DNA of 64,000 nt from Sinomonas cyclohexanicum (GTDB lineage: Bacteria > Actinomycetota > Actinomycetes > Actinomycetales > Micrococcaceae). The DNA is taken from assembly GCF_020886775.1 (NCBI RefSeq), contig NZ_AP024525.1, forward strand, positions 744,001 to 808,000, in the 5' to 3' direction. The notes below the pieces were generated by a model. It was not told the origin of the DNA. It ran no database searches and was given only the letters and a program-made list of their open reading frames with translations. Below, in pieces: positions 1-64,000 of the stretch; within the stretch, counting starts at the first letter, position 1; every line of letters starts with the position of its first letter. A program made the translations under genes and the position numbers.

Positions 1-1693
1 CGTCGTGGACGAGGCACACTGCATCTCCGACTGGGGCCACGACTTCCGGCCGGACTACCGGCGCATCGCCTCGCTCATCGGGGAGCTCCCGGCCTCCGTC
101 CCGGTCCTCGCGACCACCGCGACGGCCAACGCCCGGGTGGTACGCGACATCGAGGAGCAGCTCGGCGCGGGTGTCCTGACCCTGCGGGGCGCCCTGGGGC
201 GGGAGTCGCTGCGCCTCGGCGTCCTGCGCCTGCCGGATGCGGGCCACCGTCTCGCGTGGCTTCTCGCCCATCTCGAGGAACTGCCGGGAAGCGGCATCAT
301 CTACACGCTGACGGTCTCCGCGGCGGAGGACACCGCCCGGATCCTCTCCGAGGCGGGCCACCGAGTTCTCGCGTACACCGGCAAGACGGACACCGAGGAC
401 AGGGAGCGGGCCGAGCAGCTGCTCAAGGACAACGAGGTGAAGGCCCTCGTGGCCACGAGCGCGCTCGGGATGGGCTTCGACAAGCCGGACCTGGGCTTCG
501 TCGTGCACCTCGGCGCCCCGTCGAGCCCCGTCGCGTACTACCAGCAGGTCGGCCGCGCGGGCCGCGGCGCCGCGAACGCCGACGTGCTGCTGCTGCCCGG
601 GCCCGAGGACCGCGATATCTGGCGGTACTTCGCCACCGCCTCGATGCCGGACGAGGCCAAGGCGCACGCCGTCATCGCGGCGCTTCAGGAGTCGGGGCGG
701 GCCCTGTCCACGGTGGCACTCGAGTCCCTCGTCGAGCTGCGGCGCACCCAGCTCGAGCTGCTCCTCAAGGTCCTCGCGGTGGACGGCGCGGTGGAGCGCG
801 TGGGCGGCGGGTGGCAGGCCACCGGCCTGCCCTGGGAGTACGACGCCGAGCGGTACGCCCGCATCGCCGAGGCCCGCGTTGCCGAGCAGGACTCGATGGT
901 CGTGTACGAGGAGACGGCCGGATGCCGCATGGAATACATCACGAGCGTGCTGGACGACGAGACCGCCGCCCCGTGCGGGCGGTGCGACAACTGCGCGGGC
1001 CGCTGGTTTCCTGACAGCGTCGACCCCGGGCTCCTCGACCGCGCCGGGACGCAGCTGCGCCACCCCGGCATCCCGATCGAGGCCCGTGCCCAGTGGCCCT
1101 CGGGCATGGACAAGCTCGGCGTCTCGGTCAGGGGCAGGATCCCCGCGGATGAGCAGCTCGCCGAGGGGAGGGCGCTCGGCCGCCTCACGGACCTCGGCTA
1201 CGGCGGGCCCCTGCGCGAGCTCTTCGCCGCCGGCGCGCCGGACACGGAGGTCCCGCCCGCGCTGGCGAGGGCCTGCGTGGAGCTGCTGTCCTCGTGGGCC
1301 CGTGGCGATGCGGCGGCGGGCGCGTGGAGCGGTGCAGGGCGGCCGGCCGCCGTCGTGAGCGTCCCGTCGGCGACACGCCCACAGCTTGTCGATTCGCTCG
1401 CGCGGGGCATCGCCCAGGTGGGCCGGCTGCCGTACCTCGGCGCGCTCGAGCGGACCGAGGCCGCGCGCCCCGGGCAGGGCGGGGGCAACAGCGCCTTCCG
1501 GCTCGCCGGGGTCTGGGCCGCGTTCGACGTCGGCCCCGACCTCCGCGCCGCGCTCGCCGATGCGGAGGGACAGCCCATCCTGTTGGTGGACGACCTCGTG
1601 GACAGCCGGTGGACGATCACCGTTGCCGGGCGGCTGCTGCGCAGGCACGGCGCCGGGTCCGTCCTGCCGATCGCGCTGGCACAGGCCGGATAG
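1..1693 (+). CDS. recQ: RecQ-family ATP-dependent DNA helicase with C-terminal phosphoribosyltransferase-like domain (5' end missing)
   Basis: The gene enters from the left edge in frame with base 2; the visible part is about 563 residues. It opens on helicase motif II (DEAHCISDWGHDFRPDYR). It continues through the second RecA domain to motif VI (YYQQVGRAGRG near residue 180) and a four-cysteine zinc site (a Cys 12-14 residues before CGRCDNC, near 310-330). These are the hallmarks of RecQ 3'-5' helicases, which unwind recombination and repair intermediates. The last about 110 residues look like a PRPP-type fold, with an acidic loop (ILLVDDLVDSRWT) near the end. Actinobacterial RecQ paralogues often carry such a tail; its role is unknown to me. 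Walker A lies outside the window. No gene follows for 100 bp. Confidence 0.93.
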   Translation, partial: VVDEAHCISDWGHDFRPDYRRIASLIGELPASVPVLATTATANARVVRDIEEQLGAGVLTLRGALGRESLRLGVLRLPDAGHRLAWLLAHLEELPGSGIIYTLTVSAAEDTARILSEAGHRVLAYTGKTDTEDRERAEQLLKDNEVKALVATSALGMGFDKPDLGFVVHLGAPSSPVAYYQQVGRAGRGAANADVLLLPGPEDRDIWRYFATASMPDEAKAHAVIAALQESGRALSTVALESLVELRRTQLELLLKVLAVDGAVERVGGGWQATGLPWEYDAERYARIAEARVAEQDSMVVYEETAGCRMEYITSVLDDETAAPCGRCDNCAGRWFPDSVDPGLLDRAGTQLRHPGIPIEARAQWPSGMDKLGVSVRGRIPADEQLAEGRALGRLTDLGYGGPLRELFAAGAPDTEVPPALARACVELLSSWARGDAAAGAWSGAGRPAAVVSVPSATRPQLVDSLARGIAQVGRLPYLGALERTEAARPGQGGGNSAFRLAGVWAAFDVGPDLRAALADAEGQPILLVDDLVDSRWTITVAGRLLRRHGAGSVLPIALAQAG

Positions 1694-1721
1694 TGAGTGT
1701 GTGACGCACGACACGTCACGA

Positions 1722-1742
1722 AATGATCACGGAATGATCACG
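1722..1742. promoter_or_regulatory. Two direct repeats AATGATCACG in a promoter region
   Basis: AATGATCACG occurs at 1722-1731 and again at 1733-1742, an 11-bp period, so both copies lie on the same face of the helix. Each contains the palindrome TGATCA. The pair sits 53 bp before the GTG of the downstream secreted protein, in an AT-richer patch between two genes. This looks like a regulator binding site. No regulator is identified. Confidence 0.4.
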
Positions 1743-1794
1743 TTTCGGTAGGGTGGGTGTGGACCACTGCCCGTGACAGCCAGGAAGGGCCCTC

Positions 1795-2769
1795 GTGAGC
1801 CTATTGGCCCCACCGATCGCCCGACGCTTGGCGATGCTTGCCGCCTTGGTGGGTGCAGTGGGCCTCTTCCTCTCGGCGGTCCTCGTCCAGGACGCCGGGC
1901 CAGCCGCGGCGTCCCCGGCGGTGCCGAGCGCCTCCGATCCGGCCACGCCCACTCCGAGTCCGGCCCCGTCCTCGAAGGCGCCAGCCGCCGCGCCTCGTGC
2001 GGCTCAGGTGAGCCTCGAGCGCGCCGACTGCGACACGGCGAGACTTGTGGCGAGGACCGACGCGGGCGTGACGCTCGCCCATCGGGTCGCTGACGAGTCG
2101 GGTCAGGTGGCCGCGTCCGGGACGTTCGTCGGGTCCGCGGACCTGACGATCCCGCTCTCCACGGGCCACGACTATACGGCGAGCGTGGCCGACCCGGCCA
2201 GCGGCGCGCCCCTCGCCAGTTCGGCGCCCGCGAGCCTCCGCGACGCGTGCACGGTCTCGGTCGCCCCCGACGCGCCGGGGTTCGTGGACCCCTGCGGCGC
2301 CGAGCGGGACGTGGTCCAGGTGCCAAGAGTCATCGGGGTGGACTACCGCGCCGGGGGAACGGTCCTGGCCCCGGGGGCCAACGTGGCCACGGGGACTGTG
2401 ACAGTCGTGGCGGTCGCCCGGCCAGGGTACGCGTTGGTTGGCCCCGCCCAGTGGACCCACACGTTCACCGTGGACCCGTGCCTCGCCGCGCCAGAGCCCC
2501 CCGCGCCGGCGCAGGCCGCAGCGCCGCACGACCAGGGCCTCGCGATCCCGTCGCCGCCAGGCATCCAGTCGGAGCAGTCGGTTCCCCCGAACGCCACGGC
2601 CGCCGCCCCGGGGGCGGCCGGGCCCCCCCGTGAGGACCCCGCGGTCCGCGCTGACACCCAGCCCGCTGTCCAGGCATCCGTGGGCGCGCCCGGCCCGCTC
2701 GCGTGGGGCATCATGATCGCCCTCGCCCTCACGGGCGGCGTCGTGTTCTGGCTCAAGACCCGGCACTGA
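1795..2769 (+). CDS. Secreted, membrane-anchored Ala/Pro-rich protein of unknown function
   Basis: 324 residues from a GTG start preceded by AGGAAGGG at about 6 bp. The N terminus has two Arg and a hydrophobic stretch (residues 12-30) ending near Ala-Ala-Ala-Ser, a Sec signal peptide. A Pro/Ser/Thr/Ala-rich linker follows, then a region with three cysteines (about 147-225), a second Pro/Ala-rich low-complexity linker, and a C-terminal transmembrane helix (about residues 300-318) with a short basic tail. This is the plan of a cell-surface stalk protein. No LPXTG sorting signal is present, so the helix itself would be the anchor. I do not recognise the family. It stands alone, with its own promoter region and a strong terminator. 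Confidence 0.7.
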   Translation: MSLLAPPIARRLAMLAALVGAVGLFLSAVLVQDAGPAAASPAVPSASDPATPTPSPAPSSKAPAAAPRAAQVSLERADCDTARLVARTDAGVTLAHRVADESGQVAASGTFVGSADLTIPLSTGHDYTASVADPASGAPLASSAPASLRDACTVSVAPDAPGFVDPCGAERDVVQVPRVIGVDYRAGGTVLAPGANVATGTVTVVAVARPGYALVGPAQWTHTFTVDPCLAAPEPPAPAQAAAPHDQGLAIPSPPGIQSEQSVPPNATAAAPGAAGPPREDPAVRADTQPAVQASVGAPGPLAWGIMIALALTGGVVFWLKTRH

Positions 2770-2806
2770 AGGCCCGGCGCTGGGAGGGCCAGGTGGCCGC
2801 AAGCAA

Positions 2807-2849
2807 CGAGGAACGCCCCCGGTCAGAGACCGGGGGCGTTCCTCGTTTT
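2807..2849. terminator. Strong intrinsic terminator shared by the surface protein gene and tRNA-Ser
   Basis: A perfect 17-bp stem (2807-2823 with 2829-2845) closes a 5-nt loop and is followed on the + strand by TTTT. It lies 37 bp after the stop of the upstream + strand gene and 4 bp beyond the 3' end of the minus-strand tRNA, so it can serve both directions. Confidence 0.88.
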
Positions 2850-2853
2850 CACG

Positions 2854-2945
2854 TGGCGGAGACGGGGGGATTTGAACCCCCGGTCCAAGTTTCCCCGGAC
2901 CCTTCATTAGCAGTGAAGTCCATTCGGCCGCTCTGGCACGTCTCC
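2854..2945 (-). tRNA. tRNA-Ser (anticodon GCT)
   Basis: Read on the minus strand the gene begins GGAGACGTGCC and ends in the matching acceptor strand, discriminator G and an encoded CCA (2856-2854). The anticodon stem CTTCA/TGAAG encloses CTGCTAA, giving anticodon GCT for AGC/AGU codons. A long variable arm (class II tRNA, 92 nt with CCA) and GTTCAAATC in the T arm confirm serine. Confidence 0.96.
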
Positions 2946-3016
2946 TTGCTGTCGCCAGCCTGACAAGCGTACCGAGAACCATGGGGGAGCGCAAAAGCGC
3001 CTTCCGAGTCTCAAGG

Positions 3017-5185
3017 TCAGCGGAGCGTCCCCGTCAGCGCCCGCCACAGGAAGCTCTGGCTCCGGGCCTGCAGGGCTGCCGCCTGCCGGTTGTCGCTCGC
3101 GCCGGCGTGCCCGCCCTCGAGGGCTTCGTGGAACCACACGTTGGGGATCCCCATGGCCTCCATCCGGGCGGCCATCTTCCGCGCCTGCACCGGCCCGACC
3201 CTGTCATCCGAGGTCGCCGTCCAGATGAACGTGTCCGGATACTCCACGCCGTCGTGGAGCAGGTGGTACGGGGAGAACGTCTTGATGAATTCCCATTCCT
3301 CGGGATTGTCCGGGTCGCCGTACTCCGCGATCCACGAGTACCCCGCGGAGAGCTTCGTGTACCGGCGCATGTCCAGCAGCGGCACGCCGCAGGAGATCGC
3401 GCCGAAAAGCTCGGGGTAGTGGACCAGCATGTTCCCCACGAGGAGCCCGCCGTTGGACCCGCCCGAGCAGCCGAGGTGCTGCGGTGAGGTGACATCCCGC
3501 CGGATGAGGTCCCGCGCCACCGCGGCGAAGTCCTCGTACGCGCGGTGTCGGTTGGCCTTGAGTGCGGCCTGGTGCCACGCGGGGCCGTACTCGCCGCCGC
3601 CGCGGATGTTCGCGACGACGTACACGCCGCCCTTCTCGAGCCACGACCGCCCCACGGTCCCGGAGTACGCCGGCGTCCGGGCAATCTCGAAGCCGCCGTA
3701 GCCGGAGAGCTGCGTGGGCGCGGTGCCGTCCAGCTCGAGGTCCTTGGGCCCGATCTGGAAGTACGGCACCCGGGTGCCGTCTGCGGAGGTGGCGAAGTGC
3801 TGCTCGACCTCGAACCGGGATTCGTCGAAGAACGACGGCGCGCGCTTGACGTCCGCATGGCCCCCACCGAGGGTGCCGCGCAGGAGGGTGGCGGGGGTGA
3901 GGAAGCCGGTCACGACCAGCCAGTAGTCGTCCCCGGCCTCCGGGTCCTCGTCGTCCACGGCGTAGCTCTCGACGAGATGCAGCGGCGGGCACGCGTCGAG
4001 CACGGACTGCGACCACGCGCCGTCGTGCGCTCCGTCGGGTCCCGCCACGGCCGGCGTGAGGATCCGGATCTCCGAGGAGACGTCCCGCAGGAGGTTGAGC
4101 ATGAGGTGGCTCTTGGTCCAGGACCACGACTGCAGCGAGGTGTGCTCGTCGGGCGCGAACAGCACGGTCACCGAGCGGGAGCCGCCCATGAAGGCCTCGA
4201 AGTCGGCCACGAGCAGCGAGCCTCCCGGGAACACGGTCCCGGTCCCATCAGTGCCCTCGAGGGCCCATTCCCGCTGCGGCCGGAACAGGATCCACTCGCG
4301 GTGCAGGTCCACGTCCACGTCGGTGGGCACGGGGATCGGCGCCCACGCCCCGTCGCGCCACACCGAGTGCTGCACGTCGAAGAAGCTCATCCTGTCGCTG
4401 ACGATGAGCCGCTCGAACCCGGGGGTATCGTCGAACCCGCCGCCAGCCATCATGTGCTCGGCGGGGACCTCGTAGATCACTTCGGCGTCGGCGAGATCAG
4501 TGCCGCGCGGCAGCTTCCGCACGATCCGGGGGTACGAGGACGTTGTCACCGCGTCCTCCCCGAGCGTCGAGGAGACGATGAGCGTGTCCGCGTCGAGCCA
4601 GTCCACACCGCCCTTGGCCGCGGGAAGCGCGAATCCGCCCTCGGCCGGGGCAATGAAGGCGCGCTCCTCGACGTCGTACTCGCGCACGGCGGCCGCGTCG
4701 CCGCCATCGGGGGAGAGCCGAACCATGCAGCGGCGCCACGAGACGCCGTCGGCCGGACGCAGGAAGCCCGCCCCGCCCCACACCCACTCGGTGCCCTCGG
4801 CGGCGGCGAGCGCGTCGACATCAAGCACGGTCTCCCACTCCGGCGCGTCCGTCACATAGGACTCCCAGCGGGTGCGGCGCCACAGGCCCTTGGGGTGCTC
4901 GGCGTCGCGCCAGAAGTTGTAGTACCAGTCGCCGCGCTTGGTCACCATCGGGATGCGGTCCGTGGAGTCCATGACTTCGAGGATGCGGGCCTCGAGCTCG
5001 GGGTAGTCCCCGGTCTCGAGCAGTTCCTCGGTCCGGGCGTTCTGCTCGCGGACCCACGCGAGCTGGTCCTGGCCGTGGATGTCCTCGAGCCAGATGTTCT
5101 CGTCGACGGGTTGGTCCGCGGGAGCGGGGGAGACCGGCGCGAGCGTGGTCGTGTCTGCGGCGGGCTCCGGCGACTGGGCACTCAT
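3017..5185 (-). CDS. S9-family prolyl oligopeptidase
   Basis: 722 residues. The C-terminal third has the alpha/beta-hydrolase catalytic triad of the S9 family: nucleophile Ser in GCSGGSNGG (near 560), Asp in TSDDRVGP (near 655) and His in EGGHAGAS (near 690). The N-terminal part matches the seven-bladed propeller that gates access to the active site. Such enzymes cut short peptides after proline or basic residues. There is no signal peptide, so it should be cytosolic. ATG start chosen at 5185; the gene is divergent from the FAD-binding protein gene. Length is normal for the family. Substrate preference (prolyl versus oligopeptidase B-like) cannot be told from the sequence. Confidence 0.92.
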   Translation of the reverse strand: MSAQSPEPAADTTTLAPVSPAPADQPVDENIWLEDIHGQDQLAWVREQNARTEELLETGDYPELEARILEVMDSTDRIPMVTKRGDWYYNFWRDAEHPKGLWRRTRWESYVTDAPEWETVLDVDALAAAEGTEWVWGGAGFLRPADGVSWRRCMVRLSPDGGDAAAVREYDVEERAFIAPAEGGFALPAAKGGVDWLDADTLIVSSTLGEDAVTTSSYPRIVRKLPRGTDLADAEVIYEVPAEHMMAGGGFDDTPGFERLIVSDRMSFFDVQHSVWRDGAWAPIPVPTDVDVDLHREWILFRPQREWALEGTDGTGTVFPGGSLLVADFEAFMGGSRSVTVLFAPDEHTSLQSWSWTKSHLMLNLLRDVSSEIRILTPAVAGPDGAHDGAWSQSVLDACPPLHLVESYAVDDEDPEAGDDYWLVVTGFLTPATLLRGTLGGGHADVKRAPSFFDESRFEVEQHFATSADGTRVPYFQIGPKDLELDGTAPTQLSGYGGFEIARTPAYSGTVGRSWLEKGGVYVVANIRGGGEYGPAWHQAALKANRHRAYEDFAAVARDLIRRDVTSPQHLGCSGGSNGGLLVGNMLVHYPELFGAISCGVPLLDMRRYTKLSAGYSWIAEYGDPDNPEEWEFIKTFSPYHLLHDGVEYPDTFIWTATSDDRVGPVQARKMAARMEAMGIPNVWFHEALEGGHAGASDNRQAAALQARSQSFLWRALTGTLR

Positions 5186-5306
5186 GGCGCTATCTTTCCA
5201 CGCTCCTGCCTCCTCTGCGCCCCTCTGTTCCCTCTACTCTGCTGCCTTCGCTCCGCTGGGCTTTCCGCTCCACTGGCCGACCGCTCCGCGGACTAAGCTC
5301 AACCCT

Positions 5307-7316
5307 ATGGTTCGGGGAGGCAGGCTGCGCGTGGCGGTGGTGGGCGGCGGCCCGCGCGGTGCCTCGGCGGTCGAGCGGCTCCTCGCGGTGTACGCGGGGC
5401 GGGCCGCGGCGCAGTCTGTGGACCAGGCTGCGCGCGACACCGCCGGGTCGCCCCCTCGGCTTCCGCGCCTCGAGGTCACCGTCTACGACCCCTACGCCCC
5501 GGGCCCGGGCAAGGTCTGGCGTACGGAGCAGCTGCGGCTGTTCCTCATGAACACACAGTCCTTCTATCCCACGCTCATCCCGAGCGAGCCCGGCCTCGCG
5601 GCCCCGCTTGCGGGCGGCAGCTTCGACGAGTGGCGCGCCGCGCAGCGTGCGGCGATCGAGGACGGGACGTCGGGGCTCGGCTCGGAGGAGCAGGCCGAGC
5701 TGAAGGGCCTCGAATCCCGCGACTTCCCGCCCCGCGCCCTCTATGGCCGGTACCTCGCGGACACATGGGGCGCACTGCTCGCCGCCGCTCCGCCCGGCGC
5801 CACCGTCCGCCACGTCGCCGCGGAGGTCGCCCGCGTGGGCCGGACCCCTCACGGGTTCGCCGTGACATGCTCGAACGGCCGCGCGCAGGAGGCGGACGCC
5901 GTCGTGCTCGCCCTGGGCCACGTGCCGGCCCAGCTGGGCCGTGAGCAGCATGCGCTCGCCGACGCCGCCGGCCGGCTCGGCCTGCACTACCTCCCGCCCG
6001 CCGCGCCTGCGGACGTGGACTGGGATCAGCTGCCCGCCGGCGAGACCGTCCTGGTCCGCGGCATGGGCCTGAACTTCTTCGACGTCATGGCCGCGCTCAC
6101 GATCGGCCGCGGCGGCCGGTTCTCCGAGGGGCCGGACGGTCGCCTCGACTACAGTCCGTCGGGCCGTGAGCCCCGCATCGTCGCGGCGTCGCGTCGCGGC
6201 GTCCCGTACCGCGGCAAGGCCGAACTCGACGCCTACTACGCGCCGTCCATCCAGCTGCGCTGGTTCACGCGCGAGGCGGCGCTGGCCCCGAGGCGCGCAG
6301 GAATCCAGCCGTCCTTCGATCAGGACCTCTGGCCGCTCCTGCACCGGGACACGCTCTGGGCGTACTACGCGACGCTCGCGCGCGTCGAGCCCGCAGCCGT
6401 TTCCGAGGGGTTCCTGGGCGCGCTGTCCGCGGCGCTCTCGGTGGAGGGCCCCGGCTGGGAGCCGCAGGCCTCGAAGGCGGCGCACGACGGCGTGGTCCCT
6501 GCACGGCGGCTCGACCTCCGTGCGCTCGGCGCGCCGCTGGCCGGCTGGCATGCCCGCGACCGCGCGGACCTCGACGACCGCGTTCTGGCGTACCTGGACG
6601 AGGACGCCGCCGGCTCTGCCCGCGGGGAGGACGACCCGGTCAAGATGGCCATCGCGGCCCTGCACCGCGGCCGCGCCGTGCTGAAGGAGGCCGTCGCGGA
6701 CGGCGGGATCACCGAGGCCTCATGGGTCTCGGGCCTGCGCGGCTGGTTCGAGGGCCTCGTCGAGGGGCTCGCGAGCGGTCCGCCCGCCGAGCGGATCCGC
6801 CAGCTGGCCGCGCTGGTGCGTGCCGGCGTCGTGAGCACCGTGGGGCCGGAACCTCGTTTCTCGATCGACCGCACGGGACCGGAGGGGCCGGCGTTCATCG
6901 CGTCCTCGCCGTGGGTGGGCGGGCCGGACGTGCGGGCACGGTGGCTCGTGGAGGCGCTCGCGCCGGCGAACGTCATCGCGCGCGCCGACTCGCCGCTTGT
7001 CGCGGGGCTGCTCGCGGACGGCCTCGCGCGGCCGCGGTTCCTCGCTGGCGCCGACGGTGTGCCGCTGCCGGCCTCCGGCCTCGACGTGTCCGCGCCGCCG
7101 TACCGCGCGCTGGACGTCAACGGCCAGCCGGTCGAAGGCCTCTACGTGCTCGGCCTGCAGCTTTCCGCGGTGCAGTGGGGCACGGCGATCGCCGCCGAAG
7201 CACACCCGTTCGCCGCGCCCGGCGAGGCGCACGACGGCGCCCCCTACCCGAGCGCGCAGCGCACCCTTCGCGACGCAGACGCCATCGCGCGGGACATCCT
7301 GAGGGTCATCTCCTGA
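5307..7316 (+). CDS. FAD/NAD(P)-binding protein (NAD_binding_9 type)
   Basis: 669 residues from the ATG at 5307. The reading frame stays open upstream to 5079, but that part lies over the divergent peptidase promoter and has no dinucleotide-binding motif. The protein starts RLRVAVVGGGPRGASAVERL, a clear GxGxxG Rossmann loop, and shows the acidic YDPYAPGPGKVW motif near 65. It resembles the large FAD-NAD(P)-binding proteins of actinobacteria related to HpnW- and ornithine-monooxygenase-like folds. The C terminus (YVLGLQLSAVQWGTAIAAE) is the usual closing FAD contact. Substrate unknown. Its stop codon lies inside a 14-bp tandem repeat array. Confidence 0.85.
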   Translation: MVRGGRLRVAVVGGGPRGASAVERLLAVYAGRAAAQSVDQAARDTAGSPPRLPRLEVTVYDPYAPGPGKVWRTEQLRLFLMNTQSFYPTLIPSEPGLAAPLAGGSFDEWRAAQRAAIEDGTSGLGSEEQAELKGLESRDFPPRALYGRYLADTWGALLAAAPPGATVRHVAAEVARVGRTPHGFAVTCSNGRAQEADAVVLALGHVPAQLGREQHALADAAGRLGLHYLPPAAPADVDWDQLPAGETVLVRGMGLNFFDVMAALTIGRGGRFSEGPDGRLDYSPSGREPRIVAASRRGVPYRGKAELDAYYAPSIQLRWFTREAALAPRRAGIQPSFDQDLWPLLHRDTLWAYYATLARVEPAAVSEGFLGALSAALSVEGPGWEPQASKAAHDGVVPARRLDLRALGAPLAGWHARDRADLDDRVLAYLDEDAAGSARGEDDPVKMAIAALHRGRAVLKEAVADGGITEASWVSGLRGWFEGLVEGLASGPPAERIRQLAALVRAGVVSTVGPEPRFSIDRTGPEGPAFIASSPWVGGPDVRARWLVEALAPANVIARADSPLVAGLLADGLARPRFLAGADGVPLPASGLDVSAPPYRALDVNGQPVEGLYVLGLQLSAVQWGTAIAAEAHPFAAPGEAHDGAPYPSAQRTLRDADAIARDILRVIS

Positions 7317-7359
7317 AGGTCGCCTCCCGGAGGTCATCTCCTGAAGGTCATCTCCTGAG
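7304..7359 (+). repeat. Four tandem 14-bp units spanning the stop codon of the FAD protein gene
   Basis: Units at 7304-7317, 7318-7331, 7332-7345 and 7346-7359. Units 1 and 3 are identical (GGTCATCTCCTGAA), unit 4 differs in the last base and unit 2 at five positions. The TGA in unit 1 is the stop codon of the upstream gene. A diverged pair of similar 14-mers lies at 60041-60068. Confidence 0.85.
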
Positions 7360-7361
7360 GG

Positions 7362-7562
7362 CTAGAGGAGGCAGGCCTCGTGGGTCTCGCCCACCGGCAC
7401 CGCGGGGGAAGCCGCGACGCTGTAGTGGGTATGGCTGACGCGTGTCACGAGGATCCCGTGGCCATTGGCGAGGGCGACGGGCCTGATCGTTTCCTCCGCG
7501 GCGCTGAGGAGGGAATCGCGCACGCCAGCGCGCGGGATGGAGACGGTGATGTGGTTGGTCAT
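7362..7562 (-). CDS. Small hypothetical protein (66 aa)
   Basis: 66 residues from the ATG at 7562, beginning MTNHITVSIPRAGVRDSLL. The frame is open further upstream, but this start is preceded by AAGAGAG and then by a perfect palindrome, so initiation at 7562 is preferred. No cysteines outside the tail, no membrane segment. The product looks like a small beta-strand-rich cytosolic protein. I do not recognise it. It converges with the FAD protein gene 45 bp away. The operator-like palindrome suggests it is regulated and real rather than a chance frame. Confidence 0.55.
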   Translation of the reverse strand: MTNHITVSIPRAGVRDSLLSAAEETIRPVALANGHGILVTRVSHTHYSVAASPAVPVGETHEACLL

Positions 7563-7575
7563 GGCGGACTCTCTT

Positions 7576-7597
7576 GCTTGGAATACGCATTCCAAGC
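7576..7597. promoter_or_regulatory. Perfect inverted repeat, candidate operator of the 66-aa ORF
   Basis: GCTTGGAAT (7576-7584), a 4-bp spacer, then ATTCCAAGC (7589-7597): a perfect 9-bp dyad, 14 bp upstream of the ATG at 7562 and AT-richer than its surroundings. Position and symmetry fit a dimeric repressor site. No regulator gene lies next to it. Confidence 0.6.
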
Positions 7598-7748
7598 ATA
7601 CTTGCGCTTCTTCCCCCTCCGGAAACGCGATCTGGTGGTGTGGCGGGCCGCGCGGTGGCGCTGGCCCTGTTCTGTTTGTTAGCACATGATTGTGAGGCCA
7701 CGATCGGCCACCGCGCAAGTCCCACGGTCCGACACCCGGGAACGCGAA

Positions 7749-7784
7749 GCGGCGGGTGGCTTCCGTGGGGAAGCCTCCCGCCGC
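7749..7784. terminator. Hairpin terminator after the nuclease/nucleotidase gene, followed by a GCCGTCGTGC arm
   Basis: Stem 7749-7764 pairs with 7769-7784 (16 bp, one mismatch, 4-nt loop), 35 bp downstream of the minus-strand gene that stops at 7819. The right arm runs directly into CGTCGTGCGCG, the constant outer sequence of the hairpin family seen at 21898, 57138 and 60082. Here the matching left outer arm is missing. Confidence 0.7.
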
Positions 7785-7818
7785 CGTCGTGCGCGAGCTG
7801 GCTGGGGTCAGTGACGGA

Positions 7819-10800
7819 TCACTGGCCGCACAGCGTGGCGTAGTTCTTCGTGAGCGCCTCGATCGCCTTCGCGGCCCGGTTGCCCGGATCGTCGAGGTTC
7901 TTCCTGAGCGCCTTGCACTGGGCGGAAGCCGCCACCGGAGGCTGGTCGACTACCGGGACGGTGATCGGCAGCGTCACGGTCGTGTGCGACTCGAGGGCCG
8001 AGACCACGTACGTGCCGCCCTGCGGGAACTCCGGGACCGTGAAGTCCAGGACCGCCTTGCCGCCGGTCACGCCGAACGTGTTGACGAGGACCGGATCGCC
8101 CGCCTTCGGGTAGTACGTGAGCGAGACCTGCGTGTTCATGGGGCTGCCCAGCGAGGTCAGGTCGAGGCCCTGGACGGTCACCGAGAGCTGCTGGCCCGGG
8201 GCGACGACCGACGGCGCGTTGAGCACCTCGGCGCTGCGCTTGGCGAAGTCCGGGGAGACCGGGGAGTTCGCCGTGAGGTACGAGATCCACGCGTCGCGGT
8301 CGATCAGGCCCGAGTCTCGGGTGTCGGCGCCCTGGGTGAAGACGTGGAAGTTGTCCCCGCCGGTTGCGAGGAAGCTGAACGTGCCCACGCGGTACGAGCG
8401 CTGCGGATCGATCGGGGCCCCGTTGACCTGCAGCGACGTGATGCGGTCGCCCTCGGGCCGGGTCGAGTCGAACGTGTAGGTGAGGTTCTTCGAGGTCCCC
8501 AGCTGGAGGTACGGACGGCTCGGGACGTTGCCCGCGTCGTCACGCTGCCACTGCTGCTCGAGCATCGTCTCGACCTGGGCGCCGGTGAGCGAGGTGGTCC
8601 ACAGGTTGTTCACGAACGGCAGGACCGCATTGGCCTCGGCGTAGGTGATCGTGCCCGACGCGTCGGAAGGGTCGGCGTAGTACAGCTCGGCGCGCAGGCC
8701 GCCCGGGTTCACGACGCCGATCTCGGCGCCGCCGAGGGTCGGGTCCTTGAGTGTGGCCAGCAGCGAGTCGGCCACGAGGCCCCCGAGCGTGGACGACGAC
8801 GCGCGGTCGTCGCGCTTGCCCCCGGAGAACGCGGTGGTGATGTCCGCCGTCACCTTGCCGATCGGCTGGCTGCCGATCTCCTTCGCCTTGGCGAGCGCCG
8901 CATCGACGATGCCCTTGACGGTGGCGACACGCGGGTATGCGGCGACCAGAGCGTCGTCGCCCGCGGTGGAGCGCTTGACGTTGGCCTGAGCGTACTTGGT
9001 GACCTGCTTGGTCTTCAGATCGACGGTGAGGTCGATCAGGCCCACGTTCTCACCGTAGTTGCCGGTCTGCAGGACGGGTCGGGTCTTGCCGGGCTGGCCG
9101 GGGACCGGCCCGTCCCACGTGTACTCCTTGTGCGTGTGGCCCGTGAAGATCGCGGCGATGTCGGAGGACGTCTCGGTCACGAGCTTCGCGAACGGGCCGC
9201 CCGCGGCGATCTCCGCCTCGAGGGTCGCACCATCCGGCGTGCCGGCACCGGCACCCTCGTGGTACTCGGCCACGATGACGTCGGCGAGGTTCTCGGCCTT
9301 GATCTTCGCGGCCACCCGGTTGACGGCGTCCGTCGGATCGCCGAAGTCGAGCGAGCTCACGCCGGCCGGCGAAACGAGCGCCGGGGTCTCCCGGGTCACG
9401 ACGCCGATCACGGCGACCTTGAGCCCGCCGGACTGGACCACGGTGTACTCGGGGAGGGCCGGCGTCGTCGTGCCCTTCTGGTACACGTTGGCGCCGAGGT
9501 AGGGGAACTTCGCGCTCGAGGAGACGCGGCCCGTGAGGTCCGCGAAGCCCTTGTCGAACTCGTGGTTGCCCACCGCGCTGGCCTTGGCCTCGAGAGCGTT
9601 GAGGACGTCGAGCGTGGGCTGGTCGTCCTGGCTCGCCGAGGCGAACACGGACGCGCCGATGTTGTCGCCCGCGGACAGGAACAGGGCGTTGCCGCCGGGC
9701 GCCTCTGCCTTGAGCTGCTCGACCGTGCCCGCGAACTTCACGGTGTTGGCGTCGATCCGGCCGTGGAAGTCGTTGATGTTCACGAGCCGGAGGTCCGCCT
9801 CGGTCGGGGCCGGGGAGAGGTTCATGCCGAGCACGAACGGGTCGTGATCGGAGGAGCGGTACTGGTCCGCCACGTAGTAGTTCGTGACGTTGTAGTTGTA
9901 GCGGCTGTACTCGAGCGCGATCGACTCGTAGGCGTTGATGTTCCAGACGTCCGCACCGCTGACCTTCGCGTCCGCGGCCGGGGAGGCGAGGACGTGGTCG
10001 AGGGACCCGACCATGCCGCCGAACGCGTACGTGTGCTTGCCCGTGCGGGCCTCCTGGTCGATGTAACCAGCGTCCGTGAGGACCTTGATCGGATCCTCGA
10101 ACTGGTAGGCGTTGAAGTCGCCGACCAGCAGGACCTTGTCCGTCTTCGCTGTGGCCTTCATCGTCTCGGCGAACGTCACGAGCGCCTGCGCCTGGCGGGT
10201 GCGGGCGAGGTTCGAGGCACCCTGGCCCTTGTCCGTGTCATCCGGTGTCGCGGCCGAGCCCTTGGACTTGAAGTGGTTCACGATCGCGAGGAACGTCGTG
10301 TCGTCTCCACCGGTGACCGGCTTGAACGCCTGGGCGAGCGGCTGGCGTGCGATGCCCGTGAACGCGGCGTCGTCGAGGATCACTGAGCCGCCCACCGGCG
10401 CTGCGACGGCCTTGCGGTAGATGAACGCCATGCGGATCACGTCCTCCTGCGCGGGGACGACGGCCGGGCTCGGGACGAACGCCCACGTGTCCGGGGTCGC
10501 GGCGTTGAGCGCGTCCACGAGGATCGAGAGCGCCGAGTCCCGGTCCTTGCCGAACTTGGACGAGTTCTCGATCTCCTCGAGCGAGATGACGTCCGCACCG
10601 GAGGCGTTGATCGCCGCGACGATCTTGGCCTGCTGGCGCAGGAGGTTCTCCTGGTTCGCGGCGCCACGCGCGTCGCAGCCCGAGTTCACCGTGATCGGGT
10701 TCCCCGCGCGGTCGGTGTAGTACGTGCAGCCCTGGAGCGTGTCGCCCGTGGTCGGGAAGTAGTTCTGCACATTGAACGTGGCCATCGTCAGGTTGCCGCC

Positions 10801-12330
10801 CACCTTCGCGGGGGCCGCCTGGCGGGTGTTCTCGAAGTGCGCGGGCTGGACCACGGCGGCGTTCGACGGCGTGAGCTGCTCGAGCGGCTGGAGCTTCCAC
10901 GCGCTGTTGCGGTAGTCGAACACCACGTCGCCCGTGAACGTCGTGGGGGAACCCACGCGAACCGGGTCAGCGGTCGTCAGGTAGGGCAGCGGCTGGGACT
11001 TGTTGGCGGCCGACATGAAGTTGGTCGAGGCGCCGTCGTCCAGGGTGATTTTGCGCGCGGCGTTGTCGGCGACCGCGGCGCTGTACGCGTCAGAGCCGTA
11101 GGCCGCGACAGCCGTCGGCTGCACGAGTGCGGAGGTGCCCGCGGCCAGACCGATCTCGCCGTACTGGTTCAGCGAGTAGTTGTCCGTGACGGTGAACGGA
11201 CCCTCGGGCGCCACGACCATGCCCTCGAGCGCCTCCTTCGCCGTGTCCGAGAGGGGCAGGCTGAAGGAGGTGGGCTTGACCTCGGGGGCCGCGTCGGGGA
11301 GCACCTTGAGCCCGCCAGCGGAGGCCACGGAGATCTGGGTCAGATCGAAGTACTCGCTGACCGCGCCGGTGACCTCGACGTAATCGCCGCGGTGCACGCT
11401 GCCCACGGTGGAGGGCGAGTAGATGAAGATCGCGTCCGACGACGCGCGCTCCGCCGCGGGGGCCCCGCCCGAGCCCGGGGTCTGGATGTAGTAGCCGTTG
11501 AACCCACCGGTGGCGTAGGCCGCAGTGACCTTGCCGCGCGTCGTGACGGTCTGGCCGATCAGCGGGCTCGCGGTGCCCGTGCCCTGGATCTCGGCAATGG
11601 TCTTCAGGCCCGCTGGGTCGGTGCCCGTGCCGGGGTCGGTGCCCGTCCCCGGGTCCGTGCCGGTCGAGCCCGAGTTCTGCGGCGTGATGGTCGCACTGAG
11701 CGTGAAGTCCGCCGAGTTGTCGTCGGTGTCCTTCCCGCCGGTGCGGTTGAGGCTGCGCACGTCGGTGTTGGCCGACGGCGCGGTGGCGGCCTTGGTCTCG
11801 AACGTGTTCGAGGTGCCGTAGCCGAGGAGGTCGGCGACGTCGGAGTTGCCGGTCAGGCTGCCGGTCGGCAGGCTGAGCGCGGTGGCCTTGCGGGCAAGGA
11901 TGAGGGTGCCCGTGGTGCCGGATGGGTTGAGGCCGGAAGCCACGACGTCTGCTGCGGGAAGGTCGGCGCCCGCCGGATTCGGCGCGCCGTTCTGGCCACC
12001 TTGGACGAGCAGGTGGCCGCCGGCCTTGATGGTCTTGCCGGAGAGGCTGACCGTCGTCGAGGACGCCCCGGTGCCGGTCGCCGAGCGGTACTGGAGCGAC
12101 CACGTGCTCAGGTCGACGTCCTGGGCGGAGGCGTTGTAGAGCTCGACGAACTTGTTCTTGAAGGCGGCCCCGGCGCTGCCGCCGGAGAGGTACGCCTCGC
12201 TGATCACGACGCCGCCTTGAGGCGACGCGAGGTCTGCCGCCATGGCTGGCAACGCCGTGAAGGCAGCCATCGATGGAAGGACGACCGCAGCAGAAAGTGC
12301 TGCGACCGCCCTAGTCACAGGATTTGGCAT
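7819..12330 (-). CDS. ExeM/NucH-type secreted endonuclease fused to a 5'-nucleotidase
   Basis: 1503 residues. A signal peptide (hydrophobic about 8-30, cut near AMAA) is followed by a lamin-tail domain (about 35-150), a Gly/Thr-rich linker of TDPGTG repeats, a nuclease-associated OB-type region (about 240-400) and an endonuclease/exonuclease/phosphatase domain (about 510-800: TFNVQNYF, SLEEIENS, VGDFNAYQFEDP, SSDHDPFV). Then comes a calcineurin-like 5'-nucleotidase (about 815-1110: VNINDFHGRID, GNHEFDKGF, FTGHTHKE) with its C-terminal substrate domain (about 1130-1330), and an Ig-like tail. Such proteins degrade extracellular DNA and release phosphate and nucleosides. ATG start at 12330. No sortase or membrane anchor, so it is likely free or loosely wall-bound. 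Confidence 0.93.
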   Translation of the reverse strand: MPNPVTRAVAALSAAVVLPSMAAFTALPAMAADLASPQGGVVISEAYLSGGSAGAAFKNKFVELYNASAQDVDLSTWSLQYRSATGTGASSTTVSLSGKTIKAGGHLLVQGGQNGAPNPAGADLPAADVVASGLNPSGTTGTLILARKATALSLPTGSLTGNSDVADLLGYGTSNTFETKAATAPSANTDVRSLNRTGGKDTDDNSADFTLSATITPQNSGSTGTDPGTGTDPGTGTDPAGLKTIAEIQGTGTASPLIGQTVTTRGKVTAAYATGGFNGYYIQTPGSGGAPAAERASSDAIFIYSPSTVGSVHRGDYVEVTGAVSEYFDLTQISVASAGGLKVLPDAAPEVKPTSFSLPLSDTAKEALEGMVVAPEGPFTVTDNYSLNQYGEIGLAAGTSALVQPTAVAAYGSDAYSAAVADNAARKITLDDGASTNFMSAANKSQPLPYLTTADPVRVGSPTTFTGDVVFDYRNSAWKLQPLEQLTPSNAAVVQPAHFENTRQAAPAKVGGNLTMATFNVQNYFPTTGDTLQGCTYYTDRAGNPITVNSGCDARGAANQENLLRQQAKIVAAINASGADVISLEEIENSSKFGKDRDSALSILVDALNAATPDTWAFVPSPAVVPAQEDVIRMAFIYRKAVAAPVGGSVILDDAAFTGIARQPLAQAFKPVTGGDDTTFLAIVNHFKSKGSAATPDDTDKGQGASNLARTRQAQALVTFAETMKATAKTDKVLLVGDFNAYQFEDPIKVLTDAGYIDQEARTGKHTYAFGGMVGSLDHVLASPAADAKVSGADVWNINAYESIALEYSRYNYNVTNYYVADQYRSSDHDPFVLGMNLSPAPTEADLRLVNINDFHGRIDANTVKFAGTVEQLKAEAPGGNALFLSAGDNIGASVFASASQDDQPTLDVLNALEAKASAVGNHEFDKGFADLTGRVSSSAKFPYLGANVYQKGTTTPALPEYTVVQSGGLKVAVIGVVTRETPALVSPAGVSSLDFGDPTDAVNRVAAKIKAENLADVIVAEYHEGAGAGTPDGATLEAEIAAGGPFAKLVTETSSDIAAIFTGHTHKEYTWDGPVPGQPGKTRPVLQTGNYGENVGLIDLTVDLKTKQVTKYAQANVKRSTAGDDALVAAYPRVATVKGIVDAALAKAKEIGSQPIGKVTADITTAFSGGKRDDRASSSTLGGLVADSLLATLKDPTLGGAEIGVVNPGGLRAELYYADPSDASGTITYAEANAVLPFVNNLWTTSLTGAQVETMLEQQWQRDDAGNVPSRPYLQLGTSKNLTYTFDSTRPEGDRITSLQVNGAPIDPQRSYRVGTFSFLATGGDNFHVFTQGADTRDSGLIDRDAWISYLTANSPVSPDFAKRSAEVLNAPSVVAPGQQLSVTVQGLDLTSLGSPMNTQVSLTYYPKAGDPVLVNTFGVTGGKAVLDFTVPEFPQGGTYVVSALESHTTVTLPITVPVVDQPPVAASAQCKALRKNLDDPGNRAAKAIEALTKNYATLCGQ

Positions 12331-12404
12331 GAAGTTGTGTCCTTTGTCACGTGCGAGTGATGGTTGTCAGCCAACCACCCGTACGTGAACGGAAGGTTTC
12401 ATTT

Positions 12405-13214
12405 CTACGGCGTCGGCGTGTCGCCCTCGCCGTCCTCCTGGCCGCGGTCCTGGATGATCCTGAACGGCGCACCCAGCGGGTCCGCGAGCGCCGCCATGCG
12501 CCCGAACGGCGTGTCGACGGCCGGCATGAAAACGGTCGCGCCGAGCGCGGTGGCCTGGGCCAGGGTCTCGTCCGCATCTTCGACGGTCCAGTACACCGTC
12601 CAGTGGGCGGGGACGCCTTCCGGCAGGTCCTTGGCGGCGTCGAAGATCCCCGCCTTGGCCTCGCGGCCCTCCCCGAGCGTCGAGTAGCGGAACTCGGGCG
12701 TGTCGCCCATGACCGAGAGGCTCCATCCGAGGGCCTTCGAGTAGAACGCCACGCTCCCGTCGTAGTCGAGCGCGTGGAGCTCGAACCATGCCGGCGTGCC
12801 GGGCTCCGCGAGCTTGGCGAACCCGGTGTGGCCGGTGCTCTGCCACACGCCGAACGCTGCACCGCCGGCGTCGCCGAACACCGCCATGTGGCCCTGCTCG
12901 GGGACTTCCATGGGCGGCATGAAGACCTGCCCGCCCGCGGCCGCGACCGCGTCGGCGGTCGCGTGGATGTCGTCGGACTTGAAGTAGATGGTCCAGACGT
13001 CCGGCATGGCGGCCTGGTCCTCCGCCTTGCCCATGAGGCCGGCCACCATGGCGCCGTCCTTGAAGGCGGTCGTGTATCCGCCGTACGTCTCCTGGTCGCC
13101 GGTCTCGTAGGTCCAGCCGAAGAGTTCGGTGTAGAACGCCTTGGCCTTTTCGAGGTCGCTCGTCATGAGGTCCGTCCAGCAGGGTGCGCCGGCGGTGAGG
13201 TCGGGAGTGGGCAT
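12405..13214 (-). CDS. VOC family protein with two glyoxalase-like domains
   Basis: 269 residues forming two similar halves (about 1-125 and 135-260), each beginning with a short strand and containing the APCWTDLMTSD- or TPAWFELHALD-type opening of the vicinal-oxygen-chelate fold. Tandem VOC proteins of this kind (CFP32-like in mycobacteria) are widespread in actinobacteria; their substrates are mostly unknown. The ATG at 13214 follows GGAGCC. It is codirectional with and 74 bp upstream of the nuclease gene, so they may be cotranscribed. The C terminus is acidic and ends TPTP. Confidence 0.85.
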   Translation of the reverse strand: MPTPDLTAGAPCWTDLMTSDLEKAKAFYTELFGWTYETGDQETYGGYTTAFKDGAMVAGLMGKAEDQAAMPDVWTIYFKSDDIHATADAVAAAGGQVFMPPMEVPEQGHMAVFGDAGGAAFGVWQSTGHTGFAKLAEPGTPAWFELHALDYDGSVAFYSKALGWSLSVMGDTPEFRYSTLGEGREAKAGIFDAAKDLPEGVPAHWTVYWTVEDADETLAQATALGATVFMPAVDTPFGRMAALADPLGAPFRIIQDRGQEDGEGDTPTP

Positions 13215-13374
13215 GGAGGCTCCTTCGGTCTGTCTGGGTGTGGGGCCGAACTATCCGAACGAGACCGACGCTATGCGGGGGCTCCGACGTTTTTCAAGGA
13301 TCGCCGGGGCCGCCCTGCATCAGGCGGGGTCACCCGAGGGGCCGGCCCCGCGCCGTCGTGCGTGAGAAGCAGCG

Positions 13375-13413
13375 GAGGCGGCGCCCACTGGGAGTCCCAG
13401 CGGGCGCCGCCTC
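13375..13413. terminator. Hairpin downstream of tRNA-Ser(TGA)
   Basis: GAGGCGGCGCCC-type arm 13375-13393 pairs with 13395-13413 (19 bp, one mismatch), 10 bp beyond the 3' end of the minus-strand tRNA. There is no T tract. A single GCGCCGTCGTGC arm lies beside it at 13350-13361. Confidence 0.7.
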
Positions 13414-13422
13414 GCCTGCAAG

Positions 13423-13510
13423 CGGAAGGTAAGGGATTTGAACCCTTGGTACGGGGTTACCGCACACTGGTTTTCAAGACCAGCTCCATAGGCCGCTCGG
13501 ACAACCTTCC
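13423..13510 (-). tRNA. tRNA-Ser (anticodon TGA)
   Basis: On the minus strand it begins GGAAGGTTGTCCGAGCGG and ends with the complementary acceptor strand and discriminator G at 13423. The stem CTGGT/ACCAG encloses CTTGAAA, giving anticodon TGA for UCA codons. It has the long variable arm of serine tRNAs. CCA is not encoded, unlike the tRNA-Ser at 2854. Confidence 0.95.
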
Positions 13511-13584
13511 TTGTGCCTAGTAGTGTTTCATAGCGCAGTGACCTCGTGAAACTGACGCCCCCGCGGGGGAGGAGGAGCACCGAC

Positions 13585-14568
13585 ATGAAGGCCGTGTTCA
13601 TCACCGAGCCCGGGGGGCCGGAGGTCCTCCAGGTGCGCGAGGTCGACGCCCCCGTGCCTGGGCCAGGCGAGGTGCTCATCGACGTTGTGGCTGCGGGCGT
13701 GAACCGCGCCGACGTGCAGCAGCGGCGCGGATTCTACCCGCCGCCCCCGGGCGCGTCCGAGATCCCCGGGCTCGAGGTCTCGGGCCGGATCGCGGGCTTC
13801 GGTCCGGACGTCGCGCGGCCGTTCTCGGTGGGGGACAAGGTTGTGGCCCTCCTGGCCGGCGGCGGGTACGCCGAGCAGGTCGCGGTCCCGGCGGAGCAGG
13901 TGCTGCGGATCCCGGACGGCGTGGACCTCGTGACGGCCGCGGCGCTGCCCGAGACCGCCGCGACCGTGTACTCGAACCTGTTCATGACGGCCCAGCTCCA
14001 GCCCGGCGAGATGCTGCTCATCCACGGCGCCACGGGCGGCATCGGCACGATGGCCGTCCAGATGGCCAAGGCCTTCGGCGCACGCGTCGCCGCGACCGCG
14101 GGCACGGAGGAGAAGGTCTCGACGGCGCGCGCGTTCCTCGGCGTCGACGTGGCGATCAACTACAACGAGCAGGACTTCGTCCAGGCGATCCGCGACGCGA
14201 CCGACGGCCGGGGTGCGGACGTGATCCTCGACGTCGTGGGCGCGAAGTACCTCGAGCGCAACGTCGAGGCCCTGGCCACGTATGGCCGGCTCGTCGTGAT
14301 CGGCCTCCAGGGCGGGGCCAAGGCCGAGCTCAACCTCGGCATGCTCCTGAACAAGCGCGCGGCCGTGATCGGGACGGCACTGCGCCCCCGCCCCGTCGAG
14401 GAGAAGGGCGCCATCATGTCCGCGGTCAAGGACCACGTGTGGCCGCTCGTGGTGGACGGGCGCATCAAGCCGCTCGTCGACAAGGTTTTCCCCCTCGCCG
14501 AGGCCGCCGCAGCCCATGAGTACTTCGACTCGGGGGAGCACGTGGGCAAGATCCTGCTGACGGTGTAG
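13585..14568 (+). CDS. NAD(P)H:quinone oxidoreductase, zeta-crystallin/PIG3 type
   Basis: 327 residues from the ATG at 13585, preceded by GGAGGAGG. The frame is open 39 bp further up, but MKAVFITEPGGPEVLQ is the family's usual start. This is a zinc-less medium-chain dehydrogenase: N-terminal GroES-like domain (about 1-120) and Rossmann domain with GATGGIGTMAVQMAKAFGA (near 150). No catalytic zinc cysteines are seen. The PIG3 group reduces quinones with NADPH. It stands alone and converges with the CPBP gene 40 bp away. Confidence 0.9.
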   Translation: MKAVFITEPGGPEVLQVREVDAPVPGPGEVLIDVVAAGVNRADVQQRRGFYPPPPGASEIPGLEVSGRIAGFGPDVARPFSVGDKVVALLAGGGYAEQVAVPAEQVLRIPDGVDLVTAAALPETAATVYSNLFMTAQLQPGEMLLIHGATGGIGTMAVQMAKAFGARVAATAGTEEKVSTARAFLGVDVAINYNEQDFVQAIRDATDGRGADVILDVVGAKYLERNVEALATYGRLVVIGLQGGAKAELNLGMLLNKRAAVIGTALRPRPVEEKGAIMSAVKDHVWPLVVDGRIKPLVDKVFPLAEAAAAHEYFDSGEHVGKILLTV

Positions 14569-14608
14569 TGGGCCCGCTCCGAAGCGAGGGCCGCGACCCG
14601 GTGCGCCG

Positions 14609-15298
14609 TCAGCGCAGGAGGGTAGCCAGGGTCAAAAGGGTCACGTCGTGGAGTCCGTGGGCAAGGCCCGTGGCCAGGGTTGTGCAGTGCCGGACGGTGA
14701 GGATCGCGCTGGCGTAGAGGGCGCCGATGAGCGCGGTCATGATGACCTGGAGGAAGTCCTGGCTGCCGGGGAAGTGCCATAGGCCGAAAAGGGCCGATGA
14801 CACGACAACCGCCCCGGCCCGCGAGCCGAGGAGGCGGTTCGCTCCGGCGAAGACGTAGCCGCGCCATGCGAACTCCTCCACGAAGCCCACGCCTACGAAG
14901 GTTCGGATGGCCAGATAGGCGAAGGCCAGGGGGCGGGGCTCGCCCTCTCCCAGCACGTTGAAGCCCACAGCCGCCGGCAACAGGGTCAGCGTCAGCGTGA
15001 CGGCTGCGAGCGCCACCCCGATGAGGATCTGCCGCCCGAACCGTTTGGCCGACCACCCGAACGCCGTGGCCATGCGCATGCGCCCAAACCGCGCCGCCAC
15101 GAACAGCACACCGACGATCATCACGAACGGGGAGAGGTTGGCCGCGATGCGCAAGGGCAATGATGCGCCGCTCGCCGCGGACGTGAGTACCGGCCATCCG
15201 GCTACAACCACGAACAATGCGAGAACCACGGCCAACCACCAGCCCAGGCTCGGGCCCGCTCGCGTTGCCTCCGCTCGTGCCGTGCGTGAAGTGGTCAT
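14609..15298 (-). CDS. CPBP-family intramembrane protease (CAAX protease-like)
   Basis: 229 residues with about six to seven hydrophobic segments. The family's active-site motifs are intact: EEFAWRG (near 140) and the later WHF His (near 175), which coordinate the metal inside the membrane. Bacterial CPBP proteins are linked to bacteriocin immunity or anchoring of membrane regulators; here the substrate is unknown. It is divergent from the padR gene, with a shared 184-bp control region. The nearby PadR-controlled ABC exporter might be functionally linked, but that is only inferred from position. Confidence 0.85.
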   Translation of the reverse strand: MTTSRTARAEATRAGPSLGWWLAVVLALFVVVAGWPVLTSAASGASLPLRIAANLSPFVMIVGVLFVAARFGRMRMATAFGWSAKRFGRQILIGVALAAVTLTLTLLPAAVGFNVLGEGEPRPLAFAYLAIRTFVGVGFVEEFAWRGYVFAGANRLLGSRAGAVVVSSALFGLWHFPGSQDFLQVIMTALIGALYASAILTVRHCTTLATGLAHGLHDVTLLTLATLLR

Positions 15299-15394
15299 GG
15301 TCGGGTTCCCCTCCTTGGCGTCACTCTCCTCACGCTAGGCCTGGGCATCGCAGCGGAGTAGGGCCGATGGGCACGGGTACTCCTTGCCTTCGCC

Positions 15395-15432
15395 CATACC
15401 GAGTATGTACCCTTGAGTGCATACTCGGTATG
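15395..15432. promoter_or_regulatory. PadR operator: two inverted 13-bp boxes, each an ATAC-GTAT dyad
   Basis: CATACCGAGTATG (15395-15407) and CATACTCGGTATG (15420-15432) are exact reverse complements separated by 12 bp. Each box is itself a small dyad, ATAC-NNN-GTAT, the type of site bound by PadR winged-helix repressors. The pair lies 50 bp before the padR start and between padR and the divergent CPBP gene, so it can control both. Autoregulation is the simplest reading. Confidence 0.85.
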
Positions 15433-15482
15433 CCTGCCGCCATTGGGGACGGTCGGACGCCGACCATCGCACAGGGGGTCCG

Positions 15483-16067
15483 ATGTCCATCCGCCACAGC
15501 CTGCTGGCGCTGCTCGAGGAGCAGCCGCGCTACGGCTATCAGCTCAAGAGCGAATTCGAGGCCAGGACAGGCGACGCGTGGCCGCTCAACATCGGTCAGG
15601 TCTACACGACACTCGACCGGCTCGAGCGCGACGGCCTCGTGGCCCGCGAGGGCGACGACGGCGAGGGCCACGTCATCTACGCGATCACCGCGGCGGGCCG
15701 TGCGGAGGCTGCCGGATGGTTCGCCTCCCCGGTGGAGCACGCGAACCCGCCGCGCAACGAACTGGCGATCAAGATCGCCCTCGCCCTCACGATCCCCGGC
15801 GTGGATGTCGCAGCCGTGGTCCAGACGCAGCGCGCCGCGAGCATGCGGTCGCTCCAGGACTTCACACGGGCCCGCCGCACCGCAGCAGAGCACGACGTCG
15901 CCTGGCGGCTCGTGCTCGAATCGCTCGTCTTCGCCGCGGAGGCGGAGATCCGGTGGCTCGATCACTGCGAGGCGACCCTCACCAAGAGTGCGGGCGCCGC
16001 CGGCCGGGCTGGGCAGGCGGCGTCGTCCGCCCGACGTGCCGCGACCCGGGCCGAGGCCGGTCGATGA
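15483..16067 (+). CDS. PadR-family transcriptional repressor
   Basis: 194 residues from the ATG at 15483; the open frame upstream runs through the operator and is not coding. The N-terminal winged helix (about 1-85) contains LLEEQPRYGYQLKSEF and GQVYTTLDRLERDGLV, signatures of PadR. The C-terminal helical region (about 95-175) is the dimerisation part of the PadR-s2 type. PadR proteins usually respond to hydrophobic drugs or phenolics and repress adjacent exporters. Its stop overlaps the ATG of the ABC ATPase (ATGA), so the three genes form one operon. Confidence 0.92.
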   Translation: MSIRHSLLALLEEQPRYGYQLKSEFEARTGDAWPLNIGQVYTTLDRLERDGLVAREGDDGEGHVIYAITAAGRAEAAGWFASPVEHANPPRNELAIKIALALTIPGVDVAAVVQTQRAASMRSLQDFTRARRTAAEHDVAWRLVLESLVFAAEAEIRWLDHCEATLTKSAGAAGRAGQAASSARRAATRAEAGR

Positions 16068-16798
16068 GCGCGCACACCGCGCCCACGGTGCTCGAGATCA
16101 GCGGTGCGCACCGGACCTTTGGCGCGGGCGCCACTGCCGTTGCCGCGCTGCGCGACGTGAGCCTACGCGTCGCCGCAGGGGATTTCGTGGCCGTGATGGG
16201 GCCGAGCGGGTCCGGGAAGTCATCGCTGCTCGCGCTCGCCGGCGGGCTGGACCTGCCCACCCGTGGCGACGTGTACATCGAGGGCACACCCACGGCCTCG
16301 CAGGGCCTCAACGGCCTCGCGCGGCTCCGGCGCCGTGCGGTGGGCTACGTGTTCCAGAACTTCAACCTCGTGCCCACACTGACGGTGGCCGAGAACGTCT
16401 CGCTCCCGCGCGAGCTCGACGGCGTGCCAGCTAAGAAGGCGCGGCGGCAGGCGCTCGACGCGCTGCGGCTCGTGGACATCGACGAGCTCGCCGGCCGATT
16501 CCCGGAGGAGATCTCGGGCGGGCAGCAGCAGCGAGTGGCCATTGCCCGCGCGATCGTGGGGGACCGGCGGCTCATCCTCGCCGACGAGCCCACCGGCGCC
16601 CTCGACACCGCCACCGGGGACGGCGTCATGGAGGTGCTCCGACGCCGGGCCGACGACGGCGCCGCCGTGGTGCTCGTGACCCACGACGCACGGCACGCGG
16701 CCTGGGCCGACCGGGTGGTCTACCTGCGCGACGGGCGGCTCGTGGACGAGGCCGCGGCCCAGCGGGATCCTGCGGCCCTGCTCGCGACGGAGGGCTGA
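16064..16798 (+). CDS. ABC transporter ATP-binding protein (MacB/LolD type)
   Basis: 244 residues. Walker A GPSGSGKS (near 46), Q-loop FQNFNL, signature SGGQQQR (near 150) and Walker B LILADEPTGALD are all intact. The sequence is of the class that pairs with FtsX-like permeases and moves substrates by mechanotransmission instead of through a classic channel. The start is the ATG at 16064 overlapping the padR stop. The permease follows after 1 bp. The PadR gene and operator upstream suggest induction by the exported compound. Confidence 0.93.
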   Translation: MSAHTAPTVLEISGAHRTFGAGATAVAALRDVSLRVAAGDFVAVMGPSGSGKSSLLALAGGLDLPTRGDVYIEGTPTASQGLNGLARLRRRAVGYVFQNFNLVPTLTVAENVSLPRELDGVPAKKARRQALDALRLVDIDELAGRFPEEISGGQQQRVAIARAIVGDRRLILADEPTGALDTATGDGVMEVLRRRADDGAAVVLVTHDARHAAWADRVVYLRDGRLVDEAAAQRDPAALLATEG

Positions 16799-16799
16799 G

Positions 16800-19614
16800 A
16801 TGGGCCCGGACCTCCTGCCCGCCGAGACGATCCGCACTGAGCGCACGACGGCGGCGCCTCGCCGGCGGAGGGGCGGCGCACGGGCGGTGATGCGCATCGC
16901 CGCGCGCGACATCATGCGGCACAGGGGCCGCTCCGCGCTCATCGTGGGGCTGATCATGCTGCCGGTTGCGGCAGTGTCCGCCGGTGCCACGCTCGTGCAG
17001 AGCACGCAGGCCACTCCAGCAGAGGTGGTCACACGGGAGCTCGGCGCCGCACAGGCGCGCTACACGTCCGGAGTGCTTCCGGGCCCCGGCGCCCAGCAGC
17101 TGCCGGCCGACGACCACAGCATCCAGATGACCGGACCGCTCACCCCGCAGTCAGACTGGAAGCCCGCCCCGGTGGCCGAGGCGCTGCCCCCCGCGGGGCG
17201 GATCCTCCCGGACCGCGCCGCACAGACCGAGGCGTGGGTCACCGCGGCATCACCCCGTCTCGGTGCGCGGTGTCGATGCGCTCGACCCGGTGTTCGCCGG
17301 GAAGTTCCGGCTCACGGGCGGGGCCGCGCCATTGTCGGACGCCGATGCGCTCGCGACACCGGGGTTCCTCGCCACGGTGGACGCCGCGATCGGGGACACC
17401 GTCTCGACTGGCTTCGGGGCCTTCAGAGTCACTGGCACGATCGCGCAGACCGGGACGTCGCCCGACGTGCCGGAGCTGTTCGTCGCGCCGTCCCTAGTTC
17501 CGGAAGCGGGCTCCCGATCGTCCGGCGGGCGCGACGAGTATTACGTCGCTGGCGCGGCACCGGTCGCCTGGGACCGCGTGCTCGAGCTCAACAGGGCCGG
17601 CATCACCGTGCTGGACCGGAACCTCGTGCTCGACCCGCCGCAGGCCCATAGCGCGGCTCCCGCGCGCACCCCCGCACAGCTGGCGGCGAACTTCTCCGGC
17701 GTGGCCTTCGTCGGCGCGCTCGCCCTCCTGCAGGTCGGCCTGCTCGCGGGGGCGGCGTTCGCCGTCGGCGCGCGGCGCCAGGCCCGCGAGCTGCATGTGC
17801 TCGCGGCCGTCGGGGCCGCCCCGCGCGACCTGCTCCGCGTCACCCTCGCCGGTGCGGCGGTCCTCGGGGCGGGTGCCGCCGTGCTGGGCGGAGCCGTCGG
17901 CACCGGCGGTGGCGCCGCGGGCGCAGCCATCGCGATCGCCGCCGGCTCCACGGCATTCACGGGCGTCCACCCGAACGTCCTGATGGCGATCGGCGCGGGC
18001 GGCCTCGGCTTCGTTGCGTGCCTCATCGCCGCCGTCGCTCCCGCGCGGTCCGCTGGGCGGGCGGCCCTGCGTTCGGCCATGGGCGCGCCGCCGGCCACGA
18101 GCCCGAGCAGACGCGTCGCGGCCGTCGGGGCTGCCGTCGTGGGCTCGGCGGCCATCGCCCTCGTTGCGGCCGGGACGCTGCCCCGTCTGCTCGGCCCCGA
18201 CGAATGGGACGGCGCCACGGCGCTCACGGGCGGCCTCGCGGCGTGCGGCGCCGTGGTCGCCGTCGTGGGCACCGTCCTCCTCCTGCCCCGAATCGTGCAC
18301 CTGGTCGCGCGCCCGGGGGACTGGCTTCCCGCACCGCTGCGCATGGCCCTGCGCGACGCTGCCCGCAACCGTCAGCGTGCCGTCCCCGCCGTCGCCGCAT
18401 GCGTGGCCGTCACGGCCCTCGCCGCCGCCGTCATGCTCCCCTCCGCGGGAGCGAACGAACGGGCCGCGCTCACCTACCCGTGGCAGGCCAACGGGAACCA
18501 GGCCTTCTCGTGGGTGCTGGAGAAGGGGCCGACCCTCGACGAGGTCGTCGCTGCGAGCAGAGCCGCAGGTGGGGAGCCAACGGCGTGGCGGACGGTCTCC
18601 AGACCGGCGGTGGCCGGATGCGGGACGGCCGGCGAGCATGACGCAATGGTCAACGCCGCTTACGTGCAGGAGTTCGGCAGGCAGGGTCCCTGCGAAACGA
18701 CGTGGCTGATGATCGCGCCCGGCCAGGCCTGTCCGCGCACCGGTTCCGGCGCCGTGATCGATAGGGGCGACCTCCGCTGCGCCGGAACCGACGGCGCTCC
18801 GAAGACGCTCGCGGTCGGGAACGTCGACGATCTCGCACTTCTCCTCGGCCGCCGGCCGTCGCAGGCCGCCGTCTCCGCGCTCGACGGGGGCGGCGTGGTC
18901 GCCCTCGACGCGGCCGTGTTCGACGACGGCCACGCCCGCGTGGGCGTCCAGGACGTCGCGTCCGTGACGCGGTCCCGCGGGGCACCGCCCGACCTCCAGC
19001 CCAGGGCGACCCTCGACGCCGTCCTCGAACCGGCGCACTTCGGAGCTGCGGGCATCGTGAGCCCAGAGACTGCACGGACCCTCGGAATCCTCGCGCAGCC
19101 GTGGATGCACGTCGTGCAGCTCGCCTCGCCCCCGCCCGCGGACTTCGTTGCCCGGGCAGCTGACGGGCTCACGACGGCCGCCGCCCCGTACGCTGCCGTG
19201 AGCGTGGAACGGGGGCCGGACCTGACCACGGCCGCACTCATGCTGTGGCTGCTCGTCGGCGGAGCAGCGCTCGTGGCACTCGCCGGGGCCTCCATCACCA
19301 CCGGCCTCGCGCTCGCCGACGGGCGCCGGGACAGCATGACGCTCGCCGAGGTCGGCGCCGCGCCGGGATTCCGCAAACGGTACGCCGCGGCGCTGGCCGG
19401 TGTCACCGTGGGCCTCGGGACGCTCCTCGGCGCAGCGATCGGGCTGGCTTCCGGGGCCGCCCTCGTCGGGTCGTTCGGCGGAGGGATTCCGATCGTGGTT
19501 CCGTGGGGCCAACTGGCCGCGCTCGTTGTCGCGATTCCCGTCCTCGCCGCCGCGATCGCGTGGTGCGTGACCCGCGCGGGGTACGGAGAGCGCCGTCGTG
19601 CGCTCGAGAGGTGA
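16800..19614 (+). pseudogene. FtsX-like ABC permease, interrupted by a +1 frameshift near 17253
   Basis: The first frame (from ATG 16800) gives a cytosolic N terminus, one membrane helix (about 45-62) and part of the extracellular domain, then leaves the family-like sequence at CCCC (17253-17256). The rest continues in the next frame from there to 19614: extracellular domain, three helices, two further helices in the middle, a second extracellular domain and the three C-terminal helices. Dropping one C joins TAASP to VSVRGVDALDP and gives a 937-residue protein with the two FtsX domains expected. As it stands, translation would end after 283 residues. The cause is a real mutation or a sequencing error; the rest shows no decay. 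Confidence 0.85.
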
Positions 19615-19804
19615 GCCGCGACTCTACGCCGGTCGCCCCCGCCGGGCGCCCCGCCGGCATGGCAGGCCCCCGGCGGCATGGGGGCCGCGCACGCGGGCCT
19701 GTTGAGTCGTTGCGGGCCTGTGATGCCGTCACGAGCCGGTGAAGCGCACGACGGCGCCCGCTCGCCCGCTGCTGCTGACACGGGGTGCGTGAGAGTATGG
19801 CGAC

Positions 19805-20440
19805 ATGACTTCAACGGGGAACGAGCACACGGCATCCGCGGACACTCGGGACGAGGAGACCGTGGAGGGGACCCCGATCGACGGTGCGGCCGCGGCGGAT
19901 GGCGAGCACACGACGTCGTCCGATCAGCGTCGCGCCAAGCGCGCCAGCCTGCAGGAGCTCGTGGACGAGCCGGCGAAGGTCATGCGCATCGGCACGATGA
20001 TCCGCCAGCTCCTCGAGGAGGTGAAGGGCGCGCCGCTGGACGAGGCCGCACGCGAGCGCCTCGCCGAGATCCACGAGCGCTCCATCAAGGAGCTCGAGGA
20101 CGGGCTCGCGCCCGAGCTCGTCGATGAGCTCCACCGCATCTCCCTGCCGTTCTCGGACGCATCGGTGCCGTCCGAATCGGAGCTCCGGGTGGCCCAAGCA
20201 CAGCTCGTGGGCTGGCTTGAGGGGCTCTTCCATGGCATCCAGACCGCGATCGCCGCGCAGCAGGCGGCACACCAGCTCGCGGCGTCGCAGGTGCAGCTGC
20301 GCCAGCTCCCCCCGGGGACCATGATCGCCCCCGGCGTGATCATCGGTGAGAACGGTGAGCCGCAGCGCGCCCCGCAGGGCCAGGCGCAGCGGGCCGCCGA
20401 GCAGGGCCGCGCCGAGCACGGCCCCGGCCAGTACCTCTGA
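19805..20440 (+). CDS. bpa: Bacterial proteasome activator Bpa/PafE
   Basis: 211 residues. After an acidic disordered N terminus (1-40) comes the four-helix core (about 45-160: LQELVDEPAKVMRIGTMIRQ, LAPELVDELHRISLPF) of the DUF2587 family, and the chain ends in GQYL (208-211). In Mycobacterium this C-terminal GQYL docks into the 20S proteasome alpha ring and opens the gate without ATP. All these features are visible here. The proteasome genes themselves are not in the window. A second small gene follows after 14 bp and is probably cotranscribed. Confidence 0.95.
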   Translation: MTSTGNEHTASADTRDEETVEGTPIDGAAAADGEHTTSSDQRRAKRASLQELVDEPAKVMRIGTMIRQLLEEVKGAPLDEAARERLAEIHERSIKELEDGLAPELVDELHRISLPFSDASVPSESELRVAQAQLVGWLEGLFHGIQTAIAAQQAAHQLAASQVQLRQLPPGTMIAPGVIIGENGEPQRAPQGQAQRAAEQGRAEHGPGQYL

Positions 20441-20454
20441 GCGCGCTTACCTCC

Positions 20455-20895
20455 ATGGGGTTCATCAAGGAGGCCCTCGCGAACCGTCGCGACGACGCCG
20501 AGCTGGGCAAGGGCCTGTGGCGCCGCGCCCATGACCGGTTCCGCAGGGGGCTCGACCGCTACCACCAGGTCCTCGAGGGCATCGACGACGACGTGCTCTA
20601 CAACGAGCTCGTCGTGATCGCCAACGCCCTCGCCGGGCTTCTCCCGCGCGTCCGGGCGGTGTGCATCGAGGCGCAGCGCCGTTCCCCGAGCGATGGGCTG
20701 GACATCCCGGGGGAGTTCACCGCCGTCCACCGCGCGCTCTCGCGGGCAGGCAACGCGCTCGCGACGACCGCCGAGGCGGCCGCGATGCTCCGCCTTGCCG
20801 TCGGGCCCGTCCCGGTGGGCGCGCTGTCGGTGCAGCGCCGGGCAGCGGCGGTGCTCGAGCACGTCGAGGAGGCCGAGAGGCTCATGCACCCGTGA
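20455..20895 (+). CDS. Conserved hypothetical helical protein next to bpa
   Basis: 146 residues, almost entirely predicted alpha-helix, with RDDAELGKGLWRRAHDRFRRG near the start and VLEHVEEAERLMHP at the end. No signal peptide or membrane segment. I do not recognise a named domain. It starts 14 bp after the bpa stop, which suggests a two-gene operon and possibly a shared role in proteasome-linked turnover; that link is positional only. Confidence 0.75.
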   Translation: MGFIKEALANRRDDAELGKGLWRRAHDRFRRGLDRYHQVLEGIDDDVLYNELVVIANALAGLLPRVRAVCIEAQRRSPSDGLDIPGEFTAVHRALSRAGNALATTAEAAAMLRLAVGPVPVGALSVQRRAAAVLEHVEEAERLMHP

Positions 20896-20967
20896 TCCGG
20901 AAGGTGACTCCCGGGACCTGACGCCCAGACGGCGGGGGCGTTCGCAGTCCGCGAAGCCGCACGGAAA

Positions 20968-21011
20968 ATCCTGCCATCCCGCTGCGCCGACGCGCGGTCC
21001 GATGGCAGGAT
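20968..21011 (+). promoter_or_regulatory. Hairpin covering the ribosome binding site of the aldo/keto reductase
   Basis: ATCCTGCCATC (20968-20978) pairs perfectly with GATGGCAGGAT (21001-21011). The 22-nt interval contains a further GC-rich stem (CCGC-GCG with CGCGCGG around CCGA). The right arm includes GGCAGGAT, the only Shine-Dalgarno-like sequence before the ATG at 21019, so in RNA the site would be hidden. It could act as a translational switch, or as a DNA operator. Confidence 0.6.
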
Positions 21012-21018
21012 GGACGCC

Positions 21019-21873
21019 ATGACAACGGCAGAGACCCTGACTTCACCCGTGCTCACGCTCCACGACGGCAACACCATCCCGCAGCTCGGCTACGGGGTGT
21101 GGCAGGTCGCCGACGACGTGGCCGAGCAGGTTGTCGGCGAGGCGTTCCGCGTGGGCTACCGCCACATCGACACCGCCGCCGCATACCGCAACGAGGCCGG
21201 CGTGGGCCGCGCCATCGCCTCCTCCGGCCTGGCCCGCGAGGACCTCTTCATCACCACGAAGCTCTGGAACGCGGACCAGGGCAGCGACAAAACGGCCGCC
21301 GCCTTCGAGGCCTCCCTCGAGAAGCTCGGCCTGGACTACGTGGACCTCTACCTCATCCACTGGCTCCAGCCCAAGCAGGGCAAGTACCTCGAGACCTGGC
21401 AGGAGTTCGCCAAGCTCGCCGAGTCCGGCCGCGTCCGCTCGATCGGCGTCTCCAACTTCACGGTCGAGGCGCTCGAGGAGATCGAGCGCGAGACCGGCGT
21501 GCGCCCTGTGATCAACCAGGTCGAGACGCACCCGTACTTCCCGCAGAACGAGCTCCGCGCCTACGAGCAGTCCAAGGGGATCCTCCACGAGGCGTGGTCG
21601 CCGCTCGGCCAGGGCAAGGACCTTCTCGCGGACCCGGTCCTCGCCGGCATCGCGAAGAGCCATGGCGTGAGCATCCCGAACGTCGTGCTCGGCTGGCACC
21701 TCGCGGTGGGCAACGTGGTGATCCCCAAGTCGGTCACCCCCGAGCGCATCGCCCAGAACTGGACGGCGCTCGCCCTCACGCTGGCGCCCGAGGAGGTCGC
21801 AGCCATCAACGCGCTCGACAAGGGCGCGGCCGGCCGCATCGGCCCGGACCCCGCGGTCTCCGACTTCGCCTGA
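21019..21873 (+). CDS. Aldo/keto reductase
   Basis: 284 residues from the second ATG (21019); an in-frame ATG at 21010 lies inside the ribosome binding region. A classic AKR barrel: catalytic Asp and Tyr in [14 protein letters not shown] (near 45-58), Lys in FITTKLWN, His in LYLIHW, plus GVSNF and the C-terminal NADPH-binding [10 protein letters not shown]. Such enzymes reduce aldehydes and ketones, including 2,5-diketo-D-gluconate in coryneform relatives. Substrate is not determinable here. A strong hairpin precedes it and a palindromic terminator follows. Confidence 0.93.
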
Positions 21874-21897
21874 CTCCGGAGGCGTCAGGTACAAGCG

Positions 21898-21956
21898 GCG
21901 ACGCGCGACGCCGGTGACCCGCCCCCCAGCGGCGAGTCACCGGCGTCGTGCGTCGC
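21898..21956. terminator. Long palindromic hairpin between convergent aldo/keto reductase and mrpD
   Basis: Arm 21898-21918 pairs with 21936-21956 (21 bp, one mismatch) around a 17-nt GC-rich loop. It carries the GACGCCGGTGAC / GTCACCGGCGTC core and the outer CGTCGTGCG of the hairpin family in this window. Lying 25 bp after one gene and 65 bp after the convergent one, it fits a bidirectional terminator. Confidence 0.8.
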
Positions 21957-22020
21957 GCGCACGTAAGGTCCTTACCCGGTGGTGCGGGCGCGGAAACCGC
22001 ACCGCCTCGGAGGCGCCGGC

Positions 22021-23848
22021 TCAGCCGCCGACCAGGACCGCGAGACCGGACGCGGCGACGCCGAGCACCATCCACACGATGTAGTCTCCGACCCTTCCGG
22101 AGTGCACGCGCCGCAGGAGACGGAGCGCCGGGTCCGCCGTGCCCAGGGCGCGGGCCACGGCCGGCAGCCGGTGCCGGTAGAGGGCCGCGGCCGCGAGCGC
22201 GACCGCCGATCGCCACGGTGACGAATCCCCACACCGTGGCGGGGGCCTCCCACCCGTCCCCGCCCCCGACGCCGGCCGATGGGCCCACCGGGCCGCCTCC
22301 GAGCACCGCCCCTATATAGCCCGTTCGGTCGATGAACTGGCCGGCGGCCCCGTCCGCCGCGGCGCCGAGGCCCGGGAGGATGCCCAGCCCGAGGCCGCCC
22401 GCGAGCAGGGCAACCACCGGCGCGGACATCGACAGGGGGACGCGCTCGCGGCCGATGCTGACCTCGATCCTTTCCTGGTCCCCGCTCATGCCCTCCTCCT
22501 CGATCCCCTCGGGCGGCGATCCGAGGCCGAGGAAGACTCGCGCACCCACGCGGAGGACGGCGCCCGCAGTCACCGCGGAGACGGCGACCATGAGGGCCAT
22601 CGCCCAGCCCCAGCCGTCCTCCGAGAGCGCGTGCTCGGTCAGTCCCTTGCCGAGACCGACGGCGAACGGCGGCGCCCCGGCAAGGGCCAAGGCCGCCGCG
22701 AGGTAGGCGGCACCGAGCCAGGGCGCGTCCTTGCCGCGTCCCTGGAGGGTGAACTCGTCGACGCTGCCGTAGCGGTCCAGGATGATGCCGCTGAGCAGGA
22801 ACAGCGCGCCCTTGACCGCCGCGTGGCCGGCTGCGTAGACGGCGAGGCCAGCCAGCGCGGACCCGGAAGCCGAGCCGAGCGCGAGGAGGAACACGCCCGT
22901 GTGCGCGATCGTCGAGTAGGCGAGCAGCCGCTTGAGGTGCCGCTGCAGGAGGCACATCACGGTCCCCACCGCCGCGGTGAGCATGCCGAGCGCCACAAAG
23001 AGGGGCTGCGCCGCGGGCCCCGCTCCCGTGTCGCTGAACACGGCCCAGTACAGGCGGGCGGTCCCGTAGAGGCCCAGCTCCACCATGACCCCGGAGAACA
23101 GGACGCACACGGGGGAGGGCGCCACCGCGTGCGCGTCGTCGAGCCAGAAGTGGAAGGGCGAGATGGCGCCCTTGACGAGGAAGCCGGTGCACACGAGCAC
23201 GAACCCTACGAGCACGAGCGGGCTGCGGTCGCCCGCGAGCTGGGCGGACAGGGCAGCGAGGTTGAGGCTTCCCGTGTGCGCGTAGAGGACTGCGACCCCC
23301 GTCAGCGAGATGTACGCCGCGAGGGAGTTCACTATCCCGAAGTTGATCGCGCCGTGCACGGCCGAGGGGTCCTCGCTCTTGAGTCCCGTGAGCGCATACG
23401 CCGCGACCCCCATAAGCTCGAAGAAGACGAACATCGTGAAGACGTCCCCGGCGAACGCGAAGCCGGTCATGCCCGCGAGGAACAGCACCATGAGCCCGTG
23501 GAAGTGCGCGCTGTCCGACTCGAAGTACCGCCAGGCGAACACGAGCGAGGTGAGCATGAGCACTGAGGCGAGCAGCGCGATGCCGATGCCCAGACCGTCG
23601 CCGACGAGCGCGATGCCGACGGCGCGACCGCCGCTCGGCTCCCAGCCCGCGAGCCAGTACACGAGCCGCGACTGGGTGGCGGCGGGGAGCATGAGTGCCT
23701 CACACCCTGCCGCGGCCACGGCGGCGGACACCGAGACGATGTCCCCGAACAGCCGCGGCAGGAACCGGCCGGCGGACATGAGCAGGCAGGCCGTGAGCAC
23801 GAGGCCGACGACCACGAGGGGCATGAGGACTGGCAGGCCGGCGCGCAT
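22021..23848 (-). CDS. mrpD: Mrp/Mbh antiporter subunit D (NuoN/NuoM-like), frameshifted near the C terminus
   Basis: A proton-pumping membrane subunit with about 14 hydrophobic helices and the conserved charged residues of the family (for example the Lys in [26 protein letters not shown], near 225-250, and [11 protein letters not shown]). Translation from ATG 23848 follows the family for about 546 residues to VTVAIG. Then one extra G near 22203-22207 throws it into a 130-residue Arg/Pro-rich frame that runs into the neighbouring gene. Skipping one base restores [20 protein letters not shown] and so on to a TGA at 22021, 608 residues in all. Last gene of the operon, 4 bp after mrpC. Confidence 0.85.
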
Positions 23849-23852
23849 GCGA

Positions 23853-24200
23853 TCAGCCCTCGAGGGCGCTGAGGTCGTCCGGATCGATGGCCTTGCGGCG
23901 CTTCGCCATCTGGACCACGAGCGCGAGGAGCATCGACGTGACCGCGGCGGAGACCACGATGTCGGTCAAGGTCAGCGCCTGCACCACCGGATCTACCACC
24001 GGGGTGTCCCTGCCGACCTGCGCACCGAAGATCGGGGCAAGGCCGCCGTACTGGAACCCCACGGCGGCGAGCAGGATGTACGTGGCCGACTGGGCCACGG
24101 ACAGGCACACGACGGCGTGGACGAGGTTCCGGCTCGTCGCGATCCCCACGATGCCGAGCACCATGACGGCCCCGGCGACGGCGTACGCGTAGTAGGTCAT
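23853..24200 (-). CDS. mrpC: Mrp/Mbh antiporter subunit C (NuoK-like)
   Basis: 115 residues with three membrane helices, the size and layout of NuoK/MrpC. The ATG at 24200 overlaps the mrpB stop (ATGA); the open frame upstream is not part of the gene. NuoK-type subunits carry a membrane glutamate or polar residues for proton transfer between neighbouring antiporter-like subunits. Here the segment [20 protein letters not shown] is the most conserved part. Downstream mrpD begins 4 bp later. Confidence 0.9.
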
Positions 24201-24964
24201 GCGGCGTCCTCCTTGTCGTCGTGGGGTCCTCCCGGCGCGGCGCGCACGGCGAGGCTCTGGTCGAGGAACCCCGCGAGGAGCACGACGACGCTGCTCGCCA
24301 CCGCCATGCCGACGGCCACGTTGAACAGCGGCACGGTCCCGGAGGAGACGAAGTCGCCGAGCTGGCCCTGCGGCAGCACGTTCGAGAAGAGGCGGGCGCC
24401 GAACGCCGCGCCGGCAAGGCCGATCGCGCCGAAGAGCACGACGCCGGCCGCCTCCCCCTGCTCGAACCATTCGAGCGGGCGCAGCCGCCGCAGCAGCCGG
24501 TAGCGCCCCCCCACGTAGAGCAGGTGGAGGCCGGTTGCGAGGATGATCCCGCCCTGGAAGCCGCCGCCCGGCGTGATGGCCCCGTGGGCGATGACATCCG
24601 CCCCGAGTACGAGCGTGAGCGGGAACAGGACGTAGACCAGCAGGCTCGTCGACTCGAGGATGACCCCGCCGCTGCTGACCTTGCGGCGCCGCTCGCGGTG
24701 CACCGGCCGCAGCAGCGCCGCGACGCCCACGACAGCGCAGAACAGGATCGTCTCCTCGCCGAACGTGTCGAACCCGCGCTGGTCGAAGTTGACGCTCGCG
24801 ACCGCGTTCGCGGTGGAGTGATCGAAGGTCCCGGCCACGGCAAGGTCCCGGTAGGGGTGCGTGCTCGCACCGAAGGGGGGCACTCCGGCGAGGGCGATGC
24901 CCAGGACCGCGGCGAAGCCCACGAGCCCGACCACGAGCAGGACAAGCCGGCTGCGGCGCGTCAT
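24197..24964 (-). CDS. mrpB: Mrp/Mbh antiporter subunit: MbhE-like region fused to MrpB domain
   Basis: 255 residues. The N-terminal about 90 residues (two helices with FDTFGEETILFCAVVGVAALL between them) match MbhE / the last helices of MrpA. The rest (about 100-235, with FPLTLVLGADVIAHGAITPGGGFQGG) is MrpB. The joining in one chain replaces the two separate genes mbhE and mbhF of archaeal clusters. ATG overlaps the upstream stop, and its own stop overlaps the mrpC ATG, so translation is coupled. Acidic C-terminal tail (HDDKEDAA). Confidence 0.88.
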   Translation of the reverse strand: MTRRSRLVLLVVGLVGFAAVLGIALAGVPPFGASTHPYRDLAVAGTFDHSTANAVASVNFDQRGFDTFGEETILFCAVVGVAALLRPVHRERRRKVSSGGVILESTSLLVYVLFPLTLVLGADVIAHGAITPGGGFQGGIILATGLHLLYVGGRYRLLRRLRPLEWFEQGEAAGVVLFGAIGLAGAAFGARLFSNVLPQGQLGDFVSSGTVPLFNVAVGMAVASSVVVLLAGFLDQSLAVRAAPGGPHDDKEDAA

Positions 24965-25257
24965 GTCGTGTCCTGAGCGTCGTCGGGTACTTCCGCCGGC
25001 GTGTCGCGGATGCTCTCGACCTTCCTGATCGCGAGCACCACGATGAGGGGCACGACGGCGGAGCCGACAGCCACCTGGCTGAGCGCGACGTCGGGGGCCT
25101 GGAGCACGAGGAACATGACTGTGAGCAGCAGTCCGTACGCGGAGAGCACCACGGCCTGCCGCGCGGGCCGGTGGGTGAAGACGACCGCCGCGGCGCCCGC
25201 GAGCACGAGCGTCAGGCTCACGGCGATGAGCACCCCGCCCAGGATTCCGTTGCTCAC
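24961..25257 (-). CDS. MbhD-like subunit (DUF4040; C-terminal MrpA homologue)
   Basis: 98 residues from a GTG at 25257 that overlaps the mrpG stop (GTGA). Three helices with RQAVVLSAYGLLLTVMFLVLQAPDVALSQVAVGSAVVPL, the DUF4040 signature also found at the end of MrpA and as MbhD. The larger NuoL-like N-terminal part of MrpA is absent from the operon. This is what makes the cluster Mbh-like. Its charged tail ends DDAQDTT. Confidence 0.88.
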   Translation of the reverse strand: MSNGILGGVLIAVSLTLVLAGAAAVVFTHRPARQAVVLSAYGLLLTVMFLVLQAPDVALSQVAVGSAVVPLIVVLAIRKVESIRDTPAEVPDDAQDTT

Positions 25258-25556
25258 TCCGGCGACCTCCCGACGTCGTGCCCTGCCTCTGCCGCGACGG
25301 CGCGGCCCACGGCCGCGGTGACCGCGGGCCCGCTCCCGGCGGCGACGAGGGCGACGGCCAGTACGGTGGCGCTGCCGAGCGACACCCCGAAAGCGATCAC
25401 GGCCGCGAGCGAGAACAGGGGGACCGCGAGGGTCGTGACGGGCGCCAGGAAGTGCAGCCGGTCCAGCGCCGTGCGGGCGAGGAGCGCCCCGCAGGACGCG
25501 TACGCGACGACGAGCAGTGCCAGGCCTGCGCATACCGATTCGAGGACTAAGGTCAT
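25254..25556 (-). CDS. mrpG: Mrp/Mbh antiporter subunit G
   Basis: 100 residues with three hydrophobic helices and the family's RTALDRLHFLAPVTTLAVPL centre. The ATG at 25556 overlaps the mrpF stop by 4 bp (ATGA). MrpG is a small structural subunit needed for assembly of the antiporter. The C-terminal tail is hydrophilic (AEAGHDVGRSPE). Confidence 0.9.
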   Translation of the reverse strand: MTLVLESVCAGLALLVVAYASCGALLARTALDRLHFLAPVTTLAVPLFSLAAVIAFGVSLGSATVLAVALVAAGSGPAVTAAVGRAVAAEAGHDVGRSPE

Positions 25557-25846
25557 CGCGCCGCCTCCTGGCCCGCGTCCTCGGGGGCGCCGCTCTCGGG
25601 ACTCAGCAGGCGCGTGTAGACCAGCGTGCCGGTCGAGCTCAGCACGGCGAGGACGAGCGGGACGATGAGGTACGAGGACTGGCCCGCGAGGACGGACAGG
25701 CCGACGAGTACCATCACGCCGGTCGCGTTAAGGAGTGCCAGGCCGACCAGCCGCTGCGCCGCTGTGCCGCGGCAGGCCAGCACGAGTCCGGGGACCACCC
25801 CGACGATGAGGAGCGCGGCAGTCGCCGATGCCCAGAGCGCCTCCAC
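25553..25846 (-). CDS. mrpF: Mrp/Mbh antiporter subunit F
   Basis: 97 residues from a GTG at 25846, right after the mrpE stop and preceded by an AGAGGG ribosome site; the longer open frame would run back through mrpE. Three membrane helices, with the family's GLALLNATGVMVLVGLSVL in the middle. MrpF is thought to take part in ion passage together with E and G. Hydrophilic C-terminal tail. Confidence 0.88.
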   Translation of the reverse strand: MEALWASATAALLIVGVVPGLVLACRGTAAQRLVGLALLNATGVMVLVGLSVLAGQSSYLIVPLVLAVLSSTGTLVYTRLLSPESGAPEDAGQEAAR

Positions 25847-25847
25847 G

Positions 25848-26336
25848 CTATCCCTCTTCCCCGGACCGCAGGACGTCCTCGTCGAGGCCCGGCCAGCCGT
25901 GGACGAGGGAGTGCACCGTGACGGTTCCCGCTTCGGGGTCGGATGCGACGACAACCGAGCCGGGGGTCGCGGAGAGTGCGACGATCCCGCCGGCGCGCCA
26001 CCCGGTCTCGCGGGCGCCGTCGCCCCCGGGCATGTGGCCGGCGCGCAGCTGCCCCGGTTGCCGGGTCCGGAGCCAGCCGGTGAGACGGACCATGTCCGCG
26101 ACCGCCGCGACAGGGACGGTCGCCGCCCACCTCGGCCACACGCGGCGCGGGAGGGCGCGGAAGGGCATGGCCCGCCGCGCCACGGTGGCCAGCGCGCCCG
26201 CCGGGAGCGCGACCGCCGCCGCGGCGATGGACTCGACGGCGGTGACCGAGGACGCCGTCGCGAGCCAGAACAGGGTTCCCGCGAGCGTCCACGCCGCGAC
26301 CTCGACGACCCGCTTGATCACGCCGTATCGCTCCAT
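25848..26336 (-). CDS. mrpE: Mrp/Mbh antiporter subunit E
   Basis: 162 residues: two N-terminal helices, a short cytosolic stretch with VWPRWAATVPVAAVADMVRLTGW, and a soluble C-terminal half with GIVALSATPGSVVVASD and VHSLVHGWPG, typical of MrpE. First gene of the seven-gene operon mrpE-F-G-mbhD-B-C-D. Its ATG lies only 35 bp from the divergent start of the acidic protein gene, so the two promoters must overlap. Confidence 0.9.
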   Translation of the reverse strand: MERYGVIKRVVEVAAWTLAGTLFWLATASSVTAVESIAAAAVALPAGALATVARRAMPFRALPRRVWPRWAATVPVAAVADMVRLTGWLRTRQPGQLRAGHMPGGDGARETGWRAGGIVALSATPGSVVVASDPEAGTVTVHSLVHGWPGLDEDVLRSGEEG

Positions 26337-26371
26337 AGACTCTCGGTGCCCACACGGCTAGCGTCGAAACC

Positions 26372-26662
26372 ATGGACACCAACGACCAGTCACAGCGCCC
26401 GCTCCCGCACGAGGAGGGCTACGGCAGCCCCACTGCCGAGGAGGAGATGCCGCCCACGGAACAGAAGGCGCAGCCAGCCGAGGAGTCCTCGCAGCCAGCC
26501 GACTCCGCCGGGCAGCCAGCCGCCGAGGGGTCCTCGAACACCTCCGAGGAGGCGCCGTCCACGGATGCCGAGATCGAGGAGGACAACACGGAGGAGGCGT
26601 CGGGCCGCGAGTCGTTCTCGTCCGAGTCGGACGAGGAGGGCTCCGGCCTCCCCGACGAGTGA
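26372..26662 (+). CDS. Small, highly acidic disordered protein
   Basis: 96 residues, about one third Glu/Asp, rich in Ser, Pro and Gln, with no hydrophobic core: it should be unfolded. It contains QPAEESSQPADSAGQPAAE, an internal near-repeat of QPA(E/D). ATG at 26372, divergent from mrpE across 35 bp. Codon use is normal for the genome, and the purine-rich sequence is not a shadow of another gene. I do not recognise it. An acidic cytosolic protein next to a cation antiporter is notable, but no function can be given. Confidence 0.6.
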   Translation: MDTNDQSQRPLPHEEGYGSPTAEEEMPPTEQKAQPAEESSQPADSAGQPAAEGSSNTSEEAPSTDAEIEEDNTEEASGRESFSSESDEEGSGLPDE

Positions 26663-26678
26663 CGTCGGGCCCGGGCCC

Positions 26679-26980
26679 TCAGACGGCCTCCTGCTCGGCG
26701 GTGATGGGCCTCGCGACATCCTCAAGCGAGGTGCGCGAGGCCTCCACCCCGAGCACGATCTCGACGATGCCCGCCGCGATCATGAGAGCGGCCCCCATGT
26801 AGTAGCCGGTTCGGTCAGCCGGTCGCTGATCGAGCCGACGATGGTGACCTCGAGGCCATCGAGGACCCACACCGTGCCGAGGCCGATGATGACCGTCCAG
26901 TGCCATCTCGCCCAGGGCAGGCGATCCATGCGCGCCGGGATGTTCGTGGTGATGGTGTCCAGCGTTGTGCGCCTCATCAT
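26679..26980 (-). pseudogene. Remnant of an MFS transporter with a large internal deletion
   Basis: The first 40 or so codons (from 26980; [31 protein letters not shown]) are the N terminus of an MFS metabolite transporter. After LTEP the next frame supplies what looks like the last helix and tail ([38 protein letters not shown]). More than a kilobase of middle sequence is missing and the join is out of frame, near 26807-26818. The start overlaps the stop of the sugar porter (ATGA), so it was once a coupled gene. It cannot make a transporter now. Confidence 0.8.
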
Positions 26981-28470
26981 GCCTCCTGGGTCTTGGCCGG
27001 CCGGCGCACGCGCCCTCGGTCGAGCTTTGTCCTGTCCTCGAGCTCGAGGCCCTTGGCCTCAGGGAGCAGCGCCGCGACGAACCAGAACGAGAGCGCCGCG
27101 AAAAAGGCGAATCCGCCGTAGACGTACCCCAGCCCGACCGCCTGGCTCAGCACCGGGAACAGCAGGGTGACGAGGAAGTTGAAGATCCAGTTGAACGCCG
27201 TCGCCACGCCGAGGGCGAGGCCGCGCATCTTGTTGGGGAAGACCTCGCCCAGGACCACCCACATGACCGGTCCCCACGTCGCGGCGAAGAAGATGACGAA
27301 CAGGTTCGCCCCCACGAGTGCCACGAGGCCCCACGGCGCCGGCAGCGAGATGTCCTTGCCCGAGCCGGTCGCGTTGGCGAAGGCGATGGCCGCGCCGACC
27401 AGCCCGACGAACATGCCGACCGAGCCCCAGAGCAGGAGCTTCTTGCGCCCCACGCGGTCCACGAAGAGGATGGCCACGAACGTGAGGAGGACGTTGATCG
27501 ACGCGGTGATGACCGACGTCGTGAACGAGTCCTGCTGCGTGAAGCCCACCGACTGCCAGAGGGTCGTGGAGTAGTAGAAGATCGCGTTGATGCCCACGAG
27601 CTGCTGGAAGGCCGCCATGCCGATCCCGATCCAGACGATAGGCGCGAGCCCGAGGGCATGGCCGCGCAGGTCGCTGTAGCTCGAGTGCCGCTCGTTCTCG
27701 ATGCTCTCCTGGATCTCGCGGTAGCGCTTGGAGGCGTTCTCCTCGCCGGCCGTGAGGGTGATGACCTCGCGGGCCTCATCCTCCTTGCCGGCCCGGATGA
27801 GGAACTGCGGGGACTCTGGGATCCGCAGGGTGAGCAGCCCGTAAACGACGGCGGGCACGACGCCGACCAGCAGCATCCAGCGCCACGCCGGAAGGCCCCA
27901 CCAGAGCTCGCTCCCGGCGCCGCCCGCGCCGCGCACGAGTCCTGCGTCCGAGAGGAGCGCGAGGAAGATGCCCACGGTGATCGCGAGCTGCTGGAGCGAG
28001 CTCAGCCCGCCGCGCAGGCGAGCTGGGGCGATCTCGCCGATGTACGCGGGGGCGATCACCGAGGCGATGCCGATCGCGAGGCCCCCGATGATCCGCCAGA
28101 GCATCAGGTCCCACACGGCGAACGCGAGCCCGGCACCGATGGAGCTGACGATGAACATCGCCGCACCCAGTAGCATGACCGGCCGGCGCCCCCACACGTC
28201 GGCGAGCTGGCCGGCGAACCACGCGCCGATCGCGCAGCCGATGAGGGTGATCGCGATGGTGAGACCGAGGAACGCCGCGTCGAGGTGGAACGTGGACTGG
28301 ATCGAGTTCACGGCCCCGTTGATCACCGAGGTGTCGAATCCGAACAGCAGCCCGCCCAGAGCAGCCGCCGCGGTGGCACCGTAGATCCGCCGATGCACCG
28401 ACGTGGCACCGAGGCCACCGGATCTGGAACCGGAGTGGTGGATGGGCCCCTGGTGTGCGTGAGCATTCAT
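26977..28470 (-). CDS. Sugar porter family MFS transporter
   Basis: 497 residues from the ATG at 28470 (MNAHAHQG). Twelve helices with the sugar-porter signatures: [16 protein letters not shown] in helix 1, ADVWGRRP after helix 2, [23 protein letters not shown] in the central loop, [13 protein letters not shown] in helix 7, VDRVGRKK, and PEAKGLELE after helix 12. Sugar:H+ symport is the expected function. It lies 128 bp after the enolase-superfamily gene in the same direction and could feed that operon. The His-rich N terminus is unusual but cytosolic. Confidence 0.92.
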
Positions 28471-28598
28471 GATCGTCAGCTTTCTGTTGATCCTCATGCT
28501 GTCGTCCGCGTCAGCGGCGGGCGGCTTCCTGTGGTGATTGCCCTGCCGAACCGTTCATGAAACGGCACCGGCGGTCCCGAAGCGGTCCGGGGGCGACC

Positions 28599-29747
28599 TC
28601 AGGCCACCCTGAACCGCTCCGCGTCGGCCGCCCGGAGCGTGAGCCCATTGCCCGGCGCGTCGGCATCCGGTGCGATCGTCCCGCCGGCAGGATCGAGGGT
28701 GCCGTCGAAGAGCATGCCCTCGAGCCGGACGTGGTCGTGGAACCATTCGAGGTGGCGGAGGCCAACGGCCGCGGCGGCGGGAGCGGCGGAGATTGCGGGG
28801 GCGCAGTGGCCCGAGAACCCGACGCCGTGCGCTGCGGCGACCGCGGCCACCCGGAGCCACCGCGTGATCCCGCCGCACCGGGTCACGTCGGCCTGGAGGC
28901 AGTCGACGGCGCCCTCGGCGCACATGCGCTCGGCCTCGGCGAGCCTCGTGAGGTACTCTCCCGCGGCCACGTCCGGTGCGACGCGCTCGCGGACGAACCG
29001 CAGGCCGGCCAGATCCTCGCTCGAGACCGGCTCCTCGAACCACCTCACGTCCGCGTCCCGGAGGGGCTCCGCGATCCGCACAGCCTGCTTGGGCGTGTAG
29101 GCGCCATTCGCATCGACGAACAGCTCCACGTCGGGCCCCACGGCCTTTCGCGCCAGGCCCACGCGTTCGACGTCACGTGCCTCCGCCGCGCCGCGGTCCT
29201 GCCCGATCTTGATCTTCACGCGCGGAATCCCCTGCGACCGCCAACCGCCGAGCTGCGCGGCGAGCCGCGCGTCCGTGTAGGACGTGAAGCCGCCGCTGCC
29301 GTACACGGGCACCTCGTGGCGCGCCGCGCCGAGGAGGTCGTGCAGCGGCAGGCCCGCGAGGCGCGCGGCGAGGTCCCACAGCGCGCAGTCGACGGCCGAC
29401 GCCGCGTACGCACCCGCGCCGAGCTGACCCACGTTGCGCAGGGCGCGCGACATGGACTCGGCGGCCGCCGGCACGGCGAACGCATCGGCGCCGCGGACCG
29501 CAGGCGCGAGCAGCCCCGTGACCAGACCGACGAGGGCCGCCGGGCCGTACGTGTAGCCCACGCCCGTGGCGCCGGCGGCCGAGGCATGGACCACGACGAC
29601 GGTCGTCGAGTCCCACGCGAACGTCCCGTCCGCCTCGGGCGCGTCCGTCGGGACGGTATACGCCGCGGCGGTGACGGCCGAGACCGAGGCGCCCGATCCG
29701 GCGTCGTGCGGCCCGTGGTTCGCCGACGCGGTAGCTGACGCGGTCAC
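28599..29747 (-). CDS. Enolase superfamily protein (mandelate racemase/muconate lactonizing type)
   Basis: 382 residues from a GTG at 29747, overlapping the stop of the TPP enzyme gene (GTGA). The longer frame upstream is only a shadow of that gene. It has a capping domain (about 20-140) and a barrel: KxK in VKIKIGQD (near 190), metal ligands in LFVDANGAY (Asp), WFEEPVS (Glu) and AAGEY (Glu), and a later His in SGHCAP. A KxK Lys plus a barrel-end His is the plan of acid-sugar dehydratases and racemases. With the sugar oxidoreductase upstream, a sugar-acid dehydratase is plausible; the substrate is not known. Confidence 0.87.
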   Translation of the reverse strand: MTASATASANHGPHDAGSGASVSAVTAAAYTVPTDAPEADGTFAWDSTTVVVVHASAAGATGVGYTYGPAALVGLVTGLLAPAVRGADAFAVPAAAESMSRALRNVGQLGAGAYAASAVDCALWDLAARLAGLPLHDLLGAARHEVPVYGSGGFTSYTDARLAAQLGGWRSQGIPRVKIKIGQDRGAAEARDVERVGLARKAVGPDVELFVDANGAYTPKQAVRIAEPLRDADVRWFEEPVSSEDLAGLRFVRERVAPDVAAGEYLTRLAEAERMCAEGAVDCLQADVTRCGGITRWLRVAAVAAAHGVGFSGHCAPAISAAPAAAAVGLRHLEWFHDHVRLEGMLFDGTLDPAGGTIAPDADAPGNGLTLRAADAERFRVA

Positions 29748-31534
29748 TTCCGGTGCCCGGGGAGCAGCTCCTGCGCCTTGGTCTTGAGGCCCTCCTTGAT
29801 GAAGTCCCACGCGTGCTCGTCGCCGCGGAGCGCGCTCTTGGCGGTGTTCATCGCCTGCTCGAGCGTGGCGTGCGGCGGGATGGGCGGGACGTTGGGGTCG
29901 GTGCGGACGTCGAGCACGGTGGGCCGGGCCGCGGTGAGGGCCTGGTCCCACGCCGAGCCGAGCGCGTCCGGGTTGTCGACCGAGACCGCCCCGAGGCCCA
30001 GGCCCGCCGCGAACGCCGCGTAGTCCACGTCGGGCAGTTCCTGCGTCATGGGGATGGTGGGGGAGCCGCTGAACGCGCGCAGCTCCCACGTGACCTGATT
30101 GAGGTCGTTGTTGTGGAGCACCACGACGACCAGCCGCGGGTCTTCCCACTCCTCCCAGTAGCGCGCGATGGTGATGAGCTCGGCGAGCCCGTTCATCTGC
30201 ATCGCGCCGTCGCCCTCGAACGCGATGACCGGCCGGTCCGGGTGGGCGAACTTGGCGCCGATCGCGTACGGCACCGCGGGCCCCATCGTGGCGAGGTTGC
30301 CCGAGAGGCTCCCGCGCACGCCGGGGGTGAAGCGCAGCTGGCGGGCGTACCAGTTGGCGGCACTGCCGGAGTCCGCGGCGATGAGGGCGTTGGCGGGGAG
30401 CCGGTCCGAGAATTCGGAGAACACCCGGAGCGGGTTGACCGGATCGGCCTCGACCATGGCCTCGCTCGCCATGCTGTCCCACCACTTCGCGACCTTGTCC
30501 TCGATGTCCTCGCGCCAGCCGCGCTCCTCCTTGCGGACGAGGAGCGGGATCAGCGCGCGCAGGGCCTCGGCGGCGTCGGCCACGAGGTTCACCTCGTACG
30601 GGTAGCGCAGCCCGATCATGGTCGGGTCCACGTCGATCTGGACCCCACGGGCCTGGCCCGGCTCGGGCATGAACTGGGCGTATGGGAAGCTTGAGCCGAC
30701 CGTCAGGATCGTGTCGCAGTCCCGCATCATCTCGTAGCTGGGCCGCGTGCCGAGCAGGCCGATCGAGCCCGTGACGAACGGGAGCGTGTCAGGCAGCGCA
30801 TCCTTGCCGAGCAGCGCCTTCGCGACGCCCGCCCCGAGGAGGTCGGCGACCTCCTGGACCTCGGCCGCGGCGTTCCGGGCGCCCTGCCCGATGAGCATGG
30901 CCACCTTCTTGCCCTTGTTGAGGATCTCGGCGGCCTTGCGGATCCCGTCCATGTCCGGCCGCATGTCCGGCCACGCCACGCCAAGGCTCGAGGGGATCAT
31001 CTTCATCTCGTGCGTCGGCGCAGAGTACTCGAGCTCCTGGACGTCGGCGGGGATGATGACGGCGGTCGGCGCGCGCCGCGCGGACGCGATCCTGATCGCC
31101 CGGTCGAGGACGTTGGGCAGCTGCTCGGGGACCGTCACGAGCTGGACGTAGTCGGAGGCCACGTCCTTGAACAGGGTCGGCAGGTCCACCTCCTGCTGGA
31201 AGGAACCGCCGATCGAGGTCCGCGCGGCCTGACCCACGATCGCGACGACCGGCACGTGGTCCAGCTTCGCGTCGTACAGGCCGTTGAGCAGGTGGATCGC
31301 GCCGGGGCCGGAGGTCGCAAGGCACACCCCGACCCGGCCGGTGAACTTGGCGTACCCCACGGCCTCGAACGCGCTCATCTCCTCGTGCCGGGACTGGACG
31401 AACTTCGGTCCGTCCCCGTCGCCGAGCGCGGTCACGATCCCGTTGATGCCGTCGCCCGGGTAGCCGAAGACCGTCGTGACGTCCCACGCCTTGAGCCGTT
31501 CGAGCAGGAATTCTGCAACGTTCTGTGAAGCCAT
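29744..31534 (-). CDS. Thiamine pyrophosphate-requiring enzyme, pyruvate oxidase-like
   Basis: 596 residues with the three-domain layout of the acetolactate synthase/pyruvate oxidase family: N-terminal PYR domain with the TPP-activating Glu in SRHEEMSAFEAVGYAKFTG (near 50), central domain, and C-terminal PP domain with the metal/TPP motif EGDGAMQMNGLAEL followed by NN. It is the YdaP/PoxB-like group annotated as TPP-requiring protein. Product could be acetate, acetyl phosphate or an aldehyde; not decided by sequence. Starts 39 bp after the GMC gene with AGGAGAG before the ATG. Confidence 0.88.
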   Translation of the reverse strand: MASQNVAEFLLERLKAWDVTTVFGYPGDGINGIVTALGDGDGPKFVQSRHEEMSAFEAVGYAKFTGRVGVCLATSGPGAIHLLNGLYDAKLDHVPVVAIVGQAARTSIGGSFQQEVDLPTLFKDVASDYVQLVTVPEQLPNVLDRAIRIASARRAPTAVIIPADVQELEYSAPTHEMKMIPSSLGVAWPDMRPDMDGIRKAAEILNKGKKVAMLIGQGARNAAAEVQEVADLLGAGVAKALLGKDALPDTLPFVTGSIGLLGTRPSYEMMRDCDTILTVGSSFPYAQFMPEPGQARGVQIDVDPTMIGLRYPYEVNLVADAAEALRALIPLLVRKEERGWREDIEDKVAKWWDSMASEAMVEADPVNPLRVFSEFSDRLPANALIAADSGSAANWYARQLRFTPGVRGSLSGNLATMGPAVPYAIGAKFAHPDRPVIAFEGDGAMQMNGLAELITIARYWEEWEDPRLVVVVLHNNDLNQVTWELRAFSGSPTIPMTQELPDVDYAAFAAGLGLGAVSVDNPDALGSAWDQALTAARPTVLDVRTDPNVPPIPPHATLEQAMNTAKSALRGDEHAWDFIKEGLKTKAQELLPGHRK

Positions 31535-31573
31535 GTCAGCTCTCCTTTGCTGGTTGTCGCAGCGCTGGTTTTC

Positions 31574-33217
31574 TCATGGTGTTCTGAGGCCCGACCGCGC
31601 TCCGGCGGCGAGCCGTGACGCGGTCCGCGCGGCGAGGGCCATGATGGTCAGTGCAGGGTTGGCGCTGCCCTGGGTCGGCAGGACGCTGCCGTCGGTGATG
31701 AGGAGGTTCGGCACCGCGAACGTGCGGCAGTCGGCGTCGACCACACCGTGGCGGTCGTCCGCGGCCATCCGCGCGCCGCCCACGAGGTGCGCGTAGCGCT
31801 CGATCGTCATGACCTCGCTCGCGCCCGCGGCGGTGAGGATGCGCTCCATGGTCTCCCCCGCCGCACGCATCAGCCGCTTGTCGTTCCCGCACCGGCTGTA
31901 GCTCATGTGTGCTACCGGCATGCCGCGGTGGTCCGTCTCGGAATCGAGTGTCACGCGGTTCTCGGGCAGCGGCAGGAACTCGCACAGCGCGCCGAGGCAT
32001 GACCAGTGGACGTAGTCGCTCATGCGGCGGCGCAGTTCCGCGCCCCAGTGCCCCTGGGCAGCGACATGCTCGGCCCACGCGATCGGCAGCGGCGAGACGG
32101 TCTGGATGGAGTAACCGCGCCGGTAGGGCTTGGACGGGTCGGTCTCGTAGAACTCCTCGGTGCTCACCTCGGGCGGCGGCGCCTTGTACATGCGGACCTC
32201 GTCGGAGAAGCGTCCGCCGGTCTGCGGCGCCCCCTGGACCATGAGGTAGCGGCCCACGAGGTCGTGGTCGTTGCACAGGCCGTCGGGGAAGCGCGGCGAG
32301 GCGGAGTTCAGCAGGAGCCGCGGCGTCTCGATCGAGTAGGCGGCGACGGCGATGTTGCGCGCGCGCTGGAAGCGTTCGACGCCGTCGCGCACGTACCGTA
32401 CGCCGCTCGCCAGACCGGTGCGCGGGTCGAGCTCGATGCGGGTCGCCATGGAGTCGGCGCGCACCTCGGCGCCGTGGGCGAGGGCATCGGGGACGTGGGT
32501 GATGAGGGGCGAGGCCTTCGCATCGACCTTGCACCCCTGGAGGCAGAAGCCACGGTAGATGCAGTGGCGGCGGTGCCCGAACCGGCCGTTCGAGATGGCC
32601 ACGGGACCGACCCGCGTCTCGATGCCGCACGCACGCGCCCCGCGGAGGAACACGTCGCCGTTGCCGCCCACCGGGTGGGGGCTGTGCGGGTAGCCGTGCG
32701 GGTCCCCCCACGGCCAGTCCTGGCCTGCGACGGGCAGCTCCTCCTCGATCGCCTCGTAATGGGGCCGGAGGTCCTCATACGCGAGGGGCCAGTCGGCGCC
32801 GACGCCGTCGAGGGTCTTGGTATGGAAGTCGCTCGGGTGGAAGCGCGGCGCGTAGCCGGCGAAGTGGACCATGGAACCGCCCACCCCGCGCCCGGAGTTG
32901 TTCGACCCGAGGGGGACGGGATCGTCGCCGTCGATCACGCGCGGCTCGGTCCAGTAGAGCTTGTGAGAGCCGGCCTCGTCGCTGACCCAGTCCCGTTCCG
33001 GCTCCCAGAACGGCCCGGCCTCGAGCACGACGACGCTCCAGCCCGCCCGGGCCAGGCGCTGCGCCATGGTTGACCCGCCGGCGCCGCAGCCGACGATCAC
33101 GAGGTCCACCTCGTCGGCGTCCTGGTAGTGGCGCATGCGCTCGGAGACGTCTGCTTCGGCGAGGGGCAGCAGCCACGCGGACTCGTTGCGCTCGCGGACC
33201 GACCGCAGCGCGCTCAT
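31574..33217 (-). CDS. GMC-family FAD oxidoreductase
   Basis: 547 residues. Dinucleotide loop DLVIVGCGAGGSTMAQRLA (near 40) and the GMC C-terminal signatures HLVGGARM, LLITDGSVLPTQGSANPALTI are present, with the active-site His and the Asn two-residue dyad in place. A cysteine group (CIYRGFCLQGCK, near 215-225) is typical of the gluconate/2-keto-gluconate dehydrogenase branch rather than choline or glucose oxidases. No signal peptide. ATG overlaps the stop of the subunit-3 gene, its expected partner. Confidence 0.9.
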   Translation of the reverse strand: MSALRSVRERNESAWLLPLAEADVSERMRHYQDADEVDLVIVGCGAGGSTMAQRLARAGWSVVVLEAGPFWEPERDWVSDEAGSHKLYWTEPRVIDGDDPVPLGSNNSGRGVGGSMVHFAGYAPRFHPSDFHTKTLDGVGADWPLAYEDLRPHYEAIEEELPVAGQDWPWGDPHGYPHSPHPVGGNGDVFLRGARACGIETRVGPVAISNGRFGHRRHCIYRGFCLQGCKVDAKASPLITHVPDALAHGAEVRADSMATRIELDPRTGLASGVRYVRDGVERFQRARNIAVAAYSIETPRLLLNSASPRFPDGLCNDHDLVGRYLMVQGAPQTGGRFSDEVRMYKAPPPEVSTEEFYETDPSKPYRRGYSIQTVSPLPIAWAEHVAAQGHWGAELRRRMSDYVHWSCLGALCEFLPLPENRVTLDSETDHRGMPVAHMSYSRCGNDKRLMRAAGETMERILTAAGASEVMTIERYAHLVGGARMAADDRHGVVDADCRTFAVPNLLITDGSVLPTQGSANPALTIMALAARTASRLAAGARSGLRTP

Positions 33218-33831
33218 GCGCTCTCACCGGGATGCGCGTCCCGCACCTCGAAGTGCTCCCGGCGGTCGCGCCCGAGGTTCGCGTAGCCGCGCGGGTATGC
33301 GGGGCCGGGGAAGCCGATCTCGTCCCACGCCCAGGGGTGCGCATAGAACGCCGTGCACGCGTAGCGCATCCACAGGTTCCACAGGTGCCCCGCGGGCATG
33401 CCGTGCCACTCGCCCGGGAGCCCCTGGACGTCGGTGAGCACCGCCTCCTGCAGGGGTGCCGGCGCCTCGGCGAACCCAGTCCCGCCCCGCGCGCGGGTGT
33501 CAGCGTCGAGCCCCGCGGCCGAGCGCCGCCAGGTCTCGCCGTCCTCGGGGAGGTCGGCGTAGTGCCATCCGTCGGTCTCGCCCGCCGCGAGCCTCGCGTC
33601 CACCGCGTTCAGGAGGGGCACGCGGGGCTCGCGGTCCTGGCCCATGAGCTGGTCGAGGAGGGCTCCGACCGTGGCCGCCTCGGCCTCGGTGAAGAACGTC
33701 AGCTCGCCGGGAGGGCCCATCCGCGCCAGGACGACGGCGGCGGTAGCGTCGTCCCAGTGGTCGCGCTGTCCGAGGGCGTGCTGCCCTGGGAAGCGCCGCT
33801 CGCCATGGGGTGCGGGGAGCGCTGCGCTCAC
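33214..33831 (-). CDS. Gluconate 2-dehydrogenase subunit 3 family protein
   Basis: 205 residues from a GTG at 33831. It has FFTEAEAATVGALLDQLM, AVDARLAAGETDGWHYADLP and WMRYACTAFYAHPWAWDEIGFPGPAYPRGY, the hallmarks of the small subunit that accompanies GMC dehydrogenases. Characterised members carry a twin-arginine signal and work outside the membrane. Here no Tat signal is present, so the complex appears cytosolic. GTGA overlap with the membrane protein gene upstream and ATGA overlap with the GMC gene downstream couple all three. Confidence 0.87.
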   Translation of the reverse strand: MSAALPAPHGERRFPGQHALGQRDHWDDATAAVVLARMGPPGELTFFTEAEAATVGALLDQLMGQDREPRVPLLNAVDARLAAGETDGWHYADLPEDGETWRRSAAGLDADTRARGGTGFAEAPAPLQEAVLTDVQGLPGEWHGMPAGHLWNLWMRYACTAFYAHPWAWDEIGFPGPAYPRGYANLGRDRREHFEVRDAHPGESA

Positions 33832-34274
33832 CGTTCGCGCCTCAGCAGCGATGCGAGGATGCCCATGCCGCCAACGAGCGTCACGAGCAGCGGCGCCAGC
33901 AGCGGAGGGCCGACCTCGGCGTTGTAGCGGAACTCCTTCAACCCGCCTGGGCGCTGCGCGATCCCGCGGAGATGCAGGTACGTGCCCTGGAGCCCGTTGG
34001 CCACGATCGCCGCGCTCGCGAGCGGGAGCGCCGTGTGCGCCATGCGTGCGCTCACGACGCCGGCGACTCCGGCCGCCGCTCCCACCGGGCCGAGCGCCAC
34101 GGGCGCCCACATCCACGGATTGCCGAAGCTCGCGCGGTCATGTTCGAGGTAGATCTCAGCGGCCGTCACGAGGGCGCCCGCGGCCGTGAGGCCAGAGAGC
34201 ATCCGTTCGAATCGGCCCGTTTCCACGTTGCGGACGAGGCGATGGATGCCTCGGGGCGCTTGCGTCACGTTCAT
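33828..34274 (-). CDS. Four-helix membrane protein heading the GMC operon
   Basis: 148 residues from the ATG at 34274. A basic N terminus is followed by about four hydrophobic segments, with YLEHDRASFGNPWMWAP between the first two and HLRGIAQRPGGLKEFRYNAEVGPP before the last. I do not recognise a named family. It lies first in a five-gene, translation-coupled operon with a GMC dehydrogenase and its subunit 3, and no cytochrome subunit is encoded. So it is a candidate membrane anchor or electron-transfer partner, by context only. Confidence 0.7.
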   Translation of the reverse strand: MNVTQAPRGIHRLVRNVETGRFERMLSGLTAAGALVTAAEIYLEHDRASFGNPWMWAPVALGPVGAAAGVAGVVSARMAHTALPLASAAIVANGLQGTYLHLRGIAQRPGGLKEFRYNAEVGPPLLAPLLVTLVGGMGILASLLRRER

Positions 34275-34469
34275 GCGGATTCCCGCTCCGTCCTGACGTC
34301 GGTTCTCCCGCCCAGGCACCCGGGCCCGGGCCACGTCCTCAGCAGTTACCCACGGCCTCTGGCCGCAAACGCGTCGGGGGCCAACTTCGATGGGGCCCAC
34401 GTGGATGCGCCATCGCCGGGGTACACAGACGCATCCGGAAACCGTGGCCGGCCGGCGTACGCTGGCGCC

Positions 34470-35030
34470 ATGAGCCAGGCGGGGGCCCCTGAGGGGACGC
34501 ACGACGCCGGTGACCCGCCCGCCGTGGGCGCGTCGCCGGCGTCGTCCGTGCCGCTGCAGCGCCAGACGACCCGTCACGGGAAGGACGCGCCGTCCTGGGC
34601 CACGACTCCGGCGATCCGCAAGACCATGCTCGGCAACCGCTCGCGTGACACGGCCCCCGAGCTGAAGGTGCGCCGCGCCGTGCACGCGATGGGTCTGCGG
34701 TACCGCGTCGCCTATCGGCCCGAGCCCGCGCTCCGGCGCACGGCCGACCTCGTGTTCACCCGCGCCCGCGTGGCCGTGTTCATCGACGGCTGCTACTGGC
34801 ACGGCTGCCCCGAGCACTACATCGAGCCCGCGAGCAACGTGGACTACTGGCGCCCGAAGATCGCGCGCAACCGCGAGCGCGATGAGGAGACGACGGCGGC
34901 GCTCACCGCGGCCGGCTGGCACGTGCTGCGCTTCTGGAGCCACGAGGACCCGGCCGAGGTCGCAGCGACGATCCGCGCGGAGGTGCGGGCCGCCTCAAGC
35001 CGTGGTCGCGCCGCCCGCGGTGAAGGCTAG
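34470..35030 (+). CDS. vsr: Very short patch repair endonuclease (Vsr-like)
   Basis: 186 residues. The core (about 45-170) has the family's opening (SRDTAPELKVRRAVHAMGLRYRV), the catalytic Asp in ADLVF, and VFIDGCYWHGCPEH with the zinc and active-site residues. Vsr nicks T:G mismatches arising from 5-methylcytosine deamination. No dcm-type methyltransferase is next to it. The first about 40 residues are extra compared with usual Vsr and derive in part from a palindromic element (34497-34558). The last 36 bp overlap the convergent CDF gene. Confidence 0.85.
   Translation: MSQAGAPEGTHDAGDPPAVGASPASSVPLQRQTTRHGKDAPSWATTPAIRKTMLGNRSRDTAPELKVRRAVHAMGLRYRVAYRPEPALRRTADLVFTRARVAVFIDGCYWHGCPEHYIEPASNVDYWRPKIARNRERDEETTAALTAAGWHVLRFWSHEDPAEVAATIRAEVRAASSRGRAARGEG
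34497..34558. repeat. Copy of the GACGCCGGTGAC palindrome inside the vsr 5' coding region
   Basis: The left arm holds GCACGACGCCGGTGACCCGC, the same run as the left arm at 21898-21921 with one base changed. The right arm (34540-34558) is GTCGCCGGCGTCGTCCGTG, its degenerate complement. It encodes part of the nonconserved N terminus of the Vsr-like protein. Confidence 0.6.
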
Positions 35031-36047
35031 GCTGACTTCTTCGAGGTTGGGGAGTGCGTGGTCCAGCCGATGGGCGATCTCGGAGCGCAGCGCGTCTGTC
35101 TCGGCGGTCGTCACTGCAGCGCCGACGCGGATCAGGACGGACCCATGGAGGCGGTGCCCGATCCAGCGCAGCTGGACCCGCTCGACAGCCAGGACCCCTG
35201 GCGCGTGGGCGACCGCGCGCTCGGCACGGGCGACCAGATCGGGCTCGACGCCGTCGAGCAGGCGGCGGCCGAGGCTCTTGACGGTGCCCCAGAGGAGCAC
35301 GAAGATCGCGATGCTGATCAGCACGCCGACGATCGGGTCCGCCAGGGGGAACCCGAGCATCACCCCGACGGCGCCGACGACTACGGCGAGCGAGGTGAAC
35401 CCGTCGGTGCGGGCATGGATTCCGTCCGCGACGAGCGCCGCGGAGCCGATCCGGCGGCCCACGCGGATGCGGTAGACCGCCACGGCCTCGTTGCCAGCGA
35501 ACCCGATGACTCCGGCGGCGGCGACCCACCACAGGTTCTCGAGCGGCTGCGGGTGCAGAAGGCGCTCGATCGACTGCCAGCCGGCCACCACCGCGGAGAG
35601 CGCCACAACGGCGATGATGAACAGCCCGGAGAGGTCCTCGGCCTTGCCGAGGCCGTAGGTGTAGCGCCTCGTCGCCGGCCGGCGCGCGAGGATGAATGCC
35701 ACCCACAGGGGCACGGCCGTGAGGGCGTCCGAGAGGTTGTGCACGGTGTCCGCCAGCAGCGCCACCGAGCCGCTGACGAGGACCACGAGGAACTGCAGGA
35801 CCGTCGTGGCGAGGAGCACGAACAGGCTGATCTTCAGGGCGCGGACACCCTCGGTGCTGGCCTCGAGGGCATCGTCAATCGAGTCGGAGGCATCATGCGT
35901 GTGCGGGATGAAGAACTCTTTGAGCGTCCCGAGGAACCCGTGCCCGTGGCTGTGCCCGTGGTCATGCCCGTGCCCGTGGCTGTGCCCATGCTCATGGGTG
36001 TGGCCGTCTGTGTGCTCCGTGTGGTGGGGTGCCTGCCCGGAGCTCAT
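34995..36047 (-). CDS. Cation diffusion facilitator (zinc-type efflux, ZitB/CzcD-like)
   Basis: 350 residues. A His-rich N terminus (17 His in the first 52 residues, as HGHSHGHGHDH-type runs) precedes six membrane helices. The metal sites are intact: ADTVHNLSDAL in helix 2 and ADGIHARTDGF in helix 5, each giving the His/Asp pair of Zn-type CDFs. The C-terminal cytosolic ferredoxin-like domain follows (about 265-340). It exports Zn2+ or a similar divalent metal in exchange for protons. Its ATG overlaps the end of the upstream arsR gene (4 bp), so the repressor and pump are one operon. Confidence 0.93.
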   Translation of the reverse strand: MSSGQAPHHTEHTDGHTHEHGHSHGHGHDHGHSHGHGFLGTLKEFFIPHTHDASDSIDDALEASTEGVRALKISLFVLLATTVLQFLVVLVSGSVALLADTVHNLSDALTAVPLWVAFILARRPATRRYTYGLGKAEDLSGLFIIAVVALSAVVAGWQSIERLLHPQPLENLWWVAAAGVIGFAGNEAVAVYRIRVGRRIGSAALVADGIHARTDGFTSLAVVVGAVGVMLGFPLADPIVGVLISIAIFVLLWGTVKSLGRRLLDGVEPDLVARAERAVAHAPGVLAVERVQLRWIGHRLHGSVLIRVGAAVTTAETDALRSEIAHRLDHALPNLEEVSLAFTAGGATTA

Positions 36048-36424
36048 GCGCTCTCCTCCTCGACTGTGTCCGCTTGGGGGTGGTGGTGCCGGGGGACCCC
36101 TCCGAGGGAGTGCTCGGCCTGGAAGATGGCATCGGAGACCATCTGGGAGGCGTGCTCGTTCGCGAGCCGGTAGTACGCACGCGTCCCCTCGTGACGGGCA
36201 ACGACAATGCGGGCCAGGCGCAGCTTGGCGAGGTGCTGGGACACTCCCGCGGGCGCCTTGCCCACGATCTCGGCCAGTTGGTTCACCGACAGTTCCCCGC
36301 TTCCGCGCAGGGCCAGGACGATCCGCACCCGCGTGGCGTCGGCGAGCATGGAGAACACCTCGACCGCGAGGTCCACGTATTGCGAGTCCGGGTCACGCCC
36401 GCAGATCGTCTTATCTGCATTCAT
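36044..36424 (-). CDS. ArsR/SmtB-family metal-sensing repressor
   Basis: 126 residues. Winged helix with VFSMLADATRVRIVLALRGSGELSVNQLAEIVG and the recognition helix GVSQHLAKLRLARIV. The alpha-5 segment ANEHASQMVSDAIFQAEHSLGG gives the His/Glu/His pattern of zinc- or nickel-type sensors, and the His-rich tail HHHPQAD could add ligands as in NmtR. In the absence of metal it would repress itself and the CDF pump. An inverted repeat covers its start codon. Confidence 0.9.
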   Translation of the reverse strand: MNADKTICGRDPDSQYVDLAVEVFSMLADATRVRIVLALRGSGELSVNQLAEIVGKAPAGVSQHLAKLRLARIVVARHEGTRAYYRLANEHASQMVSDAIFQAEHSLGGVPRHHHPQADTVEEESA

Positions 36425-36433
36425 ACGCAGATA
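36412..36433. promoter_or_regulatory. ArsR operator overlapping the repressor start codon
   Basis: TATCTGC (36412-36418), 8-bp spacer, GCAGATA (36427-36433): perfect 7-bp arms, AT-rich against the local background, with the ATG (36424-36422) inside the spacer. Binding here would block both transcription and initiation, fitting autoregulation by the ArsR protein. Confidence 0.8.
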
Positions 36434-36489
36434 TTACACCGAGTCCGTTCTGCGCTGAAGGACTCGCCCGTGGGCCAGACTCCGCGTCC

Positions 36490-38277
36490 CTACTCCGAGA
36501 TGGTGGGTGGTTCGTCGCTCTCGTAGCAGCCGTACTCGAGCGCCACGGCGGCGTTGACAAGCCCGAAGTGACTGAAGGCCTGCGGCATGTTCCCGAGCTG
36601 ACGCCCGGCTTCCGGGTCGTATTCCTCGCTCAGGAGGCCTACGTCGTTGCACAGCGCGAGCAGCCGCTCGAACAGTTCCCGCGCCTCGTCGCGGCGGCCG
36701 ATACCGACGAGCGCGGTCACGAGCCAGAACGAACACGCGAGGAACACGCCCTCGCCGCCGGCCAGCCCGTCCTCCGCGGCTTCCACACGGTAGCGCATGA
36801 GGAAGCCGTCGACGTTGAGCTCGCGCTGGATCGCCTCGATGGTCGCGACGACGCGCCGGTCCGAGTACGGCAGGAAGCCGACGCGGGGGATCTGCAGGAG
36901 GGCGGCGTCGAGCTCGGTTGAACCGTAGGACTGCACAAAGTGCGAGCCCGTCGGGTCGAGGCCGTGGTCGAGGATGTCCTGGCGGATCGTGTCCCGTACC
37001 GAAGTCCAGCGCTCAAGCGGTCCCTCCAGCCCGGATTCTGTGATGCCCTTGACCATCCGGTCCGCGGCGACCCACGCCATGACCTTGGAGTGCGTGAAGT
37101 GCCGGCGTCCGCCACGCATCTCCCATAGCCCGTTGTCAGGTTTCGTCCAAGCGGTCTCGAGGTGCTCCATGAGTGAGGTCTGCAGGTCCCACGAATCCTC
37201 CGAACCGAGACTCGCCCTGGCGAGGGCGAGCCCATCGAGGACCTCGCCCCACACGTCGAGCTGGAGCTGCTCGGCCGCGGCGTTGCCGACCCGGACGGGT
37301 GTGGAGTCCTCGTAGCCGGGCAGCCAGTCCAGCGTCATCTCGGGCAGGCGGCGCTTGCCCGAGAGGGAGTACATGATCTGGAGCTCGGCGGGGTCGCCGG
37401 CGACGGCGCGCAGGAGCCACTCGCGCCACGCCGCAGCCTCGTCGTGGTAGCCGGCCGCGACGAGCGGCTGGAGGGTGAGCGTCGCGTCGCGGAGCCAGCA
37501 GTACCGGTAGTCCCAATTGCGCTCGCCGCCCGGCCGTTCGGGCAGGGACGTCGTGGCCGCGGCGACGAGGGCGCCGGTGGGCTCGAAGGTCAGCGCCTTC
37601 AGCGTGATGAGTGAGCGGGTCACCTGGTCCTTGTATGGCCCGTCGATGCGGCAGCGCCCCGACCATTCGGTCCAGAACGCCTCGGTCTTCTTGAGCGACT
37701 TGTCGGGGTGGGGCCGGGGCTCGTACTCCTCGTGGCTCGGCCGCCACGTGAGCACGAACGGCACGCGTTCGCCCTCACTGACGGTGAAGGAGCTCTCGGT
37801 GCGGAAGTCGCGGCCGACCAGCGGCGCCGTCGTGCTCAGGTACACGGCGTCAGGGCCCGCGATCGCCTGCAGGATGCCCTCCCGCCGCCTCACCCACGGG
37901 ACCACGTGCCCGTAGTCGAAGCGGACCGCGAGGTCCATGGCGAAGTCAACGGTGCCGCGGATGCCCTCGACGATCCGGATGACGTCCACGACCTTGTCCC
38001 GCGGCGGCATGAAGTCGAGGACCCTCGCGGCGCCGCGGTCCGTCTCCCAGACCGTCTCGAGCACGAGCGTTCCTGGGTGGTACTGCCGCGACGTACACGT
38101 GTCCGCGCCCTCCGGGGCCAGACGCCAGCGGCCGTGGTCGGGCGTGCCGAGAAGCGCTGCGAAGCACGAGGGCGAGTCGAATTGGGGGAGACAGAGCCAG
38201 TCGATGGAGCCGTCCCTCCCGACGAGGGCGGCCGTCTGGAGGTCACCGATCAGCGCATAGTCTTCGATGCGGGACAT
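36490..38277 (-). CDS. Glycoside hydrolase family 15 enzyme (glucoamylase/trehalase-like)
   Basis: 595 residues. It starts IEDYALIGDLQTAALVGRDG, the usual opening of actinobacterial GH15 proteins, has an N-terminal beta domain (about 1-230) and an (alpha/alpha)6 barrel. Catalytic candidates are the Glu in NGLWEMRGG (near 395) and in SEEYDPEAGRQLGNMPQAFSH (near 555), the second in the strictly conserved GH15 base motif. NWDYRYCWLRDA is also characteristic. In mycobacteria such enzymes are trehalases; trehalose or malto-oligosaccharide hydrolysis is expected. No signal peptide, so it is intracellular. Confidence 0.9.
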   Translation of the reverse strand: MSRIEDYALIGDLQTAALVGRDGSIDWLCLPQFDSPSCFAALLGTPDHGRWRLAPEGADTCTSRQYHPGTLVLETVWETDRGAARVLDFMPPRDKVVDVIRIVEGIRGTVDFAMDLAVRFDYGHVVPWVRRREGILQAIAGPDAVYLSTTAPLVGRDFRTESSFTVSEGERVPFVLTWRPSHEEYEPRPHPDKSLKKTEAFWTEWSGRCRIDGPYKDQVTRSLITLKALTFEPTGALVAAATTSLPERPGGERNWDYRYCWLRDATLTLQPLVAAGYHDEAAAWREWLLRAVAGDPAELQIMYSLSGKRRLPEMTLDWLPGYEDSTPVRVGNAAAEQLQLDVWGEVLDGLALARASLGSEDSWDLQTSLMEHLETAWTKPDNGLWEMRGGRRHFTHSKVMAWVAADRMVKGITESGLEGPLERWTSVRDTIRQDILDHGLDPTGSHFVQSYGSTELDAALLQIPRVGFLPYSDRRVVATIEAIQRELNVDGFLMRYRVEAAEDGLAGGEGVFLACSFWLVTALVGIGRRDEARELFERLLALCNDVGLLSEEYDPEAGRQLGNMPQAFSHFGLVNAAVALEYGCYESDEPPTISE

Positions 38278-38377
38278 GTGCGCACCTTACCAACCCGGTC
38301 TCGACGGCGCGGGAATGATTCGGCCGTCCGCGGCCGGGTACTACGAGGGGAGAACCCGACACCCAGGAGGTGCTTCC

Positions 38378-38980
38378 ATGGATCCCACCCAGCTGACGTG
38401 GATCATTGTCGCCATCGTCGTGATCATCGTCATCGTGGTCGTTGCGATCGCCCTGTCCAGACGTCGGTCCGAGGCGCACAAGCAGCGTCTGCGCGACCGC
38501 GCCGAGGAGATGCGTGCTGAGGCAGAACGCCGCGAGATCGACGTCCGGGAGCGGGAGGCCAGAGGCCAGGAGGCCGAGGCGCGCGCCAAGAGGGCCGAGG
38601 TCGAGGCCGCACGCCTGCGCCAGGAGGCCAAGGACCGCAGCGAGGGCACGGATGAAGACCGTGCCCGCATCGAAGAGCAGCGCCGCAAGGCGGACGAGCT
38701 CGACCCGGACCGGCGCACCGAGGCGGACCGGCGCACCGAGGCGGACCGCGAGGCGCTCCGCGACAGGAGCGACGACGGCCGTCACGCTGACGATCGCCCC
38801 CGCGCCGACGATCGCCAGGACGGATGGGCGACCGAGCGTCGCGCTGCCGCCGGCGGCGTTCGCGACGGTGACGTTCGCGACGGTGACGTTCGCGACGGCG
38901 ATGTTCGCGACGGCGATGTTCGCGATGACGACGCCCGTCGCCTGCATGACGATGCCCGGCCACGCGGGGACCATCGCTGA
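38378..38980 (+). CDS. Single-pass membrane protein with coiled coil and RDGDV repeats
   Basis: 200 residues from the ATG at 38378, 6 bp after AGGAGG. A helix at about 8-26 (all Ile/Val) is followed by a highly charged Glu/Arg/Ala coiled coil (about 28-110), two RRTEAD units, an Asp/Arg-rich stretch, and five RDGDV-type units (about 161-185). It lacks any catalytic motif. The layout, short outside part, one helix and long cytosolic charged rod, is that of envelope-associated scaffold proteins. The repeated units come from DNA minisatellites that are likely to vary in copy number. Function unknown. Confidence 0.75.
   Translation: MDPTQLTWIIVAIVVIIVIVVVAIALSRRRSEAHKQRLRDRAEEMRAEAERREIDVREREARGQEAEARAKRAEVEAARLRQEAKDRSEGTDEDRARIEEQRRKADELDPDRRTEADRRTEADREALRDRSDDGRHADDRPRADDRQDGWATERRAAAGGVRDGDVRDGDVRDGDVRDGDVRDDDARRLHDDARPRGDHR
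38858..38932 (+). repeat. In-frame 15-bp minisatellite (five units)
   Basis: Five consecutive 15-bp units of GTTCGCGACGGTGAC type encode VRDGD. Units 1-2 are identical, units 3-4 are identical with two changes (GGCGAT), and unit 5 has drifted. A second, 18-bp repeat (two units, GACCGGCGCACCGAGGCG) lies at about 38707-38742 in the same gene. Confidence 0.85.
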
Positions 38981-39010
38981 GTAGACGCGACCAGTGAACG
39001 GGTTGCAGCA

Positions 39011-40018
39011 ATGAAGGAGCGCCGGCATCACGAGGCTGGCGCTCCTTCGCGTCGCTCGGGGCGGGGCGCAATCCTCAGACGCCGCGCTGGAAGTGGCTTC
39101 ACGTACCGCGACGCGGATGGCGGCAGGGTCACTGACCCTGAGGCACTCGCCAGGATCGAGGCCCTCGCGATCCCACCGGCATGGCGGAACGTCCGGATTG
39201 CGGGATCGGCGCGCGAGCACGTGCAGGCGACGGGGGTCGATGCGGCCGGGCGCAAGCAGTACCTGTATGCCCAGCGCTGGCGGGACCGCCAGGACGCTCG
39301 GAAGTTCGATCGCGCCCTGGAACTTGCTGAGCGGCTGCCCGCGATCCGCCGTGCCGTGACGGCAGACCTGCGCGGCCGCAGCGGCGCCCGTGAACAAGCC
39401 CTGGCAGCTGCGCTGCGGCTCGTGGACCGCGCCGGGTTCCGGGTGGGGAGCCGGCGCTACGCACGGAGGCATGGCTCCTTCGGGGTCACCACCCTGCAGC
39501 GTCGTCACGTGACGCTCGACGGCGATCTGGTCGCCTTCGACTTCCCGGGCAAGTCTGGCATGCGGTGGTGTCTCGAGCTCAAGGACACGGACCTCGCCGC
39601 ATATCTGGCCGCGCGCCCGCGCGGGGGTGCTCGGAGCCGGGCCCTCGGGTTCGAAGACGAGGCAGGTTTTCATCCACTCAGCGCATCGGCGGTGAATGTG
39701 TACCTCCGGCAGAAGGCCGGCATATCTGCCAGCGCTAAGGACCTCAGGACGTGGCGGGGCACCGTGGTGGCCGCGGAGGCCCTCGTGAGGGAGGGCGCGA
39801 GGGGTTCGGATGCGGACTCTGCATGGCGCGCTGCTGTCGCTGATGCGGCGGAATGGCTGCACAACACCTCCGCCGTTGCCCGGGGCTCCTACGTGGATCC
39901 CAGGTTGCTGCTCGCCTTCCACGAGGGGAGGAATCTGACCACGCGGGGCGGGACGATGTCAGACTCCTGTCTCGCCGACGTCCTGCGCTCTACGCCGCGG
40001 AGTGGTCCGGGCACGTAG
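39011..40018 (+). CDS. DNA topoisomerase IB (poxvirus/bacterial type)
   Basis: 335 residues. All pieces of the active site can be seen: Arg in DRAGFRVGSRRYARRHGSFG (near 145), Lys in PGKSGMRW, Arg in AKDLRTWRGT, and the nucleophilic Tyr in VARGSYVDPRLL (near 292). The N-terminal part has FTYRDADG and IPPAWRNVRIAG as in Deinococcus TopIB. These enzymes relax supercoils by a 3'-phosphotyrosine link. They are patchy in actinobacteria and often sit in accessory regions, as here. ATG start at 39011; only a weak ribosome site precedes it. Confidence 0.9.
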   Translation: MKERRHHEAGAPSRRSGRGAILRRRAGSGFTYRDADGGRVTDPEALARIEALAIPPAWRNVRIAGSAREHVQATGVDAAGRKQYLYAQRWRDRQDARKFDRALELAERLPAIRRAVTADLRGRSGAREQALAAALRLVDRAGFRVGSRRYARRHGSFGVTTLQRRHVTLDGDLVAFDFPGKSGMRWCLELKDTDLAAYLAARPRGGARSRALGFEDEAGFHPLSASAVNVYLRQKAGISASAKDLRTWRGTVVAAEALVREGARGSDADSAWRAAVADAAEWLHNTSAVARGSYVDPRLLLAFHEGRNLTTRGGTMSDSCLADVLRSTPRSGPGT

Positions 40019-40129
40019 GGCGCGGGGATGCGCGGCGTCAGGTCGGAGGCCCCGTCCCTGCGCCAGCGCAACACAAGACTTCCGCCTTCTCAGCAGCGCT
40101 GAGACCCAGAGGAGCTTCGGCTCAAGTCA

Positions 40130-40159
40130 TTGAAGCCTGATCCGTGCTGTGCCTACGGT
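40130..40159 (+). promoter_or_regulatory. Sigma-70-type promoter upstream of the SDR-like gene
   Basis: TTGAAG (40130-40135), 18-bp spacer, TACGGT (40154-40159). The -10 fits TANNNT. It lies 71 bp before the ATG at 40231. A second promoter with the same spacing and the same CCTACGGT is at 48733-48762. It argues that the frame upstream of 40231 is not translated. Confidence 0.5.
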
Positions 40160-40230
40160 GGAAATGGAGTCAAGCAGCTGGCGCCATCGTTGTGGATGCC
40201 TTTCTGCAGAAACTGGAGTTTATCGTCGTC

Positions 40231-40917
40231 ATGACCCAAGCGGCGCGATTACAGATGCGCCGCGTGCTCATCATGGGGGAGGACGCCGAGCTTGCCGCAA
40301 GGCTCGGCACGGTGTTCGAACGCGCAGGCGCCGTTGTGGAAACAGCCCGGGGCATCCCCACCGGGGAATCGGACGGGACCTTGGCCGCTGAGGCGGCTGT
40401 CCGGGAGCTCGGGGGACTCGACGTCCTCGTGAACATCGGACCCGGGGCCCTGCCGGGCGACAGCCCGGATCCTGACCAACGGTCATACGAGGTGGAGCGC
40501 GCCCTCACGCAGTTTATGGGACGTCTCGTGACAACCACCGAGGCTGCACTGGCAGCGATGAAGGCCGGGGCGAGCATCATCAACGTCGTGGCGATGTCTG
40601 TCCAGACGCTCACCGCGGCGCATCAGGCGCTCGCCGCCGCCGTCGTCGACACCACTCAGGACTGGGCAGCCATTCTCATGGAGCGCGGGATTCGAGTGAA
40701 CGCCGTGGTCGGTGGCCCATGGCTCGATCCCGCCGTGGCTGCGGCCCTCGATGCGCCCCCCGACGGCCAGGTGACCGCAGAATCGGCTCAGCTCGACGCC
40801 CTGGTCTATCTTGCCTCTACGAACTCGAGCCATATCTCGGGATCGGTGGTCTCCGTGGCGAGGCCGATCGAAGTCACCACCACAGCCCGCACGGGGGAGG
40901 CGCCTACCGACCTATAG
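40231..40917 (+). CDS. Degenerate short-chain dehydrogenase/reductase-like protein
   Basis: 228 residues with the SDR fold: RRVLIMGEDAELAARLG in place of the TGxxxGxG loop, LDVLVNIGPG for the NNAG strand, ASIINVVAMSV for the catalytic Ser strand and GIRVNAVVGGPW for the usual RVNAVAPG. The catalytic Tyr-xxx-Lys is gone (AHQALAAAVVD stands at that place), and the glycine-rich NAD loop is eroded. It is therefore unlikely to be a working dehydrogenase; a ligand-binding or scaffold role is possible. It precedes a stress-type sigma factor gene by 42 bp. Confidence 0.75.
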   Translation: MTQAARLQMRRVLIMGEDAELAARLGTVFERAGAVVETARGIPTGESDGTLAAEAAVRELGGLDVLVNIGPGALPGDSPDPDQRSYEVERALTQFMGRLVTTTEAALAAMKAGASIINVVAMSVQTLTAAHQALAAAVVDTTQDWAAILMERGIRVNAVVGGPWLDPAVAAALDAPPDGQVTAESAQLDALVYLASTNSSHISGSVVSVARPIEVTTTARTGEAPTDL

Positions 40918-40959
40918 CTCCTGCTCTTTCCCTAACCCCAGCGAGGAGGAAAACTCGCA

Positions 40960-41784
40960 ATGAACGTCTTGAAGCGGCAGGGTCTCCTGCCAGTCCCCTT
41001 CGTCACCGGAATCGCCGGGGCACCCAGCGGATCCCTTGCCGGTTGGCCACTGTTGGGACCCTTCACCCGCTCCAGCGCTGCACAGACGACGACCGCCCGC
41101 GCACAGGAGGCGGGCAGGCTCGTGCTCGAGTATCTCGGCGTCGCCGACGCCCTGGCCAGGCGCTTCCGCTGCGCTGGCCACGACAGAGAGGACCTGCGCC
41201 AAGTGGCACGGCTCGGACTGCTCAAGGCCGCGCGGAGGTACCGTGAGGCGTTTGGGCACGGGTTCGTCCCGTACGCGGTGCCCACCATCACGGGAGAGCT
41301 CAAGCGCTACATGCGCGACCAGTCATGGGTCGTCCGCCCCCCGCGCGCTCTTCAAGAGCTCCGGCTCAAGATCAACGCCATTCGTCCGCGACTCGCCCAA
41401 GAACTCGGCCACGAGCCGTCGACTGCGGAGCTGAGCACAGCGGCCGGCGTCGCCGCGAGTGACGTGGCGGAGGCCCAGATCGCGGAAACCGCCATGGTGG
41501 GTCAGCCGGTCGAGCATGGCGACATGTCCGATGACCCCGAGGAGCGCCGCGTCATGGTCGTCCTCGGCGGGGAGGACCCCGGCTACGAGCGGGTGGAGCA
41601 GATGGACGACCTCGCGGAGGCGCTCTCTGATGCCTCCGTGGCGGACAGGAGGCTACTGCGCCTGCGGTTCGTCGAGGAGAAGACGCAGAGCCAGATTGCA
41701 GAGGAGCTCGGGGTGAGCCAGATGCAGGTATCCCGGCTCCTCAGGAAGCTGCTTGAGAAGCTCCGGCAGCGCATGGCGGCCTAG
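40960..41784 (+). CDS. SigB/SigF-like alternative sigma factor
   Basis: 274 residues. Region 2 (about 55-110: HDREDLRQVARLGLLKAARRYREAFGHGFVPYAVPTITGELKRYMRD) is of the SigB/SigF/SigG group. Region 3 follows, and region 4 has QSQIAEELGVSQMQVSRLLRKLLEKLR as recognition helix. These sigma factors direct general stress, starvation or sporulation regulons and are held by anti-sigma kinases. No RsbW- or RsbV-like gene lies next to it, so control must come from elsewhere. ATG preceded by GAGGAGG. Possibly cotranscribed with the SDR-like gene. Confidence 0.9.
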   Translation: MNVLKRQGLLPVPFVTGIAGAPSGSLAGWPLLGPFTRSSAAQTTTARAQEAGRLVLEYLGVADALARRFRCAGHDREDLRQVARLGLLKAARRYREAFGHGFVPYAVPTITGELKRYMRDQSWVVRPPRALQELRLKINAIRPRLAQELGHEPSTAELSTAAGVAASDVAEAQIAETAMVGQPVEHGDMSDDPEERRVMVVLGGEDPGYERVEQMDDLAEALSDASVADRRLLRLRFVEEKTQSQIAEELGVSQMQVSRLLRKLLEKLRQRMAA

Positions 41785-41833
41785 AAGCAGAGCATGGCGG
41801 ACTGCGAGGCGGCGCCCGCTCGCCGGACAGCCC

Positions 41834-41874
41834 GCCGTACCACGGTCAGGAGACGCCGTAGCACGGTCAGGAGA
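41834..41874. repeat. Two imperfect 20-21-bp tandem units after the sigma factor gene
   Basis: GCCGTACCACGGTCAGGAGA (41834-41853) is followed by CGCCGTAGCACGGTCAGGAGA (41854-41874), differing mainly in one base and one inserted C. They fill the gap between the convergent sigma factor and YbdK genes. No hairpin is formed by the units. Confidence 0.6.
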
Positions 41875-41881
41875 ACTCAGG

Positions 41882-43066
41882 TCAGCCGCCGAGCGAACTC
41901 GAGGCCCCTGTTCCCAGATGGTCATCTCCCAGACGCTCGCGGGCCAGATCGGGGTCGTCCACCTCTCCACCCTCGTCCACTGTGCTGGCGGCGAGGTCGG
42001 CAATGCTGCGCAGGCCGGTGCGGGCCGCCGCACGTCGCTGGGCACGTTCGCCGGTGCCACGGTCGAACAGCGCGGCGATCCCGGCCTCGGCCAGGGCGAG
42101 TTCGTTCCCCTCCCGCAGGACCGGGGCGAGATGGCACAGGAGGGCGTCGATGGCCTCGGCTGCGGGCACCGGGACGCCGGTCATGGGGTGGATGAGGTCG
42201 CCGGCGAGGCCGGAGCGGCTGGCGCGCCAGGCGGCGAGCCGGAGGGACGACACGGATTGGGCCAAGGGCGCGGCGCCGTGAGCGGCCTCGCGTGCGGCGG
42301 TCTCGACGAGGGCGCGGGCCACGACGGCGATGAGGGCGGAGTCCTCGGGCACGAGCGGGACGTCTGCGACGCGGATCTCGACGGTGGGGTGCTTGGCTGA
42401 GAGGCGCGCGTCGAAGTAGGCCATGCCCTCGTCGAAGGCGACGCCGGTGCCGGTCATGGCGCTGATGGCGGCGCGGTAGGCGCCGAGGGTGCCGTACAGC
42501 TCTCGCGGCCCCGCGGTGGGCCAGCGATTCCAGGCCTGGGTGCGGAAGCTCGCGTACCCGGTGTCACGTCCGTGCCAGAAGGGCGAGTTGGCGCTGAGGG
42601 CAATGAGGAGGGGGAGCCAGTCGCGGATCCGGTCCAGCACAGCCACGCCTTCCTCGGGACAGTTGACGTGGACATGGACGTGGAGGGCGCAGGTGAGCTG
42701 CTCCTCCGCGGTGATGCCGTACTCGTCGGAGATCCGGGCGAACCGCAGACCCGGGGCGAGCATGCTGGGCGAGCCTAGAGGCGAGGTCGCCAGAGGGACG
42801 GCGCGGGCGCCGAGTGCCCGTGCTGCGCTGTCGGCCAGCCGGCGGCCGGCGATGATCTCGCGCAGCAGTCCGTCGTGGTCCCCACACGGCCGTGTCTGGA
42901 CCTCGATCTGGTCGAGCTTGAACTCGTAGTCCAAGGTGTCCGGGCGGCCGGCAGTCTTCAGCACCTGATCTGCCAGCGCCGTGGGCCGGCCCGTGAGCGG
43001 GTCCAGCAGGAGCAATTCCTCCTCCACCCCGAATGGACGCCTGCCCGGTGCACCCTGATCTTTCAT
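41882..43066 (-). CDS. YbdK-family carboxylate-amine ligase (glutamate-cysteine ligase 2)
   Basis: 394 residues from the ATG at 43066 (after GGGGAG). The frame opens 27 bp earlier without a ribosome site. FGVEEELLLLDPLTGRP, LDQIEVQTRPC and HVHVHVNCPEEG are the core signatures of the GCS2 fold, with the metal-binding Glu and His residues in place. E. coli YbdK makes gamma-glutamylcysteine weakly. In actinobacteria, which lack glutathione, the true amine substrate is uncertain. Members are common beside stress genes such as the sigma factor here. Variable C-terminal tail. Confidence 0.9.
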   Translation of the reverse strand: MKDQGAPGRRPFGVEEELLLLDPLTGRPTALADQVLKTAGRPDTLDYEFKLDQIEVQTRPCGDHDGLLREIIAGRRLADSAARALGARAVPLATSPLGSPSMLAPGLRFARISDEYGITAEEQLTCALHVHVHVNCPEEGVAVLDRIRDWLPLLIALSANSPFWHGRDTGYASFRTQAWNRWPTAGPRELYGTLGAYRAAISAMTGTGVAFDEGMAYFDARLSAKHPTVEIRVADVPLVPEDSALIAVVARALVETAAREAAHGAAPLAQSVSSLRLAAWRASRSGLAGDLIHPMTGVPVPAAEAIDALLCHLAPVLREGNELALAEAGIAALFDRGTGERAQRRAAARTGLRSIADLAASTVDEGGEVDDPDLARERLGDDHLGTGASSSLGG

Positions 43067-43108
43067 GCTTAGCTCCCCTCCAGCTCCGACCAATCAGCCC
43101 CGCTGCGC

Positions 43109-44104
43109 TCAGCGCACGGCGAGGTACTCGCGGTGGTGATCCGCGGCGTCGTGCGCTCTGCCGAGACCCAGTATCTCGAGGCGGTCAACGGCGTCGAGGA
43201 CGGTGCCCGGCAGGACCGCCAGCGAGCCCGGCTCGAGCGTCTCTGGGAACGGTACACCCGGCCGAGTCTGGCCCTCCGCAAGCGCGATGTGCGGACCGTC
43301 CGGTGGGGAGTTCCATTCCTGCCTCGTGGACTGGTCGAAGAGCACCACGGAGGGTGTGCGGTACGCGTTCGCGAGTTGACTGGCCGACGAGTCCGCGGTG
43401 ATGACCACGCGGGCGGCCGCGACGGCCGCCACGAGGTCCACAAGGTCCCAGGTTCCGGCCACGCAGGATGATCGCGGAAGTCCCGCGCCGCGTACGACGG
43501 CGGCCGCCCGGAAGGCGTCCTTCGCGTCGCCGGCTACGACGACCCGGTGCCCCTTCAGCGCGAGGACCGCAGCGACGTCGGCGAACCGCTCCACGGGCCA
43601 CTGTCGTCCTCCGGGGGCGGCTCCGACGTGGAGGACCGTCGCTGCCTCGACCGGAGCGGGCGCCTCGGGCGGGCAGAGTCCGAGGTCGTCGGGGCTGGCC
43701 TCGATCCCGTGCCAGGACATGAGCCGCGCCCAGCGCTCGCGTCCGGGGAACTCGTCGTCCCACTCAGGCCCCGCCCACCCGGGGGCAGCGTGCCCGATCC
43801 GGTACGTGGGGGAGAGCTCCTCAAGCCGCGTACGGCTCTTCGGACCATGGCCGTGGAGGTCGACGGCGATGTCCACGGGGCCTCGCCATCGCAGCGGGCC
43901 CTCTACATCCGGGGTGCCGAGCAGACGGTTGATACCGCCGATGAGCGGCACCACCGGCGCAAGCCCCGCGGGCGCGGCAAGCACAAGCTCATGGGACGGG
44001 AATGCGCGCCGTAGACCCCTGAGTGCCGGGACCGCCACGAGAAGTTGGCCGAGGTCCAGAGCGCGGAGGGCGAGGACAACGGGGCGTGCGGAAGACTGGT
44101 CCAC
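43109..44104 (-). CDS. Glycosyltransferase family 9 (heptosyltransferase-like)
   Basis: 331 residues from the GTG at 44104, which follows AGGAG by five bases. An in-frame GTG 15 bp earlier has no such site. Two Rossmann domains: VVLALRALDLGQLLVAVPALRGLRRAFP at the start, and in the C-terminal half LHVGAAPGGRQWPVERFADVAAVL, ITADSSASQLANAYRTPSVVLF, the ADP-heptose-binding part of GT9. It begins a divergent cluster with the HAD, GT4 and HldE-like genes. A Gram-positive GT9 likely works on a cell-wall glycoconjugate rather than on LPS. Confidence 0.87.
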   Translation of the reverse strand: MDQSSARPVVLALRALDLGQLLVAVPALRGLRRAFPSHELVLAAPAGLAPVVPLIGGINRLLGTPDVEGPLRWRGPVDIAVDLHGHGPKSRTRLEELSPTYRIGHAAPGWAGPEWDDEFPGRERWARLMSWHGIEASPDDLGLCPPEAPAPVEAATVLHVGAAPGGRQWPVERFADVAAVLALKGHRVVVAGDAKDAFRAAAVVRGAGLPRSSCVAGTWDLVDLVAAVAAARVVITADSSASQLANAYRTPSVVLFDQSTRQEWNSPPDGPHIALAEGQTRPGVPFPETLEPGSLAVLPGTVLDAVDRLEILGLGRAHDAADHHREYLAVR

Positions 44105-44213
44105 TGTGGCTCCTGACACACGTAAGTGAACACGCCCGCGTCTTGAGCGGATTGAGGGGGCAGAGACCCCCGAGATTCGTTTAGTGTACTCCGCGCAAGG
44201 GCATTAATACCCT

Positions 44214-44822
44214 ATGAAGACAATGACCAGCAGGCGGCGCCGGGCTCCCGCGGCGGTGCTGTTCGACCGGGGCGGGACTCTCGTCATCGATGTCCCGTAC
44301 AACGGCGATCCCGCCCTTGTACGCACCCTCCCGGGCGCGCGGAAGGCCCTTGAGAGGCTGCGGTCCGTCGGGGTGCGAACTGGCGTTGTCACCAACCAGT
44401 CTGGTGTGGCCCTGGGCCTCGTGGAGCCGGAGGGCGTGCGGGCCGTCAACGCCCGGGTCGAGGACCTCCTCGGGCACTTCGACACGTGGCAGGTGTGCCC
44501 GCACGCTCCTCAGGACGGCTGCCGCTGCCGGAAGCCGAAGGCCGGACTCATCCTTGCCGCGTGCCGCCAGCTTGGACTCGCTCCTCACGACGTCGTGGTG
44601 ATCGGGGACCTCGGCAGGGACATGTGCGCTGCGCGCCGCGCCGGGGCCCGGGGAATCCTGGTGCCGAGTCCGGCCACCCTGCGCAGAGAGATCCTCGAGG
44701 CGCCGACCGTGGCAGGCGACCTGTGGTCCGCCGTCACCCTCGCGCTCGGTCCGGACATGACGCACCTGGCCTACCTCACCACCGCGGCGGACGACTCCCC
44801 GAGCATGGGGAGCGCGGCGTGA
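44214..44822 (+). CDS. GmhB-like HAD phosphatase with the acid/base Asp replaced by Gly
   Basis: 202 residues. HAD-IIIA fold: motif I, which should read DxDGT, is FDRGGTL (near 18-24), so the nucleophile Asp is kept but the second, acid/base Asp is Gly (codon GGC). Motif II is TNQSGV, and CPHAPQDGCRCRKPK is the zinc-binding cluster of heptose bisphosphate phosphatases, followed by VIGDLGRD. Its family removes the 7-phosphate from heptose-1,7-bisphosphate. Without the general acid/base, activity should be low or absent. ATG lies right beside a near-palindrome and lacks a ribosome site. Confidence 0.85.
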   Translation: MKTMTSRRRRAPAAVLFDRGGTLVIDVPYNGDPALVRTLPGARKALERLRSVGVRTGVVTNQSGVALGLVEPEGVRAVNARVEDLLGHFDTWQVCPHAPQDGCRCRKPKAGLILAACRQLGLAPHDVVVIGDLGRDMCAARRAGARGILVPSPATLRREILEAPTVAGDLWSAVTLALGPDMTHLAYLTTAADDSPSMGSAA

Positions 44823-44880
44823 TGCGCGGCCTCGCCTGGCACGCAGTCGGGGAACCGCGGGGGCCGGAAGGCGGACTCCC

Positions 44881-46167
44881 GTGAAGATCGCGATGGTCTC
44901 GGGACACGCGAGTCCCCTTGCCGCGGCCCGCGCCGACGGCACGGGCGACCAGAACGTCCATGTGGCGGAGCTGGCCGCCGCGCTGGTCCGGCGCGGACAC
45001 TCAGTCACGGTGTACACGCGCCGCGACAGCATGAGACTCCACTGGGAGCAGATGCTCCCCAACGGCGTGGGCCTCGTCAACGTCGACGCAGGGCCTCCGC
45101 GCACGGTCCTCAAGGAGAAGATCCTCCCGTTCATCCCCGAATTCGCTGACCGGCTTGCGGACCTGTGGTCCGAGGGGGCCCCCGACGTGGTCCACGGCCA
45201 CTTCTGGATGTCCGGCGTTGCGTGCATCGAGGCCGTCGGCAGGCTTCAAGACCGTGGGATCGATCCCCCTGTGGTCGCGGAGACGTTTCACGCCCTCGGG
45301 ACGATCGAGCGCCGGCATCAGGACCGCGAGGACACGAGCCCGCCTGAGCGCAAGATCCTCGAGCCGTGGGTGGCCCGCTCGGTGGACCGGGTCATCGCCA
45401 CCTCTCCCGACGAGGCGTTTGAGCTGCGCAGGCTCGGCGCCCACCGCCAGCGCATCTCGGTCGCGCCCCGCGGCGTTGACACCGAGCTGTTCACGCCCGA
45501 CGGGCCGGCCCGCCCGCGCGGACAGCGCTTTCGGCTCGCCACCATCGGCCGGCTCGTCCGAGGCAAGGGCGTCGACACCGTCATCGAGGCGCTCGCACTT
45601 CTCGCCCGGACGGGCCGGAAGGACGTCGAACTGCTCGTGGTGGGCGGCCCCGTGGCCAAGGACCGGGTGGCCTCCGACCCCGAGGCGCGACGCCTGCGGG
45701 ACTTGGCCGCATCCCGGGGTGTGGGCGGCCAGGTCATCTTCGCTGGGCAGGTGCCTCACGAGGCGATGCCTGAGCTCATGCGGAGCCTCGACGCCGTGGT
45801 CTGCTGCCCGTCGTTCGAAGGTTTAGGCGTCGTGCCTCTCGAGGCCATGGCGACCGGCGTCCCGACCGTGGTCGCTGACGTGGGAGGGCTCGCAGACGCG
45901 ACGGTCGACGGCGTCACGGGCCTCCACGTCCCGCCCAGGGACCCGCGCGCACTCGCGACGGCGATCTCTAGGCTGGCAGACGATCCCCAGCTGCGGGCCA
46001 GGCTCGGCGAGGCCGGGCTGCAGTGTGCCCGGAGCAAGCACACGTGGGACCATGTCGCCGCGGACACCGAGTGGATCTACTACGACATGCGCGACAACTG
46101 GGCGCGGCCGGAACCGGACGTCGTCAGATCCCGCCTGCGCCTCCGCCGCGTCGAGGAGGGGGCCTGA
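44881..46167 (+). CDS. Glycosyltransferase family 4
   Basis: 428 residues from a GTG at 44881. GT-B fold: N-terminal domain with IAMVSGHASPL and HVAELAAALVRRGHSV; C-terminal domain with ATIGRLVRGKGVDTVIEAL, VFCCPSFEGLGVVPLEAMATG-type donor motif (Glu-x7-Glu present) and GVTGLHVPP. GT4 enzymes retain anomeric configuration and use nucleotide sugars. Beside a GT9 and heptose genes it probably adds a sugar to the same glycoconjugate. Catalytic residues seem intact, unlike in its two enzyme neighbours. Confidence 0.9.
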   Translation: MKIAMVSGHASPLAAARADGTGDQNVHVAELAAALVRRGHSVTVYTRRDSMRLHWEQMLPNGVGLVNVDAGPPRTVLKEKILPFIPEFADRLADLWSEGAPDVVHGHFWMSGVACIEAVGRLQDRGIDPPVVAETFHALGTIERRHQDREDTSPPERKILEPWVARSVDRVIATSPDEAFELRRLGAHRQRISVAPRGVDTELFTPDGPARPRGQRFRLATIGRLVRGKGVDTVIEALALLARTGRKDVELLVVGGPVAKDRVASDPEARRLRDLAASRGVGGQVIFAGQVPHEAMPELMRSLDAVVCCPSFEGLGVVPLEAMATGVPTVVADVGGLADATVDGVTGLHVPPRDPRALATAISRLADDPQLRARLGEAGLQCARSKHTWDHVAADTEWIYYDMRDNWARPEPDVVRSRLRLRRVEEGA

Positions 46168-46355
46168 GGATGTGCGTACAGTCTCGTGGCGTGGATCCCG
46201 CCCATGCAACGCCCGGGCACCCGGCGGCCCCCAAGACCGTGCACGCCGCAGGGAGCGACGCTTCCCGCTCCGCCGCCCGTCGCGGCCTCGCCGCCGAACG
46301 CCGCAGCGCGCCCGGCGCATGACCGCCGGCGCGGACAGACCGTGGGAGGAATGAC

Positions 46356-47743
46356 GTGCGTATTGCAGTGGTGGGCGACACGCTCATGGACATCGACCTC
46401 CGCGGCCATGCCACGAGGCTCTGCCCCGACGCCCCGGCACCGGTCGTCGACGTCGCCCAGCGGCAGGAGCGCGCCGGCGGCGCGGGCCTCGCAGCGAGGC
46501 TGCTTGCGGAGGACAGGCACGACGTCGTCCTCGTCACCGCGCTGGCCGATGACCATGCGGCCCAGCGGCTCCGGGGACTGCTGGACGGAGTGCAGGTGAG
46601 CGCGGGCGCGCTCGGGGGCCCGACGCCGGTCAGGATGCGCGTCACGGCGGACGGCCAGCGGATCGCCCGCGTCGACGAGGGCTGCAAGTCCCGTCCGTTC
46701 CCGCTCGTGGACCAGTCGATGATCGACTCGCTCGAGGGGGTCGATGCCATCATCGTGGCCGACCGCGGACGCCGCGTCGCCGACGCGCCGACCCTGCGCG
46801 CCGCCCTCGCCTCGGCCGCCCGGCGCGTGCCCGTTGTCTGGGACCCGCACCCCAGAGGTGCCCGCCCGACAAGCCACGCTGCCGCCGTGACCCCCAACCT
46901 GCCCGAGCTGCTCGCCCTCTCCGGCCGCCCGGTCAGCGACCTCCGTGCTGTGGCGAGCGCCGCGGGCCGACTGCGGCAGCGGTGGGCCGCGGGCGCCGTC
47001 GTCGTGACTCTCGCCGAGCGGGGCGCGCTCCTGTGCGGCCTTGAGACGGACGTCCACATCGCCGCGCCCATCGCGGGACTGCGCATCGACGACTCGTCAG
47101 GGGCGGGCGGCCGCTTCGTTGCGAGCCTTGCCACTGGCCTCGCCGAGGGCCAAGAGATCCAGTCCGCCGTCGAGGCCGCCGTCTCCGCCTCGGCGTCGTT
47201 CCTGGGCCGCGGTGGCGTGTGCTCGCTTGATACCGTGCGCCCCGTCCTCGCTCCTGCTCCAGACGCGGGCGAGACGGAGCCGGAGGAGAGCGCGGCGTTC
47301 GCGCTCGCGCGCCGCGTGCAGGCGCTCGGCGGCCGCGTGGTCGCGGTGGGCGGGTCCTTCGACGTTCTCCATGCCGGGCACCTTCGGCTCTTCGAAGCCG
47401 CCCGCGACCTTGGAGACTGCCTTGTGGTGTGCCTCGATTCGGACGAGTCGATCCGCCGGATCAAGGGTGGTGCCCGCCCCCTCATGTCACAGGCGGACCG
47501 GGTCGAACTGCTCTGGCACTCAGCTGCGTGGACGCCGTCGAGGTGTCCTCCGAGGACACGCCTGAGAGTCTCCTGCGCGAGCTGCGCCCCGATATCTGGG
47601 CTACGGGTCCGGAGGACGAGAGGGCGCCGGAGCCCGGCCTGCTGCGCCGCTGGGGCGGCGAGATCGTCAGGGTACCGCTTGAGCCCGGACGGTCGACGAC
47701 GGGCCTCGCCCGCGCGATCGCCGGCCTCGGCCGCGCGGTGTGA
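46356..47743 (+). pseudogene. HldE-like bifunctional heptose kinase/nucleotidyltransferase: frameshifted, kinase Asp replaced by Gly
   Basis: The GTG at 46356 follows GGGAGGA. The N-terminal PfkB-type kinase (about 1-290) has VVDVAQRQERAGGAGLAARLL and WDPHPRG. Its catalytic loop, GAGD in the family, reads SSGAGGRF: the base Asp is Gly (codon GGC). The C-terminal cytidylyltransferase domain starts well, with GSFDVLHAGHLRLF and DSDESIRRIKGGARPLMSQADRVELL. Then at 47514-47518 one base is missing, and the remaining ALSCVDAVEVSSEDTPESLL continues in another frame to the TGA at 47743. Adding one G gives 462 residues. As read, translation would run on into the next gene. Confidence 0.82.
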
Positions 47744-47816
47744 GTCCGCGCGGGCGGGGAAACAGAAGCCTACGCGGGCCTTCGCCCCTGTTGGCCTGCG
47801 GGGAAGGAGAACTGAC

Positions 47817-48086
47817 ATGCCAGAGAAGAAGACGCCTCCGAGCATCAAGGATCCGAAGATGTACGAGGAGCTGCGGGACGAGGGCGCCTCGAAAGAGAAG
47901 GCCGCGCGCATCTCCAACGCGGCGGCCAAGGAGGGCCGCAGTTCCGTGGGCCACCGTGGCGGAGCAGCGGAGAACTACGAGGACCGGACGGTGGAGGAGC
48001 TCCGCGATCGCGCCAAGGAGCTTGGGATCGAGCGCTACTCCTCGATGCGCAAGGACGAGCTGATCGATGCCCTCCGGAACCACTGA
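47817..48086 (+). CDS. Rho_N-domain small protein, longer paralogue
   Basis: 89 residues from the ATG at 47817, 8 bp after GGAAGGA. The N-terminal half is DPKMYEELRDEGASKEKAARISNAAAKEG, a common actinobacterial helical motif. The second half, YEDRTVEELRDRAKELGIERYSSMRKDELIDALRNH, is the Rho termination factor N-terminal (SAP-like) domain. Such mini-proteins may bind nucleic acid; function is not established. It overlaps the DUF6328 gene by 20 bp and has a shorter paralogue at 48825. Confidence 0.85.
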   Translation: MPEKKTPPSIKDPKMYEELRDEGASKEKAARISNAAAKEGRSSVGHRGGAAENYEDRTVEELRDRAKELGIERYSSMRKDELIDALRNH

Positions 48087-48678
48087 GGGCCGCCCCCAGC
48101 GACTGGTCCTCTACCACCGCCGCGAGACGTACGCCGAGAAGCTGGACCGGAACTGGTCGGAGATCCTGCAGGAGCTCCGGATCCTCCAGACCGGGCTCCA
48201 GCTCATCGGCGGCTTCCTCCTGATCCTGCCGTTCCAAGCGCGCTTCACGGTGCTCGACTCCTATGCGAGGACGCTGTACCTGGTTCTCGTGGTCGCCGCG
48301 GCCGTCGCGATCCTGGTCGTGCTCACCCCGCTCAGCGTCCACCGGCGGCTCTTCCGTAGGCAGGTCAAGAACCGGCTCGTCACGAGCGGCGTGTGGGCAG
48401 CCAAGGTGGGGCTAGGCCTGGCCGGCCTGCTGATCGTGGGCACATGCTCCCTCATCTTCGACGTCGTCATGGGGCTCTGGCAGTCTTGGGTTGTGGCGGG
48501 TGCGCTCGCCTTCCTGTGCCTGACCCTCTTCCTCGGGCTGCCGGCCGTCATCGTGCGGAGGCCAGAGCCTACGCCGATTCCCGAGACCGAGGTCATCCGG
48601 CGGCTTCCTGCCCATGAGGGCGAACCGGGCGCCGAGGACGGCGGAATCGGCCCTCCGCGGGACATCGACGCCGTTTGA
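48067..48678 (+). CDS. DUF6328 family membrane protein
   Basis: 203 residues. YAEKLDRNWSEILQELRILQTGLQLIGGFLLILPFQARF is the family signature; four membrane helices follow (about 44-60, 75-95, 120-142, 150-172). The function of the family is unknown. It starts 20 bp inside the end of the Rho_N gene, so translation is coupled. The C-terminal tail (about 30 residues) is acidic and outside the family core. Confidence 0.85.
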   Translation: MPSGTTEGRPQRLVLYHRRETYAEKLDRNWSEILQELRILQTGLQLIGGFLLILPFQARFTVLDSYARTLYLVLVVAAAVAILVVLTPLSVHRRLFRRQVKNRLVTSGVWAAKVGLGLAGLLIVGTCSLIFDVVMGLWQSWVVAGALAFLCLTLFLGLPAVIVRRPEPTPIPETEVIRRLPAHEGEPGAEDGGIGPPRDIDAV

Positions 48679-48732
48679 GGAGCTGTGCGGCATGGTGCCG
48701 CATGCGTAATTGAAGAACCGACACGCCGCCCC

Positions 48733-48762
48733 TTGTGCTTGATTTGTTTCCAGTCCTACGGT
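48733..48762 (+). promoter_or_regulatory. Sigma-70-type promoter upstream of the short Rho_N protein
   Basis: TTGTGC (48733-48738), 18-bp spacer, TACGGT (48757-48762), in a locally AT-richer segment. The ATG at 48825 lies 62 bp downstream, with ACAGGAG in between. Same spacing and CCTACGGT as the promoter at 40130-40159. Confidence 0.5.
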
Positions 48763-48824
48763 AATGGCGTGCCCCACGGTGGGTGATCGAGGATGGGGCA
48801 GCATCGATCGACAGGAGTGCACAG

Positions 48825-48992
48825 ATGGCAGAGAACGCGATCAAGGCTCGGGCCGCGCGTCGCGGCGGTGCTGTGGTGCGGTATGAGGACCGCACTGTCA
48901 TGCAGTTGCGTGCGCGGGCCAAGCAGCTCGGGATGCATGGGTACTCGTCAATGCGCAAGGCCGACCTCATCGCGGCCCTCCGCAAGCATTGA
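48825..48992 (+). CDS. Rho_N-domain small protein, short paralogue
   Basis: 55 residues from the ATG at 48825 (after ACAGGAG). The open frame upstream runs through the promoter and is not used. It is basic at the start ([10 protein letters not shown]) and consists almost only of the Rho_N domain: [36 protein letters not shown], about 60% identical to the C-terminal half of the protein at 47817. The two flank the DUF6328 gene, pointing to a local duplication. Confidence 0.85.
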
Positions 48993-49143
48993 GTCTCCTT
49001 CCACGGCCACCGGCCCGAGGGCCGTCGGCCCATCATCGGCCCGGCGGCGGGGCGTGCAGCCTCCACCGCACGGGCCGACACTTCGACTCGGTCACGGCCC
49101 TAAGTCCCTAGCCCTGCCGGACCGCGGGCCGTAGTCTCGGGCC

Positions 49144-49647
49144 ATGAGCGAAGCACAGGAGTCCGCCCGCCCGGAGCTCGGTATCGTCGTCGGCGTCGAC
49201 GGCTCGCCCCTCTCGATCGAAGCACTCAAATGGGCCGCACGGCTCGAGCCGACCTTGGGCGGCCCGATCACGGCTGTCGCGGCCTGGCACATCCCCGCGA
49301 GCGCCGCCGGATTCGCAGAGTACCCCGGCGTCGGCTGGAACCCCGAAGAGGACGCCGCCACGGTGCTCGAGGGCGCGCTCAAGGACGCCTTTGGAGACCA
49401 GCGCCCTGCTGGCCTGACGGCCCGGACCGTCCAGGGGCGCCCCGCGCAGGTCCTCGTGGAGGCCAGCCGCGATGCCTCGATGCTCGTGGTCGGCTCGCGC
49501 GGACTGGGGGGCTTCATGGGCATGCTGCTCGGCTCGGTGAGCCGCGCCTGTGCAGAACACGCCGCATGCCCCGTCATGGTGCTGCATGCGCCCGGCGACG
49601 AAAAGGCGGGCACGTCCGTGGAAACAGATGAACTGACTCACCGCTAG
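49144..49647 (+). CDS. Universal stress protein (UspA family)
   Basis: 167 residues, one Usp domain. IVVGVDGSPLSIEALKWAARL at the start and SMLVVGSRGLGGFMGMLLGSVSRACAEHAACPVMVL at the end match the ATP-binding GxxGxGxxxGS(V) pattern (VGSRGLGGFMGMLLGSVS). Expected to bind ATP and respond to starvation or oxygen stress. It lies among stress genes; own promoter likely. ATG at 49144. Confidence 0.93.
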   Translation: MSEAQESARPELGIVVGVDGSPLSIEALKWAARLEPTLGGPITAVAAWHIPASAAGFAEYPGVGWNPEEDAATVLEGALKDAFGDQRPAGLTARTVQGRPAQVLVEASRDASMLVVGSRGLGGFMGMLLGSVSRACAEHAACPVMVLHAPGDEKAGTSVETDELTHR

Positions 49648-49797
49648 GGTGCGCGTGCCCTTTACAGCAGGCAATCTCCGGCGTGTACTGGAATCGGCCA
49701 GCGTCTTCTTGCGCGGCGCACATGCACCGAACAGCACCAGCACTGACCGAGTCCCCCGGGGGGACCGGGGGGTTGAGAGTTGGGAGGAGAGCAACCC

Positions 49798-50157
49798 ATG
49801 AAGAAGTGGACGCGTTGGGAGGACTACGTCGCAATCGTGGCGGGCCTCTACGCGGCGCTGGCAACGATGTGGACGTCGCAGACTACCTCGTCCATGTCGC
49901 TGATGCTCGTGTTCGGGATCCTGCTGATTGTCTCGGGTGTCCTCAACCTGTCGCTGCCCGGCACGCCGTGGCTCGAATACGTGCAGTGCGCCCTCGGCGT
50001 GCTTCTGTTCGTGTCCCCGTGGATGGGCATGTACACAAGCCACACGGGAGCGTCCTGGACATCGTGGATCGCCGGCATCATCGCCGCTGGAGTGACAGCT
50101 GCGGCCTTCAAACCGGCTATGGATGCCAGGCACCACCGGGTGATGCCCTCGCACTGA
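49798..50157 (+). CDS. SPW-repeat membrane protein
   Basis: 119 residues from the ATG at 49798 (GGGAGGAGAG upstream). Four short helices; WEDYVAIVAGLYAAL and the later VQCALGVLLFVSPWMGMY are the SPW motif found in bacterial and archaeal small membrane proteins of unknown role, often beside stress genes. The charged C terminus is short. It is followed by the terminator shared with tRNA-Thr. Confidence 0.88.
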   Translation: MKKWTRWEDYVAIVAGLYAALATMWTSQTTSSMSLMLVFGILLIVSGVLNLSLPGTPWLEYVQCALGVLLFVSPWMGMYTSHTGASWTSWIAGIIAAGVTAAAFKPAMDARHHRVMPSH

Positions 50158-50184
50158 GCGAGACATTCCTTCACACACAAACAC

Positions 50185-50217
50185 AAGACCCCGTCCAGCA
50201 CCGCTGGACGGGGTCTT
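50185..50217. terminator. Intrinsic terminator between the SPW gene and tRNA-Thr
   Basis: Perfect 15-bp stem (50185-50199 with 50203-50217) around a 3-nt loop. On the minus strand it is followed by a T-rich stretch (TGTGTTTGTGTG), fitting termination of tRNA-Thr. It lies 27 bp after the + strand gene and may serve both. Confidence 0.85.
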
Positions 50218-50226
50218 CCGTATCGG

Positions 50227-50299
50227 AGCCTCCTAGCAGGATCGAACTGCTGACCTTCTCATTACGAGTGAGACGCTCTACCGTCTGAGCTAAGGAGGC
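50227..50299 (-). tRNA. tRNA-Thr (anticodon CGT)
   Basis: Minus strand, 73 nt: GCCTCCT...AGGAGGC acceptor, D arm TAGCTCAGACGGTAGAGC, anticodon stem TCTCA/TGAGA around CTCGTAA (anticodon CGT for ACG), T arm GTTCGATCC. CCA not encoded. It marks the right border of the accessory stretch at about 38-50 kb; no att-like repeat was found nearby. Confidence 0.95.
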
Positions 50300-50412
50300 A
50301 TTCCAGTGCTCCCGCTCGAGGCGGAACCACCGGGAAACCACTCTAGACGAGTCGTGCCGCCGGGGTCAAAACGACCGCTGGCCGGTCCGTCGAGCTGCCG
50401 GAGTCGGACGGT

Positions 50413-50443
50413 GGCGGCCACCACCCCCAGCGTGGTGGCCGCC
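50413..50443. terminator. Hairpin after the lipoprotein peptidase gene
   Basis: GGCGGCCACCAC (50413-50424) pairs perfectly with GTGGTGGCCGCC (50432-50443) across a 7-nt loop, 65 bp beyond the stop of the minus-strand peptidase gene. No T tract, as is common in this genome. Confidence 0.6.
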
Positions 50444-50508
50444 GACATCTTGAGAATCCCCGCCCGAGCGTCCATGACGCGAGTTCGGCGGATCTCTTCG
50501 GTCAGCGT

Positions 50509-52038
50509 TCAGCAGCGCGCGCCGTCGGTGGGGGCCGCCTTGTCCACGAGGTACGCGTCGACGGCGTTGTCCACGCAGGTCGAGCCGCGGCCATAGGCGG
50601 TGTGGCCCTCGCCCTTCCACGTCAGCAGGGCGGCGTTGCCGAGCTGGGAACGCAGGTTCCCGGCCCACTCGACCGGCGTGGCCGGATCCCCGGTGGTGCC
50701 GACCACGAGGATCGGGCTCTTGCCCGCGTAGTGGGCGGGCGCCGGGGTGCGGACCGGCTTGTACGGCCAGTCGCGGCAGTTCACGGCGCCGTACGCGAAG
50801 AACGAGCCGAGCGTGGGGGAGTCCTGCGCGAGCTGCTCCGCCTCGGTGCGCATCGCCGTCGTGCTGGCGTCCATCGGGTAGTCGAGGCAGTTGTATGCCA
50901 TGAACGCGAACGTGCTGTTGGAGCTGTAGGTGCCGTCCTGCTCGCGGTCCGCGGCGAGGTCGGCGAGGCGGAGCATGCCGCTGCCATCGCCGCGCAGGGC
51001 GGTCTTGAGTGCGCTCGTCAGGGCCGGGTAGTTGCTGTCGTTGTACAGCGGCAGGATGAAGCCGTTGACGAAGTCGGTGCCGTTGACGATCCGGCCGCTG
51101 CTCGTCGGCAGCGGGTGCGCCGCGACCGATGCGAGGAGTTCCTGGATCTGGGCCACCGCGGCGTCCTCGGGCCCCGTGAGCGGGCAGCCGGACTGGGAGA
51201 GGCACGAGCGCACGTACGTGTGCACCGCGGCCTCGAAGGCCCTCGCCTGGCCGCGGGTGATGTCGGTGTTGCTCAGCGACGGGTCCAGGGCGCCGTCGAG
51301 CACCATGCGTCCCACCCTGTTGGGGAACAGGCCCGCATAGGTTGCTCCGAGGAACGTGCCGTAGGAGTAGCCGAGGTAGTCCAGCTGCACTTGGCGGGCG
51401 GCCGCCGCACGGATGATGTCCATGTCCTTCGCGGCGCTGATCGTGTCGGTGTGCGCGAGGATCGGGCCGCTGTTGGCCGCGCACGCGTCGACGAGCTGCT
51501 TCTGCCGCGCGAATGCGGCCTGGAGGCCGGCATCGGTCGAGTAGTCATCGGTGACCTGGCGGCGGGCGTCCTGCTCCGCGTTGCCCACGCACGTCACGGG
51601 GGCGGAGCGCTTCACGCCGCGGGGGTCGAACCCGATGATGCTGTAGGAGTCGAGCAGCTTGCCGGTGAACATGGTCTGGGCGGAGTCCTTCACCATGTCG
51701 TAGCCCGAGCCGCCCGGGCCGCCGGGATTCACGAGGAGCGTCGCCTTGGCCCGGCGGCCGGTCAGCCGGATGAGGGCCAGCTTCGCCGTGTCACCGGATG
51801 GATTCGCGTAGTCGATCGGGACCGAGACGCTCGCGCACTCGAACTGCCCGCCCTCGCACGGCGACCACGAGACGTCCTGGCTGTAGAACCGTTCGAGCCC
51901 CGCGGGCGCGCCCTGCGTCGCATCGGGGTCACCGCTCGGCTGGGCCGCGGTCCCGCCGAACGGCATGCAGCCCGTCAGCACGAGCAGCGCCGCGGTGAGC
52001 GCGGCGAGCAGCACGGACAGCTTCCGGACGTGGGTCAC
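50509..52038 (-). CDS. Lipoprotein alpha/beta-hydrolase, tripeptidyl aminopeptidase-like
   Basis: 509 residues from a GTG at 52038 (GAGGAG upstream). A signal with lipobox LTGC (Cys near 24) makes it a membrane-anchored lipoprotein. Catalytic Ser in GYSYGTF (near 225), Asp in GTTGDPATPVEWA (near 447) and His in EGHTAYGRGS (near 480). The C-terminal TAP-like domain with a conserved Cys identifies the Streptomyces SlpD/Tap group, which removes tripeptides from secreted proteins. It lies 8 bp after holB, an unusual pair with a DNA polymerase gene, probably by cotranscription. Confidence 0.9.
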   Translation of the reverse strand: MTHVRKLSVLLAALTAALLVLTGCMPFGGTAAQPSGDPDATQGAPAGLERFYSQDVSWSPCEGGQFECASVSVPIDYANPSGDTAKLALIRLTGRRAKATLLVNPGGPGGSGYDMVKDSAQTMFTGKLLDSYSIIGFDPRGVKRSAPVTCVGNAEQDARRQVTDDYSTDAGLQAAFARQKQLVDACAANSGPILAHTDTISAAKDMDIIRAAAARQVQLDYLGYSYGTFLGATYAGLFPNRVGRMVLDGALDPSLSNTDITRGQARAFEAAVHTYVRSCLSQSGCPLTGPEDAAVAQIQELLASVAAHPLPTSSGRIVNGTDFVNGFILPLYNDSNYPALTSALKTALRGDGSGMLRLADLAADREQDGTYSSNSTFAFMAYNCLDYPMDASTTAMRTEAEQLAQDSPTLGSFFAYGAVNCRDWPYKPVRTPAPAHYAGKSPILVVGTTGDPATPVEWAGNLRSQLGNAALLTWKGEGHTAYGRGSTCVDNAVDAYLVDKAAPTDGARC

Positions 52039-52046
52039 AGGTCTCC

Positions 52047-53189
52047 TCAGATCAGGGCCACGGCCATCGCCTCGACCGCGAGGAGCGGCGCGACGTTCGT
52101 GGTGGTGATGCGCTGGCGGGTCGTGTTGATCGCGTCCATGCGGGCCAAGGTCGCCTCGGGCGTGGACGATTCGGCGAACCCGCGGATCTCGGCGACGAGC
52201 TCGGCGTTGACGGGCTCGACGTCGCCGCCGAGCTGCAGCATGAGCACGTCCCGGTAGAACGAGAGCAGGTCCGTGAGGGTGCGGTCGAGGGAATCGGTCA
52301 CCGAGCGCTTGGCCCGGCGCTTCTGCTCCTCCTCGAGCTGGCGGACCTGGCCGCGCAGCGACGGCGGGAGCCTGTCTCCCTCGGCAACCCCGAGGGTCTC
52401 GAGGAGCCGAGCGCGCTCCGCGGCGTCGCGCTCGTCGTTGGAGGAAGTCGCCTCGTCCGTGGCGATCTTCATGAGTCGCTCCGCGAGCGCCACGGCCTGT
52501 GAGACCGTCGTGAGGGCCAGAGGCGCCCGGACGGTTTCGGTGCGGCGCTCCCGGGCCGCGGCGTCGTGCGCGAGGCGCCGGGCGATCCCGATGTGGCTCT
52601 GGGCGGCGCGCGCGGCCTCGAGCGCGAGGTGCGGGTCGGCGCCGTCGCGCTCCACTAGCAGGGCCGCGACGTCCGCCACCGGAGGCAGGCGCAGGCCCAC
52701 CGGGCGGCAGCGGGAGCGGATCGTGACGAGCACGTCCGCGGGCGAGGGGGCGCACAACATCCAGACAGTGCGGGGGGTCGGCTCCTCGATCGCCTTCAGG
52801 AGCACGTTCGTGGTGCGCTCGGCCATCCGGTCGGCATCCTCCACCACGATGATGCGGTACCGCCCGCTCTGAGGCCTGTCGCCGGCCTTGGCGACCATCT
52901 CGCGCGCGTCCTTGATCGAGATCTGCACGGCCTCCGTGCGCACGAACTCCACGTCGGGGTGCGTCTCCGCGAGCACCTCCTGACAGCCGGCACACACGCC
53001 GCAGCCGCGCGCCGTGACGTCCTCGACCTCGCAGGTGAGGGCCGCGGCGAAGGCCTTCGCCGCCGTCGAGCGCCCGGACCCGGGCGGGCCCGTGAACAGC
53101 CACGCGTGGGTGAGGCCCTCGCCCGCGGCGGCGCGCCGGAGCTGCTCCACCACGGGCGCCTGGCCGCGCAAGTCGTCCCAGACGCTCAT
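52047..53189 (-). CDS. holB: DNA polymerase III subunit delta'
   Basis: 380 residues, of the clamp-loader AAA+ family. The P-loop position reads GPPGSGRST, with Arg instead of Lys, as expected in delta', which does not hydrolyse ATP. The zinc finger CGVCAGC (near 60-72), VEDADRMAERTTNVLLKAIEEP and SRCR follow. It helps load the beta clamp at replication forks. ATG overlaps the tmk stop (ATGA); tmk-holB is a typical actinobacterial pair. The open frame upstream lies within tmk. Confidence 0.93.
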   Translation of the reverse strand: MSVWDDLRGQAPVVEQLRRAAAGEGLTHAWLFTGPPGSGRSTAAKAFAAALTCEVEDVTARGCGVCAGCQEVLAETHPDVEFVRTEAVQISIKDAREMVAKAGDRPQSGRYRIIVVEDADRMAERTTNVLLKAIEEPTPRTVWMLCAPSPADVLVTIRSRCRPVGLRLPPVADVAALLVERDGADPHLALEAARAAQSHIGIARRLAHDAAARERRTETVRAPLALTTVSQAVALAERLMKIATDEATSSNDERDAAERARLLETLGVAEGDRLPPSLRGQVRQLEEEQKRRAKRSVTDSLDRTLTDLLSFYRDVLMLQLGGDVEPVNAELVAEIRGFAESSTPEATLARMDAINTTRQRITTTNVAPLLAVEAMAVALI

Positions 53190-53887
53190 GGGCGGCCCCC
53201 GCCCGCCGGGGACGACGCCGGCAGCGCCGCGCGCACCTGAGCCAGGACGTCCGCCGCGAGCGCCTGGGGCGGCCGGGCGGCGTCGAGGACAAGGTAGGAA
53301 GCGGGGTGGGAGCGGGCGAGGCCCAGGAACGCGTCCCGCACGCTGCGGTGGAAGGCGTCCGGCTCGGACTCGAGGCGGTCCTCGGCGGCATCCCCGGCGG
53401 TGCGGCGCGCGCGGCCCGCGCCGGCGTCGAGGTCGAGCACCACGGTCACGTCGGGCCACAGCCCCTCGGTCGCCCACTCGTTGAGCCCGCGCACATCATC
53501 GGCGCCGAGCCCTCGGGCGATCCCCTGGTAGACGATCGAGGAGCCGATGTAGCGGTCCGTGATCACGACGGCGCCCCTCGCCAGCGCGGGCCGGATCGCC
53601 TGCGCGACGTGGGCGGCCCTGGCTGCGGCGAAGATGAGGGCCTCGGTACGGGGGTCGATCTCTCCGTGCCCGTGCTCGAGGACGAGGCCGCGCAGCTTCT
53701 CGCCGATCTCGGTCCCGCCAGGCTCCCGCGTGAGCAGGACCTCGCGGCCCTCGGCCCGCAGCGCTTCGGCGAGGAGCCGCGCCTGGGTCGACTTGCCGGC
53801 GCCGTCGCCGCCCTCGAACGCGACGAAGAGCCCCGGGGCGTGCGGTGCGGCGGGGCTCGGCGATGAGGGGGAGGCGGGGAACGTCAC
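53186..53887 (-). CDS. tmk: Thymidylate kinase
   Basis: 233 residues from a GTG at 53887. P-loop FEGGDGAGKST (near 23-33), DR motif ITDRYIGSSIVYQG, and TREPGGTEIGEKLR are all present. It converts dTMP to dTDP. The frame stays open far upstream on the minus strand (to 56296), but that is antisense to several + strand genes and has no ribosome site. The family's usual length is 200-230, so only this part is taken. Downstream holB is coupled. Confidence 0.92.
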   Translation of the reverse strand: MTFPASPSSPSPAAPHAPGLFVAFEGGDGAGKSTQARLLAEALRAEGREVLLTREPGGTEIGEKLRGLVLEHGHGEIDPRTEALIFAAARAAHVAQAIRPALARGAVVITDRYIGSSIVYQGIARGLGADDVRGLNEWATEGLWPDVTVVLDLDAGAGRARRTAGDAAEDRLESEPDAFHRSVRDAFLGLARSHPASYLVLDAARPPQALAADVLAQVRAALPASSPAGGGRP

Positions 53888-53974
53888 TGACTCAAGGGTA
53901 CCGGCGGTGATGACACCTCCCGTCAACGGACCGTGGACTCCGCCTCGAATGTGCCGTGTCCTAGATTGGAGGGC

Positions 53975-55156
53975 ATGACCTCTGACGCGACCTCTCCCTC
54001 CGGGTACCCACACCTCGACGACGCGGCCCTCGCCGCGCTCGCCCCCGAGACGCTCGCCGTCGCCGCGGGCCGCCCCGAGAGGGGGCCGGACATGCCGGTG
54101 AACCCCGAGATCGTCCTCTCCTCGACGTTCGTGGGGCTTGGCGGGGTCGGCGAGGGCTCGCGCGGATACGCCCGGTTCTCGAACCCCACGTGGGAGCCCT
54201 TCGAGGACGCCGTCGGCAAGCTCGAGGGTTCGCCGCTCCCCGCGCTCCTGTTCAGCTCCGGCATGGGCGCCGTCGCCGCCGCGATGAGCCTCGTCCCGGT
54301 GGGCGGGGTCCTCGTGGCCCCGCGCCACTCGTACTCCGGCACCCTCGGCCTCGCCCAGCTCAAGGCGGAACGCGGCGAGCTGACGCTCCTCGAGGTGGAC
54401 ATCGACGACACCGAGGCCACGGTCGCGGCGCTCGACGGCGCCGACGCCCTCTGGGTCGAGAGCCCCACCAACCCGATGATGGAGGTCGCCGACCTCCCCG
54501 CCCTCACCGCCGCCGCCCGCGCCGCCGGGGTGCTCGTCATCGTCGACAACACCTTCGCGACCCCGCTGGGACAGAAGCCGCTCGCGGTGGGCGCGGACGT
54601 CGTCGTGCACTCCGCGACCAAGTACCTCGCCGGGCACTCCGACGTGCTGCTCGGCGTGGCGGTGGCGGGCACCGAGCAGCTGCGCTCGCGCCTGCACCAG
54701 CACCGGACCCTGCACGGCGCGATCGCCGGGCCGGTCGAGGCCTGGCTCGGCCTGCGCGGCCTGCGCACGCTTGCGCTCCGGGTCGAGCGCTCGCAGGCCA
54801 CCGCGGGGGAGCTCGCCCGCCGTCTGGACGCCCACCCCGCCGTCGTGCGGGTGCGGTACCCGGGCCTCCCGTCGGACCCTGGCCACCGGCGCGCCGCCGC
54901 ACAGCTGACCGGCTTCGGCTCGATCGTGAGCATCGAGCTCGACGGCGCCGCGGCCGCCGACGCGTTCGTCTCCCGGGTCGCGCTGTGGCTCCCCGCGACG
55001 AGCCTGGGCGGCGTCGAGTCCACGATCGAACGCCGCCGCCGGCACGCCGCCGAGCCGCTGACCGTCCCGGAGGGACTCGTCCGGCTGAGCGTGGGGATCG
55101 AGAACGTCGACGACCTCTGGGAAGACCTTCGTCAGGCCCTCGATTCCGGGCGGTAG
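53975..55156 (+). CDS. Cys/Met metabolism PLP-dependent enzyme (cystathionine gamma-synthase type)
   Basis: 393 residues from the ATG at 53975. PLP Lys in HSATKYLAGHSDVLLG (near 214), FSSGMGAVAAAMSLV (phosphate loop), VESPTNPMMEVADL and VDNTFATPLGQKPL are the family's core. Enzymes of this fold make or split cystathionine and homocysteine; synthase versus lyase cannot be fixed without comparison. It is divergent from tmk across 87 bp and precedes the DUF2516 gene by 9 bp. Confidence 0.9.
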   Translation: MTSDATSPSGYPHLDDAALAALAPETLAVAAGRPERGPDMPVNPEIVLSSTFVGLGGVGEGSRGYARFSNPTWEPFEDAVGKLEGSPLPALLFSSGMGAVAAAMSLVPVGGVLVAPRHSYSGTLGLAQLKAERGELTLLEVDIDDTEATVAALDGADALWVESPTNPMMEVADLPALTAAARAAGVLVIVDNTFATPLGQKPLAVGADVVVHSATKYLAGHSDVLLGVAVAGTEQLRSRLHQHRTLHGAIAGPVEAWLGLRGLRTLALRVERSQATAGELARRLDAHPAVVRVRYPGLPSDPGHRRAAAQLTGFGSIVSIELDGAAAADAFVSRVALWLPATSLGGVESTIERRRRHAAEPLTVPEGLVRLSVGIENVDDLWEDLRQALDSGR

Positions 55157-55165
55157 GCTGTTCCC

Positions 55166-55483
55166 GTGGACGGCAAACTCCTCATCTACTGGATCCAGTT
55201 CGCCACGTTCTACGTGGCGGGGTTCGTCTGTGCTGCCATCGCGGTGTGGGCATTCGTGGACTGCCTGATCCGCAAGGGCCCCCGGTTCGAGGCGAACTCC
55301 AAGCGCACCAAGGGCTTCTGGCTCGCGCTCACCGGCGGCGCCGCGTTCGTGACGCTCCTCGGGCTCCTGGTTCCCACCAGCGGGCTGCTCAGCTTCGGCG
55401 GATACGGGCTGTTCAACATCGCCGCCGTGACGGCCGCGGGCGTGTACCTCGCGGACGTGCGCCCCGCGGTCGCCTCCCGCTGA
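55166..55483 (+). CDS. DUF2516 family membrane protein
   Basis: 105 residues from a GTG at 55166. Three helices, with AIAVWAFVDCLIRKGPRFEANSKRTKGFW after the first, the signature of DUF2516, found across actinobacteria. No known function. Its position 9 bp after the PLP enzyme and just before the methyltransferase suggests a polycistronic message. Confidence 0.85.
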   Translation: MDGKLLIYWIQFATFYVAGFVCAAIAVWAFVDCLIRKGPRFEANSKRTKGFWLALTGGAAFVTLLGLLVPTSGLLSFGGYGLFNIAAVTAAGVYLADVRPAVASR

Positions 55484-55489
55484 CCCTGC

Positions 55490-56371
55490 GTGGTCGAGAA
55501 GGCGCGGCCTATCCGGACGCCGTCCGGGCACGTGGGGTCCGGCCGCCCCGGACAGCCGAGGCCCGGGCGCAGGCTGCCGGGCGTCGTCGTGGGCAACGTG
55601 ACCCGGGGCACCACCAACCCCAACCGCATGCGCCGGGTGGACCGGTGGATCACCGGGACCCAGGCGCGCCGGCTCCTCGCGCACGCGGGGCCGCCGCACG
55701 CCGTCGACCTCGGGTACGGCGCCTCGCCGATCACCGCGGTCGAGCTCTTCACCCGGCTGCGCGACGTCCGGCCCGACGTCCGCCTCACGGGGATCGAGAT
55801 CGAGCCGGGCCGCGTCGCCGCCGCGAAGCCTCTCGAGCGCGAGGGCCTCGACTTCCGCGTGGGCGGGTTTGAGCTTCCCGTCGAGGGGCACCCCGTCCTC
55901 GTGCGGGCGTTCAACGTGCTGCGGCAGTACGAGGAGGCGGACGTCCCCGGCGTCTGGGACCTGGTCCGCTCGCGGCTCGCGCCGGACGGCATCTTCGTCG
56001 AGGGGACCTGCGACGAGATCGGCCGCCGCTCCGCCTGGGTGACGCTCGACGCCGCGGGTCCCCGCGCGCTGACCCTCGCCCTGCGCTTCGGCTCGTTCGC
56101 GCTCCCCTCGGACGTGGCCGAACGGCTCCCCAAGGCCCTCATCCACCGCAACGTGCCCGGCGAGCGCGTCCACGCGTTCCTCTCCGCGCTCGACGCCGCG
56201 TGGCTGGCGGCCGCCCCGCTCGCACCGTTCGGGGTGCGTCAGCGCTGGCTCGCCATGTGCCGGACGGTCAAGGCCGACGGGTGGCCGGTGCTCCACGGGC
56301 TGTCCCGATGGCGGCTGGGCGAGGTCACAGTCCGCTGGGAGGCCGTGGCGCCCGATAGCATGGCCCCATGA
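55490..56371 (+). CDS. Class I SAM-dependent methyltransferase-like protein
   Basis: 293 residues from a GTG at 55490. [19 protein letters not shown] (near 75) stands where the SAM-binding glycine loop belongs, followed by [15 protein letters not shown] (the acidic residue that binds the ribose) and a later [12 protein letters not shown]. Target unknown. The first 40 residues are Arg/Gly/Pro-rich and may be unfolded. The stop overlaps the gpmA ATG (ATGA), so the two are coupled. Confidence 0.82.
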
Positions 56372-57114
56372 CCTACACGCTCATCCTGCTGCGCCATGGG
56401 CACAGCGAGTGGAACGCCAAGAACCTGTTCACCGGCTGGGTGGACGTGGACCTGAACGACCAGGGACGCGAGGAGGCCCGCCGCGGCGGCCAGATGCTCG
56501 CCGACAAGGGCCTCCTGCCGGACATCCTCCACACGTCCCGCCTCAAGCGCGCGATCAACACCGCGAACATCGCCCTCGATGTGGCGGACCGCGGCTGGAT
56601 CGACGTCAAGCGCTCCTGGCGGCTTAACGAGCGCCACTACGGTGCGCTGCAGGGCAAGGACAAGGCCCAGACGCTCGCCGAGTTCGGCGAGGAGCAGTTC
56701 ATGGTGTGGCGCCGCTCCTACGACACCCCGCCGCCGCCCCTCGCCGACGACTCCGAGTTCTCGCAGGTGGGCGATCCGCGCTACGCAGACCTCGGCAACG
56801 ACATGCCGCGCACGGAGTGCCTCAAGGACGTCCTCGAGCGGCTCATGCCGTACTGGGAGTCCGAGATCAAGGAGGACCTCAAGGCCGGCAAGACGGTCCT
56901 CGTGACCGCGCACGGCAACTCGCTCCGCGCGCTCGTGAAGCACCTCGACGGCATCAGCGACGAGGACATCGCGGGCCTGAACATCCCCACGGGCATTCCG
57001 CTCGTCTACGAGCTCGACGAGGACTTCGCGCCGACCAACCCCGGCGGCATGTACCTCGACCCGGAGGCCGCCGCCGCCTCGATCGAGGCGGTCAAGAACC
57101 AGGGCCGCAAGTAG
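56368..57114 (+). CDS. gpmA: 2,3-bisphosphoglycerate-dependent phosphoglycerate mutase
   Basis: 248 residues. Catalytic His in [10 protein letters not shown] (His10/12 region), [13 protein letters not shown] near 85-97, and [14 protein letters not shown] near 185 are intact. It interconverts 3- and 2-phosphoglycerate in glycolysis. Being near phoU-senX3-regX3 is the usual order in this family. ATG at 56368; terminated by the 22-bp palindrome 23 bp downstream. Confidence 0.95.
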
Positions 57115-57137
57115 CGGCCTGACCAGGACGGCTTAAC

Positions 57138-57185
57138 CACGACGGCGGCCGCTCACCCCACGAGGGGTGAGCGGCCGCCGTCGTG
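57138..57185. terminator. Perfect 22-bp palindromic terminator between convergent gpmA and phoU
   Basis: Arm 57138-57159 is exactly complementary to 57164-57185 with loop ACGA. It is bounded by CACGACGGCGG and CCGCCGTCGTG, like the interrupted palindrome at 60082/61621. It lies 23 bp after gpmA and 17 bp after phoU, so it should act in both directions. No T tract. Confidence 0.85.
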
Positions 57186-57202
57186 CGTACCGGAAGTGTG
57201 GG

Positions 57203-57862
57203 TCAGCTCGAGGTGTTGTCGCCGTCCCACTCGCCGGTCACGAGGTAGGAGACCTTGCGGCTCACGGAGACCCCGTGGTCGGCGAAGCGCTCGAAGTAGC
57301 GGCTCGCGAGGGCGGCGTCGACCGCGAGGGCGGGCGAGCCGGTCCACGACGGATCAGCGATCGCGCGGAACACGCTCGCGTGCAGCTCGTCCAGCTCGGC
57401 GTTGGCGGCCTGGATCTTCGACGTGCGCTCGAGATTGTGGTCCTCGAGGAGCCCAGTCACCTCGGCGATGATCGTGGCGTCGAGCTCGGCCATGCGGGCG
57501 AACGTCTTCTCGAGCGCCTCGGGCGCGGCCTTCTCCGGGTAGCGCAGGCGGGCGAGCTGGGCGATGTGGCGGGCCAGGTCCCCCATGCGCTCGAGCGAGG
57601 CGCTCATGCGCAGCGAGCCCACGATCACGCGCAGGTCCGAGGCTACGGGGCCCTGGAGGGCGAGGATCTCGATCGCCTTCTCGTCGAGGGCGGTCTGGAG
57701 GAAGTCGATGCGCGCGTCGGCGGCGATGACCTCCTGGGCGAGCTCGACGTCCGCGGTCGTGAAGGCCTCGACCGATCGGTCCAGCGCCTCGGCCACCAGC
57801 TTGGCGATCTCGACGAGATCCTCGTGGACCTTCTGCAGCTCCTCCTGGAATACCTTTCGCAC
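57203..57862 (-). CDS. phoU: Phosphate signalling complex protein PhoU
   Basis: 219 residues. Two PhoU repeats with LASSLERMGDLARHIAQLA-type and YFERFADHGVSVSRKV-type metal-binding motifs (E/DxxxD). PhoU tells the SenX3-RegX3 pair, through the Pst transporter, whether phosphate is plentiful. ATG at 57862, divergent from senX3, with a PHO-box-like direct repeat between them. Confidence 0.94.
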   Translation of the reverse strand: MRKVFQEELQKVHEDLVEIAKLVAEALDRSVEAFTTADVELAQEVIAADARIDFLQTALDEKAIEILALQGPVASDLRVIVGSLRMSASLERMGDLARHIAQLARLRYPEKAAPEALEKTFARMAELDATIIAEVTGLLEDHNLERTSKIQAANAELDELHASVFRAIADPSWTGSPALAVDAALASRYFERFADHGVSVSRKVSYLVTGEWDGDNTSS

Positions 57863-57956
57863 TGCGGCGTCCTTTCACAGGGGTTGACGAGTGTGCGCCC
57901 CCATGAGGGCACTCCGACTCGTCACACTCTCAGCGGCGGATGAATAGTTGCCCGCC

Positions 57957-57978
57957 TCAGGGTGAACGTTAGTTGAAC
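57957..57978 (-). promoter_or_regulatory. PHO-box-like direct repeat between phoU and senX3
   Basis: On the minus strand, GTTCAACTAAC (57978-57968) is followed directly by GTTCACCCTGA (57967-57957). These are two 11-bp units starting GTTCA, the arrangement of PhoP/RegX3-type PHO boxes in actinobacteria (GTTCACC consensus). It lies 95 bp from the phoU start and 62 bp from the senX3 start, so it may control both by RegX3 feedback. Confidence 0.75.
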
Positions 57979-58039
57979 CGCGCCCGCGCGAGCCACCCTC
58001 GCGGTCACGGGGCGCCGCTGCTCGTCCTAAGCTGGCTAC

Positions 58040-59248
58040 GTGGATCCTCTCGTCGTCGGCATCGTGGCGGGCCTCATCGGCCTGTCGTTCGGCGCCTTCG
58101 GCGTGCTCGCCTTCCGTGCCAGCCAGCGCCAGCGGCGCCTGCTCGAAGGCCCGGTGGGCGAGCCGAGCCTGCCCGCCGGCGCCACGGACGTCCTGTCCGT
58201 GCTCGGCAAGGCATTCGTTGTGGTCGATGCGATCGACGGCGTGGTGCGCGCGAGCCCGGCCGCCTACGCCTATGGGCTCGTGCGGGGCCATACCGTGGTG
58301 CACACGGAGCTGCTGGCCATGACCGCGAAGGTGCGCGGCAACGGCGTCATCCTCGAGAAGCAGCTCGAGCTGCCCCGCGGACCGCTCGGGCAGGGGACCA
58401 TCATCGTCAACGTCCGGGCCGCCGTCCTCGGGGACGAGTACATCCTGCTCCTCGCCGACGACCGCACCGAGATCACCCGCACCGAGCGCATCCGCAACGA
58501 CTTCGTGGCGAACGTGTCCCACGAGCTCAAGACCCCGGTCGGGGCCATCTCGCTCCTCGCGGAGGCCCTTGAGGCGAGCCCTGAGGACGAGGCGGCCGTG
58601 CGGCGCTTCGCCGCGCGCATGCGCAAGGAGGCGAGCCGTCTGGCGGCCCTCGTCCAGGACATCATCGAACTCTCCCGCCTCCAGGGGGCGGACATCGTGC
58701 ACATGGGCAGGGCCGTGGACCTCAACGAGGTGGTGGCCGACGCCGTCGACCGCTCCCGCCTTGCGGCCGAGGCGAAGTCCATCGAGGTGCGCGTGGGCGG
58801 GCACGTGGAGGTGCCCGTGTTCGGCGACGCCGACCTGCTGACCAACGCGCTGCGCAACCTCATCGACAACGCCATCCGCTACTCGCCCGCGCACACGAAG
58901 GTGGGGATCGGACTCAAGCACAAGGACGGCCTCGTCTCCGTGTCCGTCACCGATCAGGGCGAGGGCATGACGCCCGAGGACCAAGGGCGTGTGTTCGAGC
59001 GGTTCTACCGCGTGGATGCGGCCCGCTCGCGCCGGACCGGCGGGACGGGCCTGGGGCTCAGCATCGTCAAGCACGTCGTCGAGAACCACGGCGGAGAGGT
59101 GACGCTGTGGTCGCAGCCAGGCAAGGGCTCCACCTTCACGGTGCGGCTGCCCGAGATGGAAGAGGACCCCGAAGGCAACGGGCCTGACGGGCAGAACCAG
59201 CATGACCGGACGGCCGGGCGGCCGCCGGAGCAAGGAGCGTTTCCGTGA
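58040..59248 (+). CDS. senX3: SenX3-type sensor histidine kinase
   Basis: 402 residues from a GTG at 58040. One N-terminal membrane helix (about 5-25), a PAS-like region (about 45-140), the phosphorylated His161 in NVSHELKTP, and the ATPase motifs DNAIRYSP, DQGEGMTPED, GTGLGLSIVKHVV. Senses phosphate status with PhoU/Pst. Mycobacterial SenX3 has two helices; here only one is clear. Its stop overlaps the regX3 start (GTGA). Confidence 0.94.
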   Translation: MDPLVVGIVAGLIGLSFGAFGVLAFRASQRQRRLLEGPVGEPSLPAGATDVLSVLGKAFVVVDAIDGVVRASPAAYAYGLVRGHTVVHTELLAMTAKVRGNGVILEKQLELPRGPLGQGTIIVNVRAAVLGDEYILLLADDRTEITRTERIRNDFVANVSHELKTPVGAISLLAEALEASPEDEAAVRRFAARMRKEASRLAALVQDIIELSRLQGADIVHMGRAVDLNEVVADAVDRSRLAAEAKSIEVRVGGHVEVPVFGDADLLTNALRNLIDNAIRYSPAHTKVGIGLKHKDGLVSVSVTDQGEGMTPEDQGRVFERFYRVDAARSRRTGGTGLGLSIVKHVVENHGGEVTLWSQPGKGSTFTVRLPEMEEDPEGNGPDGQNQHDRTAGRPPEQGAFP

Positions 59249-59925
59249 GCAGGATCCTGATCGTCGAGGACGAGGAGTCGTTCAGCGACCCCCTCTCGTT
59301 CCTTCTGGCGAAGGAGGGCTACGAAGTCGAGGTCGTGGACAACGGAAGTGACGCGCTCGTCGAGTTCGACCGCAACGGCGCCGACCTCGTGCTCCTGGAC
59401 CTGCAGCTCCCCGGGACCCCGGGAACCGAGGTGTGCCGGCAGCTGCGGGCGCGCTCGAGCGTGCCCGTGATCATGCTGACCGCGAAGGACTCGGAGATCG
59501 ACAAGGTGGTGGGCCTCGAGCTCGGCGCCGACGACTACGTCACCAAGCCGTACTCCTCGCGTGAGCTCGTGGCGCGCGTGCGGGCCGTGCTGCGCAGGCA
59601 CGGCGAGCCGGAGGAGCTCATCTCCTCGACGGTCCACGCGGGCCCGGTGCGCATGGACGTGGAGCGGCACGTGGTGAGCGTGGACGGCGAGCAGGTCTCG
59701 CTGCCGCTGAAGGAGTTCGAGCTGCTCGAGATGCTCCTGCGCAACTCCGGGCGCGTCCTCACGCGCGGCCAGCTGATCGACCGTGTGTGGGGCTCCGACT
59801 ACGTGGGGGACACCAAGACCCTCGACGTGCACGTCAAGCGGCTCCGCAGCAAGATCGAGCCGGACCCGTCGAGCCCGCGCTACCTCGTCACTGTGCGCGG
59901 CCTGGGCTACAAGTTCGAGCCCTGA
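59245..59925 (+). CDS. regX3: RegX3-type response regulator
   Basis: 226 residues from a GTG at 59245. Receiver with phospho-acceptor Asp52 in LVLLDLQLPG, Thr/Lys in MLTAKDSEID, then an OmpR-type winged helix (about 130-225) ending GLGYKFEP. Activates phosphate-starvation genes by binding PHO boxes. Coupled to senX3. After the stop comes a stretch of degenerate 12-16-bp repeats and then the IS-split palindrome. Confidence 0.95.
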   Translation: MSRILIVEDEESFSDPLSFLLAKEGYEVEVVDNGSDALVEFDRNGADLVLLDLQLPGTPGTEVCRQLRARSSVPVIMLTAKDSEIDKVVGLELGADDYVTKPYSSRELVARVRAVLRRHGEPEELISSTVHAGPVRMDVERHVVSVDGEQVSLPLKEFELLEMLLRNSGRVLTRGQLIDRVWGSDYVGDTKTLDVHVKRLRSKIEPDPSSPRYLVTVRGLGYKFEP

Positions 59926-60040
59926 TCCACGCCCTCCCGTCCTGGTCCCCCCGTCCGGGGGTCGCCTTCTGTGGGTGAGCTTCTGGGTGTCAGCTTCCGG
60001 GTGTCACCTTCTGTGGGTCCTCGGTCTGGGGATCACGCGA

Positions 60041-60068
60041 GGTGACCTTCGGGAGGTGACTTTCAGAA
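60041..60068 (+). repeat. Pair of 14-bp units downstream of regX3, similar to those at 7304
   Basis: GGTGACCTTCGGGA (60041-60054) and GGTGACTTTCAGAA (60055-60068). The second agrees with unit 1 at 7304 in 9 of 14 positions. More degenerate GGGTGNNNCTTCT-like units precede them (59957-60017), so the whole gap between regX3 and the palindrome is repetitive. Confidence 0.6.
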
Positions 60069-60081
60069 TGCGGCGTAGCGC

Positions 60082-60103
60082 GCACGACGGCGGCCGGTCA
60101 CCT
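60082..60103. repeat. Left arm of the palindromic hairpin split by the IS30 element
   Basis: GCACGACGGCGG with ten further bases, exactly complementary to 61600-61621. Joined to the right flank after removal of 60104-61589 it forms a 25-bp stem with a 4-nt loop. Before the insertion it will have been the terminator between regX3 and the lipoprotein gene. Confidence 0.85.
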
Positions 60104-61586
60104 GGCGGTTTCTAGTGGTCGTTGCAACACCGCTGGTTGATCAGGTGGAGGTTAGCAGGTCGCGCAGGCGCTCGGCTGGGGTCTTCCAGCCGAGCGTCTT
60201 GCGTGGTCGGGCGTTGAGTTCCTGGGCGACGTGCTCGAGGTCCTCGGGGCCGTAGACCGACAGGTCGGTGCCCTTGGGGAAGTACTGGCGCAGCAGGCCG
60301 TTGGTGTTCTCGTTGGTCCCGCGCTGCCAGGGGCTGGCCGGGTCGCAGAAGTACACGTCCATGCCGGTGGCGAGCGTGAACGTGCGGTGGCGGGCCATCT
60401 CGGAGCCCTGGTCCCAGGTCAGGGACCCGCGCAGGTGCTCCGGGAGGGTCTGCACGGTCTCGATGAGGGCGTCGCGGACGCTGGCCGCGTCGTGCCCGTG
60501 GGGCAGGTGCAGGAGCATCACGTAGCGGGTGGTGCGCTCGACCAGGGTCCCGATCGCGGACCGGTTGGAGGCGCCGGTGATCAGGTCCCCTTCCCAGTGC
60601 CCGGGCACGGCGCGGTCCTGGACCTCGGCGGGCCGGTCGGAGATCATGACCATGCCCTCGAACCGCGGGATCCGTTCGGTCCCGTCGCGGTGCGGGCGGC
60701 GGACGGCCCGGCCGGTGCGCAGGGACGCGGCGACCTCGCGTTTGAGGCCTCCGCGTCCTTGGACGTAGATGGCCTGGTAGACGGTCTCGTGGCACACGCG
60801 CATCTCCGCATCGTGGGGATAGTCCTGCACCAGAGCATGGCAGATCTGCTCCGGGGACCACCGCGTGGCCAGCTTCCCCGCGACGTAGTCCCGCAGCGGG
60901 CCCGGCCGGGCGAGCTTGGCCTGCCTGGGCCGGGGACGGCGCACGGCGGCCGCCCGCTGGGCGGCATAGGGGAAGTACCGCCCGTCGGTGCTGTTGCGGG
61001 CGATCTCCCGGGAGACGGTGGAGGCGGACCGGCCCAGCTGCCGGCCGATCTCCCGCAGTGTGGCCCCGGCGGCGAGCAGGTCCCCGATCCGTTCCCGCTC
61101 GGGCAGGGACAGGTAGCGCGGATCAAGGGGCTTCTCCACTCCGGCCAGCGGCACCGCTGCGCTGACGGAGGGGGCGCGGGCTTCCATGGGAATGTTGTAG
61201 TCCACCACGCGCCCGTCCCGGTACCGGCGCCCGTTGCCCAGCTTGTGGACCCCGTTGTCCCATTCCTGAGCGGTCGTGCGGTGGATCCCGAGCCGCTCGG
61301 CGGCCTCAGTCCGGCTGAGGCCCTCGCGCCGGAGCCGGTGGAAGTCCCCCCGCGCAGGCCTGTCCGAGCGCTTCCGCGCCAGCCCGGCCTTCCGCACCCA
61401 CCCATACCCCGTGTTCCGGTTCACGCCCAGCTCCGCCGAAACAGCCGTCACCGACTCCCCGGCACGCACACGCTCCACGAACCCCTCACGGAACCGGGCC
61501 CTCCCAGCATCTCCATCCCCATAACGCGGCACGGTCGTTGCAACTCCTCAAAGTCCGAGGTGTTGCAACGACCGTTAGAACCCAAG
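60104..61586 (-). mobile_element. IS30-family insertion sequence
   Basis: 1483 bp with one intact transposase gene. Imperfect 25-bp terminal inverted repeats lie at 60107-60131 and 61559-61583 (22 of 25 bases match, inner 15 perfect: GGTCGTTGCAACACC). CCT occurs directly outside both ends (60101-60103 and 61587-61589) and is the likely 3-bp target duplication, which fits the 2-3 bp known for IS30 elements. Excising the element with one CCT restores a perfect palindrome. This supports these ends over the alternative pair at 60117/61573 flanked by GT. Confidence 0.9.
60141..61532 (-). CDS. IS30-family transposase
   Basis: 463 residues, intact. Two N-terminal helix-turn-helix regions (about 20-47 and 70-95), then the HTH_38-type domain (about 141-180: REIGRQLGRSASTVSREI) that contacts the inverted repeats, and the catalytic core with Asp316 (GHWEGDLI), Asp374 (TWDQGSEM) and Glu408 (GTNENTNG). 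The last two are 33 residues apart, as in the DD(33)E of IS30. It cuts and joins the element, with known preference for palindromic targets. No frameshift or stop, so the element is potentially active. Confidence 0.95.
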   Translation of the reverse strand: MPRYGDGDAGRARFREGFVERVRAGESVTAVSAELGVNRNTGYGWVRKAGLARKRSDRPARGDFHRLRREGLSRTEAAERLGIHRTTAQEWDNGVHKLGNGRRYRDGRVVDYNIPMEARAPSVSAAVPLAGVEKPLDPRYLSLPERERIGDLLAAGATLREIGRQLGRSASTVSREIARNSTDGRYFPYAAQRAAAVRRPRPRQAKLARPGPLRDYVAGKLATRWSPEQICHALVQDYPHDAEMRVCHETVYQAIYVQGRGGLKREVAASLRTGRAVRRPHRDGTERIPRFEGMVMISDRPAEVQDRAVPGHWEGDLITGASNRSAIGTLVERTTRYVMLLHLPHGHDAASVRDALIETVQTLPEHLRGSLTWDQGSEMARHRTFTLATGMDVYFCDPASPWQRGTNENTNGLLRQYFPKGTDLSVYGPEDLEHVAQELNARPRKTLGWKTPAERLRDLLTST

Positions 61587-61599
61587 CCTTTCGCTGGAA

Positions 61600-61621
61600 A
61601 GGTGACCGGCCGCCGTCGTGC
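61600..61621. repeat. Right arm of the palindromic hairpin split by the IS30 element
   Basis: Exact complement of 60082-60103. It ends 7 bp before the stop of the minus-strand lipoprotein gene. Together with CCTTTC-GCTG-GAAAGG (61587-61602) it shows the original stem tip. Confidence 0.85.
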
Positions 61622-61628
61622 TTGTGTA

Positions 61629-62234
61629 CTAGCGGCTCTGCGTCGCGGAGGCGGAGGCGGAGGCCGATCCCGATGCCGAGCCGGACGCCGATCCCGATGC
61701 CGAGCCGGACGGGGTGGCCGAGGAGGTTGCCGACGGGGTCGGGATGTACTGGCGGTACTCGGCGAGCGTGCCGTCGAGCACCGGGACCTCGACGTCCTGG
61801 CTCGTGCCGTCCGCCGTGAAGGAGACCTTGGCGAGGGCGCCGGGCACAGCGCCCGCCTTAGACAGGGTGACGTTCGTGCCGGGCTTGGACAGCTCGACCT
61901 CGCCCTTCTTCGGCACGTCGATGCGGATCGTGTTCGCGTCATCCTTGACGGTGAGGGTCACGTCCTTGTCCGACGTGTTGAAGACCGTGCCGAGCAGTCG
62001 GCCCTGGCTGCCGGCCGAGGCGCTGCTCGAGGACGTCGGCTGGTCCGCCGAGACGATCAGCATGTTGCGCAGCTGGAGCACGCCGATGTCGGTGCGGACG
62101 CCGTCAGACGCCGAGTACGTGTGGGTGGTCTGCTGGGCGTTGATGTAGCCGCAGCCCGTGGCGGTCAGCATGCCGACGCCCAGCGCGGCGACGAGGGCGA
62201 CGCGCTTGGCCGGCTTCGTTGCAGAGAAACGCAC
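61629..62234 (-). CDS. Putative lipoprotein with C-terminal Ser-Ala-Gly repeats
   Basis: 201 residues. Signal peptide with lipobox TATGC (Cys near 28), then a soluble beta-rich domain (about 35-165: LQLRNMLIVSAD, LGTVFNTSDKDVTLTVKDD) and a low-complexity tail GSASGSASGSASGS made of 12-bp DNA repeats. Such lipoproteins sit next to carD in Arthrobacter relatives; function unknown. Divergent from carD. Its terminator is the palindrome broken by the IS. Confidence 0.85.
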   Translation of the reverse strand: MRFSATKPAKRVALVAALGVGMLTATGCGYINAQQTTHTYSASDGVRTDIGVLQLRNMLIVSADQPTSSSSASAGSQGRLLGTVFNTSDKDVTLTVKDDANTIRIDVPKKGEVELSKPGTNVTLSKAGAVPGALAKVSFTADGTSQDVEVPVLDGTLAEYRQYIPTPSATSSATPSGSASGSASGSASGSASASASATQSR

Positions 62235-62489
62235 AGCTGGCTCCTGATCAGGGTGTGAGGAAGTCTGGTCGGGCTTAGCCTATCGCCAATTTCGACGTTC
62301 TGTAGATTCGGCGCGCGTCACGCACCGGGGGCGTCCAGCACGGGCCGATGACCCGTCCGTGACGCGCGCGTCCGCGGACGTGAAGCATCTTTTTCGCTCC
62401 TGGTCAACCCCTGTGACGCCGCTCGACGGTCCGACTTCCGCGTAATTCCGCGGTTCTCGGGCAGCCCCGGGCCCGGGTCGAAGGGCAGA

Positions 62490-62510
62490 CGTGGTAGACT
62501 AGTCTGCGGG
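62490..62510 (+). promoter_or_regulatory. Candidate carD promoter -10 region
   Basis: TAGACT (62495-62500) fits TANNNT and lies within the palindrome AGACTAGTCT (62496-62505), some 26 bp before the ATG of carD, in an otherwise GC-rich stretch. No clear -35 can be named. The palindrome could also be a regulator site. Confidence 0.4.
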
Positions 62511-62526
62511 AAAGGGGAATGTCCAC

Positions 62527-63009
62527 ATGGTTTTTGAGGTTGGCGAGACGGTTGTTTATCCCCACCACGGTGCAGCCAAGATCGAAGAGATCAAAATGCG
62601 CACCATCAAGGGCGAAGAGAAGATGTACCTCAAGCTCAAGGTGGCTCAGGGGGACCTGACGATTGAAGTACCGGCCGAGAATGTGGACCTTGTCGGGGTC
62701 CGCGATGTCGTGGGCAAGGAAGGCCTCGAGCACGTGTTCGATGTGCTCCGTGCCGAGTTCACCGAGGAGCCGACCAACTGGTCGCGCCGCTACAAGGCGA
62801 ACCTCGAGAAGCTTGCCTCCGGCGATGTGATCAAGGTCGCCGAGGTCGTGCGCGACCTGTGGCGCCGTGACCAGGACCGCGGACTCTCCGCGGGCGAGAA
62901 GCGTATGCTGGCCAAGGCCCGCCAGATCCTCATCTCGGAGCTTGCGCTCGCGGAGAAGACGGACGAGGAGCAGGCGGCGACTGTGCTCGATGAGGTCCTC
63001 GCGTCCTGA
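62527..63009 (+). CDS. carD: CarD-family transcriptional regulator
   Basis: 160 residues. N-terminal RNA polymerase-interacting domain (about 1-65: [21 protein letters not shown]) and a C-terminal helical DNA-contact domain (about 70-155), with the conserved Trp in [11 protein letters not shown]. In mycobacteria CarD binds the polymerase beta subunit and steadies open complexes at rRNA and other promoters. Length and order (carD-ispD-ispF) are typical for actinobacteria. Ends at the strong terminator 63025-63064. Confidence 0.96.
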
Positions 63010-63024
63010 GGCACCGATGCTGGC

Positions 63025-63064
63025 CACGAGGGCCCCGACAGCTTTGGCTGTCGGGGCCCTCGTG
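63025..63064 (+). terminator. Strong intrinsic terminator after carD
   Basis: CACGAGGGCCCCGACAGC (63025-63042) pairs perfectly with 63047-63064 (18 bp) around TTTG, followed by CATTTCC. It lies 15 bp after the carD stop and separates it from ispD. Confidence 0.88.
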
Positions 63065-63105
63065 CATTTCCAGGCCCGCTCACGCCGTCGTCTAGGCTGG
63101 AGGCC

Positions 63106-63870
63106 ATGACTGACGCCCCCCATCTGGCCGCCCCGACCGCCGTCGTGATCGTGGCGGCGGGCTCCGGGACACGGCTCGGCTACGGGCTGCCGAAGGCGCT
63201 CGTGCCGCTCGCGGGGGCACCGCTCCTGCTCCACACGCTCCGGGGCGCCGCCGGGGCAGGCCTCGCCCAGCAGCTCTGCGTGGCCGTGCCGGCCGGGGAC
63301 ACCGAGCTGACGGAGCTGTGCCGCACGTTCGCGGAGGAGCTCGGCGAGGGCGGTCTGCAGATCACTGTCGTGGAGGGCGGCGCGACGCGCGCAGACTCGG
63401 TGCGAGCCGCCCTCGCCGCGCTCGCTCCCGGCACCGGTCACGTCCTCGTCCACGACGCCGCCCGGCCGCTCACGCCGTCGGACGTCTTCCACCGCGTCGC
63501 CGAGGCCCTGGACAGGGGAGCGGCTGCCGTCATCCCGGCCATGCCGGTGGTGGACACGATCAAGTCCACCGCCCCGACGGAGGGCGACGCCGCAGCGATC
63601 GCGGCCGAGGTCGTGACAGGCACGGCGGTGCGCGAGCAGCTGCGCGCGGTGCAGACCCCTCAGGGTTTCGACGCCGCGACCCTCCTGCGCGCCCACGAGG
63701 TCGCCGCCGGATGGGAGCCGGAGCAGGCCGCGGCGATCACCGACGACGCGATGCTCGTCGAGTCCCTCGGCACCCCCGTCTACGTGGTCCCCGGCGACCT
63801 GCAGTCCTTCAAGGTGACCACTCCCATGGACCTCCACTTCGCCGAGACGTTCATCGCCGCGCAGGGCTGA
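63106..63870 (+). CDS. ispD: 2-C-methyl-D-erythritol 4-phosphate cytidylyltransferase
   Basis: 254 residues. [19 protein letters not shown] (CTP-binding, near 12-30), VHDAARPL and [19 protein letters not shown] are the conserved parts. Third step of the non-mevalonate isoprenoid route, joining CTP to MEP. ispF follows after 10 bp, so the two are an operon. ATG at 63106. Confidence 0.95.
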
Positions 63871-63880
63871 GGAGGCACCC

Positions 63881-64000
63881 TTGGATTCCGCACCGATCCT
63901 TCCCCGCACGGGAATCGGCATCGACGTGCACGCGTTCGCGCCGGACGACGCGCCCCGCCCCCTGTGGCTCGGTGGACTGAAGTGGGAGGGCGAGCGCGGA
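63881..64000 (+). CDS. ispF: 2-C-methyl-D-erythritol 2,4-cyclodiphosphate synthase, N-terminal part
   Basis: Runs off the right edge after 40 codons. TTG start at 63881, 6 bp after [18 protein letters not shown] contains the metal-binding Asp and His of IspF near its N terminus; [13 protein letters not shown] follows as expected. Fifth step of the same pathway as ispD. Confidence 0.93.

Follow-up and report, generated by a model that had tools for sequence, protein, structure and literature searches.

The insertion sequence considered here lies in the window, the whole 64,000-nucleotide stretch of the Sinomonas cyclohexanicum genome that was analyzed, and appears to be an intact IS30-family element that inserted a copy of itself into a GC-rich hairpin between two convergent genes, in the part of the stem next to the loop. 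Its transposase would pick targets by their two-fold symmetry: long hairpins would be favored at their dyad, more so when one arm holds a C-run and the other a G-run, and 3 bp would be duplicated at that place. A symmetric transposase assembly may read either the dyad in the DNA or an extruded cruciform. Because such hairpins lie mostly past the ends of genes, the element would land where insertion costs little. This explanation, including the C/G-run preference, the 3-bp duplication and gene-end hairpins as targets, is very probably correct. The evidence is drawn from sequence and consists of the ends of the element, its 3-bp duplication, the hairpin at the empty site of congeners, the dyad targeting of relatives and the gene context. 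A dyad preference across many genera would account both for the landing sites of these actinobacterial elements and for their being tolerated there, and with it the choice of target can be tested as a matter of dyad, sequence or transcription state.

The element and its parts in the window are the following:

60104 to 61586, minus strand: IS30-family element of 1,483 bp, delimited by terminal repeats, target duplication, profile match and the ends of relatives
60104 to 60131, minus strand: terminal repeat at the right end (3' side of the transposase), an inverted repeat
61559 to 61586, minus strand: terminal repeat at the left end (5' side of the transposase), an inverted repeat
60141 to 61532, minus strand: transposase of 463 amino acids, an intact reading frame with a GTG start and D316, D374 and E408
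60101 to 60103, no strand: left copy of the target duplication CCT, read directly
61587 to 61589, no strand: right copy of the target duplication CCT, read directly

Judged by each family feature open to testing, the element is an ordinary member of the IS30 family. Target duplications in this family are short, 2 to 3 bp, and the CCT on either side of the element is of this kind, confirming the 3-bp duplication proposed in the first-pass annotation of the window. The terminal inverted repeats are imperfect (25 nt at 88%) and of about the length of 26 bp that characterizes the family. The transposase matches the IS30 transposase profile NF033563 at 301 bits (cut-off 80) and has 33 residues between D374 and E408, the number separating the second D from E in the IS30 rule quoted in the available text of PMC2516522. 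This profile score, the DDE triad and the uninterrupted reading frame agree with the earlier description of an intact IS30-type element lodged between the arms.

The genome of the window contains a single copy of the element, and relatives were therefore used to analyze targets. In relatives with multiple copies (Nocardiopsis metallicus, 1475 bp; Streptomyces Z26, 1482 bp; SCUT-3, 1482 bp), the sequence common to the copies stops at the base equivalent to the end of the element. Taken together with the published ends of ISLxc3 (CTT.../...GCC), this shared boundary supports the element ends on grounds other than the hairpin, at the positions that the first-pass annotation had derived from the hairpin itself. 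ISLxc3 (and ISLxx5), an IS30-family element of Leifsonia xyli, has the ends CTTGGGTTCTAACGGTCGTTGCAACA and GGCGGATTCTAGTGGTCGTTGCAACA, which differ from those of the window element at one base in 52, and shares its non-complementary CTT/GCC tips; two copies carry 3-bp NTG repeats, and the repeat of the window element is also 3 bp (PMC2516522, available text). ISLxc3 is 1,511 bp long as against 1,483 bp, and the likeness is one of terminal sequences.

The surroundings of the element include the split hairpin and the two genes that converge on it:

59245 to 59925, plus strand: response regulator, regX3-like, with its 3' end towards the hairpin (open reading frame, profile searches)
60082 to 60103, no strand: first 22 nt of the 25-nt arm of the split hairpin, an exact inverted repeat with 61600 to 61621
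61590 to 61621, no strand: remainder of the split hairpin, comprising TTC, the loop GCTG and the 25-nt arm GAAAGG...GTGC (read directly, fold)
61629 to 62234, minus strand: lipoprotein-like gene with its stop 8 nt from the hairpin (open reading frame)

The arms at 60082-60103 and 61600-61621 are separated by 1496 nt and are complementary at 22 of 22 positions, exactly as first noted. Fusing position 60103 to 61590, which amounts to the deletion of 60104-61589, yields on folding the perfect 25-bp stem and 4-nt loop (GCTG) that had been predicted. This hairpin scores 25, whereas mispaired flanks (1320) and random positions (1522) each have a 99th percentile of 10, and it lies between the 3' ends of regX3 and the lipoprotein-like gene, the latter having no match in Pfam or NCBIfam. 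The suggestion that insertion occurred at the tip of the stem holds in so far as the site is near the loop, but not for the exact tip, since the stem is cut 3 bp short of the loop and the middle of the duplication stands 6.5 nt away from the dyad.

Comparison with congeners reveals the target as it was before insertion. More specifically, an uninterrupted hairpin is found 3' of regX3 in 13 of 14 congeners, so that relatives free of the insertion sequence retain the palindrome, as the first-pass annotation had anticipated. The exception is L113, in which G- and C-runs stand where the hairpin is expected. An alternative explanation of the perfect arms in the window is that the flanking complementarity belongs to extended ends of the element rather than to the target; however, the hairpin occurs empty at the same place in the 13 congeners, and copies of one element have differing flanks that begin at the same base, leaving this alternative vanishingly improbable.

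The congener alignment shows the hairpin after regX3 to be kept as a structure. In 12 distinct congener rows (L113 was left out because the stretch looks misassembled, and in L115, where the automatic scan chose another hairpin, the correct core was placed by hand), 96.9% of cells are paired and 11 cells are changed on both sides, where shuffles give 3.5. At one pair, A-U, U-A, C-G, G-C and G-U are all seen. Counting against structural covariation, 15 of 20 pairs are invariant, and the 8 further pair types in the congener hairpin are not above shuffles, 101 of 500 of which reach 8. In L113 (2225-2364; congener G014) the long G- and C-runs that replace the hairpin are probably a misassembly caused by the hairpin; congener G002 (L114), which is near-identical to L113 around the site, has a clean hairpin.

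In the window neither strand has a U-tract next to the stem, nor does the regX3 strand of the congeners, and the hairpin is for this reason not classed as a canonical intrinsic terminator. Many actinobacterial terminators lack a U-tract, and the split hairpins may well be bidirectional terminators of this type. A terminator-like match at the junction (60093-60106) is within chance, with 1 found and 0.5 expected. The CGACGNCGGCCGNNCACC stem represents a repeated class in Sinomonas, with 18 matches in the genome of the window and 0 for the reversed pattern in the same genome. A second perfect hairpin, of the CGACGGCGGCCGCTCACC type, lies within the window at 57138-57185, and in several congeners such hairpins are found about 2.8 kb apart, flanking the sensor kinase/regX3 pair.

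Relatives of the element were obtained from one scan of genome contigs, from which the best 80 of 584 confirmed loci were fetched, 50 of the 80 being Streptomyces or Nocardiopsis. Both ends and enough flank were present at 65 of these loci, and addition of the window gave 66 sites; the other 15 (L035, L036, L048, L063, L075, L076, L082, L084, L088, L089, L092, L097, L100, L101 and L109) were dropped because the end motif score was too low or the contig too short. A strong hairpin was defined as one with an ungapped score of at least 12 and its dyad within 12 nt. A statistic based on global folding was abandoned because GC-rich mispaired flanks fold too: at least 10 spanning pairs were found in 667 of 792 mispaired controls and in 62 of 66 observed sites.

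The preference for palindromes that was initially attributed to the element is clearly evident among these relatives. Strong hairpins occur at 42 of the 66 sites from the best 80 of 584 loci, as compared with 7 of 1320 mispaired flanks and 12 of 1522 random positions; with a gapped score, the counts are 43 of 66 sites (again best 80 of 584) and 7 of 396 mispaired flanks. Within the same best 80 of 584, an exact 3-bp duplication is present at 48 of 66 sites (94 of 4290 mispaired flanks), while the 18 sites without a 3-bp repeat count against the model. Also counting against it are 14 of the 66 sites, for example L034 and L037, which have no ungapped hairpin of score at least 8 within 12 nt; a few of the 14 hold gapped hairpins (L072, L067). 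Thus, the expectation that other copies would also sit in hairpins is borne out at the sites with strong hairpins, but not at these 14.

The position of insertion within the hairpins is also precise. In 33 of the 43 hairpin sites by gapped score (best 80 of 584), no more than 2.5 nt separate the dyad from the middle of the duplication. Arm complementarity at half-distances 3-17 in these 43 sites is 0.84-0.98, a value that is partly built in as the sites were chosen for pairing; when arms are swapped among the sites it falls to 0.29-0.54, and this low pairing indicates that the targets are not one shared sequence. A hold-out set, drawn from other searches, comprised 13 copies that were not among the first 80, had both ends identified and fell on the window's side of the tree, counted per locus (L156, L184-L186, L158, L187, L163, L168, L188, L192, L159, L157 and L005). 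The hold-out table lists most loci twice, once per strand, owing to the near-symmetric ends, and its other rows are other clades or L031. Scores of at least 12 were found in 6 of the 13 copies and of at least 8 in 9 of 13, with all four hold-out copies of genome G247 scoring at least 12. The Sinomonas albida copy (L031) lies within a GACGACGGCGG-type hairpin. For a related copy in congener G012 just one flank is available, because the contig ends, and the arm in it begins GCACGACGGCG.

Structure alone is not the code, since the targets show a real preference for C-runs and G-runs. The motif CCCC..GGGG is found in 30 of 42 hit hairpins but in only 9 of 53 background hairpins from the same loci (Fisher p 9e-8), and dyad-aligned targets carry up to 0.88 bits per position near +-9. 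A reading in which the transposase recognizes a short C-run/G-run palindrome by sequence, with hairpins hit merely as its carriers, would draw on these same two observations and on the 53-fold enrichment of sites with the C/G motif and no dyad (5 sites; best 80 of 584). However, centred dyads that lack the motif keep a 100-fold enrichment (5 sites; best 80 of 584), and the motif is absent from 12 of 42 hit hairpins, that of the window among them. Recognition of sequence alone is accordingly regarded as unlikely. Dyad and motif together are enriched 4171-fold (26 sites), which is near the product of the single enrichments, and the simplest reading would be a symmetric transposase assembly that prefers a dyad plus a C/G-rich half-site. 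In IS30 itself, an N-terminal helix-turn-helix is required for specific target binding (Nagy 2004, as cited in the available text of PMC1525189). Against the model, 21 of 66 sites have neither a dyad (score at least 8, within 2.5 nt) nor the C/G motif; the window falls into this class through its 6.5-nt offset, as do off-centre hairpins.

Gene context, assigned with a crude ORF caller based on GC position, is equally distinctive. Among the 66 sites from the best 80 of 584 loci, 32 lie between convergent genes and 8 inside a predicted ORF, the corresponding counts for random positions being 21 and 1029 of 1240. The 32 convergent sites are what would be expected if insertion were near-random and selection kept the copies that fell into harmless convergent gaps. 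Yet in the convergent gaps of these loci only 35 of 4765 positions have such a dyad no more than 2.5 nt away, as compared with 31 of 66 observed sites with a centred dyad in all contexts (best 80 of 584), and insertion tolerance therefore does not explain the precision. A sister clade, moreover, inserts at a quite different fixed site, and survivorship of this kind is very improbable as the explanation.

The sister clade is 52-64% identical over the catalytic part and forms a separate branch of the tree. Ends were found in 21 of its 25 loci examined, and in 17 of the 21 (15 distinct sites) the cut follows the beginning of the His codon in an H-S/T-D motif by exactly 21 nt (L175, L026, L179, L011, L013, L182, L204, L012, L208, L024, L202, L205, L206, L207 and L209). 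The target encodes HSDRG or HSDAG in 13 of the 17, and these sites may be the catalytic motifs of other transposase genes, such that the sister clade would be aiming at rivals. A further IS30 element, from genome G037 and 43% identical, was judged by eye to occupy the dyad of a repeat, CGCTGTATTAA..TTAATACAGCG, that is dispersed in the genome; this holds for about 8 of 10 copies examined (L014, L025 and L212-L219). Target choice thus varies widely within one family.

A preference of IS30 for palindromes is already known, and target specificity has reportedly been studied for IS30 (Olasz 1998) and IS1655 (Kiss 2007). What is described here is a preference for the dyads of unrelated gene-end hairpins in many genera; a literature search, in which subscription journals were mostly outside coverage, found no report of an IS30 lineage with such targets. 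Mobile DNA that uses terminator hairpins as targets is known from group IIC introns, the mobility of which is RNA-based and unrelated to IS30. IS30 of E. coli, a family-mate that forms circular intermediates with joined ends, likewise has nearly palindromic hot spots and inserts at the central 2 bp of one of them, but differs in its 2-bp target distance and in that its two preferred targets are hot-spot sequences and its own ends; the word terminator is absent from this account (PMC9333248, available text). ISPsy8 likewise duplicates 3 bp, at the axis of symmetry of a predicted extragenic hairpin; it belongs, however, to the IS3 family, and its target is one conserved REP sequence rather than unrelated hairpins (PMC1525189, available text). 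ISPpu9 also resides in extragenic palindromes and has a transposase mRNA leader that buries the ribosome-binding site, whereas it is an IS110-family element with another type of transposase, no clear terminal inverted repeats and two small RNAs (PMC8450116, available text). The authors who described ISLxc3 aligned 20 bases from each side and, in the available text of PMC2516522, detected no conserved target site. This is the outcome expected of a structure-led target, because a hairpin peculiar to each copy is invisible in a multiple alignment.

The element itself carries a hairpin near each end:

61531 to 61575, minus strand: leader hairpin over a Shine-Dalgarno-like GAGGAG, extending up to the GTG start (fold, covariation in 30 elements)
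60166 to 60199, no strand: hairpin within the LGW..TPAE codons at the 3' coding end of the transposase, which can be read from either strand (inverted repeat, silent-codon constraint)

The leader hairpin lies 11 nt inside the left end, folds at -33 kcal/mol (z -6.7) and comprises 14 plus about 5 bp. Across the 30 long elements compared, 97.8% of its cells are paired, and 9 pairs and 54 cells are changed on both sides as compared with 5.5 and 16.5 when shuffled (0 of 500). It is confined to the long subgroup, where it scores at least 12 in 25 of 33 elements and at least 10 in 31 of 33; none of 15 elements of the short subgroup reaches 12, yet these target hairpins too.

The hairpin of the 3' coding end, about 60-95 nt inside the right end, is marked by its silent sites. 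P457 is encoded by CCA in 48 of 48 distinct transposases and P448 in 46 of 48, as compared with 32 of 523 codons for other conserved prolines, and L452 is CTC in 46 of 48, CTG being the more frequent codon (residues numbered by the open frame, 5 above the ORF). The residues encoded in the loop are variable, as judged from motif hits collected with a regular expression, a few of which are unrelated frames. The ungapped score of the stem is at least 12 in 35 of 48 elements, long and short relatives together, and at least 9, a cut-off picked afterwards, in 45 of 48; it is below 9 in 6 of 6 elements of the clades with other targets.

With the leader hairpin facing transcripts from the lipoprotein side and the 3' hairpin facing those from the regX3 side, both may act as terminators that replace the split one. 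On the sense strand, translating ribosomes would mask the 3' hairpin, and on the antisense strand nothing would. Because the element carries hairpins near both ends, the earlier proposal that regX3 and the lipoprotein-like gene have lost their shared terminator is not supported as it was put, and the read-through expected from such a loss is a prediction. That the element's own hairpins substitute for the broken one, each flanking gene encountering one shortly beyond it, and that impinging transcripts cannot translate the transposase, is a genuine possibility that nevertheless falls short of being probable. Consistent with it are the covariation of the leader hairpin, the retention of the 3' hairpin by silent sites and the weakness of the 3' stem in clades with other targets. 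On the other hand, the 5' arm of the leader hairpin is the terminal repeat, such that its covariation could also come from a second site at which the transposase binds DNA; a subterminal protein site is similarly conceivable for the 3' palindrome; the short subgroup targets hairpins without a strong leader hairpin; and there are no U-tracts.

A broader reading, advanced tentatively and rather doubtful as a whole, is that of an actinobacterial IS30 lineage specialized on gene-end hairpins. Such a lineage would target the dyad of a bidirectional terminator and replace the hairpin that it splits with one of its own at each end, of which one is written in silent codons of the transposase gene and masked by sense translation. 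Both neighboring genes would then still terminate, and the element would be shielded from outside transcription. The silent-codon hairpin is a separate and sharp prediction on how broken transcription units are handled.

Two further observations concern individual copies. At L037, in Nocardiopsis metallicus, the copy lies inside a CRISPR-like array with CCGCGTGCGCGGGGAGCAG on both sides, around 2923 and 4397. At L036 and L092, which are from different genera, the first bases of the left element end are replaced by the same AAAGATCAGTAG junction, perhaps the mark of another mobile element that targets this end.
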